Position numbers and translations under genes: made by a program
Source of the DNA: Gammaproteobacteria bacterium
GTDB lineage: Bacteria; Pseudomonadota; Gammaproteobacteria; SZUA-229
DNA: 64,000 nt
Direction: 5' to 3'
Assembly: GCA_029881795.1 (NCBI GenBank)
Contig: JAOULX010000004.1
Span: forward strand, 62,001 to 126,000
Part shown: piece by piece, positions 1 through 64,000 of the stretch
How the letters are laid out: the number at the start of each line of letters is the position of its first letter
How positions within the stretch are numbered: the stretch's first letter is position 1
The notes under the pieces: model-generated
The model's database searches: none
Told to the model about the DNA's origin: nothing
Seen by the model: the letters and a program-made list of their open reading frames with translations, nothing else

Positions 1-185
1 ATAAACGAATAAACCAGAACAGCAAACGAAATCGTCATGAAAAAAAACTGGCCCTGCGCTGCCGTTTTCGCAACAGCCATCAGATTCAGTTTGTTATTGG
101 CAGCCCCCCAGAGCGGAACAACAGCCTGAAAAAAAGCCATACAAAGTGCCAGTATTAATGCAAAATGTCCTATTTCTGGAAGCAT
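1..185 (-). CDS. ccmF: Cytochrome c-type biogenesis protein CcmF, N-terminal fragment (runs off window)
   Basis: Reverse translation MLPEIGHFALILALCMAFFQAVVPLWGAANN...; position directly downstream of ccmE. Confidence 0.85.
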   Translation of the reverse strand, partial: MLPEIGHFALILALCMAFFQAVVPLWGAANNKLNLMAVAKTAAQGQFFFMTISFAVLVYSF

Positions 186-310
186 TTTATTACCTTTTTT
201 AGTGTGTTATCTGATCGCGCCAGTGATCTTTTCTGCATCCTGTCATAAAGACCGTTACTTAGACACAGGACTGCAGATCATTCCCATATCGATTGAACAG
301 TCTTTACTGT

Positions 311-748
311 TTAATATGCAGGTGTTGTTTTTGCTTTCATACTTTCTGCCACTTCAGGTGGCATATAGTTTTCATCGTGTTTAGCCAGCACTTCCTCGGC
401 TTCAAAAATTCCGTCTTGCCGTAACCGTCCTTTAGAAACGATACCCTGACCTTCCCGAAATAAATCAGGCAGTATGCCGTTATAATAAACCGTGATCACC
501 GACTGGTTATCGGTCAAATCAAAATAGGCTGCCAGACTTTTTTCTTTACGTTTAAAACTACCATTGACAACCATGCCGCCAAGACGAAAATCTTTTCCTG
601 CCGGTGCTTTTCCAGCCTTTACATCAGTGACTGAGAAAAAAAACATCAGGTTTTCATTGAATGCTTTTAATGCGAATGCGGTGGCAATAGCAACACCTAT
701 CACCATTATTGAAATCAGGAATATTCTTTTTTTTCTAGCCGGTGTCAT
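311..748 (-). CDS. ccmE: Cytochrome c maturation heme chaperone CcmE
   Basis: 145 aa, N-terminal TM, LAKHDENYMPPEV heme-binding His motif; ccm operon context. Confidence 0.95.
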   Translation of the reverse strand: MTPARKKRIFLISIMVIGVAIATAFALKAFNENLMFFFSVTDVKAGKAPAGKDFRLGGMVVNGSFKRKEKSLAAYFDLTDNQSVITVYYNGILPDLFREGQGIVSKGRLRQDGIFEAEEVLAKHDENYMPPEVAESMKAKTTPAY

Positions 749-909
749 TTAAGCTGCTCCGCTCTTTCAAGTTGCTTTGTTAGTTTATTCAGCATCGATT
801 TGCGCTGATAGATCGGCAATATTATATTTGCAATTAAAATAAGTGCCGCCACAGCGTATGAGCTCCAGACATAAAACCCGTAACCGCCCATATAAAAAAA
901 TTCTTTCAT
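745..909 (-). CDS. ccmD: Heme exporter protein CcmD
   Basis: Short 54 aa ORF MKEFFYMGGYGFYVWSSYAVAALILIANII..., stop overlaps ccmE start (ATGA); between ccmC and ccmE; not in the supplied ORF list. Confidence 0.85.
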   Translation of the reverse strand: MKEFFYMGGYGFYVWSSYAVAALILIANIILPIYQRKSMLNKLTKQLERAEQLK

Positions 910-911
910 GC

Positions 912-1658
912 TCAGGCCTCTTTGCTCTGATGTAATAATTCTTTAACCCACTGGGTGTTTCGCTCGCGCTCCAGCAATTCAACCCGCACCCGTAAAAACA
1001 AGGCCCAGACATAATAAATTTTAAACGCAACAGCCATTATTAAAAGCGGCAGCAGCATTCTCATATCGATCGAAGGTTTATCAAACTTGGTTACGGTTGG
1101 CCCCTGATGCAGGGTATTCCACCACTCAACGGAATAATGAATTATGGGTATATTAACCATGCCAACCAGCGCTAATAATGCCACTGCACGGCTGGCGACT
1201 CGTTTATCCGGTATCGCCACGTAGAGCGACATCACGCCCAGATACAAAAACAATAATAATAATTCAGCCGTTAAACGTGCATCCCAGACCCACCAGGCAC
1301 CCCACATCGGTTTACCCCAGAGCGAACCGGTAACTAGTGCCAGCAAAGTAAAACCGGCACCGATCGGCGCACTGCAAACCGCCACGGTTTCTGCCAGTTT
1401 AATTCGCCAGATCAGACCTATTGCGCCAGCAGCAGCCATTGCCATATAAATAAACAGTGACATCCAGGCTGCCGGCACATGAATATAAATAATCCGGTAA
1501 CTCTCACCTTGCTGGTAGTCTGTCGGTGCGGCTATTAACCCACCATAAAGACCCGCTATTAACAGCAACAGTGTGATCGCACCCAGCCAGGGTATCCATA
1601 AACCACTGAGGCGATAAAAATACGGTGGTGAGGCGGTTTTATGAATGAATTTCATCAT
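912..1658 (-). CDS. ccmC: Heme exporter protein CcmC
   Basis: WGKPMWGAWWVWDARLT tryptophan-rich motif, multiple TMs. Confidence 0.95.
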   Translation of the reverse strand: MMKFIHKTASPPYFYRLSGLWIPWLGAITLLLLIAGLYGGLIAAPTDYQQGESYRIIYIHVPAAWMSLFIYMAMAAAGAIGLIWRIKLAETVAVCSAPIGAGFTLLALVTGSLWGKPMWGAWWVWDARLTAELLLLFLYLGVMSLYVAIPDKRVASRAVALLALVGMVNIPIIHYSVEWWNTLHQGPTVTKFDKPSIDMRMLLPLLIMAVAFKIYYVWALFLRVRVELLERERNTQWVKELLHQSKEA

Positions 1659-1659
1659 A

Positions 1660-2343
1660 TCAGCTTAAACTCAGTTTCAGTGCTGCGGCAGTAGGCCACG
1701 GCGTTAAGGTAATGGCTAATAGTAAAAATGACGCCAGGATCCATAATTGCGCGGTAACGGGCATACCCGACATCGCCATTTCTATCGCATTGGTTGCGAA
1801 AATCAGTACCGGCACATAAAACGGTAACACCAGCAAAGATAATAAAATACCACCGCGTTTAAGTCCCACGGTTAAAGCAATAGCGACAGCGCCAATCAGG
1901 CTTAATACCGGAGTGCCTAGTAATAAGGTTAAAACAAGCAGCCCGATCACATCTTGATCAAGCCCAAGAAATAGCGCTAAAAGCGGTGCGATGATCATTA
2001 AAGGCAAGCCGGTGATCAACCAGTGAGCCAGTACCTTTGCCAGCACCAGGATACTAGTCGGGTGTGCGTTTAATAATAATAGCTCGAGTGAACCGTCTTC
2101 AAAGTCTGAGCGAAATATAGTATCCAGCGAGAGCATCGCCGCGAGCAAGGCCGCTACCCAGATAATACCCGGAGCCATGGTTTGTAAGAGCCGGGTTTCT
2201 GCACCGGTGCCCAGTGGAAACAAGGTCACTACCAGCACAAAAAACAATAGCGGATTAAATAATTCGGCGCGGTGACGAAATGCCAGTAACAGATCGCGCT
2301 TTAACAGCGCTAAAAATACCCGTGACAGTGATCCCTGACTCAT
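1660..2343 (-). CDS. ccmB: Heme exporter protein CcmB
   Basis: ABC permease, FEDGSLELLLL motif; operon position. Confidence 0.93.
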   Translation of the reverse strand: MSQGSLSRVFLALLKRDLLLAFRHRAELFNPLLFFVLVVTLFPLGTGAETRLLQTMAPGIIWVAALLAAMLSLDTIFRSDFEDGSLELLLLNAHPTSILVLAKVLAHWLITGLPLMIIAPLLALFLGLDQDVIGLLVLTLLLGTPVLSLIGAVAIALTVGLKRGGILLSLLVLPFYVPVLIFATNAIEMAMSGMPVTAQLWILASFLLLAITLTPWPTAAALKLSLS

Positions 2344-2978
2344 TGGCTAAGGCTCAGCTTTATGACTTTGTCGTTGTCAAATGAAACACTGTGATGTGAC
2401 GTCATAATAACCAGCCCTCCCTGTTCAAGCTGTGCATTAATTTCCCGCTCCACCATGGCGATACCCTTTTTATCGAGCGCAGTAAACGGTTCATCAAGAA
2501 TCCATAAGTAGGCACCTGATAATAACAAGCGCGCCAACGCCAGTCGACGACGCTGCCCTGCCGACAGGTTTGAGACCTGTAAATCATCAAAGTGTTCCAA
2601 TCCTACCCGCTCGAGGACGTCTTTTATAGTGTTGTTGTTGCCGAGTGCTAATGAACGCGAAAATTCGAGATTTTCAGTCACGCTTAAATCCAGTTTATTA
2701 CCATCAAGATGACCCAGAAATGCCATCTCACCGGCATAGCTTTCCTGGCCGTGTACCGCAATAGATGATTTTTGATCGTCAGACTGTCTTACCCAGGTCA
2801 CCTGCCCTTGTTCGGGCAGCCGTATGCCGCACAGAATACGCAGCAAAGAGGTTTTACCACTGCCGTTATCGCCTTCTACCAGCAATAACTGACCTGAAAA
2901 CAAATTAATGTTCACGTCGCTAAACAAGATCCGGTCGTCTCTGATACAACTCAGATCACGCACTTCGAGGGACATCAT
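2340..2978 (-). CDS. ccmA: Heme exporter ATP-binding protein CcmA
   Basis: Walker A GDNGSGKTSLL, signature LSAGQRRRLALARL, Walker B LWILDEPF. Confidence 0.95.
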   Translation of the reverse strand: MMSLEVRDLSCIRDDRILFSDVNINLFSGQLLLVEGDNGSGKTSLLRILCGIRLPEQGQVTWVRQSDDQKSSIAVHGQESYAGEMAFLGHLDGNKLDLSVTENLEFSRSLALGNNNTIKDVLERVGLEHFDDLQVSNLSAGQRRRLALARLLLSGAYLWILDEPFTALDKKGIAMVEREINAQLEQGGLVIMTSHHSVSFDNDKVIKLSLSQ

Positions 2979-3089
2979 ATTTTTTATTATTCTCTATTTA
3001 AGTGTTATGTCCATATAACCTGAAGTTAACACATCCTTATAGCCACTTCAAAACGACTGATTATATTTATTATATTTTCTTAATCTCGG

Positions 3090-3473
3090 TTAACTTTTAT
3101 GCTTAATCTGTTCGATACATTCGACCGCATTGGCATCCGGGTCTCGACAAAACAAAGCTTTGCGGCCTGACTTACTTAAGCTGTAAGCAATACCGGCATT
3201 ATCCAGCGCCTGTATCAGCTGCTGCAGATCATCCACCAGTAATGCCATATGCCGGTCACGTCCGCCATGTAACGGACGACTCGCTGCTGAATCGGGATTG
3301 GGCAGTTCAAGTAAATGGATTTGCTGCTGGCCAACATTAAGCCAGGCACCAGGATAACCCAAATCGGGCCGAGCAGAATCGAGCTCAAGCCCAAGCACGC
3401 CCTGATAAAATGCCAGCGAATCATTCGTATTATTCACAATAACGCTGCAATGATGCATGGCTAAAACCGCCAT
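3090..3473 (-). CDS. VOC/glyoxalase-family protein
   Basis: MHHCSVIVNNTNDSLAFYQGVLGLELD... CRDPDANAVECIEQ, typical VOC fold pattern. Confidence 0.85.
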   Translation of the reverse strand: MAVLAMHHCSVIVNNTNDSLAFYQGVLGLELDSARPDLGYPGAWLNVGQQQIHLLELPNPDSAASRPLHGGRDRHMALLVDDLQQLIQALDNAGIAYSLSKSGRKALFCRDPDANAVECIEQIKHKS

Positions 3474-3607
3474 ATCTCCTCCAAAAGATGCTTTTGCGAC
3501 TGCATTCAGTCACCGAATCCCCTATAATAACCGACTTTTGTGGCCAACTTCGCTGTTTTGTAGGCCGATTTTAATCCCGACCTTGTCAATCACCTGTACA
3601 TAATTCA

Positions 3608-4813
3608 ATGAATCCCGATTTAAAACGATTGCAGCCTTACCCGTTTGAAAAATTAGCCGCGCTCAAAGCAGGAGTGACACCACCGGAGTCACTTCAGCAT
3701 ATCGCCTTATCTATCGGCGAGCCAAAACACGATGCCCCCGGCTTTGTCGTCGATGCACTGGTCGCTGCAATGCCAAGCCTTAACACTTACCCATTGACTA
3801 AAGGCATGCCTGCATTACGCCAGAGCATATCTGACTGGCTGCAAAAGCGTTTTCAGTTAGCCGCTGCAACACTGGATATCGAAACCAATATATTACCCGT
3901 TGCCGGTACCCGTGAAGCCCTGTTTGCCTTTGCTCAGGCCGTGATCAACAAGCAAAGCGAGTCCACTCCACTGGTTTTAATGCCTAATCCGTTTTACCAG
4001 ATTTACGAAGGTGCGGCCTTTTTAGCCGGCGCGACGCCCTATTTTTACGACACCCGCGCAGAAAATAATTATCTGCCAGACTTTGATGCCATCAGCGACG
4101 ATGTCTGGCAACGCTGCCAGTTACTGTATATCTGCTCGCCCGGCAACCCGACCGGTGCCGTACTCAGCCAGCAATGCCTGCAAGACTTGATTCGCAAAGC
4201 CAGACAGTTTGATTTTGTGATTGCCTCTGACGAATGTTATTCAGAACTGTATTTTGATGAATCCACACCACCGACTGGTTTATTGCAGGCCTCGCATGCA
4301 ATGGGAAATGATAACTACGCAAACTGCGTGGTTTTCCATAGCTTATCAAAACGCTCCAACCTGCCGGGCTTACGTTCCGGTTTCGTGGCCGGTGATGCCA
4401 GTGTATTAAGCGGATTCCTCAGTTATCGCACCTATCACGGCTGCGCCTTGCCGCCGACGCACCAGATAGCCAGCATCGCAGCCTGGCAGGACGAACAACA
4501 CGTCAGACAAAACCGCATGTTTTATACCGAGAAATTTAAAGCCGTTATCGATATACTACAGCCCGTTATTGAGGTGCAGATGCCAGCGGCATCTTTTTAC
4601 ATCTGGCTGAAAACACCAGTTTGCGAACAGGAATTTGCCAAACAACTGTTTGCCACACAAAACGTTACCGTATTGCCAGGCTCATACCTGTCACGTGATA
4701 ACAACGGATTCAACCCCGGTGCCGGGCATGTACGCATGGCACTGGTTGCTCCTCTTGATGAATGCATCGAGGCAGCAAAGCGAATTAAACAGTTCATCGC
4801 AACACTGAACTAA
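3608..4813 (+). CDS. dapC: Succinyldiaminopimelate transaminase (PLP aminotransferase class I/II)
   Basis: SLSKRSNLPGLRSGFVAGD PLP-lysine motif; adjacent to dapD. Confidence 0.92.
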   Translation: MNPDLKRLQPYPFEKLAALKAGVTPPESLQHIALSIGEPKHDAPGFVVDALVAAMPSLNTYPLTKGMPALRQSISDWLQKRFQLAAATLDIETNILPVAGTREALFAFAQAVINKQSESTPLVLMPNPFYQIYEGAAFLAGATPYFYDTRAENNYLPDFDAISDDVWQRCQLLYICSPGNPTGAVLSQQCLQDLIRKARQFDFVIASDECYSELYFDESTPPTGLLQASHAMGNDNYANCVVFHSLSKRSNLPGLRSGFVAGDASVLSGFLSYRTYHGCALPPTHQIASIAAWQDEQHVRQNRMFYTEKFKAVIDILQPVIEVQMPAASFYIWLKTPVCEQEFAKQLFATQNVTVLPGSYLSRDNNGFNPGAGHVRMALVAPLDECIEAAKRIKQFIATLN

Positions 4814-4881
4814 TCACTTATTTAATTACTTAATGCGCTATTTCGCTAACCGCGAAAACGACATTAAATAAACCGGAGAAA

Positions 4882-5709
4882 ATGATGGAAGACATCAAAA
4901 AAATTATCGAAGAAGCTTTCGAGCGTCGCGCCGATATCACCCCTCGCAATGCAGAAGCTCATGTTATTGATGCGGTTAACACCGTTATCGGCATGCTGGA
5001 CTCAGGCGAACAGCGCGTTGCAGAGAAAAAAGACGGTGACTGGATCACTAATGAATGGCTGAAAAAAGCCGTGTTATTGTCTTTCCGTATAAATGACAAC
5101 AACTTCATCAAGGGCGGCTTCACTAACTACTACGATAAATGTCCATCAAAATTTGCCGACATGAATTCAAAAGACTTCCGTGAAACCGGCGTTCGTGTCG
5201 TGCCACCCGCAACAGCTCGTTTTGGTTCATTCATCGGTTCTGGCACTGTGCTGATGCCTTCTTACGTTAATATCGGTGCTTATGTTGATTCTGGCACCAT
5301 GGTCGATACCTGGGCAACCGTTGGTTCTTGCGCACAAATTGGTAAAAATGTTCACCTTTCCGGTGGCGTTGGCATCGGTGGTGTTTTAGAGCCGTTACAG
5401 GCAACTCCCACCATTATTGAAGACAACTGTTTCATCGGTGCTCGTTCAGAAGTGGTCGAAGGCGTGATCGTTGAAGAAGGCTCGGTTATTTCAATGGGTG
5501 TTTACATTGGCCAGAGCACCAAAATATTCAATCGTATGACCGGTGAAGTGACTTACGGCCGCATCCCGAAAGGCTCAGTAGTGGTATCGGGCAACCTGCC
5601 ATCTAAAGACGGCACTTACAGCCTGTACTGTGCGGTAATCGTAAAGCAAGTTGATGCCAAAACATTAGGCAAAGTAGGTATTAACGAATTGCTTCGTGAT
5701 ATCGACTAA
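4882..5709 (+). CDS. dapD: 2,3,4,5-tetrahydropyridine-2,6-dicarboxylate N-succinyltransferase
   Basis: Left-handed beta-helix hexapeptide repeats, [32 protein letters not shown]. Confidence 0.95.
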
Positions 5710-5730
5710 TTAACATCACTGTTGATATAA

Positions 5731-5755
5731 AGGGCGCTTCGGCGTCCTTTTTTAT
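5731..5755 (+). terminator. Intrinsic terminator after dapD
   Basis: AGGGCGC-TTCG-GCGTCCT stem with C(UUCG)G tetraloop followed by T run. Confidence 0.85.
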
Positions 5756-5767
5756 GAGAGAACTATT

Positions 5768-6112
5768 ATGATTACGGTATACGGCATCCCCAATTGCGAC
5801 ACAATGAAAAAAGCCAGAAAATGGCTAGAAGCAAATGGCATCGACTATGAGTTTCACGATTATAAAAAGCAGGGTATCAGCAAAGTCAAACTTAAAGACT
5901 GGTGCAAACAAGCTGACTGGGAACTGTTATTAAATCGTCGCGGCACTACCTGGCGCAAGCTGGATGACGAAACCAAAACCACTGTCAACAAAACTCTGGC
6001 CATCGATATTATGGCAGAAAATACCAGCATCATTAAACGCCCGGTTATTGAAACAGGCAGCGATATTCTGATCGGATTTTCAGTTGAAAGCTTTGAACAG
6101 GCATTTAAATAG
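5768..6112 (+). CDS. ArsC/Spx/YffB-family thioredoxin-fold protein
   Basis: MITVYGIPNCDTMKKARKWLEANGIDYEFHDYKKQGI. Confidence 0.9.
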   Translation: MITVYGIPNCDTMKKARKWLEANGIDYEFHDYKKQGISKVKLKDWCKQADWELLLNRRGTTWRKLDDETKTTVNKTLAIDIMAENTSIIKRPVIETGSDILIGFSVESFEQAFK

Positions 6113-6116
6113 CACG

Positions 6117-6497
6117 ATGAAAATACAATCGCTCGATCATCTGGTTTTAACCGTCAAAGACCTCGATATCAGTATTGATTTTTATTGCAATCGACTGGCT
6201 ATGCAACATATCCGCTTTGCAGACAAACGCCATGCCATCGCTTTTGGTGAGCAAAAAATCAACCTGCATCAGGCCGATAAGATTTTTTTACCGGCAGCAG
6301 GCACGCCGACCATGGGTTCTGCCGATTTATGTTTTATTGTGTCCACACCGATGCCACAGATTATTGAACATCTGAACGCGGCAGGTATCACGATTATTGC
6401 AGGCCCGGTTGAACGAAGCGGCGCACAAGGAAAAATAATATCCGTGTATATCCGCGACCCGGACCAGAACCTGCTGGAGTTGAGTAACCACATCTGA
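6117..6497 (+). CDS. VOC-family protein (start at ATG 6117 rather than 6084)
   Basis: MKIQSLDHLVLTVKDLDISIDFYCNRLAM...YIRDPDQNLLELSN. Confidence 0.88.
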   Translation: MKIQSLDHLVLTVKDLDISIDFYCNRLAMQHIRFADKRHAIAFGEQKINLHQADKIFLPAAGTPTMGSADLCFIVSTPMPQIIEHLNAAGITIIAGPVERSGAQGKIISVYIRDPDQNLLELSNHI

Positions 6498-6618
6498 TGA
6501 ACTGAAATACACCAATCAGTGCTATTAACGCTGGTTAGACTGCTGAAGCCGCTGACTTATAGCAGTGGTTCTGCATGCAGCACAGCCTTGTTTACCAAAG
6601 CTGCGCCTCAACAAAACC

Positions 6619-6840
6619 TTAGCCGCCCGTCACATCCACATGCAAGCCTTGTGATGCAATAAAATCAACAATCGATGACGGGCTGACATAAGCCTCATCA
6701 TACTCCACCAACATTTCATGCGGCATTCTGGAATGATAGGCCACATTAACAACATGGCTGTCTGCCATCAGGTTGCTTTTTATAGCCTGAAAGTTTGCTT
6801 CGTTAAGGCTTTCATTGATATACAAATTGACTGAGTGCAT
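6619..6840 (-). CDS. Small HMA-like (ferredoxin-fold) protein lacking the CxxC metal motif
   Basis: 73 aa; alternating strand/helix pattern MHSVNLYINESLNEANFQAIKSNL...VVNVAYHSRMPHEMLVEYD. Confidence 0.6.
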   Translation of the reverse strand: MHSVNLYINESLNEANFQAIKSNLMADSHVVNVAYHSRMPHEMLVEYDEAYVSPSSIVDFIASQGLHVDVTGG

Positions 6841-6972
6841 CGACCGTCTCCGCTATAACTACTCAAAATCATGTTACAGCCAGATTGAAGACCGAGACAA
6901 ATCAAAATATTTAATTAACGAAATCGAAAAGAATGATCAGTCACTCTGCACACTGATCATTTCTGACCTCGT

Positions 6973-8034
6973 CTAGGATTTTTTTTGCCGGCGCTCTCTG
7001 ACTGCAGCGGCTAGCTGATCCAGCATTTGTGCGCTGTCATCCCAGCTAACACAGGCATCGGTAATGCTTTTACCGTATACCAGACAGTCATCATCGATAT
7101 TCTGGCGACCTTCAACCAGATGTGACTCAATCATTAAACCAAAAATACGCTGATCTCCGGCCGCAATCTGTGCCGCCAAATCCTGGCAAACATCAATCTG
7201 CTTTTTATAATCTTTATTGCTGTTAGCATGAGAGCAGTCAACCATGATTTTTGCCGGCTGAGATTGACTCTGTAACTCGTCTGCTGCCACGTTAATACTG
7301 GCAGCATCATAATTCGGCTTGCCATTACCACCTCTTAAAATGATATGGCAGTCTTCATTACCTTTGGTTGAAAAAATAGCCGAATGGCCCTGCTTGGTCA
7401 GTGACATAAAAACATGTGGCCGCGAAGCGGCATGAATGGCATCAATCGCGATACTTAAACCGCCATTGGTACCGTTTTTAAAGCCAACCGGACAGGATAA
7501 ACCTGAAGCCAGCTCACGGTGCCCCTGACTTTCCGTTGTGCGGGCACCTATTGCACCCCAGCTAATCAGGTCAGCGATGTATTGCGGACTGATAAGATCC
7601 AGAAACTCGGTTGCCGCGGGCACACCCATTTCCGCCAAATCCACTAATAAATGCCGCCCTAAGCGCAGACCTTCATTAATTTTAAAGCTGTTATCCAGAT
7701 GCGGGTCATTAATCAGGCCTTTCCAGCCAACCGTGGTACGCGGTTTTTCAAAATAAAAGCGCATAACGATACACAGATCTTTTGAGTATTCAGCAATTTT
7801 TTCTTTCAGCAAGCGGGCGTATTCACGACCCGCTTCAGGGTCATGTATTGAACAAGGTCCGATGATTACCAGCAGGCGATCATCTTCGTCATTGAGAATC
7901 TGATGAATTTGGTTACGAGTAGAAAAAATCAGCTCTGCCGCCTGATCAGACACGGGAAATTCTTTATGTAATTCTTCAGGTGGAATAACTTCCTGAATAC
8001 CCGTAATGCGTAAATCGTCAGTTTTATACTTCAT
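6973..8034 (-). CDS. aroG: 3-deoxy-7-phosphoheptulonate (DAHP) synthase, class I AroF/G/H type
   Basis: LLVIIGPCSIHDPEAGREYARLL, MRFYFEKPRTTVGWKGLINDP; paralog letter not certain. Confidence 0.93.
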   Translation of the reverse strand: MKYKTDDLRITGIQEVIPPEELHKEFPVSDQAAELIFSTRNQIHQILNDEDDRLLVIIGPCSIHDPEAGREYARLLKEKIAEYSKDLCIVMRFYFEKPRTTVGWKGLINDPHLDNSFKINEGLRLGRHLLVDLAEMGVPAATEFLDLISPQYIADLISWGAIGARTTESQGHRELASGLSCPVGFKNGTNGGLSIAIDAIHAASRPHVFMSLTKQGHSAIFSTKGNEDCHIILRGGNGKPNYDAASINVAADELQSQSQPAKIMVDCSHANSNKDYKKQIDVCQDLAAQIAAGDQRIFGLMIESHLVEGRQNIDDDCLVYGKSITDACVSWDDSAQMLDQLAAAVRERRQKKS

Positions 8035-8123
8035 TTGCCGGAAATCTATCCAAAAATCGCTGAAAGGTTAATGATAAAAGAGCGCATTATATACCATAAA
8101 TTTGCCCAAGTGGATGCAGGCTT

Positions 8124-8825
8124 TTAAATTCGTTCTGCCCCAAGCAATGGCAATATCTCGAATAAAGTCTGCAGGCTGTGATCGGGCTGCAAGGTCTGCT
8201 CTGGCCAGCCTATCGACTGACGATTTAACCAGATACTGTGCATACCGGCTGCTTTGGAACCTTCGATATCATCGAGTGGATGATCGCCCACAAACAGGAT
8301 TTGATCAGCTGCCAGCGCTGAACTATCAATCAGCCGGTTAAAGATAGCAAGGTCGGGTTTGGCTGCGCCGCTACTTTCTGCCGTTAAAACATAGTCAAAT
8401 AAATGCCCTAACGAAGTAGCGGAAATATCCGCATTACCATTGGTCATTGATGCCAGAAGGTAATTCTGTTTAAGCGAGTTCAGCACCGGCTCAACATCAG
8501 CATAGAACTCGACCTGCTGTCGGGCCTGATAAAAAACCTCAAAAGCTTGCTCTACCCAGCTGTCATCATCACAAAATTCTGCTGCCAATTGCCTTAATGA
8601 AGCCTTTCGAAGTGCCGTCAGATCATGTTTTATATCAGCGCGTTGCTGAGCCAGAGCCAGTCGCTTTTGACGTAATTGTTGTTGCGTGTAGTGCCCGGTT
8701 ATTTCCGGCTGATGAACACAGAGCCACTGATAAAGCGTCTGCTCTGCTTTCATAATAACCGGCATACAGGGCCAGAGCGTATCATCCAGATCAAAACAGA
8801 TCAGTCTGATCTTATTATAATCCGG
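8124..8825 (-). CDS. HAD-superfamily hydrolase (YjjG-like)
   Basis: ICFDLDDTLWP, MTNGN, FVGDHPLDDIEGSKAAGM; start likely at MPDYNKIR. Confidence 0.88.
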   Translation of the reverse strand, partial: PDYNKIRLICFDLDDTLWPCMPVIMKAEQTLYQWLCVHQPEITGHYTQQQLRQKRLALAQQRADIKHDLTALRKASLRQLAAEFCDDDSWVEQAFEVFYQARQQVEFYADVEPVLNSLKQNYLLASMTNGNADISATSLGHLFDYVLTAESSGAAKPDLAIFNRLIDSSALAADQILFVGDHPLDDIEGSKAAGMHSIWLNRQSIGWPEQTLQPDHSLQTLFEILPLLGAERI

Positions 8826-8829
8826 CATA

Positions 8830-9384
8830 TTACAGTAATTCGCTGATGAGAAATGCCTGCGTATTAAAATCAACATTATATTTCAATAATGCAGACTCGG
8901 CTTGTTGCCGTGTTCTATAGTGTCCGATTCTTACATCATAGCGGCTTTGATTTTCAAGGTTCTTTCGACTGATGATAAAGACCGGGTCATATTGCCCGAC
9001 TAACTGATTCTTCAGCCTTTGTGCATTTTCCAGGTATTTAAACATGGCGACCTGAATACTAAACTTCTGCTGCTTCACTGCTAAGCTTACTGCGGCGTTA
9101 TGATGGTCTGTTGTTTTCTGATCGACAGGATCAGTGGTAATAAAGTCAGGGTATTTTTTGGCTTTAATATCATCTGGCAAATCGACGTCATGAAACTCTC
9201 CCGGTTCATTCACAAGATAAACCTGTGGCTTCATCACAGAAAGGCCGTGGTCGTCATTAACCGGCAATGTCAACTTTAATTCTTTTGTGGTTTTCACGGC
9301 AGATGAAAAAACTAGACCATGATAAAACACAAAACATAGCGCCAGGCCAGCCAGCAAGGTTATGAACTTTGCTTTAGATCGCAT
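8830..9384 (-). CDS. SPOR-domain membrane protein
   Basis: N-terminal TM; C-terminal FSIQVAMFKYLENAQRLKNQL...YDVRIGHYRTRQQAESALLKY. Confidence 0.8.
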   Translation of the reverse strand: MRSKAKFITLLAGLALCFVFYHGLVFSSAVKTTKELKLTLPVNDDHGLSVMKPQVYLVNEPGEFHDVDLPDDIKAKKYPDFITTDPVDQKTTDHHNAAVSLAVKQQKFSIQVAMFKYLENAQRLKNQLVGQYDPVFIISRKNLENQSRYDVRIGHYRTRQQAESALLKYNVDFNTQAFLISELL

Positions 9385-9387
9385 AGC

Positions 9388-10368
9388 CTACTGACGCTCA
9401 AGCAACTCTTTAATTTGTGAACGTAAAAAACTGTTTTCATCTTCCAGAATAATAACCACTTGCTCGGTTTCTCTAAGCTGCCCGGTAACCCAGTCCGTCT
9501 CTTTAACCAGCTGTTTTTTCTCTTCAAGTTCAAGCGAAAGATTGCCAACTATGTCATTGAGCTCTGACACCCTGGCATTTTGCTGTGACAAAATTTTAGA
9601 CATATCAACTCGTTCATTATGAAGATTACGCTCAATCTCACTCGCCAGTGTCTCTCTGGGGGCTTTTTCCAACAGCACCGGTGTATGTAGCATTTCTAAA
9701 TACTTATCTTCCATTGCTTGCAGGCGCTCAGCAAGCAAATCTCTTTCTGAGCGCAGTAGAACCAGCATATGAGACAATTCTGCTGAATCATTGGTTTCTG
9801 CAAATTTTTGTATAAGCCCTATCACATCATTATTTTGATCCATCAGGGCTGTTGAATTAGCCCGGTAGGCTTCCAGCTGATCCTCCATATCTGCTGTATC
9901 AGCTACCGTGTTAGTTTTGCTGGCCAAGTCATTTTTAATGTCTTCAAACAGATCATTAGCTTCTGGTTCTGCTTCTGGCTCTGCAGGCTGTTGATAAACA
10001 AATTCGATACTGGCACGATACAACTCCCAGAATCGCGCCGTATCACCCTGCGCCTCGGCCATTGCCTTTTGCTCGGCATTGAGGTGTTTTAAACGGTATT
10101 CATACATGTTGATTGTTTCAAAATCATCCTGATGATTTTCTTTAAGATCATCCAGGTGAATCAGGGTTTCTGTTAATTCACGATTGATAAACTGCAGATA
10201 TATTTCAAAAGGATCTGTGACATCAGCCTCTTCAGGCGTGCCGTTTTCATCATCTGGCAGCGAGTTTTTTTTATTTTTTGAAATACGCCAATGAAGAAAC
10301 ACTATCCAGATGACAAGCAGGAGTATTATTTCCGATAACACTGCAATGCTAAAAAAATTTACATCCAT
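9388..10368 (-). CDS. Membrane-anchored coiled-coil protein, unknown function
   Basis: Single N-terminal TM then long heptad-rich acidic helices; 4 nt from the SPOR gene. Confidence 0.75.
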   Translation of the reverse strand: MDVNFFSIAVLSEIILLLVIWIVFLHWRISKNKKNSLPDDENGTPEEADVTDPFEIYLQFINRELTETLIHLDDLKENHQDDFETINMYEYRLKHLNAEQKAMAEAQGDTARFWELYRASIEFVYQQPAEPEAEPEANDLFEDIKNDLASKTNTVADTADMEDQLEAYRANSTALMDQNNDVIGLIQKFAETNDSAELSHMLVLLRSERDLLAERLQAMEDKYLEMLHTPVLLEKAPRETLASEIERNLHNERVDMSKILSQQNARVSELNDIVGNLSLELEEKKQLVKETDWVTGQLRETEQVVIILEDENSFLRSQIKELLERQ

Positions 10369-10424
10369 ATTTATAGAACCGTTATATTACCTGTTATCGT
10401 GCAATTATTGATTAGACACAACAA

Positions 10425-11126
10425 TCACCAAGCTATGATCGTACCATCTATATCATAAAATGCACCACTGTCTTGCATGCCGCTTGTTTCAACAATGTTA
10501 AAGATATTAACCACAGACTCCTGTGTATCTATTTCTGCATTCGGGCCACCCATATCTGTTTTTACCCAGCCCGGGTGCATGGCTACAACACTTATGTTTC
10601 TGCTTTTAAGATCAATCGAAAGACTTTTAATCACCGCATTAAGTGCTGCTTTTGTAGAACGATATATATAACTGCCACCCGATGAATTATCAGCCATACT
10701 CGCCATCTTACTGCTCAGAGTTACAACTTTTTTCTCGCTACCGGATTCAAGATTATCGATAAAGGCTTCTGTCATTTTCATCGGACCGATGGTATTAATA
10801 CGAAACGTTGTCAGCCAGTTCTGTTCATCGGTTTTACCAAACTGATGTTCGGCAGAACCATAAACACCGGCATTATTGATAAGCCAGTCTATCGGCGTGT
10901 TTCGCAGCTCATAAGCCAGCGCCTGAATCTGCGCCGTTTCAGCAATATCCAGCACATGGACACTGACCTGCCCCGGTGTCAGTGATGCGACCTTAATCAG
11001 CTCATCTGCAGCGCCAGGCTGACGGCAGCAGGCATAAACCCGCCAGCCATTTTTTACCGACTGCCTGACCATTTGCAAACCGATGCCGCGGTTTGCACCG
11101 GTAATGAGTACAGATCGTGACATCAC
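10425..11126 (-). CDS. Short-chain dehydrogenase/reductase
   Basis: VLITGANRGIGLQMV, NNAG, YRSTKAALN. Confidence 0.92.
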   Translation of the reverse strand: MMSRSVLITGANRGIGLQMVRQSVKNGWRVYACCRQPGAADELIKVASLTPGQVSVHVLDIAETAQIQALAYELRNTPIDWLINNAGVYGSAEHQFGKTDEQNWLTTFRINTIGPMKMTEAFIDNLESGSEKKVVTLSSKMASMADNSSGGSYIYRSTKAALNAVIKSLSIDLKSRNISVVAMHPGWVKTDMGGPNAEIDTQESVVNIFNIVETSGMQDSGAFYDIDGTIIAW

Positions 11127-11141
11127 AATGCTCCGCTTTCT

Positions 11142-11927
11142 TTACCAGCCAGGAAGATATGCATTCTGATTGGCGTCCTGCTTTGTTTCAAGCTGAAGAA
11201 TTCTGGCATCAGATATTTTAAGTACATCAACGCTTGTTTTTCTTGTCTCGGCTAACGGGATAACACGGTCAAGACGGTCACCGACATAAACCAGCAGTTT
11301 TGCAGTTTCATCAATATCCGCATCTGCCGAGTAATTCACCACCGTCACTGTATATTGCTGGTCCTGTTGAACATTATTCAGGGTAATGGTTTCCGGTCCA
11401 AAACCTGACTGCTCATCCTGATCCAGTCTCGCTTCACCAGCCGCTCGCAGGTCTCTGTACGAGACATGAAAGCCATTACCGGTCAAATGCAGATCAAGAT
11501 CCTGTGGTTGTTCATTCCATTGCAGGATAAAGCGCATACTGTTTCCGGCCAGCGAGGGACTCAGTAACAGACGTTTGTTTAATACCGTACCGGCCGCAAC
11601 CTTGAGCACAGTGCTGATTGTTGTATAACCCTGTTTTGATACCTGCATCGGCATTTCTAAATCATCCGCCTGTAAAAAAGGTGCCATCGGCAGGGTCACA
11701 TAACCTTTTGCATCGGTCTGATAAACCAGTTTACCCAGTTGTACCTTCGCGCCTTCTATAATCTGGCAACTCACCGCGTCTTTAAATGACAGGATCAGTT
11801 TGTCATCCAGCTCAGAAAAGTTTTCAATTTCTCTGTACTCTTTTTTGTCCCAGCATGCTGCCTGCAACACTGGCGATATCATCATCGTTACCAATAAAAC
11901 AATCACTTTTACTAACTTCATTGTCAT
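11142..11927 (-). CDS. Secreted protein with carboxypeptidase-regulatory-like domain and YfaP/DUF2135-like C-terminus
   Basis: Signal peptide; IEGAKVQLGKLVYQTDAKGYVTLP; MRFILQWNEQPQDLDLHLTG. Confidence 0.65.
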   Translation of the reverse strand: MTMKLVKVIVLLVTMMISPVLQAACWDKKEYREIENFSELDDKLILSFKDAVSCQIIEGAKVQLGKLVYQTDAKGYVTLPMAPFLQADDLEMPMQVSKQGYTTISTVLKVAAGTVLNKRLLLSPSLAGNSMRFILQWNEQPQDLDLHLTGNGFHVSYRDLRAAGEARLDQDEQSGFGPETITLNNVQQDQQYTVTVVNYSADADIDETAKLLVYVGDRLDRVIPLAETRKTSVDVLKISDARILQLETKQDANQNAYLPGW

Positions 11928-11941
11928 ACCCTTTATATTAT

Positions 11942-14599
11942 TTATGCCTGCAGGCTTTTGTTTACTACTTCATAGACATCTTTTGCCAGATTTTCCAGCC
12001 CGGCAATTCTTTTAAGCTCAGCTTTCATTAAATCCTGACGCTTTGTATCAAAGCGTTGCCAGCGCCCCAGTGGCAATAACATGCGCGCCGCTATCTGCGG
12101 ATTGAGCTGATTCAACTCGATCACCAGATCTGCCAGCATCTGATATGCTTTGCCAGACAGATCATGGAAACAGACCGCATTAAGCTGACTCAATGCCGCA
12201 TATAGTGAACGTACCCGGTTTGGATTTGCCAGATCAAAGTCAGAATGTGACCTGAGCATTAAAATATCATCAAGACTGCCTTCGACAGTCGCCGTTGCCT
12301 GAACGGTAAACCATTTATCCAGCACCAGCGCATCATCCTTCCATTGCTGATAAAAATCCTCAATGATTAACTGACGCTGTTCACAAGGGTGATGACAAAT
12401 GGCCCTGAAGGCTGCCATTTGATCAGTCATATTGCTGGCATTACGGTATTGCGACAGTCCGAGCTGATGATTTTCTGTTAAACACATCAGGTAACTCAGA
12501 CAAACATTTTTCAAACTGCGTTGCCCCATCGCTTCCGCAGTCAGTTTATATTCACTGTTCTGATTACGCTGATAAACCGCTTTGAACTCGTCACTCAGTG
12601 CGCTCGCCAGTTCCGCGCGCATGAATTCGCGGACATGGTGTATCGCATCTACATCAATCACCGTCATCATTTCGGCCAGATAATCTTCTGACGGTAAAGT
12701 TAATGCTCTGGCCGCCAGTGCTTTATCGATTGACTGATCATTTAAAATGTTTCGACAGGCACTGATTAGTGCGGCGGGTACACTGAGAACGTCACCGGCC
12801 TGCTGCCGGCTGATCAGATTCAGCATAATATTCAGTGCCAGCCGCTGACCGGCATCCCAGCGATTAAATGCATCGCTATCATGCGCCATTAAAAATGCCA
12901 GATCTTCTTCACTCTGTTGCATCTGTAGTTTTACTGGCGCAGAGAAATCTCGTAGCAATGAAGCACGCGGTTTTTCGGTAATATTTTCAAAAACAAACTG
13001 CTGTTCTTTTTCTGTCAGCAGCAAAACGGTTTCGGTTTGCGCTTCGGCCTGAGAATCTGTCATCAGCGCCATGGCCTTACCATCTGCAGCCAGCAAACCC
13101 ATGCGCAACGGTATGACAAAGGCTTCTTTAGTCGGCTGCCCACTGGTTGGCGGACAATCCTGCCGACAGGTTAGTTTATACTGCTGTTTTTTAGCATCGT
13201 ATTCTTCGCTCACTGTCAGTACCGGTGTGCCGGCCTGATGATACCAGCGCTTAAACTGGTCCAGATCAGTAGCACTGGCATCCTGCATCGCAGCGACAAA
13301 ATCGTCGGTCGTCACTGCCTGTCCATCATGCCGTTCAAAATACAGATCCATGCCTTTACGGAAGTTTTCTGCCCCTAATAAAGTGTGAATCATACGAATC
13401 ACTTCCGCGCCTTTGTTATAAACGGTTACCGTATAGAAGTTGTTAATTTCAACGTAGGTGGATGGCTGAATCGGGTGCGACATCGGCCCTGCATCTTCAG
13501 CAAACTGACGGGTTCGCAACACCTTGACCTCATCAATCCGCTTGGCCGCATGTGATAGCATGTCGCCACTGAATTGCTGATCCCGAAACACCGTCAGGCC
13601 TTCTTTTAAGGTTAACTGAAACCAGTCGCGACAGGTGACACGATTACCACTCCAGTTATGGAAATATTCATGCCCAATCACGCCCTCAATATGCTCGTAA
13701 TCGACATCCGTCGCGGTGTCCTGACTGGCAAGGACAAATTTTGAATTAAAAACATTCAGTCCTTTGTTTTCCATTGCTCCCATATTAAAGTCATCGACCG
13801 CAACAATCATATAAATATCCAGATCGTATTCACGCCCAAAGACTTCTTCATCCCAGCGCATCGCATTTTTTAATGACAACATGGCATGATCACATTTATC
13901 CTTATTGTGATCCTCAACGTATATTTCTAATGCAATATCCCGACCCGACATGGTTTTAAAACTGTCTTTAATACAGGCCAGATCGCCAGCCACCAAAGCA
14001 AACAGATAGGTCGGTTTTTTAAAGGGATCCTCCCAGCTGACCCAATGGCGATTATCCTCGAGTTCACCGGATTCAATCAGGTTACCGTTGGACAGCAGCA
14101 CCGGATAACGGTCTTTATCGGCAACGATTGTAGTTCGATACGTTGCCATTACATCCGGCCGGTCGAGAAAATAAGTGATTTTACGAAAGCCTTCTGCTTC
14201 ACATTGTGTACAGAAATTACCACTGGACTGATACAAGCCTTCAAGAGAGGTATTCAACTGCGGTTTGATAAAGGTTTCGATAGACAGCTTAAAGTTTGCC
14301 GGCAGCGAGGAAATGCTTAACGAGCTGTCATCAACCACAAACTGATCAGACGAGACCGTATTGCCATCAAGCAATAGCTGTCCCAGCTGCAGCTCCTCTC
14401 CGTGTAAAACCAGTGCGGCGTTATCTGCCACATTCTGACGACGGCGGAACTCAATAACAGAAAGCACACGGCTTTGCTCTTCGCCCAGTTCAAAACGCAA
14501 CTCAACATGGTCAATCCAGTAATCTGGCTGTTGATATTCACTTAAATGTATCGTTTTTGGGTTTGCGTCTTTCATGCGGCAGGTCTTCCGGGGAGTCAA
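11942..14599 (-). CDS. pepN: Aminopeptidase N
   Basis: GAMENKGLN and HEYFHNWSGNRVTCRDWFQLTLKEGLT zinc motif; true start probably at internal MKDANPK. Confidence 0.95.
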   Translation of the reverse strand: MTPRKTCRMKDANPKTIHLSEYQQPDYWIDHVELRFELGEEQSRVLSVIEFRRRQNVADNAALVLHGEELQLGQLLLDGNTVSSDQFVVDDSSLSISSLPANFKLSIETFIKPQLNTSLEGLYQSSGNFCTQCEAEGFRKITYFLDRPDVMATYRTTIVADKDRYPVLLSNGNLIESGELEDNRHWVSWEDPFKKPTYLFALVAGDLACIKDSFKTMSGRDIALEIYVEDHNKDKCDHAMLSLKNAMRWDEEVFGREYDLDIYMIVAVDDFNMGAMENKGLNVFNSKFVLASQDTATDVDYEHIEGVIGHEYFHNWSGNRVTCRDWFQLTLKEGLTVFRDQQFSGDMLSHAAKRIDEVKVLRTRQFAEDAGPMSHPIQPSTYVEINNFYTVTVYNKGAEVIRMIHTLLGAENFRKGMDLYFERHDGQAVTTDDFVAAMQDASATDLDQFKRWYHQAGTPVLTVSEEYDAKKQQYKLTCRQDCPPTSGQPTKEAFVIPLRMGLLAADGKAMALMTDSQAEAQTETVLLLTEKEQQFVFENITEKPRASLLRDFSAPVKLQMQQSEEDLAFLMAHDSDAFNRWDAGQRLALNIMLNLISRQQAGDVLSVPAALISACRNILNDQSIDKALAARALTLPSEDYLAEMMTVIDVDAIHHVREFMRAELASALSDEFKAVYQRNQNSEYKLTAEAMGQRSLKNVCLSYLMCLTENHQLGLSQYRNASNMTDQMAAFRAICHHPCEQRQLIIEDFYQQWKDDALVLDKWFTVQATATVEGSLDDILMLRSHSDFDLANPNRVRSLYAALSQLNAVCFHDLSGKAYQMLADLVIELNQLNPQIAARMLLPLGRWQRFDTKRQDLMKAELKRIAGLENLAKDVYEVVNKSLQA

Positions 14600-14730
14600 T
14601 TAAAACAGACCCTGACTGTAGCATAAACACTTAAAAGGATAACCCCAAAGGGGAAGAAATAAGATAATTGATGGATAATGATAACAGCCGAATGCTGTAT
14701 CGTGTCACTGAAGTCGAGCCATTTTAAAAA

Positions 14731-14807
14731 TGGCGGAGCGGACGGGACTCGAACCCGCGACCCCCGGCGTGACAGGCCGGTATTCTAACCAACTGAACTA
14801 CCGCTCC
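14731..14807 (-). tRNA. tRNA-Asp (GTC)
   Basis: GGAGCGGTAGTTCAGTTGGTTAGAATACCGGCCTGTCACGCCGGGGGTCGCGGGTTCGAGTCCCGTCCGCTCCGCCA. Confidence 0.97.
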
Positions 14808-14813
14808 GTTTCT

Positions 14814-14889
14814 TGGTGGGTGGTGAGGGAGTCGAACCCCCGACATTCGCCTTGTAAGGGCGACGCTCTACCAGCTGAGCTAACCACCC
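14814..14889 (-). tRNA. tRNA-Val (TAC)
   Basis: GGGTGGTTAGCTCAGCTGGTAGAGCGTCGCCCTTACAAGGCGAATGTCGGGGGTTCGACTCCCTCACCACCCACCA. Confidence 0.97.
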
Positions 14890-15131
14890 TGATAGAAGGT
14901 GCAGAATAATATAGAGTTTCACTAATGTTAGCAATAACTATTTCAAGTTTTTTTAAGTTTTTGTTATATCGATGATTTTTCAGACAATGAATGGTGGTTT
15001 TTTGTACATCGTTTGCACTGGCAAGCTCCGCGTCTGCCACACAAATCGTACAGAATTAACAAACGGCCGCTTGCCTGCCTTTGATGATATTGATTGAAGC
15101 AAGGCCGACAACCGTTGCTGCTCGCAAGCTG

Positions 15132-15401
15132 TCAACTGTCCCGCGCAATCAATAAACATTTTTTTGCTCGGCTGAGTTTCTTAATCTCATATTCGCGTTT
15201 AGATGCAGCTGACCGTGATGCGCACGGCTCAGAATACAGCAGCGTTACAGGACGTCTGCTACGGGTATATTTAGCGCCATTGATATTATCGGTATTGTGC
15301 TGCTGCAAACGCTTCTCGGTATCCTTCGCGATGCCGGTATACAGGGTATCATCGGCACAACCCAGGATGTACACAAACCAGTCGTCGTTTTGCGCTGTCA
15401 T
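15132..15401 (-). CDS. GIY-YIG nuclease-superfamily protein (YhbQ-like)
   Basis: WFVYILGCADDTLYTGIAKDTEKRLQQHN. Confidence 0.9.
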   Translation of the reverse strand: MTAQNDDWFVYILGCADDTLYTGIAKDTEKRLQQHNTDNINGAKYTRSRRPVTLLYSEPCASRSAASKREYEIKKLSRAKKCLLIARDS

Positions 15402-15656
15402 TTTGTTCCGGTTTTATCGTTAAACAGGCCACAAAATACGTCATCCCGGCGTGATTAGCAAACAGCCATTATTGCCGCTCGGCGACAACGATTAGCTTGT
15501 AAAAAAACGAAAAGAAACTGAACAGAAGTTACTCATCACAAAGTCACGAAAAGCTGCAACAAGTTATGGTGAAAAAAGTATGGAGATAACAGGCCGGCTC
15601 GATAATAATACCGCCCCCACCGGCCAGTTATCTTGATGACTCAAAAACCTGTTTTT

Positions 15657-15884
15657 TTATTCCGCTTTATAGCCAGCGTCAGCCGGTGCATTTGTGGCTT
15701 CTGCTTCTTGTTGTTGTAAATCTTCCATGCAGGCACTGATGTAGCTTTCTAGTTGAGCATCAACAACACCTTCGGCAGCAGCCTCAGCATTACAGGCTTC
15801 CATGGCTGCTTCATTCTCGGCATAAGCTGCCTGAGAGAAGCCGATTAAAGTTGAAATAAGTAAAACTAAAACAGATATTTTCAT
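15657..15884 (-). CDS. Small secreted protein, unknown function (weak PsiF-repeat-like Cys spacing)
   Basis: Signal peptide; CNAEAAAEGVVDAQLESYISACMEDLQ. Confidence 0.6.
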   Translation of the reverse strand: MKISVLVLLISTLIGFSQAAYAENEAAMEACNAEAAAEGVVDAQLESYISACMEDLQQQEAEATNAPADAGYKAE

Positions 15885-16042
15885 GATGACTCCATTATTA
15901 ATAGTAATTTCACTGCCCTCCTTGTATCAACACAAGTGTTTAGCCAGCTTGTGCCTATATAACGACTTAATTGAAATTTTGTATAACAAAAAATAGCGAT
16001 TGTTTTAATGGAATAATTTGATTAATTAAGAGAAAATCAGCC

Positions 16043-16900
16043 ATGGACATCACCTTTATAAAAACGTTTCTTGAACTGAGTAAAACTCGGCATTTTGGCC
16101 GAACGGCTGAGACACTGTTTATTACACAGTCTGCAGTCAGTGCCCGCATACGCCAGCTTGAAGAACAACTAGGCGTTCAGTTACTGACGCGAGACAGAAA
16201 TAATATTCAACTGACAGCAGCCGGCATCCGCTTTCAACAACACGCCGAAAGTATCGTTTCCATCTGGAATATTGCACGTCAGGAAACGGCATTAAAAAGC
16301 GAGCAGAAAAAACTCATCAGCGTAGGCGGCATGTTCAGCTTGTGGGACAGCATACTGCCGGCCTGGTTAGCCGACATACGTTTGCATATGCCTGATATCG
16401 CAGTCCGCGCCGAAGCACTTGATGCAAACTCTCTGCTCAATAATTTACACGAAGGCACACTGGATCTTGCTTTCTTTTTCGAGCCACCAAGGACCAGTCA
16501 TACCTGCAGTGAAGAATGTGGCGAGCTTGAACTGGTCATGGTCAGCAACATGAAAAACCTTGAAGCCGCTTCTGCACTACAAACAGATGATTATATTCTT
16601 GTTGACTGGGGAACCGAATTTCTGAGCACCCATGCCCGACTATTTTCAGACGCAGCACCGGCCATTACCCACGTTAACCTTGGCCGACTGGCACTCGACC
16701 AGATTACCCGCTTCGGTGGCACTGCCTATTTAGCGCGCGACATGGCCAGCCCTTTTATTTCCAGCAAGCAGTTATTTTATGTTGATGACGCTCCGGTTAT
16801 AAAACGCAAATTCTATGTCACTCAAAACATTAACTCTCAGCGTAAAGAGCTGATTGATTCGGTTTTACAATCACTCAAAAACCTACCTACTGATGACTAA
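16043..16900 (+). CDS. LysR-family transcriptional regulator
   Basis: MDITFIKTFLELSKTRHFGRTAETLFITQSAVSARIRQLEEQLGVQLL HTH. Confidence 0.93.
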   Translation: MDITFIKTFLELSKTRHFGRTAETLFITQSAVSARIRQLEEQLGVQLLTRDRNNIQLTAAGIRFQQHAESIVSIWNIARQETALKSEQKKLISVGGMFSLWDSILPAWLADIRLHMPDIAVRAEALDANSLLNNLHEGTLDLAFFFEPPRTSHTCSEECGELELVMVSNMKNLEAASALQTDDYILVDWGTEFLSTHARLFSDAAPAITHVNLGRLALDQITRFGGTAYLARDMASPFISSKQLFYVDDAPVIKRKFYVTQNINSQRKELIDSVLQSLKNLPTDD

Positions 16901-17076
16901 TCGATGCAGTCAGGCATCAAATGCCGGCAGCTGATTGAAACAACTGAGATCGAGCCACCAAGCTTGTGTAGCACGAGTCATAACACGCATTATTCATATA
17001 CCAGGCAACAGCAAATGCTGTACAATCGCGCTCAAATTTTTTAATAAACCACGCAAACTGTGACAGGAGCCCCCTC

Positions 17077-17358
17077 ATGTTTGAAACCAATGAATATTTT
17101 GACGGCAAGGTAAAATCCATCGCTTTTCAGACCGAAACACTGCCCGCGACCGTTGGTGTCATGGCTGCCGGAGAATACGTTTTTAATACCGCTAAAAAAG
17201 AGAAGATGGTCGTCGTCAGTGGCGCATTAACAGTTAAACTGCCGAATCAAAGCAGCGAAGTAACCTATCTTGCGGGTGAGTCATTTGAGGTTGCTGCCGA
17301 CAGTGCATTTGATGTCAAAGTTAGCACTGATACCGCTTACCTGTGCCTATACAGTTAA
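17077..17358 (+). CDS. ppnP: Pyrimidine/purine nucleoside phosphorylase (DUF1255, YaiE-like)
   Basis: 93 aa cupin; [44 protein letters not shown]. Confidence 0.9.
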
Positions 17359-17400
17359 ATCGTTCTGCTGATAAGATAAGCAGAAAGGCCATGCATAATA

Positions 17401-18519
17401 CTACTTTGTCTGGCCTTTTAATCCGTTTTCAGACCTGTTTTTCTGATACTGCAATATCAACTCGATCCTATCCTCAGTTGCCGGATGGCTCGAAAAGAAA
17501 TCACTGACGGAACGCTTTGCTGACAGCCCATCCGATTGCAGGGTTTGCTGATCAGCCCGCTCAGATTTTTTGCTTTGCTCTGTATAATAGTCTTCCAAAC
17601 GCGCCATAACAGCGGCGAAATGCCGCGGCGAGATCCCGAACCGAGCTAACTGCTCAAGCGCAAAGACATCGGCCTCACGCTCAAACTCTCTGGAGTAAGA
17701 CAGATCCAGAATCAGTGTCGGTAAACCGGTTATTAAATCAAAACTATCAACGTCGCCAGTGATAAAAACAATCATTAAACTGAGCATTGTTCCCTGCAGT
17801 GCCCGGCGCACAATATGCCGGTGCTGCAAATGCCCCATTTCATGAAAAAAGACAGCCAGTAGCTCCTGATCGTTTTTAACCAGATTAACAAAATCATCGG
17901 TTAAAACGATTTCACCGCTTGGTAAAGCCAGCGCATTAGCCTGCATGCCAGAACGAAATACCAGCTTTGGATCCAGCTGTTGATAGTATCCAAGATAAGG
18001 CGCTATTAATTCTCGGATCTCTTTTTGCCTTGATGCAGGCAACGCAGACACTTCAAAAACCGTGCGGTCTAATACACTCAGACTACTGCCTAGTTTTTCT
18101 GAGGTAAAGCCGGGCAGATTAAAAGCAATCGCCTTTGCTGATGCCGGTATACCATACACAACACCTGCCCAGACCAGCATAATGGTAAACACCACTGAAA
18201 ACAAAATAAGCGGGATATTGGTTTCCAGTCTGTGTAACCGTGATGCTGAGCCACTGTACCGCCTGATCAGATCATCGACGGCATCATTATCATCTGTAAC
18301 AAACAGCTGCCCATCACCAAAACTGATTTCACGCGGGATATTTCCCAGACGCGATGCAATTTTCAGATCTGAAAACAGAAGATCCAACGATGACGATAAC
18401 GGATTCGTAGTGGACAGAAAAGAAACACGAACAGTCCCCGGTTGATCCGGAACAACTGCCAGCTGCGCCTGCAAGCTGGCAGTTGTTTTGCCGTCGTGGT
18501 AGTTACCGGTTATCTGCAT
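17401..18519 (-). CDS. M48-family metallopeptidase
   Basis: AVFFHEMGHLQHRHIVRR HExxH motif; SYSREFEREADVFAL. Confidence 0.9.
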   Translation of the reverse strand: MQITGNYHDGKTTASLQAQLAVVPDQPGTVRVSFLSTTNPLSSSLDLLFSDLKIASRLGNIPREISFGDGQLFVTDDNDAVDDLIRRYSGSASRLHRLETNIPLILFSVVFTIMLVWAGVVYGIPASAKAIAFNLPGFTSEKLGSSLSVLDRTVFEVSALPASRQKEIRELIAPYLGYYQQLDPKLVFRSGMQANALALPSGEIVLTDDFVNLVKNDQELLAVFFHEMGHLQHRHIVRRALQGTMLSLMIVFITGDVDSFDLITGLPTLILDLSYSREFEREADVFALEQLARFGISPRHFAAVMARLEDYYTEQSKKSERADQQTLQSDGLSAKRSVSDFFSSHPATEDRIELILQYQKNRSENGLKGQTK

Positions 18520-18525
18520 CGTTGG

Positions 18526-19581
18526 CTACATGCCAAAGTCAAAAACCTCACCAAACTGTTCACCCAGTGCGCTGATATTTTCTTTCTCAGCTGCGGCATG
18601 TGTATCCAGTGAACCGGCGGCATTCATAACCAGACAGGAGCACATGTATTTAGCCATACGTACTTTTGCGGCCGGCAAATACAGTCCCAATGTAATCAGT
18701 ATGAAAAAGGCGTTGGTTATAATAACTTTTGCTAAACCAGCCATCGTTAAATTTGCAGTAAAACCATGTTCACCCAGTATTGTACTGCGGTAGAACAGAT
18801 TGCTTGTTTCGACCATGAAATAGACAATCAAGCCAAAATAAATAACCGCCATCAGTACCGGTACAGAAAATGCCAGCGCCGGCACAAACACAGAAATCGC
18901 CCAGACAATAGCGCCAAACAGCAGACCGACTCCAATCATAATCAGAAAAATTATGCCGTAATCTTTATAACCGGCATTAAAATCAAATTTGCTGGTGCCA
19001 TAGGCCGAATTTTTAACCATGTATTCATTGACCTTAACAAAAACCAGCGGATAGAGAATACCTAATGTCAGCATACCCAGAAGAGGCCAGACATACATCA
19101 CCATAAATGCCTGTTTATAGCTGGCCGAAAAGCGAAACTGAATATTTTTATAGGCTGACATGCGATGATTGAAAGCCAGTGATTTATTCAGAAAATAAGG
19201 GAAAAGTAACAGTAACACCAGCAGTATCGCAATACCTGCAACAGGAGACAGCCCTGAAACAACACTGTATACAATGAATGCGCTAACCGCAATGACGCGT
19301 GCTTTAAGAATATTGATCGGATCGGCGAGATAACTGAAGCTTGTATTATCAAGTACCGTATTGGAATAAAAGTAGCGGCGGTTTCTGACTGTCGCCCAGG
19401 CAGAATAAATACCCAAGGTCAAAATCGTTAGTAATATATTAACGATCCATATTTTAAAATACTCCATGCCATTACCACGAAACTCAAAATTTAATTGATT
19501 CTGTATAGCCCTGTTATTTTCCATAAATTCCACCGTCGTTATTTTTTTATCGTATTTTGTCTGAATGCAGGTATAAGACAC
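18526..19581 (-). CDS. YjgN-family membrane protein (DUF898)
   Basis: Multiple TMs; FEFRGNGMEYFKIWIVNILLTILTLGIYSAWATVRNRRYFYSNT. Confidence 0.88.
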   Translation of the reverse strand: MSYTCIQTKYDKKITTVEFMENNRAIQNQLNFEFRGNGMEYFKIWIVNILLTILTLGIYSAWATVRNRRYFYSNTVLDNTSFSYLADPINILKARVIAVSAFIVYSVVSGLSPVAGIAILLVLLLLFPYFLNKSLAFNHRMSAYKNIQFRFSASYKQAFMVMYVWPLLGMLTLGILYPLVFVKVNEYMVKNSAYGTSKFDFNAGYKDYGIIFLIMIGVGLLFGAIVWAISVFVPALAFSVPVLMAVIYFGLIVYFMVETSNLFYRSTILGEHGFTANLTMAGLAKVIITNAFFILITLGLYLPAAKVRMAKYMCSCLVMNAAGSLDTHAAAEKENISALGEQFGEVFDFGM

Positions 19582-19758
19582 CCTGTTACCGGGCCTGCGA
19601 CTGTCTTTAAATGCAGCCTTTAATCCGTATTGATCTTTATACTATAGATAAGCATACCGGCTTTTACCAACTTATAATGGCGTGCTGTAAAAAGGCATGG
19701 TATCCGGCACTTCCCTACCGCTATTATCCTGTGCTTTTTTTACCAAACAGCGGACAAT

Positions 19759-19786
19759 AAAAAAGCCGTCATCTGACGGCTTTTTT
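19759..19786 (-). terminator. Intrinsic terminator of the ABC-F gene
   Basis: A6-GCCGTC-atct-GACGGC-T6, symmetric. Confidence 0.85.
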
Positions 19787-19813
19787 AGCCTTATACAATG
19801 TAATCAAGCGAGC

Positions 19814-21403
19814 TTATTTTTCCTGACTAGCCAGATACTCTTCATAACTACCGCTGAAGTTAACCACACCTGTCGGTGTTAACTCGATGATCCGGGTTGC
19901 CAGCGAAGACACGAATTCACGATCATGACTGACGAATATTAAGGTACCTTCATAATTATCCAGTGCCAGATTCAGGGCCTCAATAGATTCCATATCAAGG
20001 TGATTGGTTGGCTCATCCATTAACATCACATTGGGTTTTTGCTGCATGATTTTGCCGAACAACATACGGCCCTGTTCGCCACCGGATAATACTTTAACCG
20101 ATTTCTTGATATCATCGGCAGAAAACAGCATGCGACCCAGTGTGCCGCGAACAAACTGCTCATCAGCACCTTCCGGCTTCCACTGATCCATCCAGTCATA
20201 AACCAGCATATCTTTTTCAAAATCAGAGGCATGGTCCTGTGCATAATAGCCCATGGTGACATTTTCAGACCATTTAACATTTCCTGAATCCGGCTCAAGG
20301 TCACCATACAGACAGCGTAACAAGGTACTTTTACCAATACCATTCGGGCCGATAATGGCTATACGCTCACCCACTTCAACCATCATATTAATATCACTGA
20401 ACAGTGTTTCACCGTCAAAGCCTTTGCTTAACTCTTCAACTTCCAGCGCCAGACGGAATAATTTCTTTTCCTGATCAAAACGAATAAACGGGCTGACACG
20501 ACTTGAAGGCTTGATATCATCCAGTTTAATTTTTTCCATCTGCTTGGCACGTGATGTAGCCTGCTTGGCTTTTGACGCATTGGCTGAGAAGCGACTAACG
20601 AAGGCCTGTAATTCCGCGATCTGAGCTTTTTTCTTGGCATTGTCTGATAACTGACGCTCACGAACCTGAGTTGAAGCCGTCATATAATCATCATAATTAC
20701 CCGGATACATACGAATTTCACCAAAATCGAGATCAGCCATATGGGTGCAGACACTGTTCAGGAAATGACGATCATGCGAGATGATAATCATCGTGCACTG
20801 ACGTTCATTAAGGATGTTTTCAAGCCAGCGAATGGTGTTGATATCAAGGTTATTGGTCGGCTCATCCAGCAACATGATATCGGGATCAGCAAACAGCGCC
20901 TGGGCCAGCAAAACGCGCAGCTTCCAGCCGGGTGCAACGGCACTCATCAGACCGTTGTGCTGTTCCAGTGGAATTTCCAGACCTAATAATAATTCACCGG
21001 CACGCGATTCAGCGGTATAGCCATCGAGCTCGGCAAATTCAACTTCCAGCTCTGCCACTTTCATGCCGTCGTCTTCACTCATATCCGGCAATGAGTAAAT
21101 GCGGTCACGCTCTTTTTTTACCTGCCATAAACGCTCATCACCCATAATCACGGTATCGAGTACGGTAAACTCCTCATAGGCAAACTGATCCTGACGCAAT
21201 TTGCCCACTGTTTCGTCGGCATCAACCGATACAACGCCTGCCGTCGGATCCAGATCGCCACCCAGTATTTTCATAAAGGTCGATTTACCACAGCCATTGG
21301 CACCAATCAGGCCATAGCGATTATTATTGGCAAATTTAACAGAGACGTTTTCAAATAATGGCTTAGCACCAAATTGCATTGTGATATTGGCTGTTGAGAT
21401 CAA
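19814..21403 (-). CDS. ABC-F family ATPase (YbiT-like)
   Basis: Two ABC domains, [12 protein letters not shown] and [26 protein letters not shown], no TMs. Confidence 0.93.
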
Positions 21404-21561
21404 GGTATTTATCCAGTATAGGGCTTAAACGAAATCAACAGCCAGAGAGACTTAAGGCTGCCGAAGAAAATCCAGGCCGCATTGTAGCAGAATTAGCGGC
21501 CGATTTAGCTTAAAATACATTTTTTCTTCAGCCGGGCCCACGAGCCCTATATTACGTCGCT

Positions 21562-21975
21562 ATGCTCAGCCTTAATCACAACTTATCGATCGCCGATGAA
21601 GAAATTCAAATGACAGCGATTCGCGCCCAGGGCGCCGGAGGCCAGAATGTCAATAAAGTGTCCAGTGCGATTCACTGCCGGTTTGATATTAATGCCTCTT
21701 CGTTGCCTGATTATTACAAGAACAAACTGTTTACATACAATGACCATCGCATCAGCAAAGACGGCATTATTATTATAAAAGCACAAAATCACCGCAGCCA
21801 GGAACAGAACAAACTGGATGCACTTGAGCGTTTAAAAGAATTAATTCTGACCGCAATTACGCCGGTTAAAAAACGCATTGCCAGCAAGCCTAAACACAGC
21901 TCAGTGAGAAAACGGCTGGATAATAAAAATAAAAACTCACAAAAAAAAGACATGAGAAAAAAAATAAATTTCTGA
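21562..21975 (+). CDS. arfB: Alternative ribosome-rescue factor / peptidyl-tRNA hydrolase ArfB
   Basis: GAGGQNVNKVSSAIHCRFD GGQ motif; basic C-terminal tail. Confidence 0.93.
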   Translation: MLSLNHNLSIADEEIQMTAIRAQGAGGQNVNKVSSAIHCRFDINASSLPDYYKNKLFTYNDHRISKDGIIIIKAQNHRSQEQNKLDALERLKELILTAITPVKKRIASKPKHSSVRKRLDNKNKNSQKKDMRKKINF

Positions 21976-21995
21976 TTTTAAGTTAGAAAATTAGA

Positions 21996-22026
21996 ACCCT
22001 CTAAAAAACCAATTCAGAGGTTTTTA
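21996..22026 (+). terminator. Weak terminator-like hairpin after arfB
   Basis: CCTCT/AGAGG arms followed by TTTTT. Confidence 0.45.
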
Positions 22027-22311
22027 AGCGTAAAAAGTATCACTTATCCTTATTTATCTGCCGCTAACCAAAAAAGTTTACTATTTAAAGTTAAAATGAG
22101 TTTATTTAGGCTTTTAATGGCTTTTAAGTCTATTTTCTGTATGTTACGATCTGTCAAGTTTTATTAAATTAAGCATTTTTTAATAAAACCGGAAAAGTTT
22201 TTTATTGCACGTTCTTAGGTTTTACAGAAGCTCCATCTGGTAACTCCTGACTTTACCCTGAATAACATGCAATTGATTACGAAACACTAATAACAATTGA
22301 GGTAAAGCAGC

Positions 22312-22515
22312 ATGGCTACTGGTAGTGTTAAATGGTTTAACGAAAGTAAAGGTTTTGGTTTCATCGTTGCTGACGATGGCAGTCAGGACGTTTTTGTTCA
22401 CTTCTCTGTTATCGAAGGTTCAGGCTTTAAAACCCTGGCTGAAGGTCAGAAAGTTGAATACGATGTAGAAAAAGGCCCTAAAGGCCCGCAAGCAACTAAA
22501 GTAGTCGCTATCTAA
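22312..22515 (+). CDS. Cold-shock domain protein (CspA family)
   Basis: [39 protein letters not shown]. Confidence 0.96.
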
Positions 22516-22537
22516 TCAGCTTCTTTTTAGGTTGTTT

Positions 22538-22566
22538 CAAAAAACCCCGCCAGTCGGGGTTTTTTT
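22538..22566 (+). terminator. Intrinsic terminator after csp gene
   Basis: ACCCCG-ccagt-CGGGGT with long T run. Confidence 0.88.
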
Positions 22567-22701
22567 ATGGCGACTTTTCAGCACAGCATCAACTGCTGAT
22601 GCGTTATGTCAAAATCATGTCAATATCAGAAGTTTAGCCGTGATTTTCTTCTCAAAATCCACTAATATGACGCCCCCTTTCGATATAACTGGATCAGCTT
22701 C

Positions 22702-25632
22702 GTGCAACAATATATTCCCGGTCAGCGCTGGATCAGCGACGCAGAACTTCAAATGGGGCTCGGTACGGTCATTTCTACAGAAGGTCGTACCGTTACGGTG
22801 CTTTTTAATGCCAGTAATGAAACACGATTATATTCACAACAAACCGCCCCACTGACACGGGTACGCTTCACCCAAGGAGATCGGGTGCCTTCACATCAGG
22901 GCTGGTTTTTAACTGTCGAGACAGTATTCGAAGAATCCGGCCTGCTGATTTATAGTGGCCTGAAAGACGACGGCACAAAAACCGAACTGCCTGAAACCGA
23001 GCTGGATAATTTTATTCAGTTAAACCGTCCGGTCGACAGGCTCTTTACCGGCCAGATTGATAAAGATAAATGGTTTGAACTACGTTATCAGACTCGTTTG
23101 CACAATCAACGCAATGCCGGCTCTGAACTGACCGGTTTAATCGGAGCCCGTACCAGCCTGATACCGCATCAGTTATATATCGCGCATGAAGTGGCTAACC
23201 GTTATTCACCTAGGATTTTACTGGCCGATGAAGTCGGTCTGGGAAAAACCATTGAAGCCGGCTTAATTTTACATCACCAGCTGCAGACTGAACGTGCCAA
23301 ACGCGTACTGATTGTGGTACCTGAATCACTGGTACACCAGTGGCTGGTTGAAATGCTACGACGCTTTAATCTTCACTTCAGTGTATTTGATGAAAAACGT
23401 TGCGAATCTATTGAAGGTAAATCTGAAGACGATGAAGCCTATGATGATGTTGAATATGAAAATCCGTTCCTGACCGAACAACTGGTTATCTGTCATCTTA
23501 ACTTTTTCCTTGAGCACCCTGAACGCCACCAACAGGCACTGCAAGCAGGCTGGGATTTACTGATTATTGATGAAGCCCATCATTTACAATGGAGCGAACA
23601 CGACGTCAGCCCTGAATATAGCTGCGTTGAACAGCTGGCAAAAAAAACCAGTGGTGTCTTGTTACTGACAGCCACTCCCGAACAATTAGGTAAAGAAAGT
23701 CATTTTGCAAGACTGCGTTTACTCGACCCTGACCGATTTCCTGATTTAGCCAGCTTTTTAGCCGAAGAAAACAATTACGAACCCATCGCAAAAGCGGTTG
23801 AAGCCCTACTAGAGAACCATCAGCTGAACCAGACCCTGATCGATGAATTACTCGACATCGACAGTGCTGATGACAACCGACAGCTGATTGAAACATTGCA
23901 GTCGGCAGACAATAACAGCGAACTAAAAACTCAAACAAGCAACCTGCTGATTGACCGTTTGCTGGATCAGCACGGTACTGGCCGGGTTTTATTCAGAAAC
24001 ACCCGTGAGACGGTTAAAGGTTTTCCTGAGCGTGAGGTCAATCCGTACCCGCTGGACTGTCCGCCACAATATTATGACTGTTTTAATTTGTTTAAAGATG
24101 AATTTTTATCCGATGCGCAGTTACTGTTATCCCCCGAACTGATATATCAAGCTGCTGGTAACGCCGATTCTCCATCTTGGATAAAAATTGACCCGCGCAT
24201 CAGCTGGCTTAAAGATAAACTCAGTGAGCTTTTCCCTAAAAAAGTTTTGATCATTACCAGCAGTGCCGACAGTGCGTTGGACATTGTTGATGCACTGCGC
24301 ACCTCATCGGGTATTCAGTCTGCCGTATTCCATGAGGGCATGAGCATTATTGAGCGGGATCGGGCTGCCGCCTATTTTGCTGACAAAGAATACGGCTGTC
24401 AGGTTCTGGTCTGTTCAGAAATCGGCAGCGAAGGACGCAATTTCCAGTTTGCGCATCATCTGGTTTTATTCGATCTGCCATTAAACCCGGACTTGCTCGA
24501 ACAGCGCATTGGCCGTCTCGACAGAATCGGTCAGCAGCGAACTATTCAGATTCATCTGCCGTATTTAACCGAATCTGCACAACATACTATGTTCGATTTC
24601 TATCAGCTGGGTCTGAATGCTTTTGCTCATACCTGCCCGGTTGGACACAGTGTTTTCAGTCATGTTGAATCGGCACTGATCAAAGCACTACACCATGGTG
24701 AATCCGATCATGTTGAGCGTATTGCACTGATTGAAGACAGTAAAAATAAACGCATTGCCCTGACCGATGCACTGCACAAAGGCCGTGACCGTTTACTGGA
24801 ATACAACTCCTGCCGTCCTCATATTGCACAACAGATTTCAGAAAAAGCACTTGAAGCCGATGATGATGTATCTATCCTCGCCTACCTTGAGGACGTGTTC
24901 GATTGCTTTGGTATAGAGAGTGAAGAACACGGCATGGACAGTATGATTATCCGGCCCGGTGATCACATGCAAAGCGGCAGCTTTCCCGGCTTATATGAAG
25001 AAGGTATGACGATTACCTGGGAGCGGGAGACTGCACTGAGTAATGAAGATATTCACTACCTCACATGGGAACACCCGATGGTCAGCGGGGCGATGGATCT
25101 TGTGCTGAATAATGAGCAGGGTAATACCGCTGTCACTTCAATCACACACGAGCAGATTAAAGCCGGTACCATGTTACTTGAATGCGTTTTTATTTTAGAA
25201 ACAGCCAGCAACTCAAGTTTGCAGTCAAGCCGTTATTTACCGGCCACCAGTATCCGCACCTTAATCGACAATAATAAAAAAGACTGCAACGACATTGTCT
25301 CTCACCGCTATATCACGCAAAACCGCCAGCATATCAAAAAGAAAATGGCGAACCAGGTCATCAATGCTTATGGCGAAGAAATTCGTGATCTGATCAACAA
25401 CAGTGAACAACTGGCCAGCCAGCAGGCACCGCAGATTTTACAAGCCGCCCACAAAGAGGCAGAACTGACTTTAACAGCAGAAATAAATCGCCTAAAAGCC
25501 CTGAAAAAAATCAACCCCAATGTAAGAGATGAAGAACTGGCGTTTTTTGAAAATCAATACCGCGCACTGAATGCCGCACTGGATTCATCAAGCCTGCGTT
25601 TGGATGCGGTTCGAATTGTTATTGTGACCTAA
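22702..25632 (+). CDS. rapA: RNA polymerase-associated helicase RapA (GTG start)
   Basis: LLADEVGLGKTIEAGLILHH, LIIDEAHHLQW, EQRIGRLDRIGQ SWI2/SNF2 motifs. Confidence 0.95.
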   Translation: MQQYIPGQRWISDAELQMGLGTVISTEGRTVTVLFNASNETRLYSQQTAPLTRVRFTQGDRVPSHQGWFLTVETVFEESGLLIYSGLKDDGTKTELPETELDNFIQLNRPVDRLFTGQIDKDKWFELRYQTRLHNQRNAGSELTGLIGARTSLIPHQLYIAHEVANRYSPRILLADEVGLGKTIEAGLILHHQLQTERAKRVLIVVPESLVHQWLVEMLRRFNLHFSVFDEKRCESIEGKSEDDEAYDDVEYENPFLTEQLVICHLNFFLEHPERHQQALQAGWDLLIIDEAHHLQWSEHDVSPEYSCVEQLAKKTSGVLLLTATPEQLGKESHFARLRLLDPDRFPDLASFLAEENNYEPIAKAVEALLENHQLNQTLIDELLDIDSADDNRQLIETLQSADNNSELKTQTSNLLIDRLLDQHGTGRVLFRNTRETVKGFPEREVNPYPLDCPPQYYDCFNLFKDEFLSDAQLLLSPELIYQAAGNADSPSWIKIDPRISWLKDKLSELFPKKVLIITSSADSALDIVDALRTSSGIQSAVFHEGMSIIERDRAAAYFADKEYGCQVLVCSEIGSEGRNFQFAHHLVLFDLPLNPDLLEQRIGRLDRIGQQRTIQIHLPYLTESAQHTMFDFYQLGLNAFAHTCPVGHSVFSHVESALIKALHHGESDHVERIALIEDSKNKRIALTDALHKGRDRLLEYNSCRPHIAQQISEKALEADDDVSILAYLEDVFDCFGIESEEHGMDSMIIRPGDHMQSGSFPGLYEEGMTITWERETALSNEDIHYLTWEHPMVSGAMDLVLNNEQGNTAVTSITHEQIKAGTMLLECVFILETASNSSLQSSRYLPATSIRTLIDNNKKDCNDIVSHRYITQNRQHIKKKMANQVINAYGEEIRDLINNSEQLASQQAPQILQAAHKEAELTLTAEINRLKALKKINPNVRDEELAFFENQYRALNAALDSSSLRLDAVRIVIVT

Positions 25633-25752
25633 TGAGCATGACCGTTAAAGCCTGTGCTGACACAGAGGCCGCAAAACACCTTGTCAAGGTGCGCAGATTC
25701 GCGACTCTGTGGCAAACTTTTTATTTTATAGCTAGTTTTTTAAGCCCGCTAA

Positions 25753-25823
25753 GGAGACTAAAGCGCCAGCTAACAGTCCTCCCTGTTAGCGTTTTATGAG
25801 CTCGTTGCTAAGCTTCAGTCTCC
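25753..25823. repeat. Nested inverted-repeat element between convergent genes
   Basis: Outer arms GGAGACTAAAGC/GCTTCAGTCTCC (11/12 complementary) enclosing perfect inner arms GCTAACAG/CTGTTAGC. Confidence 0.75.
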
Positions 25824-25833
25824 AGACAGTCAT

Positions 25834-26436
25834 TTAATGTTTTGTCGCCAGCGCTAAGAATACCGGGTAAGATTTATCGGGTTTATTGACGGTTAGTGCG
25901 GTTACAAAACTGACGTCTTTAAAACCGTTATTTTCCAGAATTTCCTGAAAGGCTTTTCGATCAAAGCCGGAATGAAAAACCCCTTCAGCTTCCGGCGGGT
26001 GAAAACTGCCATCTTCTGAATCCAGATCTGCCAGCGCGACTTTAGCACCGGGTTTCAGGTGTTCTGAAAAACGCTGAATCATTTTCACTGTATCATCAAC
26101 ATGGTGCATGGCCATCGCACTCATGATCACATCGAATTGTTTATCCAGCGGCTGCTCAAGAATATTGTGACAACGTGTTTCAACTTTCCCTGCTAATTCT
26201 TGTTTTGCCGACAGCTGATCCAACATTGCCTGCGATGTATCCACTGCGGTGATGCTATTGACCAGCGGCGCGACATGCGCACTGATCAGACCGGTTCCAG
26301 CGCCAAAATCCATGACCTGCATCGATTCATTGAAATCAATATTCGTTACAATCGCCGAACCAATCGAACTTGAAAGATTACGAACCATTTCATTGACATC
26401 CCAGTCCTGAGCTTTTTCTTCAAATAAATCAGACAT
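25834..26436 (-). CDS. Class I SAM-dependent methyltransferase
   Basis: VMDFGAGTGLISAHVAP motif I; start likely at MSDLFEEK. Confidence 0.9.
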   Translation of the reverse strand: MSDLFEEKAQDWDVNEMVRNLSSSIGSAIVTNIDFNESMQVMDFGAGTGLISAHVAPLVNSITAVDTSQAMLDQLSAKQELAGKVETRCHNILEQPLDKQFDVIMSAMAMHHVDDTVKMIQRFSEHLKPGAKVALADLDSEDGSFHPPEAEGVFHSGFDRKAFQEILENNGFKDVSFVTALTVNKPDKSYPVFLALATKH

Positions 26437-26462
26437 AATTACCCTTATTAACAAGTTTGTGC

Positions 26463-26478
26463 TGATATTCTAATATCA
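26463..26478. promoter_or_regulatory. Inverted repeat TGATATT-CT-AATATCA, possible operator
   Basis: 7-bp perfect arms just upstream of the methyltransferase start. Confidence 0.4.
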
Positions 26479-26511
26479 AAGCCTTAACAATGTCTTAAGT
26501 TTTACTGTTAC

Positions 26512-27399
26512 TCAGTCTATCGCTGTAATAATCTGCCCGTAGTCATAGCGCTTGCTGATAGCGCCGCTGTGTATAAAAACATCGAGTAATGTGTTGAAAG
26601 CCTGTTCTGAGGTGTTGATATCGGTATCCCAGCAGCCGGACTGCTGATAGCTTGCTATGGTATGGCTTAGCACAGACAACTCAATGGTCGGGAACAGTCC
26701 CGCTTCAATCTGTTTTCTGGCAATTTCGATCGGCTCGGCAGTCGTCACATACTGCATTGATTGTTTATAAGCGGTTAAAAAGGCACTGGCCATCTCGCTG
26801 TCCAGCCAGTCTTGATCAGCACACAGGCTACTGAAAGCAACCGGACCGATAACCTCTCCTATCGCTGCCACTACATAACCGGCGGCATCTGCTTCGAGTT
26901 GTTGCGGGTAAGGACCTTGTAAGTGCACGTAATCGGCCTCTCCGTTGCGGAAGGCTTGCTCTATCTGGCTGACATCGCCGGCATCAATCACCTCAAAATC
27001 AGCAAAACTCATGCCCTGCTTGTTTAACGCATAGGCGAACATCGCATAGGGCTGAAAAAAATGATCAACCAAAACTTTTTTTCCTTTTAACTTACTCCAG
27101 CTAAAAGCGGGGTCTGGCTCGCGAGCTGCAAGAAAAAAACCGTCACGCTGATTAATCTGCGCAAAATGTCGAATCCGGCTCTGTTTGCCGGCTTCGAGAT
27201 CAGCAAAACGAGTCGCTATTGCCGACTGCGAAACCTGGCAATAACCATTTAATAGACTCTGCTCGACCGGGTGTTTGTCACTTGCTACTTCGTAGCTGGG
27301 CTCCAGTCCCTGCTGTTGTAGAAAGCCTTCAACAAAGGTCATTAAATAAGGTGAATAAAATGCCGAATGCCGCAAAGCCATTAATTTAATTTTTTCCAT
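26512..27399 (-). CDS. Periplasmic-binding-protein-like (NMT1/THI5-like) protein without an apparent signal peptide
   Basis: KLKGKKVLVDHFFQPYAMFAYALNKQGM; start at MEKIKLMALRHSAFYSPYLM. Confidence 0.7.
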   Translation of the reverse strand: MEKIKLMALRHSAFYSPYLMTFVEGFLQQQGLEPSYEVASDKHPVEQSLLNGYCQVSQSAIATRFADLEAGKQSRIRHFAQINQRDGFFLAAREPDPAFSWSKLKGKKVLVDHFFQPYAMFAYALNKQGMSFADFEVIDAGDVSQIEQAFRNGEADYVHLQGPYPQQLEADAAGYVVAAIGEVIGPVAFSSLCADQDWLDSEMASAFLTAYKQSMQYVTTAEPIEIARKQIEAGLFPTIELSVLSHTIASYQQSGCWDTDINTSEQAFNTLLDVFIHSGAISKRYDYGQIITAID

Positions 27400-27455
27400 G
27401 TTAATTCCTGTTATCAAACCAGCGTGCTCTGCAGTAAACCCTACAGCTTCTGATA

Positions 27456-27629
27456 TTACTTGTCTTTTAATTGACGCCGCTGCGCGCATTGAGCTAATAC
27501 ATCGAGCTTCTGGTTATCACTGAGTATCATCCAGTCTTTAATTTCATCTAATGTCCGCAGACAGCCGATACAGATATCATTCTGATCGAGACAACAATTG
27601 CGCACACAGGGTGAATGTACTTCTGTCAT
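27456..27629 (-). CDS. DUF1289 Cys-rich small protein
   Basis: Read directly: MTEVHSPCVRNCCLDQNDICIGCLRTLDEIKDWMILSDNQKLDVLAQCAQRRQLKDK; not in the supplied ORF list. Confidence 0.88.
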   Translation of the reverse strand: MTEVHSPCVRNCCLDQNDICIGCLRTLDEIKDWMILSDNQKLDVLAQCAQRRQLKDK

Positions 27630-27928
27630 AAAACTGTTCCGATGCAGGGTGTCTGACGATTGTAACAGCCAGCGTCATTTGCAGACAGCCGCTGCGCTTA
27701 ATTATCAGCGGCCAGTCATCAATCAACTTCACGCTGCGTCTTCGCAATAAAACAATGATTTGCACTGAACCGGAAAATCTCTGCGAACATAACTTTGTAC
27801 AGCACGTACGATCTGGCTAAAGTCTGGCATCGTAAAGACAGTTGCCACTATATATAGTATCGACTGTGACGCTGATAAAGACGGTGCTTGGCAGTATGAT
27901 AACAACACCGTGCCCGCTTGTAGCCTTG

Positions 27929-28834
27929 TTACCCCGAAGCGGTTTTAACAAGTCCGCTCTTTAATAGAGCATAACCCAGCGCATAGCCACCGATACCACC
28001 GGAGATGTGCGCTACCAGATTAATCGATCCATCAGCACTATCTGATAATAAACTCAGACTATCAATACCGATATACCACAACATCAGAATCCAGGCAGGC
28101 ACACTGATACTGCGTACCAGTAACAACAACCAGACAAAGACATTTATTTTCTGTTGCGGCATCAGCGCTGCAAACAAGCCCATCATTCCCATGACCAGTC
28201 CCGACAAACCCAGGGCCGGTAAAGCATCTCCTGTTATCAGTACCGACGCACTATAAGCTAGCGATGTAAAAACAATAATCAACAGACTGCATGTAATATA
28301 TAGCCAGCTGCTTGCCAGCACTATTTCTACTGCCGGAGCAAATGCCATAAAAAATATTAGATTTCCGCTAATATGCAGTATATCGGCATGAGCCACAGCC
28401 GATGTCAGCATTTTCAAAAGCTCAGGCGCGTCAGGAAAATACATCAACTCTTTGTCAATTTGGCCTGAGTAAAGATGACTGAATTTAGCATAATGCTGCT
28501 CTATAAATCCGCTCATGATCGTTATTTGCGGGTTCGTGTAATCCTGAAACCAGAAATACTCATCGAGGATTTGCCTGATGGTTAAGTCAGGACGCTCATC
28601 AATACGTCTGATCATTAACTGGCATAAATAATTATCGCTCTGCATTTTATCCAACTCATCAGCCGTTTTTTGTTGTTGCAATAACTGACAAAAAGATGAT
28701 GCATCCGCTTTAAAATCTCTGTTGCTCTGATACTGAAAATAAAAAACAAGCAGGCAAACAAACACAATAAAATAACTGATGACAGGTATTTTTGAAAAGC
28801 TCACTTTATTGCTATAGGGAAAAACCAGAAACAT
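27929..28834 (-). CDS. Rhomboid-family intramembrane serine protease
   Basis: HISGN, GLSGLVMG (Ser) and AHISGGIGGYALG (His) in a multi-TM protein. Confidence 0.85.
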   Translation of the reverse strand: MFLVFPYSNKVSFSKIPVISYFIVFVCLLVFYFQYQSNRDFKADASSFCQLLQQQKTADELDKMQSDNYLCQLMIRRIDERPDLTIRQILDEYFWFQDYTNPQITIMSGFIEQHYAKFSHLYSGQIDKELMYFPDAPELLKMLTSAVAHADILHISGNLIFFMAFAPAVEIVLASSWLYITCSLLIIVFTSLAYSASVLITGDALPALGLSGLVMGMMGLFAALMPQQKINVFVWLLLLVRSISVPAWILMLWYIGIDSLSLLSDSADGSINLVAHISGGIGGYALGYALLKSGLVKTASG

Positions 28835-29106
28835 TTTAAAGCACGACCTGAGAATATGACCTTAGTCTTTATACCAAAATCGATAAGATTATTAAATCAT
28901 TTTTATAAGAACAAGTTATTACAACCGCTTGATTATAGATCACGAATCAATTATCTCTACCGCTCATCTTATAAATGCTTTTTACTCGTCAATAAATTTT
29001 TATCTCAATACAAACTACCTATACTAAAGACTGACACAATCACTCAACTATTACAGGAGGACAGGATCTAGAGAAAACCATTTATTTAACTCTTGGAGAA
29101 GTTAAT

Positions 29107-29451
29107 ATGCAATTCAATGTCAATAGTAAACGTATTGAAACCAATGAACAGGGTTTCTTATACAACTTGGATGACTGGAGCGAAGAGTTGGCTGAAAAAA
29201 TAGCCGACCATGATGGCGTAACACTTTATAACGATCACTGGGAACTGATCTGGTATTTTCGTGATTACCATGATGAAACACTGGTCGCCCCCACCATGCA
29301 CACGGTTGTCAAAACCCTCGGTAAAAACAAAGGTGATCAGTTCCGTCAAAAGAAGGACTATGAAAAACACATTTACCGTCTTTTCCCGACTGACCCTGCT
29401 CATGAAATCTGCAAGCTGGCCGGGCTGCCAATGCCTCAACCCGATACCTGA
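29107..29451 (+). CDS. DsrC/TusE-family protein lacking the penultimate Cys
   Basis: FLYNLDDWSEELAEKIA...LFPTDPAHEICKLAGLPMPQPDT aligns with DsrC/TusE C-terminus. Confidence 0.9.
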   Translation: MQFNVNSKRIETNEQGFLYNLDDWSEELAEKIADHDGVTLYNDHWELIWYFRDYHDETLVAPTMHTVVKTLGKNKGDQFRQKKDYEKHIYRLFPTDPAHEICKLAGLPMPQPDT

Positions 29452-29592
29452 AAACAGATTACAACAGGGTAAATCCTTTTGCTACAGGCAGCATCTTATG
29501 CTGCCTTTTCTATTTCCTGAATGAATTATCAATACCGTATTTTCATCTGCTACTTTATAATAGTGCTTATTCCGTTATAAATCAGAGTTCGC

Positions 29593-30474
29593 ATGCTGCT
29601 TGATTACGAACAACCGCTTTACCGCCCTCCCAGTGAAGCCAGCAATCTTATTCTTCAGATCACCATAGGCTGCCGCTTTAATCAGTGCAGTTTTTGTGCG
29701 ATGTACAAACATAAAGAATATCGGCTAAAGTCGCTTGATGAAATTCAGCATGATATTAATAAAGCCAGACAATTTGCACCGGCTACTACGCGTATCTTTC
29801 TGGCTGATGGCGATGCGTTTAATCTCAGCAGCGATCAGTTACTGTCGATACTCGAACTACTGCAGGCTGCCTTTCCTGCTTTAACACGGGTCTCCTGTTA
29901 TGCCACACCTGCTAATATTTCAGCCAAAACCAGCGCTCAATTAAGCCTGCTACGAGACAATAAATTATCCCTTATTTATCTTGGTATTGAATCTGGCAGT
30001 GATACTTTATTAAAAAAAATCAGCAAAGGTGCCAGCAAAAACAGCATTATCAGATCACTTAAAATGGCTGATGCAGCTAGGATCAAAGTTTCTGCCACTA
30101 TTATTCTTGGTTTAGGTGGCCAGCAGTACAGCCGCGAACACATAGCTGAAACCATCAGCTTGCTAAATTTGGCACCTGTTACTTACCTTTCGACTCTGCA
30201 GCTTTTTCTTGATGAATCTTCGCGCACAGAATTTTTAAATAAATTTAGCGGAACATTTATTGAGCAAAGCGATGCCGGCATACTGCACGAATTATCTGCA
30301 TTGGTCAGTCAACTAGAGCCACCAAAACGAATTATTTTCAGAACCAATCACGCCTCTAATGCACTTGCGCTGGCTGGCAATCTTCCTAAAGACAAAACCC
30401 GCCTAACTACAGAAATCAGTCAGGCTCTCGATTCCCCCCGCTTGCTAACAGCCCGCTCTTTGCGATCTCTGTAA
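29593..30474 (+). CDS. Radical SAM protein with CX4CX2C cluster motif
   Basis: ITIGCRFNQCSFCAMYKHKEYRLK. Confidence 0.88.
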   Translation: MLLDYEQPLYRPPSEASNLILQITIGCRFNQCSFCAMYKHKEYRLKSLDEIQHDINKARQFAPATTRIFLADGDAFNLSSDQLLSILELLQAAFPALTRVSCYATPANISAKTSAQLSLLRDNKLSLIYLGIESGSDTLLKKISKGASKNSIIRSLKMADAARIKVSATIILGLGGQQYSREHIAETISLLNLAPVTYLSTLQLFLDESSRTEFLNKFSGTFIEQSDAGILHELSALVSQLEPPKRIIFRTNHASNALALAGNLPKDKTRLTTEISQALDSPRLLTARSLRSL

Positions 30475-30476
30475 AC

Positions 30477-30887
30477 CTATCCCGATAATATTCGTGGCCA
30501 GCGATGATAGATTGCATCGCTTTGTTCCGGCTCAATCGTCACCACGTAAAGTCGCTGTTCATAGCCTTCTTTTGCCACCAATCCCTGCACCCACTGACCT
30601 TTGGTCAGCGTATGCCAGTGACTGTTACCCTCTATATCTTTTTCCATGAATTGTAATAAAGGCAATTTGACCGGTATCGGGAACCAGCGATCCCAGCGCC
30701 CGGCATAAATTGAATCCAGTCTGGCCCATCCCCCCATTGGCAACTTTCCCTGTTGAGATCGACGACGCCCCCATGGCAATATCAGATCAGCTCCGTGTTT
30801 TGGTTTTACCGGTATACAGGCTGTCATTTCAGGAAAAAACACACGCTTTTCATACTCGCCATTGTAATAAATAACACCACCACACAT
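30477..30887 (-). CDS. Short SRAP-like (YedK/HMCES-related) protein
   Basis: MCGG N-terminus, GGWARLDS, FMEKD and AIYHRWPRIL match the order of SRAP residues C2, N/A-R, E and H; third gene of the lexA operon. Confidence 0.6.
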   Translation of the reverse strand: MCGGVIYYNGEYEKRVFFPEMTACIPVKPKHGADLILPWGRRRSQQGKLPMGGWARLDSIYAGRWDRWFPIPVKLPLLQFMEKDIEGNSHWHTLTKGQWVQGLVAKEGYEQRLYVVTIEPEQSDAIYHRWPRILSG

Positions 30888-30896
30888 CTCGTTCTC

Positions 30897-32171
30897 TTAT
30901 TTTTTAACTTTGTTTTTAACAAGGGCTTCATCCTGAATAGTTTGTCTGTGACCGAAAGGTTTCCACGCCGGCGCAATCACATTCGGCATGCTGGAACGGT
31001 TCAACAAACGCGCTGGTGCCAGAGTAAACTCACCGTAACGGTTATTAACCTTATCCATCGCGTTATTGGCTGCATCCTGTTTCTCTGTATCGGATGCAAA
31101 CATATCCCTCTGCTGCTGTAACGGACGCGGGTCAAGGGCTGTGATCTGCACCTGATGTATGCCCTCACCTTGCCAGTAGACATCCAGCACAGCGCGGCAA
31201 ATATTCATTAGTAAATGACCATCATTAGTCGCCAGTTCTGTTTTCATTTTGCGGCCAAGCCAGCCTTCACTGCTGCGCAATCCGATATAAAAATTCTGCG
31301 CCACCATCTGATGGCGGCGTAACCTTGCCACCACCTTTTCACTCATGTGCAATAAATAAGTTAATAATACGCTGCGCTCTTTGGTATCCGGCGGCATGAC
31401 TTTCCCGTGCCCCACCGTTTTCGGTGCAGCTACGTCCTGATGCAAGGGATCCGGATCTTCTCCCTGACACATATACCAGATACGTCGCCCCGGATTGCCA
31501 AAACGTCTGGCCAGTTCACCAATCGGTAATTTTTTCATATCACCGCACAGATAGACACCACGATCAGCTAAAAAGCCGCCGATACCGTGACTGATACCAC
31601 ATAACTCTGTTACCTTAACAGACTGCAATCGCTGTCGTGATTGCCACGGCGGTATCACCGTCAGACCATCCGGTTTATTCAGTTTGGCCGCATATTTTGC
31701 TGTGGTTTTATCGCCACTGATACCGACCGAGCACAATAAACCCGAGGCAGAAAATACTTTGTTTTTGGTTAAGCGGGCAATCTGTTCCGGCGTGCCTAAT
31801 AACTTTTGACAAGCACTGACATCCAGAAAGGCTTCATCAACTGAGAATATTTCTATCTCCGGTGTGATATCTTGCAGTGCTTTCATTATCCGTGTTGAAA
31901 CCTCGGCATATCGCACCGGATTAGCCGGGCACTGAATCAAACCCGGACAAATTTTTCGCGCCTGATTTAAACGCATGCCGGTTTTTACACCATAGGCACG
32001 TGCCTCGTATGAACTGGTAATAATGCAGGTGCCGGTTATTCCATTGGTGATGGCGACCGGGCGGCCCCGCCATTCCGGATGATCGAGTTGTTCGACTGAG
32101 GCAAAAAAGGCATTCATATCAACCAGAAGTATTGCTTTTGGCCATGGCTGATCAACAATGTGCTGCGTCAT
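30897..32171 (-). CDS. Y-family DNA polymerase (UmuC/DinB-like)
   Basis: AILLVDMNAFFASVEQ and IFSVDEAFLDVS catalytic motifs; QRDMF clamp-binding-like motif near C-terminus. Confidence 0.92.
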   Translation of the reverse strand: MTQHIVDQPWPKAILLVDMNAFFASVEQLDHPEWRGRPVAITNGITGTCIITSSYEARAYGVKTGMRLNQARKICPGLIQCPANPVRYAEVSTRIMKALQDITPEIEIFSVDEAFLDVSACQKLLGTPEQIARLTKNKVFSASGLLCSVGISGDKTTAKYAAKLNKPDGLTVIPPWQSRQRLQSVKVTELCGISHGIGGFLADRGVYLCGDMKKLPIGELARRFGNPGRRIWYMCQGEDPDPLHQDVAAPKTVGHGKVMPPDTKERSVLLTYLLHMSEKVVARLRRHQMVAQNFYIGLRSSEGWLGRKMKTELATNDGHLLMNICRAVLDVYWQGEGIHQVQITALDPRPLQQQRDMFASDTEKQDAANNAMDKVNNRYGEFTLAPARLLNRSSMPNVIAPAWKPFGHRQTIQDEALVKNKVKK

Positions 32172-32767
32172 TACATATAAAAACGTAACTGCCCTGCCAG
32201 TACTCCCTGTATCCGCACCCGTTCTGCTTTAAAGCGCATTGGCTGCATGTTTTGATTTTCTGGAATCAATTCCAGAGAATCATTGCCCAGATAATGCAGG
32301 CGTTTTAAGGTCGCTTCCGACTCATCGATCAGTGCCACCACCACATCCCCTTCTTTAGCACTGTCGCAGGGTTTGATAATCACCGTATCACCATCCAGGA
32401 TACCAATATCCATCATTGAATCCCCCTTCACGACCAGCGCATAACGATCCGTTCCCATAATAGGTGACAGATCCAATTTATCCTGCCCGGCAATGGCTTC
32501 AATCGGCTGACCTGCTGCTATGCTGCCAATCAGCGGGATGCTGCTAATGGTTTCCTGCAACTCATCGGATAACTGAATACCGCGTTTTCGACCCGATAGT
32601 AAATCGATATAACCGGCTTCTGATAAGGCCTGCACCTGACGATGTACCGAACCTTTTGAGCTCATACCCAGGCCTTTCGCAATCTCCGTCAAGGTCGGTG
32701 AAAAGCCTTCTCTGGCGATATATTGACGTATAAAATCCAGTATTTTATGCTGCCCAGATGTTAACAT
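32171..32767 (-). CDS. lexA: LexA-family repressor (ATG at 32767)
   Basis: HTH PTLTEIAKGLGMSSKGSVHRQVQAL; AAGQP cleavage site, GDSMMDIGI Ser, EATLKRL Lys. Confidence 0.9.
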   Translation of the reverse strand: MLTSGQHKILDFIRQYIAREGFSPTLTEIAKGLGMSSKGSVHRQVQALSEAGYIDLLSGRKRGIQLSDELQETISSIPLIGSIAAGQPIEAIAGQDKLDLSPIMGTDRYALVVKGDSMMDIGILDGDTVIIKPCDSAKEGDVVVALIDESEATLKRLHYLGNDSLELIPENQNMQPMRFKAERVRIQGVLAGQLRFYM

Positions 32768-32771
32768 AATC

Positions 32772-32818
32772 GTTCTCACAATGTTCTCGATGAAAAAAGT
32801 ATAGAACATTTTGAGAAC
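32772..32818. promoter_or_regulatory. Two inverted GTTC-N7-GTTC boxes upstream of lexA (putative LexA operators)
   Basis: 32772-32786 GTTCTCACAATGTTC (+) and 32804-32818 GTTCTCAAAATGTTC (-); 14/15 identical. Confidence 0.8.
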
Positions 32819-32880
32819 ATTTGAAAGCCATTCAATAATTATTTTTGGCCTCCGCCAAGCAGACTGCTAACATCGGCTAC

Positions 32881-33837
32881 ATGGTTAACAACAGACCCCC
32901 TATCCGCCCTCAGCCCCGGTCAATTAACGAGACGCTTCATCGTCATTTGCAGGGGATTTTTGAGGATCTGTTAAAACAGGAATCGATTCCGCCTGACGGG
33001 CGTCTGCTGGATAATTTTTCAGCCTTGTATTTACCCTTAGCCGAATGGATTGCACAACAGCATCAAGAAACACCACTGGTGATTGGCATTAACGGATCAC
33101 AGGGCTCTGGCAAGTCCACCTTATGTGAAATATTACGCGCGCTATTGCTGCATGGATTTGACAAAAAAGTGGCTGTGCTTTCGATCGACGATCTGTATAA
33201 AACCCGCTATCAGCGCCAGCAGATGTCGGCAACAATTCACCCACTTTTTGTAACACGCGGCGTCCCCGGCACCCATGATGTCAAGCTGGGTATCAAATTA
33301 CTGTCACAACTAAAGCAACAGTCCGCCACAGTACAGTTGCCGATATTTGATAAAGCCTGTGATGACAGAAAAGATAAAAAATACTGGCCCGTTGCTGATA
33401 GTAAGACCGATATTGTTTTATTTGAAGGCTGGTGTGTCGGCGCCGTGGCAGAAGATGATAGTAAGCTGTCAACCGCCATCAATGAGCTGGAAAAAAACGA
33501 AGACCCGGATGCTCGCTGGCGGCAATATGTCAATCATCAATTAAAAACTGACTATCAGCAACTTTTTGCACTGATCGACAAACTGATTATGCTAAAAATT
33601 CCTGATTTTAATAAGGTTATTGAGTGGCGAACTTTGCAGGAAAACAAACTCATTAGCGCTGCCGATCAGAGTGACAAAACCATGTGCATGTCAGCAAGCA
33701 CATTAAAACGTTTTATTATGCATTTTGAGCGACTTACCCGTCATACACTCAATGAAATGCCTGCGCGCGCCGATATCACGCTAGAAGTTAATGATGACCA
33801 TCAGATAAGCCAGGTTAATTCAAAAATATTCAGTTAA
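32881..33837 (+). CDS. D-glycerate 3-kinase-like P-loop kinase
   Basis: INGSQGSGKSTLCEIL, SIDDLYKTRYQR, FVTRGVPGTHD, LFEGWCVGA. Confidence 0.85.
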   Translation: MVNNRPPIRPQPRSINETLHRHLQGIFEDLLKQESIPPDGRLLDNFSALYLPLAEWIAQQHQETPLVIGINGSQGSGKSTLCEILRALLLHGFDKKVAVLSIDDLYKTRYQRQQMSATIHPLFVTRGVPGTHDVKLGIKLLSQLKQQSATVQLPIFDKACDDRKDKKYWPVADSKTDIVLFEGWCVGAVAEDDSKLSTAINELEKNEDPDARWRQYVNHQLKTDYQQLFALIDKLIMLKIPDFNKVIEWRTLQENKLISAADQSDKTMCMSASTLKRFIMHFERLTRHTLNEMPARADITLEVNDDHQISQVNSKIFS

Positions 33838-33862
33838 GAAATGAAAAAGCGGGTTTAAGGCA

Positions 33863-33901
33863 TAACAAAGATCTTTGTTACAATTTCTAAAACATTAGAA
33901 A
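33863..33901. promoter_or_regulatory. Tandem palindromes upstream of the MHYT hybrid kinase
   Basis: Perfect 18-bp palindrome TAACAAAGATCTTTGTTA followed by TTTCTAA-AACA-TTAGAAA. Confidence 0.6.
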
Positions 33902-33976
33902 CGCTATATTGCATGCCGGCAATAGCCCCCTATACTTAACTAATGCCACCACAGAACCCAATTTATGATGTAAGGA

Positions 33977-37027
<3,051 letters not shown>

Positions 37028-37034
37028 GTTTGTG

Positions 37035-37382
37035 ATGTCAAACAACAATATCAATATAACAACCATCAATGAATTAAAAGAAATCCTTGAAGATGATATT
37101 TTTAGTCTGTTTCAGGAATTTAGAAGTAACGCAGCCGACATCATTAAAAAACTAAAATCTGCCGCTGACAATAACAACACTAACGATGTTTTACATTTAG
37201 CTCATACCATCAAAGGCTCATCAGGCAATCTAGGACTTAAAAACATTTCGGATATTTCTCAGCAAATTGAAACTAGCCTGCGGCTTCAGGATGAAACTGA
37301 TATTGCATCGCTTATCAGTAAACTGGAAACCTCCATCACCTCTACTCTTGCTGAATTAACAGAAATGGAATTACTGAAATAA
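37035..37382 (+). CDS. HPt phosphotransfer protein
   Basis: LAHTIKGSSGNLGL HPt motif; follows hybrid kinase. Confidence 0.9.
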   Translation: MSNNNINITTINELKEILEDDIFSLFQEFRSNAADIIKKLKSAADNNNTNDVLHLAHTIKGSSGNLGLKNISDISQQIETSLRLQDETDIASLISKLETSITSTLAELTEMELLK

Positions 37383-39466
37383 TGAGCAGCATTACCACCA
37401 AACATCCCGCAGATACGATGATTCTGATCGTCGATGATGACAATGTAACCCGTATGACTTTACAAAAAGTACTTGAAAAATCCGGTTATCAGGTCAACAG
37501 TGTAGACAGTGGTGAAAAAGCCATACAAACTTGTGTTGATCGTCTTCCTGACCTTGTATTGTTAGACGTTATGATGCCGGGGCTGGATGGCTATGAAACC
37601 TGTGCCGCATTGCGCAACTTTGCGAACTATAATGTGCTGCCAATCCTGATCCTGACCGGGCTTGATGACATGGACTCAATAGACAAGGCTTTTCAGTCAG
37701 GTGGCACCGATTTTATAACCAAACCCTTTAACTGGCCTCTGCTTACTCAGCGCGTTAGATACGCACTTCGCACCAAAGAACTATTTAATGAACTAAATAC
37801 CAGCCAAAAAAAATTAACCAAAGCGCAGAATATTGCTCGTATTGGTTACTGGGAATACAATCCGGCTACGGATATCGTCACATTGTCAAAAGAAACACTT
37901 ATTCTGCTGGGTTTATTTAAAGAAGAATACACACTCGACAGTTTTTTAGATAATGTGAGCACGATCGAAGGTCTACAAATTAAGTCAAGTATCAAAAAAG
38001 CCATTGCTACAGCCACCTCTTATCAGCTTGAGCATAGCTTCACCTCGGGTCCTGGACTGGAATTAACAATCAGTCATTACGCCGAACCGTCTCAGCAATA
38101 TAACGAAACCATTCTGATTGGTACATTTCAGGATATAACAGAGCGGGTTGAGGCTGAAAACAAAATCTACTTCCACCGCTATTTTGATGAAGACACCTCA
38201 CTACCCAATAAAGAACACTTGCTACTTCAGCTAACCAAAGTAATTGACAACGACTCAAATGATTCATTAACAGCTGTTGCTTATCTTTCTTTCGACAAAC
38301 TTAGAAGCATTGGCACTACTCTCGGCAATGACTTTGTTAATACTTTTTTAATAACTTCTTCAAGACTAATTCTCGATAACATTCCTGAAATAAAAGATAT
38401 AGCACGTATTGGAAACAGCTCAATCGGCTTCCTTATTAAAAACACTCATTCAAAAGACCAGATCGAATCAATATGCAGCGCATTAATTGAACTATTCCGA
38501 TCGCCTGTCCGAATTGATGAGACTGATTACCATACAACAGTCAATATTGGCATTACCATTCACCCGTTTGATGATGACACTTATCACTTGTTTGATAATG
38601 CAGCGACGGCACATAAACGCTGCGTAACCATGGATGGCAGTCAGTATCTTTTTTTCAATCAGGAGATGGATACTCAGGCAAATGAACTTATCGAACTTGA
38701 AAAGAAAATGCGTCTTGCGCTTACCAACAATGAATTCTGTGCCTTTTTCCAGCCACAAATAGATACTGCAAGCAATCGTTTAACCGGCATGGAAGCACTT
38801 GCCAGATGGACCGAATCTGACGGCAATATAATTTACCCGGATCAGTTTATTCCACTGGCAGAAGATACCGAGATGATTATTGAACTGGGTAAAGAGATAC
38901 TGCTACAGGCCTGCCAGTTTTCAAAATATCTGCAGGATCAACAACTCGGAAATGTACGTGTTGGCGTTAACCTGTCTGCCATGCAATTTGCCGATAAAAA
39001 ACTGCTGGATGACATCAAAAACATACTGAACGATACCGGACTTGAACCGGCTTTACTGGAAATAGAAATTACCGAAAGTACCGCAATGACCGACATCAAA
39101 CATGCTGTTGATACTTTAAATAAAATACGAAAAATGGGTATTAAAACATCGATGGATGACTTTGGAACAGGTTATTCATCACTGAGTTATTTACAAAAAC
39201 TGCCACTGGACACATTAAAAATCGACCAAAGCTTTATCCGGCCAATTGGCGCTAACGGAGAAGGCAGTGAAATCGCCAAAACAATTATTGCCATGGGACA
39301 CAGCTTAAATATGCATCTGATTGCCGAAGGTGCAGAAGAAAAATACCATTATCAGTTACTAAAAGACCAGGGTTGCCATGAAGTTCAGGGCTACTATTTC
39401 AGCAAACCCGTATCAGCAAAAGATTTTGAGTACTTTGTACGTGAAGAGCTTGAATCAAAATTTTAG
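37382..39466 (+). CDS. Response regulator with degenerate GGDEF and intact-looking EAL domain
   Basis: LVLLDVMMPGLDGYE REC; RIGNSSIGF at GGDEF site; GMEALARW, EITEST, DDFGTGYSSLSYL, IAEGAE. Confidence 0.93.
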   Translation: MSSITTKHPADTMILIVDDDNVTRMTLQKVLEKSGYQVNSVDSGEKAIQTCVDRLPDLVLLDVMMPGLDGYETCAALRNFANYNVLPILILTGLDDMDSIDKAFQSGGTDFITKPFNWPLLTQRVRYALRTKELFNELNTSQKKLTKAQNIARIGYWEYNPATDIVTLSKETLILLGLFKEEYTLDSFLDNVSTIEGLQIKSSIKKAIATATSYQLEHSFTSGPGLELTISHYAEPSQQYNETILIGTFQDITERVEAENKIYFHRYFDEDTSLPNKEHLLLQLTKVIDNDSNDSLTAVAYLSFDKLRSIGTTLGNDFVNTFLITSSRLILDNIPEIKDIARIGNSSIGFLIKNTHSKDQIESICSALIELFRSPVRIDETDYHTTVNIGITIHPFDDDTYHLFDNAATAHKRCVTMDGSQYLFFNQEMDTQANELIELEKKMRLALTNNEFCAFFQPQIDTASNRLTGMEALARWTESDGNIIYPDQFIPLAEDTEMIIELGKEILLQACQFSKYLQDQQLGNVRVGVNLSAMQFADKKLLDDIKNILNDTGLEPALLEIEITESTAMTDIKHAVDTLNKIRKMGIKTSMDDFGTGYSSLSYLQKLPLDTLKIDQSFIRPIGANGEGSEIAKTIIAMGHSLNMHLIAEGAEEKYHYQLLKDQGCHEVQGYYFSKPVSAKDFEYFVREELESKF

Positions 39467-39540
39467 AAATCTTAAAAGCGCTGCTGTTTCCCCAGTTTTT
39501 ACTGGACAGCAGCATTTCTATCACTATAATAGCTGGCCTC

Positions 39541-39616
<76 letters not shown>

Positions 39617-39618
39617 AT

Positions 39619-40524
39619 TTACTCAGTGGCCAAGTACTCAACAATCTGGTCGACCACATCTTCGGCATATAAATCTCGGAACATGTGACCCGCACCATCA
39701 ATAACCGATAAGTCCACTTTGCCTTTTTTCAAATAAGGCGCAACCTTTTTATCCAGATCCTTTACGGTCGTATCAGCACTGCCAGCAAACACTAAAACAG
39801 GTTGTTTGATTTTGGTTAATAAAGACGGGGTATTAAAACGCTGGTCCGGTTTGTTATACGATACAAATGATTCCGCAGTCACTGTGGTATTTTCACAATA
39901 GATATGATCGGTATTTTTCATTAGCGTCTTTGCCTTACCCTGATTAACCAGTGATTGCGCAGTAGCCAGTACCGAATTTAGATCTTTCTTATAACGTGAT
40001 TGATAGCTCTCAAGCGCATAGTTTTCGCTCCATGTCATCGGCGCCATCAGGATCACTTTTTTAATCGCACTGTCATCCGTTTCTGAAGCATACCAAGCAG
40101 TCTGATTTCCACCACGAGAATGCCCCAGTAAAATTATATTATTGGCACCTCTAGATTTAAGCCAGTTCACCCAAAGCGCTATCTCTTCAACCGCATCTGT
40201 ATGCTTATGTGCATGTGTTACCGCACAATCATACATACCTTTACGGTCACTTATACCCAGCCCCAGGTTAATCGATAATGAATTGATTTCATTGCTTTTT
40301 AGCAAGCCCTGGAGTTGTGACATTATTTCCATCTTATTATGCGCCAGCGTACCATGCGTCATCAAAACCAGGGGATCTTTAACCGTTTTACCAGTGGCCA
40401 TCTCAAGACTGGCTGTCAACTCAAGACCTTGATATTTTAGTCTCACATCTTCTGCCAAAGAGGGTGCTGCTATCACCATCAACACGGGCAATAGCAAGGT
40501 TTTCATCATATTTTTGTTCATCAT
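39619..40524 (-). CDS. Secreted alpha/beta hydrolase
   Basis: Signal peptide; LLGHSRGGNQT nucleophile elbow; GAGHMF His. Confidence 0.88.
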   Translation of the reverse strand: MMNKNMMKTLLLPVLMVIAAPSLAEDVRLKYQGLELTASLEMATGKTVKDPLVLMTHGTLAHNKMEIMSQLQGLLKSNEINSLSINLGLGISDRKGMYDCAVTHAHKHTDAVEEIALWVNWLKSRGANNIILLGHSRGGNQTAWYASETDDSAIKKVILMAPMTWSENYALESYQSRYKKDLNSVLATAQSLVNQGKAKTLMKNTDHIYCENTTVTAESFVSYNKPDQRFNTPSLLTKIKQPVLVFAGSADTTVKDLDKKVAPYLKKGKVDLSVIDGAGHMFRDLYAEDVVDQIVEYLATE

Positions 40525-40783
40525 TTTTAATCACCATAATTATTTTTAATCATCGACAAAAACCTCCATGTATCGCTCGATATCTATCAGTATATGCATT
40601 TTTTAATATTTAAAAAGTAAATTTTGTATCTATCATTCTCTCATAGCAAATACGGTTTAATACAAAATACAGCTACCCCCTATTGAATAAAGTGATGCTT
40701 GATTTTTATCATCCGTGCTCGCTGTTATAATGCCTTAAATTCACAGCCTGATACCAACTACAGTATAATCCAGGCTATGCAGT

Positions 40784-41719
40784 TTAAAAGATACTTTCCC
40801 GCGGCAGTACAAAGGTAAATTGAGCACCTTGTTCAGTCTTCTCAGCTTTAATGTGACCGAAGTGTTTACGAATAATTTCATCGCAAATTGACAAGCCAAG
40901 ACCGGTGCCACCAGCACCTGATTTTGTCAGGCTGGACTGTTTGAATTTCTCAAAAATCGTTTCTAATTCAGCGTCTGGAATTCCTATTCCCTGATCAGAA
41001 ACCGATACCGCAAGTGCATCGACAGAAATCTGCCCGCTTAACCGGCTTGAAGCGGACAGCTTCGTGTCCTGAACAGCTAGGGCAACACAGCTGCTTTCCG
41101 GTGAGTATCTTATCGCGTTAGTCAGCAGATTATCTAACACCTGTAATATTCTATGTTCATCATAATACGCATCCGTTTTGTCTGTTTTAACTTCAACCGA
41201 TACTGTTAACGATTTTTTATCCAACAGTGGCGATAAAACCGTTAACGCTTGCTTTATAACAGGCAGCAAATCCTGATGTTTGATATAAAACTCCATACGC
41301 CCTGCTTCCATTTTTGACAAATCAAGCAGGTCAGAAACCAGTGCAAACAAACGCTCGCCACTTGCTTCAATAATAGAAAAGAATGAAAACAGTTTATCGT
41401 GCGCGGCATCTGCTGAGTTTTCTTTTCCCAGAGCAGCATAACTTAGAATCCCATGTAATGGGGTGCGTATCTCATGAGACATATTCGCTAAAAATTCACT
41501 TTTCGCAACATTAGCTGTCTCGGCCACCTTTTTAGCTCGCTCAAGCTCATCAACATGTATGTTTAATGAATGCTCTATAAACTCGGCTTCGTTGTCATAG
41601 TGATCATAGGTATCGGATATAATATCGACTAACTTCTGAAGCTCCGGGGTTAATGAATCGACTTCAAATGACTTTCCATATACCCGCATTAATTGTCGCT
41701 TTAACAGCCTATGCATCAT
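40784..41719 (-). CDS. Soluble sensor histidine kinase (HisKA-HATPase)
   Basis: [43 protein letters not shown]; no TM seen. Confidence 0.92.
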   Translation of the reverse strand: MMHRLLKRQLMRVYGKSFEVDSLTPELQKLVDIISDTYDHYDNEAEFIEHSLNIHVDELERAKKVAETANVAKSEFLANMSHEIRTPLHGILSYAALGKENSADAAHDKLFSFFSIIEASGERLFALVSDLLDLSKMEAGRMEFYIKHQDLLPVIKQALTVLSPLLDKKSLTVSVEVKTDKTDAYYDEHRILQVLDNLLTNAIRYSPESSCVALAVQDTKLSASSRLSGQISVDALAVSVSDQGIGIPDAELETIFEKFKQSSLTKSGAGGTGLGLSICDEIIRKHFGHIKAEKTEQGAQFTFVLPRESIF

Positions 41720-42849
41720 TATTTTTCATATATTACAGTCAGTGTCAGGGTCTGATTATGCAGTTCGCAGTGATAAATATCATCTGAAAAAGGCGCTATT
41801 TCTCCGTACGAATAAAAACCTGTTAATTGGGTATTCTTTCCTAAAACATTTCCGACTATTTCCAGTTCTTCTTCCACCAGATCCTGCATCACGGTTCTTC
41901 TACCAGAGCAACTCACTACCAAACCCAAAGACGGCTCATCATTGATCTTATCAATTTCTTGTGCCGCCACTTTTGCCCCGTCAATCAGCAAGTCTATTTT
42001 AGGCTTCATCAAACGAACTGTATAGCCTTCAGGTATATCACCGGCAAAAATTATACTGTTGTCATCTTCATTAATACCCAACAGTGTTCTGATTACTTCT
42101 GGGTCATTTTCCTTGTGTTTTATACTCAAAGGAAATCGCATTCCGCTTTCCGGAAGCTCATCAGCATACTTACCCAGATACTTTTTATAGAGTTTCAAAG
42201 CAGGCTCATTATCCAGCTCATACAAAATATTACCCGATGACTTTGTTACTAACCGGTCACCACCGAATTCACTCCAGCCAGCAAAGCAACCACTACTGAT
42301 TGCAAGATTTTCACCATAAAAACCAACCACAACAATACAAAACTGTTCTGCCGGAGCATTTGCGACCACCCAGGTTTCTTTAAATCGCTCACCATCACCC
42401 GCCATGCCACCTGTAAATGTAACCGAATCAGTTAATTTATTAATGCCACGAACCAATGCCGAACCATTTATATTGAGCCCGTCCGACAGTACAAATATAT
42501 GTCGGAGATTATCCTGTGGTAGTTGTGATATTAACCGTTCAGCAATAGCATCAACATCATCACCAGCCGAAAAATTTACACTGGCTACAGCGACGCTGGA
42601 TTTTTCAAACCTGACCGCCGTAGCAACGACCTGAGCGTGGTGAATTTCATCACCCAGTATATTACCGGCAGATGAAGCCCCCACAATCTGTGCATTTGGA
42701 TAAAGCGCCTGCAGATCATTAAATACCTCTGTCTGGCTCAGTATATCGGAATCACCAAACACAAACACCAGATCAGCCTGCACTTTATTGCTAATGGCAG
42801 ATGTCTCAGCAAGCCAGCTATCGCTGTAAACCAATGTATCAAAAATCAT
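41719..42849 (-). CDS. FIST N/C sensor-domain protein
   Basis: VGASSAGNILGDEIHHAQVVATAVRF...FSDGLNINGSALVRGIN...GYYSYGEIAPF-like FYSYGEIAPFSDDIYHCELHNQTLTLTVIYE; overlaps kinase start by 1 nt. Confidence 0.88.
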   Translation of the reverse strand: MIFDTLVYSDSWLAETSAISNKVQADLVFVFGDSDILSQTEVFNDLQALYPNAQIVGASSAGNILGDEIHHAQVVATAVRFEKSSVAVASVNFSAGDDVDAIAERLISQLPQDNLRHIFVLSDGLNINGSALVRGINKLTDSVTFTGGMAGDGERFKETWVVANAPAEQFCIVVVGFYGENLAISSGCFAGWSEFGGDRLVTKSSGNILYELDNEPALKLYKKYLGKYADELPESGMRFPLSIKHKENDPEVIRTLLGINEDDNSIIFAGDIPEGYTVRLMKPKIDLLIDGAKVAAQEIDKINDEPSLGLVVSCSGRRTVMQDLVEEELEIVGNVLGKNTQLTGFYSYGEIAPFSDDIYHCELHNQTLTLTVIYEK

Positions 42850-42951
42850 CCATTTAACTCACAAATTTCGTGAAAACATGTATTTTTACCGAATAAACAC
42901 TTACCCCTAAAGCCTTAAAGATATAGCACATTGATATTAAATTAATGTCAG

Positions 42952-42971
42952 GATAGTGTTAATTCACTATC
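42952..42971. promoter_or_regulatory. Inverted repeat GATAGTG-ttaatt-CACTATC upstream of FIST gene
   Basis: 7-bp perfect arms, about 100 bp upstream of the FIST start. Confidence 0.5.
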
Positions 42972-43131
42972 TTCATCAGAACAAACAGACAGGCATATTA
43001 CTGACTATTAGATAGCCATAACCTCCCACCTTATCCGCCACAGTGTTAACCCTACTCTTGTCCATCAGTGCAACTAGTTATTTGATTGACCAAGGCTCTT
43101 GTTCAAAAACCACCGCAAACAACGAATCGTT

Positions 43132-43164
43132 TTGCGTATTTATTGCGTATTTATTGCGTATTAG
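43132..43164. repeat. 11-bp tandem repeat TTGCGTATTTA, about 3 copies
   Basis: Two exact units TTGCGTATTTA plus a third partly matching unit TTGCGTATTAG. Confidence 0.85.
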
Positions 43165-43216
43165 AAAAAACAGATATACTTAATGAGTTGTAACTAATTG
43201 AATTAAAAAAGAAATT

Positions 43217-43293
43217 TGGTCGGAGCGGCGGGATTCGAACCCACGACCACTTGTCCCCCAGACAAGTGCGCTACCAGGCTGCGCTACGCTCCG
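43217..43293 (-). tRNA. tRNA-Pro (GGG)
   Basis: CGGAGCGTAGCGCAGCCTGGTAGCGCACTTGTCTGGGGGACAAGTGGTCGTGGGTTCGAATCCCGCCGCTCCGACCA. Confidence 0.97.
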
Positions 43294-43347
43294 AATTTGG
43301 GCTGGTAGCATACAGGATTTGCTCGCTGCATGCACTTTGAAAGTGGT

Positions 43348-43710
43348 TTATTTAAGGATTTCTAGCAGGTCTTCCAGTTCAGTACGCAACTGGCGAATGA
43401 TTTGCTGACTTTGTTCTGAATCATCTTTAGTGTCTTCGCCCATAAGCTGCTGGCGAGCGCCCCCAATGGTGAAGCCTTGTTCGTATAACAGGCTGCGGAT
43501 TTGACGGATTAATATCACGTCATGGCGCTGGTAATAACGACGGTTACCTCGGCGTTTTACGGGTTTGAGTTGTTCAAACTCCTGTTCCCAGTAACGCAAC
43601 ACATGAGGTTTCACAGCGCATAGTTCACTGACTTCACCAATGGTAAAGTAGCGTTTGCCAGGAATAGCCGGTAATTCGTTATTGTTGCTGGGTTCCAGCA
43701 TAGTCCTCAA
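43348..43710 (-). CDS. MerR-family transcriptional regulator
   Basis: [40 protein letters not shown]. Confidence 0.93.
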
Positions 43711-43981
43711 CTCTTTGTTTTAGTTTTTGTCCGGGGCGAAATGTGACAACACGTCGGGCACAAATGGGAATTTCTTTGCCTGTTTTGGGGTTACGGCCAG
43801 GTCGCGGGCTTTTATCACGTAAAGCAAAATTGCCAAAACCTGACAATTTAACGTGGTTACCTTTAACCAGTGCATCGCGAACTTCTTCAAAGAAAAGTTC
43901 GACCAACTCTTTTGCTTCCCGTTTGTTCAAACCCAGTTCATCAAACAGGCATTCTGCCATTTCTGCTTTGGTTAATGCCAT
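43679..43981 (-). CDS. ihfA: Integration host factor alpha subunit
   Basis: [40 protein letters not shown]; downstream of pheT. Confidence 0.96.
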
Positions 43982-43983
43982 CC

Positions 43984-46353
43984 TTACTCCCGAAGTGTAG
44001 CATTTAGTTCTTTTTCTAGTGAAGACACAATTTTTTGTATCTCCTGATCTACATCATCATCTATAAGAGTGCGCGAAAAGTCCTGTAAAATCAAGCCCAA
44101 AGCGACACTTTTTAAACCAGGACTCACGCCTTTTCCGGCATATACATCAAAAACGATAATGTCTTTTAGTACCTCAGAGCCCGCCCTGACAACACATTCC
44201 TTTATAGCAGAAACTGAGAGTTTTTGATCAACTAGCAGCGAAATATCACGTCTTACTTCAGGAAATTTTGATAAAACATTGAATTTTGGTACATTTTTGT
44301 CGCAAACGCTGCCTAATTCAAGTTCGAAAACATAGACTTTTTGACTCAAATCGAGTGTTTTTTGTAGCTCAGGGTGGAGCGCACCGATCCAGCCGATAGC
44401 CTGCCCATCTTTTATGACTTTGGCTGACTGACCGGGATGTAATGCCGGGTGTTTTTCGGCAACACATTCAATCTTGCCACCACCGAGCGCCAATAAGGCT
44501 TCGACATCACCTTTTATATCAAAAAAGTCGATCTCTCGGCTATCGGCCGCCCATTGCTCTGACAGTAACGGGCCGGTTGCGACACCTGCCAGCATGGGTT
44601 GCTGCAAGGTAGCGGATTCTTGTTCAATAAAGCGCAAACCGGTTTCAAACAGACGCACTCGTGATTGCTGTCGATTGAGGTTGTATTGCAGGACTTTTAG
44701 CATGCCAGCCCAGAGCGTGGTGCGCATCACCGACATTTCCGATGACATCGGGTTAGCCAGTGCGATAGCCTTAGAGTCTGGCGCCAAAGCCTTGCACCAC
44801 TCGGGGTCGACAAAACTGTAGGTCACCGCTTCAAAATAGCCATGATCGAGTAGATTTTGACGCAGGTTTTGCATCGCCAACTGCTTTTCTGTTTTCTCGC
44901 GCAAGCCAGACTGATAAACCGGCATCACACGCGGGATATTATTATAGCCGTGAATGCGAATCAGCTCTTCTATCAGATCGGATTCAATGGTGATATCAAA
45001 GCGGAAACTAGGTGCGGTCACCAGCCAGCCTTCTGCAGCAGCCGCTACTTGCATGCCCAGCCGGGTCAGTATGGCTTCTATCTCATCATCTGCTAATTCA
45101 ATACCTAAGATGCGTTTAATCCGCGCTTTGCGCAAATGGATGGCTTCTCGCTTGATACTGTATGCACTGGTCGTTTCTTCAATTACCGGGCCTGCTTCGC
45201 CACCCGCTATTTGCAATAACAATTCTGTTGCACGTTCAATCGCCTGGCTTTGTAAGGCCGGATCGACTCCGCGCTCAAAACGGTGCGATGAATCGGTATG
45301 CAGGCCATAGCGACGTGCCCGGCCAGCGATGGCATCCGGCGTAAAATAAGCCGATTCAAAAAAAACATGACGAGTATCATCGGTCACTGAAGACCACTCT
45401 CCCCCCATGATACCGGCTAATGCCAGTACGTTTTTAGCATCGGTTATTAATAACGTATCGGCAGCTGCATTGACTTTTTTGCCGTCGAGCAGTTCTACTT
45501 CCTCGCCAGCGGCGGCCATTCGAACCGTGATATCACCATTGAGTTTATCCAAATCAAAAGCATGCATTGGCTGACCCAGCTCCATCAGCACGTAATTGGT
45601 CACATCAACCACCGGTCCATGGCTTCTAAAACCAGAACGGCGCAGCTTTTCCTGCATCCACAAAGGGGTTTCTGCTGTCACATTAACATTGCGTATCACC
45701 CGTCCAAGATAATGCGGACAGGCATCGCCTGCTGCAATGTTTACCTTGATGACATCATCAATGGTAGCTGGCTGAGCATTCATATCAGCAGGGGTTAACT
45801 CGCAGTTATTTAATGTCGCGACTTCCCGTGCCACACCCTGAATACTTAAACAATCGGATCGATTAGGTGTTAATTCGATTTCTATGATCTGATCATCAAG
45901 CTGCAGATAGTCTCTAATATCCATGCCAACAGTGGCATCAGAAGCTAACTCCATCAGCCCATCGGATGATTCTGCCATGGCCAGTTCTGTTTCCGCACAC
46001 AGCATACCGAATGACTCAACACCGCGTAACTTTGATTTTTTGATATTAAAATTACCCGGCAAAACAGCGCCGATTGTAGCCAGCGGCGCTTTTAGCCCGG
46101 CACGTGCATTGGCTGCACCACAAACAATCTGAATTGTTTCAGTGCCATTATTAACCTGGCAGACATTTAATTTATCGGCATCTGGGTGTTTTTCCAGACT
46201 GATAATTTCAGCCACGATAACACCACTAAACTCGCCTGCCACAGGCACAACACTGTCAACCTCCAGCCCCGCCATGGTGATCTGATCGGCCAGATCATTA
46301 ACATTAATTGCCGGGTTTGCCCATTCACGTAACCATTGCTCACTGAACTTCAT
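43984..46353 (-). CDS. pheT: Phenylalanyl-tRNA synthetase beta subunit
   Basis: [16 protein letters not shown]; tRNA-binding EMAP domain; 789 aa. Confidence 0.97.
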
Positions 46354-46413
46354 GCTATCTTATTACCTTGTTAATTATGCGACTCAAAACCTGTTTGTAT
46401 TGACTTGGTCAGG

Positions 46414-47439
<1,026 letters not shown>

Positions 47440-47460
47440 TTATTTCCAAAAATATTTCTG

Positions 47461-47492
47461 AAAAAAAAGGGGGAAAGCATGCACTTTCCCCC
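47461..47492 (-). terminator. Strong terminator/attenuator hairpin between rplT and pheS
   Basis: Minus strand GGGGGAAAG-TGCATG-CTTTCCCCC-T8. Confidence 0.88.
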
Positions 47493-47524
47493 TCTTAGGA
47501 TCGTTTAACTATGGCTAACCTGAA

Positions 47525-47887
47525 TCAGGCAGCAGCTAAACCAGCTTTTGCTTTCTCAACAATAACACCAAATGTGTCTATGTCATGAATCGCCATATCA
47601 GCCAGTACTTTACGATCGATTTCGATTGAAGCCTTGTTAAGACCATCAATTAAACGGCTGTATGAAATATCAAACATACGAGCAGCAGCATTGATACGAA
47701 CAATCCATAAAGAACGGAAAGTACGCTTCTTAACACGACGGTCACGGTATGCATACTGTCCCGCTTTGATAACCGCCTGATGAGCTACACGATAAACACG
47801 GCTACGTGCTCCGTAATAACCTTTAGCTTTCTTTAAAATCTTCTTATGACGCGCGCGCGCCTGTACACCACGTTTTACTCTAGGCAT
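47525..47887 (-). CDS. rplT: 50S ribosomal protein L20
   Basis: [51 protein letters not shown]. Confidence 0.98.
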
Positions 47888-47898
47888 TTTTCAGTCTC

Positions 47899-48096
47899 CT
47901 ATACGTATGGAAGCATACGGTTAACCATCTTCACATCTACTGCAGCAACAGCAGCATCATCACGTAAATGACGTTTACGTTTAGTGCTCTTCTTGGTCAG
48001 TATATGACGACGGAAAGACTGAGCGCGTTTAAAACCGCCCGAACCTGTGCGACGAAAACGCTTAGCTGCGCCGCGGTTTGTTTTCATTTTAGGCAT
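47899..48096 (-). CDS. rpmI: 50S ribosomal protein L35
   Basis: [45 protein letters not shown]. Confidence 0.97.
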
Positions 48097-48206
48097 TTGC
48101 CTGTACTCCAATAGCTAACATTAATAAATGACTCCGGCGAGGCCCCAAAACCCAATCATCAAAAAACACGACAAAGGTTCTGATGTTCTATTGCCCGCAA
48201 CCGAAA

Positions 48207-48725
48207 CTATTTTTTCCTGGGAGCCATGACCATGACCATTTGCCGACCTTCCATCTTCGGAAATTGTTCAACAGTCGCTAACTCTTCCAAGTCTTTTTCA
48301 ATACGCTTGAGTAACTCTGCACCGAGTTCACGGTGTACGATTTCCCGGCCACGGAAGCGCATCGTAATCTTTACTTTATCGCCATGCTCAAGAAACTTTT
48401 CTAAATTTCTCAGCTTGATTTTGTAGTCACCAATATCCGTACGGGGACGGAATTTGATTTCCTTGATTGTCGTATGTACCTGCTTTTTCTTGGCTTCTTT
48501 TTGCTTTTTACGAGCCTCAAAAATAAACTTGCCGATATCCATGATACGGCACACAGGTGGTTCTGCATTCGGTGATACTTCTACCAGATCCAGACCGGCT
48601 TCCTTAGCCATTGCGAGTGCTTGAGATGTCGGCATTACGCCTGCCTGCTCACCCTCGGCGTCAATAACCCGGACATTGGGACAATCTATTTGCTCGTTAA
48701 CCCGAGACTTTTTTGCTGCGGCGAT
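48207..48725 (-). CDS. infC: Translation initiation factor IF-3, apparent AUC start
   Basis: In-frame N-terminal extension (I/M)[44 protein letters not shown] 7 nt before ATC at 48725. Confidence 0.9.
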
Positions 48726-48728
48726 ATT

Positions 48729-50654
48729 TTAACCCTCCAAAACAGCGCGGCCATGATCCACGATTTCAGTAGTGAGCTTAGATGATAGGTCATCAATTGA
48801 CATTACACCTAAGTCTTCACCACTACGTGTACGCACGGCCACTGTATTGGTTTCTAGTTCCTTATCACCCACCACGAGTAAGTAAGGAACGCGTTTAATT
48901 GTATGTTCGCGAATTTTAAAGCCGATCTTCTCATTTCTCAAGTCCGCTGAGGCCCTAATTCCCTGTTTATTAAGAATTTCTTCAATATTTCGTGAATATT
49001 CTGCCTGATTGTCTGTAATATTCATTATCACAGCCTGAACCGGCGCTAACCAGAGCGGAAATTTACCTTCATGATGCTCGATCAGTATACCAATAAATCG
49101 CTCCATCGAACCTAATATCGCTCGATGTAACATCACCGGTACCCGACGATCACCGTCCTCGGCGACGTATTGTGCATCTAGACGGCCTGGCATTGAAAAA
49201 TCAACCTGCAAGGTACCACATTGCCAGCCACGGTCCAGACAATCTTTTAAGGTAAATTCGATTTTAGGGCCGTAAAAAGCACCTTCTCCAGGCTGTAATT
49301 TATATTCCAGCCCTTTCGCTTTAAGTGATTGCGCCAGAGCTTCTTCTGCCTGATCCCATATCTCATCAGAACCCACCCTTTTCTCAGGCCGGGTTGATAG
49401 CGCTATTTCAATATTTTCAAAACCAAACTCTTTATAGACATTAAATGTCAGGTCAATAAAATCAGAGACCTCATCCTGAATTTGTTCTTCACTACAGAAA
49501 ATATGTGCATCGTCTTGTACAAAGTTTCGCACACGCATCAAGCCATGTAATGTACCGGATGGTTCATTACGGTGACAGGAACCAAATTCAGCCAGCCGTA
49601 GCGGTAAATCACGGTATGACTTTAAACCCTGATTATAAACCTGAACATGGCACGGACAGTTCATTGGCTTAACAGCGTAGTCACGGCTTTCAGAATGCGT
49701 GGTAAACATCATGTCACCAAATTTGTCCCAGTGACCGGATTTTTCCCACAGACTCCGATCAACAACAGACGGCGTATGAATCTCTTTATAATCGTGCTGA
49801 CGCAATACCTTACGGATATATTCCTGAACCTCTAAATAAATGGTCCAACCATGATCATGCCAAAATACCATGCCTGGCGCTTCTTCCTGGGTGTGGAAGA
49901 GCTCCATTTGCTTACCAATGCGGCGGTGATCGCGCTTTTCGGCTTCTTCAATACGATGCAAATAGGCTTTTAATAATTTTTTGTCCGGCCAAGATGTGCC
50001 ATAGACACGCTGCAGCATTTTATTATTTGAATCACCACGCCAGTATGCACCTGCCAGCTTAGTTAACTTAAAGGCTTTAATGGCACCGGTGCTGGGCACA
50101 TGCGGACCACGACATAAGTCTATGAAATCACCCTGACGGTATAGAGATAATTCTTGATCAGCCGGAATACTTTCGATAATTTCGGCTTTATATTCTTCAC
50201 CCATGTCGCGAAAAAACGTAACGGCATCATCACGTGACATAACTGAGCGCTCGACTTTAAGGTCAGCTTTAGCCAGATCTGCCATTTTCTTTTCGATGGC
50301 TTGCAGATCATCAGGTGTAAACTGACGTTCAAAATCAAAATCATAGAAAAAGCCGTTATCAATAACCGGTCCTATCGTTACCTGAGCCGTTGGAAAAAGC
50401 TCTTTTACCGCTTGCGCCAGCAAATGCGCTGTTGAATGACGAATAATCTCCAGCGCTTCTTCATTTTTACTGGTAATGATTTCTAAGGCCGCATCTTTTT
50501 CGATCAGATAAGAACTATCAACCAGTTCACCATCGACTTTGCCAGCCAGGGTCGCCTTAGCAAGGCCGGGGCCGATTTCTGCAGCGACATCATAAACAGA
50601 AACAGCGGATGAGAATGTGCGCTGACTGGCGTCAGGCAAAGTAATAACAGGCAT
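48729..50654 (-). CDS. thrS: Threonyl-tRNA synthetase
   Basis: 641 aa; TGS domain, [44 protein letters not shown]. Confidence 0.98.
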
Positions 50655-50871
50655 GTTGTACTCCTAGCTTGTGATGACCCATACAAGAGGCCAGCGGGCA
50701 TTCAATGATCCCTACAAAAGAACATTGAACTGGTTATATCCGGTTTTGGAAAACGGCGAGAATAACAGCAATTGCTTACAACTGCAAAGCCGCTGTAAAG
50801 ACTGTTTTGTTCACTTCTATTGCCTGATGGCTGCTTTAACCCATCAGGCTGCTAACTCTCTTCAAACGGGC

Positions 50872-52245
50872 TTATTTCAGTAAATCACTGCCGGCAACAA
50901 TCTGAAAATCAACCCCTTTAGGCAGTCGCTTATTCAGAATAACCTGATTCCCTTTTAGATCGTGCCCCAAAGTAATCGCCTGTTTACCAAGCCCTGAGCG
51001 ATAATAGATATAGGTTTTTTTCTTGATTAATTTATTCGTGCTTTTCTGTGTAATCCGGTAATTAGTATTTTTTACAAAACTAATCAGGTCATTTTTATAA
51101 TTGGGCCTGACAACCGGCACAATAATCTGTATATGATAACGCTTGTCTGCCTTGCTAAGCTGTGCATTAGTTAGCTTATTATCTATCAGCTGACCTGTAA
51201 CCGGCTCAGCTGCTTTATCAGCCGCTTTTTGCTGTAAATGCTCGGACAAGGACAAGGTAATATCCGCATGCTCGCTCAGCGTTCTCTCAAGACTTTCCAG
51301 TCTCTGTTCCGCTTTATTAATCTTACCGATTAGCTCGTCATGCCGAGCCTCGCTGCGCTGCTCAGGATTGCTGCTGATCGAATACAGGAAACTTTCTTTA
51401 CGCGGTTTTTTTTCATCCGATGGTGAATAACTCAACCCCATAAACACAGAATTACGAGGATTACTGCGATCATCCGGCACACCCAGAGCCATGCCCAACG
51501 TCAGGCTCACATCATGCGACAAGGCATATAAAAATGACGATGAGATTAATAAGTTTTTATCGTTAGTTTCATCGTCCGCCAGTGCAAGTCCCTGTAACGA
51601 CAAGGTAGTCATGTCAGACAGCGCAAATTCCAAACCGACAGCAGCCGTTACGAAATTTGCCTCAACATAGGGTGTATTTAACAGACCAACATAAACATCG
51701 TCTTTTTTATAACCGAAGTTAGTATGAATGGCTGCTCTGTCAAAGTAGTAGCTCACATTATATTCAACGCCATATAAGGCATCGCCACTGCTGACATCAA
51801 GATCTCCCGACCCCGGAATGATGCTGGAGAAAAAGGTCACCGATTTTGCGCTAGAATTTACACCGCTTGGTTTTAAAAACCGATATTTTAATGTGGCCCT
51901 TAAATCTCTGGTACCACTAACAGACTCAGCCACTCCACCAGGTGTGTAATAGGCATGAGGAATACTAAACCCCAGCTCTGTTGACTGCCCCAGAGTCACG
52001 GCATAACCCAGATTAAGTTTAATTTGCGCCGCTTTGGTACCCGGTGTGGTAACGCTCTCGTATGAATCAACCCCCAAATTCATATACCAGGATGAAAAAC
52101 CGGGTTCGATTATGTCGGCCGTTCTGATCAGCCCGATGCCGGTGCCGCCATCGATTGATTGCGACTCAATTGCGTGCAACATGGAACTGTTTGCAAACAT
52201 GAGAAGCAGACAGGCCAGCGAAGGGTGTTTGATTTCATTTTTCAT
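50872..52245 (-). CDS. Outer-membrane beta-barrel protein with coiled coil and C-terminal LytR_C-like domain
   Basis: Signal peptide MKNEIKHPSLACLLLMFANSSMLHA; alternating amphipathic strands; C-terminus YIYYRSGLGKQAITLGHDL...LPKGVDFQIVAGSDLL. Confidence 0.65.
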   Translation of the reverse strand: MKNEIKHPSLACLLLMFANSSMLHAIESQSIDGGTGIGLIRTADIIEPGFSSWYMNLGVDSYESVTTPGTKAAQIKLNLGYAVTLGQSTELGFSIPHAYYTPGGVAESVSGTRDLRATLKYRFLKPSGVNSSAKSVTFFSSIIPGSGDLDVSSGDALYGVEYNVSYYFDRAAIHTNFGYKKDDVYVGLLNTPYVEANFVTAAVGLEFALSDMTTLSLQGLALADDETNDKNLLISSSFLYALSHDVSLTLGMALGVPDDRSNPRNSVFMGLSYSPSDEKKPRKESFLYSISSNPEQRSEARHDELIGKINKAEQRLESLERTLSEHADITLSLSEHLQQKAADKAAEPVTGQLIDNKLTNAQLSKADKRYHIQIIVPVVRPNYKNDLISFVKNTNYRITQKSTNKLIKKKTYIYYRSGLGKQAITLGHDLKGNQVILNKRLPKGVDFQIVAGSDLLK

Positions 52246-52262
52246 ATTTTGAAACTTTCTTT

Positions 52263-54179
52263 TTAGTAAGCCGCATACTGCGAATATTTTCCATAACCCA
52301 GTCTGCCAGGTGCATACCCACTCATAACCAGGCCTGTGGGTTTTTTGCCAGACTGCGTGAGTTTTCGCCAACAAATAGAGACTTCATCCATAGTGGTTAA
52401 GCCTGATCTTACAACAACCATTAAGCGGTCACTGTGTTTAGCAACTATGGTGGCATCTGTAATTGACAACACCGGTGGCGTATCAACCAGAATAACATCG
52501 TATTGGGTTTTGGCTATTTCGAATAAGTTTTTTAACTTATAAGAACTCATTAAAACCGACGAGTTATTTGGGCACTTTCCTGACGTGATAACATCCAGGC
52601 CCGCCATATCAGTTGATTTAACAACATCTGAGAATTCAAGATTGCCTGATAAATATTCAGACAATCCGTTTTTATTGTTGCAGTCAAAAAACCGGTGCTG
52701 AACACCCTTACGCACATCCGCATCAACCAATAAAACCTTCTGACCGAGCTCTGCATACAAACACGCCAGATTAACCGACATAAAACTTTTACCGGCATTA
52801 GGTGTGGGTCCGGTAATCACAATCACACCACGGTGTTTGAGTTTTAACTCTCCACCCTCAAGATTGGTTCGCAGAAAGCGCATAGACTCTATCGCAGGGT
52901 CATCTGGCTGACTTCGGTACAATACACCGAGTTTTTCAACGCTGTTAGTGGTTAATTTTAGTGCCTGACGGTTTAATTTAACCTGAGCCTGACTCAATGG
53001 AACAGTCGCATAGACCGGTAAGTTAAGACTGTATTCAATCGCATTCGGATCATAGATCTTTTGATCCATAAAGGCCCTGACCAGCGCTAATACCGCTCCT
53101 AAAAACAAACCTGCTATCAGACTGGCCATAAACACCAAGGATTTATTCGGCTTAACAGGTCTCTCTGCGGGCACGCCCCAGTCAACCACACTGACTCCGC
53201 CAATTTCACCGGCTTTTAATACTTTTAACTGGTTAGCTTTTTTAATCAGCATTTTATAAATTTCATTACTGAAAACCATGTCGCCGGAAAATTTGCTTAA
53301 CTGATCTTCAATAAAAAGTAACGTCTTTTCAGCCACCGCAGTCTGTGTCTTGATATTATAATTTATATAATGACGGGAAACCGAATTCACGACCTTTGCT
53401 GCCAGCTCTGCGTCGGCGTGTTCAAAAGAAATACGTAAGATTTCTTTTGAACGGCGATCGCTGTAATTGACTTTTAACTTCTCATACAAATTCCCAATTA
53501 CTGTCTGCCTGGAATGTTTACGGATAACATACTCAGCATTCAAATGACTCGTTAGCTCATCAACTTTTAATTCAATACCATGCTGACTGTTTACCTGACC
53601 GGTTTTACCTGACAGTATTAAACCGCCATTCTCATCAAACAAATCATAGCCTGCACTGTCCGCCTTGACTCTGAGAACAAAAGATTTTCCCAGTTGATTA
53701 TGCGGAATTGAAAACGCAGAGAGCCGGATTGATTCGGCGTATCTCACATATTTATCAGACAGTATGCTGTTGAATATTGAAAATGAACTATTGTTATGAA
53801 TCGCAGCACCAATAAACAGCGGCGCTTCCGCCGTCACAGAAAGCGTTAGACTCAGTTCATCAACCACTTCTCCCAGAACACGCCGGGATCGTATAATCTC
53901 ATGTTCGCTGGATTTTGCCGCTGCCATATCACCCAACATTTCCATGTCTGACAAAACTGACAGCGCACTTTTATCATTTTCAATGCGCAGCATGGCCTCG
54001 CTTTTAAATATAGGCACAGCAAGACTAAGATACAAAACAGCTGCAACAACAAAAAAAACAACAACTGAAAGCATCCATATACGGTAACGCCAGAGATGCG
54101 AAAACACCTCTGTCAATTTAACTTCATCATCCCTTATATTATTTTGATTTTGGAAATATGAATCTTCCACAATAAACAC
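52263..54179 (-). CDS. Wzc-like polysaccharide co-polymerase / tyrosine autokinase
   Basis: Wzz domain with 2 TMs; Walker A TGPTPNAGKSFMSVNLA, A' VLLVDADVRKG, B VILVDTPPV; C-terminal GYGKYSQYAAY. Confidence 0.93.
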   Translation of the reverse strand: MFIVEDSYFQNQNNIRDDEVKLTEVFSHLWRYRIWMLSVVVFFVVAAVLYLSLAVPIFKSEAMLRIENDKSALSVLSDMEMLGDMAAAKSSEHEIIRSRRVLGEVVDELSLTLSVTAEAPLFIGAAIHNNSSFSIFNSILSDKYVRYAESIRLSAFSIPHNQLGKSFVLRVKADSAGYDLFDENGGLILSGKTGQVNSQHGIELKVDELTSHLNAEYVIRKHSRQTVIGNLYEKLKVNYSDRRSKEILRISFEHADAELAAKVVNSVSRHYINYNIKTQTAVAEKTLLFIEDQLSKFSGDMVFSNEIYKMLIKKANQLKVLKAGEIGGVSVVDWGVPAERPVKPNKSLVFMASLIAGLFLGAVLALVRAFMDQKIYDPNAIEYSLNLPVYATVPLSQAQVKLNRQALKLTTNSVEKLGVLYRSQPDDPAIESMRFLRTNLEGGELKLKHRGVIVITGPTPNAGKSFMSVNLACLYAELGQKVLLVDADVRKGVQHRFFDCNNKNGLSEYLSGNLEFSDVVKSTDMAGLDVITSGKCPNNSSVLMSSYKLKNLFEIAKTQYDVILVDTPPVLSITDATIVAKHSDRLMVVVRSGLTTMDEVSICWRKLTQSGKKPTGLVMSGYAPGRLGYGKYSQYAAY

Positions 54180-55232
54180 CTATTTGTTTGAAAGAACATC
54201 CAGATAAAACAATGACTGTATGCTCGGCATAATCAAATTAAGAACTCTGTTCCATTGTGTCACTCCAGCTGTTGCGACATAAACCACATCTCGTGGTTGC
54301 AACCTAAACCCATCCCCGATTATAAATGCGTCGGCTTCTTGCATATTTAAGTGAAACATTTTAGGTTTATCTGTTTCAGCCGCACGTATAACATAAACAT
54401 TCTTGGCATCAGCTGCCAACGGATCAAGCCCACCGCTGGCCATCAGCGCTTCACTCAGACTCAGCTCACCAGCTAGCATTTTCACTTCTCTGGGTTGCTG
54501 CACTTCGCCGGTAACGTAGACTTTTTCAGCCCGGTTATCAGGAAAGTGCAATACATCTCCGTCTTTTAATGCGATATTGTATTGTATCTGGCCTTTAGTG
54601 AGCATTTCACCTATGGATATTTCCTGCTTTTTCCCGTCCCGCAGCAGATAGGCTTTATTACTACTGGCATGTTCTGTAACGCCGCCGGCAAGCGCCATGG
54701 CTTCCATCACCGTCAGTGGATAGCCTTGAAGAGCTATCAATTTTGGTGTATTGACCTCACCCAGTACATAGACTCGCTGGCTGGCAAAGCGAGCAACACT
54801 GACGCCTATTTGCGGCGTTTTAATCACCTTGGCTAACTTTTTTGTTAACTCAAGCCGGATATCTTCGACTGTTTTTCCACTGGCATTAATAATACCTGCA
54901 AATGGAAAGAACAGCGTACCATCCTGCTGAACCTGAAAGCCGGCAACACGATTGCTTTCAGCATCAGCTTGTGCTGATAATAAGCCCGGATGATTCCAGA
55001 TAATGATACTTATTATATCTCTGGGGCCAATCCTGTAGGCCTTATTAAGGGGCTCTTTATTGAGATCAGAAAGCTTATTCGCTAAATCACTGGCTGGTTG
55101 TTTGGGCAAGGCATCCCGAACTGAAGTCAATGAAACAGCATCATAACCATTAATATTGACCTTATCGTAATCAGGAGCCCTCATTCCCGGGGCAATAGCA
55201 CAGGCGTTAAGTGACATTAAAACAATCAGCAC
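54180..55232 (-). CDS. Wza-like polysaccharide export lipoprotein (SLBB repeats)
   Basis: LNAC lipobox; YRIGPRDIISIIIWNHPGL; VYVLGEVNTPK; VYVTGEVQQP. Confidence 0.93.
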   Translation of the reverse strand: MLIVLMSLNACAIAPGMRAPDYDKVNINGYDAVSLTSVRDALPKQPASDLANKLSDLNKEPLNKAYRIGPRDIISIIIWNHPGLLSAQADAESNRVAGFQVQQDGTLFFPFAGIINASGKTVEDIRLELTKKLAKVIKTPQIGVSVARFASQRVYVLGEVNTPKLIALQGYPLTVMEAMALAGGVTEHASSNKAYLLRDGKKQEISIGEMLTKGQIQYNIALKDGDVLHFPDNRAEKVYVTGEVQQPREVKMLAGELSLSEALMASGGLDPLAADAKNVYVIRAAETDKPKMFHLNMQEADAFIIGDGFRLQPRDVVYVATAGVTQWNRVLNLIMPSIQSLFYLDVLSNK

Positions 55233-55333
55233 TAAGCCTGAGCGCCATCTAAATACCCGGTCAATATTCAGCCCATATTTGCAAGTATCGATAAACTTTT
55301 CCCCAATTATAGCAGCAACTTTTTAAGGTTGTT

Positions 55334-55352
55334 TTTAGGAATATATCCTAAA
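55334..55352. promoter_or_regulatory. Inverted repeat TTTAGGA-atata-TCCTAAA upstream of the wza-like gene
   Basis: 7-bp perfect arms, about 100 bp upstream of the operon start. Confidence 0.5.
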
Positions 55353-55666
55353 TCTATAAAAATACACAGTTTTTCAATAATACACACGTAAAATATATGA
55401 GTTTAGTCACTCCATTAGCGGCCAGTTTCTGACAAACGTGAGTTTTTTTAGATTGAATGGTAAAAACAGGAGAAAATCCGGGAAAACACAATTAATGCAG
55501 CTTAATGAAACAAAAAACGCTTAGAGCAGGCTTTAAATGACTCGAGTTTAGCTAATTAAGCAGGCTATACAGATGGTTTTAATCGGTTATCAACACCTAT
55601 TAACCATTGTACGCAGTCATTAAAACAACAACATTTGAAATCCCTACCAATCTCTTTGTCAAAGAT

Positions 55667-55743
55667 TGGTAGGCGCGAGTGGATTCGAACCACCGACCCC
55701 CACCATGTCAAGGTGGTGCTCTAACCAACTGAGCTACGCGCCT
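55667..55743 (-). tRNA. tRNA-Val (GAC)
   Basis: AGGCGCGTAGCTCAGTTGGTTAGAGCACCACCTTGACATGGTGGGGGTCGGTGGTTCGAATCCACTCGCGCCTACCA. Confidence 0.97.
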
Positions 55744-55961
55744 GTGTTGATCTGCATACAAAAACAGAGCGCGCATTCTAATAGATGTGATGGCAATCGA
55801 CAAGGCTTTATTAAAAACCAGCGTCCGCAACTGTTAGCGGGGTGCTGGCATTGAAAATGCGTTTCTAGCACGAACATAGGCCATGCTTTAGCTACTACTG
55901 TTGGTGAAAAAGAAGACTGCGCAGATAAGTAACCGGCATAACCAGATAGTTGCCGACGAAA

Positions 55962-56306
55962 TTAACCGGGTGGCCAGCTCATTGGCCGGCCGCCCAGCAC
56001 ATGTAAGTGAATATGATAAACCGTCTGACCGCCATCATCATTACAATTCATTACGGTTCTGAAGCCTGACTCCGAGATACCCTGCTGTCTGGCCACATCC
56101 TGAGCAGTTAAATACATTTTCCCCAACAACCCGGCATCAGCTGGCTGCAGGTGATTAATTGTTGCGATGTGTTTTTTAGGGATGACTAAGAAATGACAGG
56201 GTGCCTGAGCCGATATGTCACGAAAGACACTCACATCATCATCCTGATATAGAATATCGGCAGGAATTTCGCCACTATTGATTTTACAAAATAAACAATC
56301 TGACAC
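55962..56306 (-). CDS. HIT-family protein (HinT-like)
   Basis: CLFCKINSGEIPADILYQDDDV; HIHLHVLGGR HIT triad. Confidence 0.95.
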   Translation of the reverse strand: MSDCLFCKINSGEIPADILYQDDDVSVFRDISAQAPCHFLVIPKKHIATINHLQPADAGLLGKMYLTAQDVARQQGISESGFRTVMNCNDDGGQTVYHIHLHVLGGRPMSWPPG

Positions 56307-56420
56307 AACCTAGCTACCGTTTTAGTTTCATTAGTCGATAAAATAACACAGTTTTAAACACCATGCTGCGGTGTCTTTCAGACTGCAGATCATTTAAAAA
56401 ATCAGACACACTGACCTCCA

Positions 56421-56777
56421 CTAGACGTAGATATCAACAAGCGAACCGGCATCAATGTCTTGTTGCCGCTCGGCACTCTCTGCCCGGTATTGGTTATTAA
56501 TATAGGTATTGACGGCCTGACGGGCATTGTAACCCAGGCCCGATTGCTGCGAATCTGAACGTCTGTGCGCCAGCGTATCTCTGGTACTGGAAACATCTTC
56601 TGTCTGGATTCTCTGGCGACTGAGAACCTCACCCTGAACAACTCGCTCCTGCTGAGGCTGTATTGTTGCTTTGTTAGCAGATGACTCAGCCTGTTCTCGC
56701 TTAACACGTATTCTGAGCCCTGCCTCACGGGCAATGTCATACGGGTTAATGGATGAATTGGCAGCACTTACATACAT
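56421..56777 (-). CDS. Conserved hypothetical protein
   Basis: 118 aa, NPYDIAREAGLRIRVKREQ; ORF well placed, competing overlapping frame rejected. Confidence 0.6.
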   Translation of the reverse strand: MYVSAANSSINPYDIAREAGLRIRVKREQAESSANKATIQPQQERVVQGEVLSRQRIQTEDVSSTRDTLAHRRSDSQQSGLGYNARQAVNTYINNQYRAESAERQQDIDAGSLVDIYV

Positions 56778-56876
56778 GCTAAATATCTCTCTCCGCCGCT
56801 AGGAGCAAGCTCAGATCCTGAATCTTCCAGTATAGCAATGGATTCACAAATTACTACTTAACGGCAAGCCACTTCG

Positions 56877-57467
56877 TCAAATTAGCTTTCTGCCACTAAA
56901 GGCATGCGCCAGTGTACCGCCATCGATAAACTCAAGTTCACCACCCAGTGGCACGCCATGAGCGATTCGAGAGGCCTCTATGCCCTGCTCTTCTGCCATT
57001 TCGCTGATATAGTGAGCAGTGGCTTCGCCTTCCACCGTCGGATTGGTTGCCAGTATCACTTCCTTGATATGACCGGTTATAAAACGCTGCTCTAACAAAT
57101 CCAGACCCAGCTCCGCCGGGCCGATACCATCGAGTGGTGACAGATGCCCCATTAATACGAAATATTTGCCACGAAAACCGGTTGCCTGATCAATCGCAAG
57201 CACATCAACCGGTGACTCCACCACGCATAACAGTGAGTTGTCACGTGACAAGTCAGAACAATGCTGACATTCATCATGCTCACTAAAGGTTCTACATTGT
57301 CGGCAGTGGCCGATTTCTTCAACGCCTTTTTTCAAAAGCTCAGACAGTTTTAACGCGCCGTCGCGGTTTCGTTCCAGTAAATGAAACACCATGCGCTGGG
57401 CTGATTTCGGGCCGACCCCTGGCAAACAACGAAAGGCCTCTATCATTTGCTGTAAAAGCGGTGACAT
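56877..57467 (-). CDS. recR: Recombination protein RecR
   Basis: [31 protein letters not shown] zinc finger; Toprim. Confidence 0.97.
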
Positions 57468-57488
57468 ATTTCTGCTGCTATATCGTGA

Positions 57489-57812
57489 TTAGAACGGTAA
57501 CTTCATACCTGCAGGTAAGTTCATACCTGCTGTCAGACCGGACATTTTTTCCGATGATTGCTGCTCAACTTTGCGTACCGCATCATTCACCGCAGCGGCC
57601 AGCAGGTCTTCCAACATATCTTTATCATCACTCATCAGGCTGTCATCCAGATTAACACGGCGTATTTCATGGCGACCATTCATGGTCACTTTTACCATGC
57701 CGCCACCAGCCTGACCTTCAACTTCCAGCGTAGCAAGTTCAGCCTGTGCTTTTTGCATGTCTTCCTGCATTTTTTGCGCCTGCTTCATCAGGCCACCTAA
57801 TCCACCTTTCAT
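57489..57812 (-). CDS. YbaB/EbfC nucleoid-associated protein
   Basis: [27 protein letters not shown]. Confidence 0.96.
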
Positions 57813-57851
57813 TTGCTCTACCTCATCTTAATCTGATTAATACTTGAATAT

Positions 57852-59480
57852 TTAATCTTCGATCGACCTGACCGATTGCTCGACCACGGTTGCACCAAAG
57901 TTTTCTTTAAACGCCTGCACCACTGCATCATTTTCAATACTTTGCTGGGCTGACTGCTGTTTGTTTTCGACCATTTTTTGTTCCGCCACCGCCGGCGTTG
58001 CGTGCTGTATGTCACCGGACTCTATTTTCAGTTTCAAGTCCCGTTTAAAAAAGTCGGACAGCGCTTTTGTTAACTGCTCCTCAACGCTTTTTGTCAGCAT
58101 ACTTCGATGTTCCTGACTCAGGTTTAACACCACGTATTTGTCTTCATAGGCTTTCAGTTCGCAGTTTAAAGCCAGTTGTCTGGCCATACCTTTAACCGGC
58201 AATGCATTCACAATGCCATGCCATTCAGTATTCAAATGCGCATTATCAAGCGGGCTGCTGGCCTGCTCTGCCGTTTTTTGAGTGCTGACTGATGGTGCTT
58301 CGGTTTTGCTTGTCGCTGGCGCAACAACCGGTGCTGGTCGCGACGGTGGCTGGCCAGATTCGGCCGCCGTTGAGGCAAACGAAGCCTGAGCGGGCGAGGC
58401 CGGCTTAAATGCCAGCATTCTGAGCATAACCATTTCGAAGCCCGACTTCATATCCGGCGCCAGCGCCAGATCACGCCGGCCAATCAGGCCAATTTGATAA
58501 AATAACTGCGCGTCTTCAGCCGACAAAGTCTGTGACAGCGCTTTTAATTCTTCAAAATCCAGAACTTGCTGATCAAGTGCATCAGGCACCTGCTTTAACA
58601 ATGCGATCTTATGCAGTAGAGCCAAGATCTCAGACAATGCATTATCAAAATCAGGTGCCATTTGAGCCAGCTGATTTACCGCGGCCATCATGCCATTTGC
58701 ATCATTATTAATGACTGTTTTGATGATATTAATAACTTGGTCGCGCGCGACCGTGCCGAGCATTTCACGCACTTCCTGAGTTTTGATTTCAGAATGGCCA
58801 TAGGCAATCGCCTGATCAGTCAGGCTCAGGGCATCACGCATACTGCCGTCAGCTGCGTGAGCAAGCTCCTGCAATGCCGGCACTTCAAACTTAATGGCTT
58901 CCTGAGCCAGCACAAATTCCAGGTGCCCGGCTATCAGCGCTGCGGGCATCGGCTTTAAGTTAAATTGTAAACATCGAGACAATATGGTTACCGGCAGCTT
59001 TTGCGGATCGGTTGTTGCCAGTAGAAATTTTACGTGAGGCGGCGGCTCTTCCAGTGTCTTTAACAGCGCATTAAAGCTGTGATTCGACAACATGTGAACC
59101 TCATCAATCAGGTAGATTTTGAAGCGGCCGCTGCTGGGCGCATATAAGATATTATCGAGCAACTCGCGGGTGTCTTCGACTTTGGTACGTGACGCTGCAT
59201 CCACTTCAATCAGATCAATAAAGCGGCCTTCGCTGATTTCAACACAAGCCTGACACTTACCACAGGGAGCCGAGCTGATACCCTCTTGACAATTCAGTGC
59301 TTTGGCAAAGTTTCTGGCAACCGTGGTTTTACCAACGCCACGGGTTCCGGTGAACAAGTAAGCATGATGCAGACGGTTTTCGTCCAGCGCATTAATTAAT
59401 GCCCGGAGCACATGCTCCTGACCGACCATTTCGGTAAAATTTTGCGGCCGCCATTTTCGCGCCAGAACCTGATAATTCAT
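57852..59480 (-). CDS. dnaX: DNA polymerase III subunits gamma/tau
   Basis: LARKWRPQNFTEMVGQEHVLRAL; FTGTRGVGKTTVARNFAKALNC; LIDEVHMLS. Confidence 0.97.
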   Translation of the reverse strand: MNYQVLARKWRPQNFTEMVGQEHVLRALINALDENRLHHAYLFTGTRGVGKTTVARNFAKALNCQEGISSAPCGKCQACVEISEGRFIDLIEVDAASRTKVEDTRELLDNILYAPSSGRFKIYLIDEVHMLSNHSFNALLKTLEEPPPHVKFLLATTDPQKLPVTILSRCLQFNLKPMPAALIAGHLEFVLAQEAIKFEVPALQELAHAADGSMRDALSLTDQAIAYGHSEIKTQEVREMLGTVARDQVINIIKTVINNDANGMMAAVNQLAQMAPDFDNALSEILALLHKIALLKQVPDALDQQVLDFEELKALSQTLSAEDAQLFYQIGLIGRRDLALAPDMKSGFEMVMLRMLAFKPASPAQASFASTAAESGQPPSRPAPVVAPATSKTEAPSVSTQKTAEQASSPLDNAHLNTEWHGIVNALPVKGMARQLALNCELKAYEDKYVVLNLSQEHRSMLTKSVEEQLTKALSDFFKRDLKLKIESGDIQHATPAVAEQKMVENKQQSAQQSIENDAVVQAFKENFGATVVEQSVRSIED

Positions 59481-59563
59481 AAATTACTGTTATTTAAAAC
59501 GATGACAGAAAGTCATATTCTAACGCTAAAGAGACTGGATTACCTAATGCGAAAGCATTGAAA

Positions 59564-59673
<110 letters not shown>

Positions 59674-59841
59674 CATAACAACCTTGTGATATCGGCTATC
59701 AAAAGGCGTGGCTATTTTGCGTGAATACGACAGGCTATGCAAGCCGGATTGAATGATTCCTGAAATATAACGGACAAAGCCACAATGTCCTTTCAAAATT
59801 AAGATTTGCATTTAAGTCAGCAGCTTATAGTATAAGCCGAC

Positions 59842-62673
59842 ATGAATAACGAAGAAACAAGCATTCTTATCATCGACCCGGATCCGGCAGATCAAAAGCA
59901 AATGCGGCAGGCGTTTTCTTTACAAGACAGCCAGCCCACTCTGATAGTTAAATCAAATATTACCGATGCATTAGGACAGATACAAAATGCCGCACCCGAG
60001 ATTATAATCAGCGACTACTACCTGCCTGACGGTGACGTCACTATTCTACTCAGTAATTCTTTAATCAGCGGTAAAATACCGGTTATCATTTTGACTGCGA
60101 AGGGCAGTGAAAAGCTGGCGGTTGAGGTACTTAAAAATGGCGCGATGGATTACCTGACGAAAACACCCGAAGCCTATATCAGCTTGCCCAGATCGATTCG
60201 ACGAAACCTCAGAGAATGGCTCAACCTGAAACAACAGGAACAGATAAAAAAAGACCTTGTTATCAGTGAGGCACGACTGGCCGAGGCACAAAATATTGCT
60301 CAGATGGGTAACTGGGAATGGAATCTGTCAGCCAACACTTTATTTTGCTCTGATGAAATTTTTACCATACTGGGCACCCCCAGAACAACATTTGAAAATG
60401 GTTTTGACGAGATCTTGACTTGTGTCCACCCAGATGATCACCACACACTAAAACACGCCATCAATAATGTCATAAAAAGCAAAATGCCTTTTCTGCTTGA
60501 GTTCAGAATCATTCAACCACAGGGCAATGAAGTCACAGTAAAAAGTCAGGGAAAACCGGTGACCAATCAACAAGGAATTGTCACCCACATATCGGGCATC
60601 CTGCAGGACATCACCCATTCTAGTGAAACCTTTAAACAACTTCACTTATTAGCGGCAGCACTAGAGGCATCTGTCGACAGCATTGTCATTACCGATATCA
60701 AAGGCAAAATTGTCTGGGCCAATCCTGCAATGACAAAACTGACTGGCTATAAATATACCGAACTGATTAATCAGACGCCCAGCTTGTGGAGTTCACTAAA
60801 ACAGGATAGAAACTTGTTTGATGGTTTGTGGAAAACCATTCTTTCAGGAGAGGTATGGGAAGGCGAAATCCTCAACTGTAAAAAAAATGGCGACCAATAT
60901 CTCGAAGAACAAACCATTACATCAGTATTAAATGACTGCGGCGAAATCAGTCATTTTGTTTCCATTAAAAGAGATATCACACAAAGAAAAGAAAGCGAGG
61001 CAAAAAACCTGCAGGCGGCGCATGTTTTTGAACACAGTATCGAAGGTATTTTAATTTGCGACAGTTTCAATAGCATTATTCGAGTTAATCCGGCCTTTAC
61101 GAAAATAACTGGTTACAACGAGCACGATATAATTGGTAAAAAACCTAATATTTTAAAATCCGGCAACCATGACGACGTATTTTACAACGAGATGTGGTCT
61201 GCCATTAATAACACCGGTGTCTGGCAGGGAGAAATTTGGAACCGGCGCAAAAGCGGTGAAATATATCCCGAACTGCTAACTATTAGCACACTGAAGGATG
61301 AGCAGAGCGGCAGCATTGTTGAATATATCGCTATTTTTGCCGACATTACAGACAGAAAACAGAATGAGGATCAAATCCGAAAGCTGGCTTTTTATGACAC
61401 GCTGACCAACCTACCCAATCGCGTTCTGAGCCATGAAATTCTCAAAAACACCCTGTCATTGCGAGAGTCTGAAAATGAACTGATCGGTATACTAAACATT
61501 GATATTGACCGTTTTTTTAATATCAACGAGACCATGGGACACGATGCCGGTGATAAACTGCTACAAATTATTGCCCGACGAATTATCCGCTGCAATAACG
61601 AAGTCGATAAAATAGCCCGCATCAGCAGCGATGAATTTGTCATTATCTGCCCCGACATCAGCAACCCCAATCAGCTCGCAACAAAAGCTCAAAATATACT
61701 GGACAATATCGCAAAGCCTATCATGCTAAACAAACATGAAGTTTTTGTTACTGCCAGCATTGGCATCTCAATCGCACCAACAGACGGCAACAATGAAGCA
61801 ATGCTGTTCAGACATGCTGAATCAGCCCGCAAGCATGCAAAAAAACAGGGCAATAGTTTTCAATTTTTTAATGATGAAGTCGACACTCAGGGCTTCGAAC
61901 AACTGGCAATGAAAAGCAGCTTAAGGCGTGCTTTAGAAAGAAATGAATTTCAACTCTACTACCAGCCACAAATCGATATCAGATCTGGAAAAATTCTTGG
62001 TGCTGAATCACTTATTCGCTGGCTACACCCGGATCTTGGCCTGATTGCTCCGAACAAATTCATTCCCATTCTTGAAGAAACCGGCCTGATCATTGAGGTC
62101 GGTGAATGGGTACTGAGAACAGCCTGCCGGCAGAACAAAGCTTGGCAATCAAAGGGATACCCTCCGATTCAAATTGCCGTTAACCTGTCACCCAGACAAT
62201 TTCGTCAGACCAGTCTTGCGCATGACATAAAAAAAATCCTAGATGAAACCGCTCTGCAGGCACAATGGCTTGAACTAGAAGTCACTGAGAGTAGTATTAT
62301 GGACAAGCCATTGGAGGTTGCAGATACTTTACAAAATCTGCATAAACTTGGTATTAAAATTTCTATTGATGATTTTGGAACCGGCTATTCTTCGCTCAAT
62401 TATCTGAAAATATTTCCAATTGATGTGTTAAAAATAGACCGCTCTTTTATCCGAGACATTACCTTTGATAAAGATGACGAAACCATCGTCAAAACCATCA
62501 TCGCAATGGGACATAATTTGGGCCTCAAAATTATTGCCGAAGGCGTTGAGGCAGAGCAACAACTGGATATTCTTAAACAATATAACTGTGAGTGGTATCA
62601 GGGATATTATGGCAGCATGCCTGTGACTGCTGATGATTTTGAAAAACTATTAGTTAAAAATCAAACCGATTAA
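59842..62673 (+). CDS. REC-PAS-PAS-PAS-GGDEF-EAL signalling protein with variant SSDEF and ESL motifs
   Basis: REC domain; PAS/PAC repeats; RISSDEFVIICPD; GAESLIRW, EVTESSIMD, DDFGTGYSSLNYL, IAEGVE. Confidence 0.92.
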   Translation: MNNEETSILIIDPDPADQKQMRQAFSLQDSQPTLIVKSNITDALGQIQNAAPEIIISDYYLPDGDVTILLSNSLISGKIPVIILTAKGSEKLAVEVLKNGAMDYLTKTPEAYISLPRSIRRNLREWLNLKQQEQIKKDLVISEARLAEAQNIAQMGNWEWNLSANTLFCSDEIFTILGTPRTTFENGFDEILTCVHPDDHHTLKHAINNVIKSKMPFLLEFRIIQPQGNEVTVKSQGKPVTNQQGIVTHISGILQDITHSSETFKQLHLLAAALEASVDSIVITDIKGKIVWANPAMTKLTGYKYTELINQTPSLWSSLKQDRNLFDGLWKTILSGEVWEGEILNCKKNGDQYLEEQTITSVLNDCGEISHFVSIKRDITQRKESEAKNLQAAHVFEHSIEGILICDSFNSIIRVNPAFTKITGYNEHDIIGKKPNILKSGNHDDVFYNEMWSAINNTGVWQGEIWNRRKSGEIYPELLTISTLKDEQSGSIVEYIAIFADITDRKQNEDQIRKLAFYDTLTNLPNRVLSHEILKNTLSLRESENELIGILNIDIDRFFNINETMGHDAGDKLLQIIARRIIRCNNEVDKIARISSDEFVIICPDISNPNQLATKAQNILDNIAKPIMLNKHEVFVTASIGISIAPTDGNNEAMLFRHAESARKHAKKQGNSFQFFNDEVDTQGFEQLAMKSSLRRALERNEFQLYYQPQIDIRSGKILGAESLIRWLHPDLGLIAPNKFIPILEETGLIIEVGEWVLRTACRQNKAWQSKGYPPIQIAVNLSPRQFRQTSLAHDIKKILDETALQAQWLELEVTESSIMDKPLEVADTLQNLHKLGIKISIDDFGTGYSSLNYLKIFPIDVLKIDRSFIRDITFDKDDETIVKTIIAMGHNLGLKIIAEGVEAEQQLDILKQYNCEWYQGYYGSMPVTADDFEKLLVKNQTD

Positions 62674-62931
62674 ACTGCACTGTAGCAAGCCACGACCTCA
62701 GCACTGCTATCGAGACGTGTCTCGTTTGATCTTACTGACGAGTCATTGCTATCCAGCAACTGTTTAAAGTTACAGGAAATAATCCAGCTATAAAATAAGC
62801 CAACTTGATCAATATTTGCTAGCGAAATAGCATTAGCTACTTCCTTGCCAGTCGAGTTTCGCTACCCTCACTCCACCTACACTCAGACAATTATCGAGAG
62901 ATCACCGATCCTCACAATAATATTAGGCAAT

Positions 62932-62964
62932 AAAAAAGCCCGGCTATAAATCACCCGGGCTTTT
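62932..62964 (-). terminator. Terminator after tRNA-Ser
   Basis: AAAAAA-GCCCGG...CCGGGC-TTTT. Confidence 0.75.
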
Positions 62965-62971
62965 AGATATT

Positions 62972-63061
62972 TGGCGGAGAAGGAGGGATTCGAACCCTCG
63001 ATACGGATGAACGTATACACACTTTCCAGGCGTGCTCCTTCGGCCACTCGGACACTTCTCC
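62972..63061 (-). tRNA. tRNA-Ser (GGA)
   Basis: GGAGAAGTGTCCGAGTGGCCGAAGGAGCACGCCTGGAAAGTGTGTATACGTTCATCCGTATCGAGGGTTCGAATCCCTCCTTCTCCGCCA. Confidence 0.96.
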
Positions 63062-63456
63062 AAATAATCTGACAGTATTATTTATATTATCGATAGCTTG
63101 AGAATTACAGCATCATTTATACCGATCAAAATGATATTAAGCTATTGATTTTATAAGCATATTTCAATCAGGCTGGCGATTCTAACACACTATATGACAA
63201 GCATTAGGATATTTTAATATTTTTTTTAAAAATCAGGCTGGGTTACGCCGATGCTTTACCGTGTCCGATAAAAGGTATTGTCCATACAATCACCGGTAAT
63301 TTTCAAGTTACAGCTTAAAAATCAATGACTTAGAAATATTTATAGACATTAATTATGCGTCAGGCTTTTTAACACCGTGATATATTTTACTCATCGATAA
63401 CAATTTCTATAGATAGGCTGGTAAAATATAACAACAGTAGAAGCGGAACCCATTGT

Positions 63457-64000
63457 ATGCAACTATTCGAAAATCGCACCCAATGTTTTAAAATCGGCAT
63501 TGTGCTACTTACCACATTTCTAGTTGTTATCATTCTTTTTAATTTCATCCCTAATTTAGCTTATAACACGCTGGAAAAAGTTCTGTCACGGGGCGAACTG
63601 ACCGTTATAACCAGAAACAGTCCCACCACATTTTATGAATCCAATGATGGTGATAGCGGTCTGGAATATGATTTAATTAAAGGTTTTGCTGATTCACTAG
63701 GCGTTAAATTTAAATTTGTTGTTGCAAATAAATTTAACGATATTTTACCTACCGTTACCAATGGCTATGCTGATTTTGCTGCTGCAGGTTTAAGCATTAC
63801 TGATCAGCGCTTAAAAATTGTTAAATTCACGCCTCCTTACCAGCAGGTAACACAGCAGGTTATTTACCATCGTGACAATCAGAAACCCAAGACACTGGAA
63901 GACCTGGCCCATAAACACATCGAAATCGTCTCAGGCAGCAGTCATTCGCATAATTTAAGAAACTTATCCAAAGAATACCCAGAACTTAGCTGGACAGATA
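63457..64000 (+). CDS. mltF: Membrane-bound lytic transglycosylase F, N-terminal part (runs off window)
   Basis: N-terminal TM then SBP-like LEKVLSRGELTVITRNSPTTFYESNDGDSGLEYDLIKGFADSLGVKF. Confidence 0.85.
   Translation, partial: MQLFENRTQCFKIGIVLLTTFLVVIILFNFIPNLAYNTLEKVLSRGELTVITRNSPTTFYESNDGDSGLEYDLIKGFADSLGVKFKFVVANKFNDILPTVTNGYADFAAAGLSITDQRLKIVKFTPPYQQVTQQVIYHRDNQKPKTLEDLAHKHIEIVSGSSHSHNLRNLSKEYPELSWTD

Follow-up and report, generated by a model that had tools for sequence, protein, structure and literature searches.

What does a protein of 136 residues do when it is encoded directly behind a LexA repressor and a Y-family DNA polymerase? This question is raised by a gammaproteobacterial locus in the window analysed here (the whole stretch of 64,000 nucleotides taken from contig JAOULX010000004.1), where three minus-strand genes were confirmed at the expected positions: lexA (32171..32767; 198 aa), the polymerase (30897..32171; 424 aa) and the 136-aa open reading frame (30477..30887), hereafter the mini-SRAP. 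The tight packing described by an earlier, sequence-only reading of this DNA holds down to single bases. That is, lexA runs from 32767 to 32171, where its TAA stop and the polymerase ATG overlap by one base (taATG); the polymerase extends from 32171 to a TAA stop at 30897, and, 9 nt further on, ATG TGT opens the third frame (30887 to 30477). Because the polymerase TAA stands in frame three codons upstream, this Met-Cys is the sole possible start of the mini-SRAP.

The two larger proteins could be assigned directly. LexA scored 167.8 bits with TIGR00498 (cut-off 110.95), has the PF01726 and PF00717 domains, and is the only full-length LexA that the genome search found. The polymerase belongs to the Y family, with an IMS domain (PF00817, 7.8e-44), intact catalytic acidic residues and the DMN and SVDEAF motifs, both also kept in its relatives. 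It further carries QRDMF (31098..31112, minus strand), a candidate sliding-clamp-binding motif that recurs in the form Q-x-[DE]-[LM]-F in most relatives and may bind the clamp. The genome search found no UmuC and two IMS proteins only, the operon polymerase and DinB. The genome further encodes an orphan S24 peptidase that resembles UmuD (153 aa; L139:2354-2815, on G000 contig C1; Peptidase_S24 2.5e-29), with similar proteins in most relatives, and a hybrid histidine kinase with an MHYT domain and two receiver domains (33977-37027) lies near the operon but outside it.

The 136-aa protein had been proposed to be kin to SRAP (E. coli YedK, human HMCES; PF02586, formerly DUF159). Pfam, NCBIfam and PHROGs gave no match for the window protein, a PDB sequence search returned no SRAP and no sequence relative, and a BFVD fold search gave one short, uninformative match. 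A PDB sequence match to BLIP-II, due to repeated WG...P...aG.W blades that contribute about 11 bits each, was discarded, as the predicted model is not a propeller and BLIP-II is absent from the Foldseek list. AlphaFold2, run with family alignments, yielded models with a pLDDT of 94.2 for the window protein and 93.6 for a distant member of its family. Foldseek against the PDB matched the window model to YedK (probability 1.00, TMq 0.55, E 0.023), all other listed matches having a probability of 0.11 or less, and matched the distant-member model to the SRAP structures 6kbu, 2icu and 2bdv (E 7e-4 to 5e-3), with the next match at a probability of 0.08; compared with YedK and BB2244, the latter predicted model gave a probability of 1.00 and TMq of 0.55-0.65. 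Similarity to YedK in predicted structure, on which the proposal had been staked, was thus found.

Profile comparisons point the same way. Alignment of the family with 30 canonical SRAPs (hhalign) gave E values of 4e-6 (local) and 1.5e-7 (global), extends from end to end and pairs C2 with C2, WAR with NAR and E82 with E105. A canonical SRAP HMM scored family members up to 22.7 bits, vs. a maximum of 5.7 bits among 903 controls (shuffled or reversed), and the window protein itself at about 1 bit, while SRAP was the commonest sub-threshold Pfam match among members (7/33, best 19.4 bits). The curated PF02586 cut-off is 27.1 bits and the domain spans 220-260 residues; with no match for the window protein, a best member score of 19.4 bits and a length of 136 aa, the protein falls below both and is hence better described as a homologous compact variant than as a canonical SRAP member. 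Based on the Foldseek matches, the profile alignment, the HMM scores and the sub-threshold Pfam matches, the mini-SRAP is, as judged from sequence and predicted structure, a compact, divergent, half-size SRAP homologue. About 80 SRAP residues are absent from it, namely the helical part at the N-terminus and all that follows the His motif. The proposed kinship is accordingly borne out by predicted structure, by profile comparison and by an invariant Cys2.

Conservation of the active site was counted over 43 family members. Cys2 (codon 30882..30884, minus strand, as are all codons below), the candidate N-terminal nucleophile, is preceded by the only possible start and is present in 43/43 members although residue 3 varies, so that its conservation among orthologs, which the proposal required, is complete. 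The SRAP Asn-Ala-Arg corresponds to Trp54-Ala55-Arg56 (30720..30728; W 42/43, A 42/43, R 39/43), the YedK Glu105 to Glu82 (30642..30644; E 40/43), and the YedK His160 column to Tyr127 (30507..30509; H 32, Y 8, F 2 and C 1 of 43), whereas Arg129 and Pro131 are kept in all 43. In other words, the predicted fold, a Cys2 able to become the N-terminus and the catalytic Glu are retained, but Tyr replaces the catalytic His in the window protein and both congeners (His in 32/43), and the Asn is Trp in 42/43. The motifs pointed out earlier (the MCGG start, GGWARLDS, MEKD and IYHRWPRIL) are all present, with three corrections to how they were read: the protein ends IYHRWPRILSG, not IYHRWPRIL; the residue at the SRAP Asn position is Trp54, not Gly; and His128, taken for the catalytic His, is off by one from the YedK His160 column at residue 127. 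One congener reads IYQRWPRIL and thus has His at neither 127 nor 128. Among other members, two proteins (L066:467-871 and L067:1501-1905) keep Cys2 and have lost the catalytic Glu and Arg, and another (L193:3852-4274) keeps Cys2, has lost the Glu and has Asn in the His column.

How much these substitutions matter can be gauged from YedK, in which Glu105 matters most, its loss not being tolerated, while loss of His160 lowers the rate about tenfold and Asn75 has little effect on internal AP sites (PMC9436759). Given these mutant rates, AP-site chemistry by the mini-SRAP is made less likely, though still arguable, by the absence of His and Asn. In addition, His160 mutations impair YedK less severely at 3'-PUA ends than at internal AP sites, while N75A is impaired on 3'-PUA (PMC9436759); these results motivate a reading in which the mini-SRAP acts on opened aldehydes, but they cut both ways.

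The mini-SRAP is a member of a conserved gammaproteobacterial family without a name. Of 65 genes collected, 63 distinct ones were counted, two doubtful, distant proteins of one genus (L068:2068-2418 and L069:2748-3098; ~30% identical) being left out since they have no Met-Cys start; possibly, these represent a further outgroup. Dozens of genomes keep the open reading frame (approximately 40-91% identity), which is therefore more than a chance frame. The gene was found at 16 loci in genome contigs, in 8/58 relatives, in 41/369 genomes of the same class and, in a wider sample, in 7/398 genomes, every one of that class; it also occurs on plasmids and in three viral contigs, and no match turned up in a phage collection. 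Copies that are frameshifted, truncated or broken by a stop (L016:3951-4356, L075:4129-4416 and one on G262 contig C2) indicate that the gene can be lost.

Linkage to mutagenic polymerases recurs across this family. Forty-six of the 63 mini genes lie behind a Y-family polymerase gene of the same orientation, in 41 cases no more than 200 nt away, and lexA is present in 16 of the 26 PolY-linked loci with enough flank. In the gene tree, the PolY-linked genes group together, with three unlinked exceptions inside the group (L048, L064 and L074), and a second clade is separate. Outside the PolY-linked group, umuDC adjoins the mini gene in five loci (L092, L192, L194, L195 and L196) and DnaE2 in one (L191; NCBIfam PRK05672, 1490 bits). 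In the family as a whole, the examined flanks of about ten members contain no mutagenic polymerase. Ten related loci have the lexA-PolY pair but no mini gene, which is thus a detachable third component. The earlier description of the operon as a self-contained module agrees with its regulation in this genome (below), but less well with these ten loci. One genome (G680) encodes two mini-SRAP copies, one divergent from DnaE2 (L191) and the other from UmuDC (L192), with a CTGT-N8-ACAG box between each pair. At another locus (L141:3745-4832), a mini-SRAP and a canonical SRAP are adjacent in the same orientation downstream of a Y-family polymerase.

The upstream region of lexA carries two oppositely oriented copies of GTTCTCAMAATGTTCT, a GTTC-N7-GTTC pattern known as the Caulobacter-type SOS box (table in PMC9578287). 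The lexA-proximal predicted operator, GTTCTCACAATGTTCT (32772..32787, plus strand), is one of two perfect copies in the genome, and the distal one, GTTCTCAAAATGTTCT (32803..32818, minus strand), is conserved in position in related genomes; in the pattern search of the genome, these two were the only perfect copies, both at this lexA, whose predicted own-gene operators are conserved in relatives. The pattern was present in 17 of 26 module promoters, some of the 26 being close relatives, vs. 7 of 1816 control windows. Some loci without a lexA of their own carry the gammaproteobacterial box CTGT-N8-ACAG instead (L047, L077 and L141), and this box also stands beside L191, L192, L195 and L196. That is, the module carries predicted LexA-type boxes in different hosts, the type of box varying among hosts. 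The conserved LexA-type operators, together with the links to three mutagenic polymerases, strengthen the earlier view of an SOS-like operon.

The reach of this LexA seems narrow. Besides the two perfect copies, no genome match had fewer than 2 mismatches, and the 43 near-matches vs. 32 in the reversed control amount to background, which led us to reject a wide regulon of perfect or nearly perfect sites. A 2-mismatch site at window position 26159 falls inside a methyltransferase-like reading frame (as identified by reading the sequence) and was treated as chance, and the region upstream of recA has neither a GTTC-N7-GTTC nor a CTGT-N8-ACAG box. Weaker or different operators might extend its regulation beyond its own operon.

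Building on the computed fold, the conservation of Cys2 and Glu, the operon and its operators, and the recurrent linkage to mutagenic polymerases, we consider it probable that this is an autoregulated SOS mutasome operon in which an SRAP-core protein captures damaged DNA alongside the polymerase. Under this hypothesis, LexA would repress the operon through the two GTTC-N7-GTTC boxes, as the boxes and the known mechanism of LexA suggest, and damage would activate RecA and cause LexA self-cleavage, so that the Y-family polymerase and the compact SRAP-core protein would be co-produced. Following removal of Met, the N-terminal Cys2, aided by Glu82, would most likely capture abasic sites or related aldehyde ends on single-stranded template, with the WGRR strand and the conserved Arg56 and Arg129 close to the DNA, and the captured lesions would be shielded while the clamp-bound polymerase, cooperating with the mini-SRAP, bypasses or fills in nearby damage. 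As to covalent capture of abasic sites by Cys2 taken on its own, sequence and model tip the balance slightly in its favor. Counting against the hypothesis as a whole are the change of His to Tyr in this genus and of Asn to Trp, the about 80 absent SRAP residues, the absence of Glu and Arg from L066 and L067, and the members without a flanking mutagenic polymerase. A bolder version, which we find rather unlikely as a whole, is that mini-SRAPs are dedicated SOS-mutasome subunits reduced to a minimal SRAP core and swapped among PolY, Pol V and DnaE2 complexes, with the ring-opening His relaxed and the Asn lost because they would act on opened aldehydes (e.g., AP-lyase 3' ends) or on AP sites that the polymerase presents to them.

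The main rival is that the SRAP fold was kept for a non-covalent role: the protein would assist mutagenic polymerases as an accessory subunit, acting as a manager or DNA clip where other mutasomes have UmuD, YolD or ImuB-C. The tight co-operonic linkage, the loss of the SRAP Asn, of the His in this genus and of the Glu in some members, and the fact that such polymerases as a rule come with small partners (PMC6511836) all fit this alternative. On balance, we consider it unlikely, though to be taken seriously, since Cys2 is invariant at the true N-terminus, a feature that a scaffold could do without, and the same protein accompanies unrelated polymerase families, including UmuDC, which already has UmuD. 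A role as an autopeptidase switch, which was the first function suggested for SRAP, could draw on the conserved Cys2 and Glu, two of the three residues that PMC3765255 names; yet the proposed triad lacks its His in this genus, the family as a whole varies at that position, and with the start codon directly before Cys2 and no upstream start at all in 31/45 members there is no pro-sequence to cleave, making this reading highly improbable.

A further alternative is that the mini-SRAP simply replaces the canonical SRAP in genomes that have lost it, and PF02586 SRAP is indeed absent from this genome and from the sampled relatives with the mini gene. Among genomes of the class, however, canonical SRAP is present in 14/41 mini-positive genomes vs. 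122/369 overall, and its presence is thus independent of the mini gene. Such co-occurrence, which at L141 extends to neighbouring genes, led us to reject replacement, to which we give hardly any credence. We favor the hypothesis of an SOS-controlled operon with a DNA-capturing SRAP core.

The theme of SRAP with DinB and LexA is already known, the main text of Aravind et al. 2013 (PMC3765255) giving SRAP-DinB(-LexA), SRAP-UmuDC and SRAP-ImuA/ImuB/DnaE2 operons, i.e., the same three polymerase contexts as for the mini-SRAP and with LexA sometimes included; the SRAPs there are full-length, and a compact subfamily is not described in that main text. Compared with the SRAP family, the mini-SRAP is alike in predicted fold, Cys2, catalytic Glu, the Arg of Asn-Ala-Arg, the Arg and Pro of His-x-Arg-x-Pro and the mutagenic-polymerase neighbourhood, and differs in size (136 aa vs. 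about 220-260 aa, without the N-terminal helical part or the region after the His motif), in Trp for Asn, in the relaxed His (Tyr here) and in scoring below the Pfam cut-off. In the account given in PMC6511836, the Geobacter lexA-imuB-C-polY operon similarly unites LexA, an active Y-family polymerase and one small partner, but its third gene is ImuB-C instead of SRAP and the gene order is different; its LexA reportedly does not bind the recA promoter (PMC6511836, citing Jara et al. 2003). YolD, co-operonic with the LexA-controlled Y-family polymerases YqjW/UvrX, is likewise small but predicted to be WYL/SH3-like, not SRAP (PMC6511836).

In the main text of the open-licence papers searched, we came across no half-size subfamily that combines Trp for Asn, a relaxed His and sub-Pfam scores with a spread over three mutasome types. 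The novelty lies in a compact SRAP subfamily whose active site is altered and which is common to three mutasome types; it has the look of a pared-down partner in mutagenic DNA repair that has escaped notice. The mini-SRAP may be the smallest functional SRAP, its family shows which active-site residues are dispensable (Asn and His) vs. mostly indispensable (Cys2 and Glu), and the compact operon could be used for testing whether abasic-site shielding couples to translesion synthesis. A lexA-polymerase-mini operon is also carried by a 320-kb plasmid of Methylophaga thalassica (L088, 4162-6441), where the third gene is annotated as a hypothetical protein.
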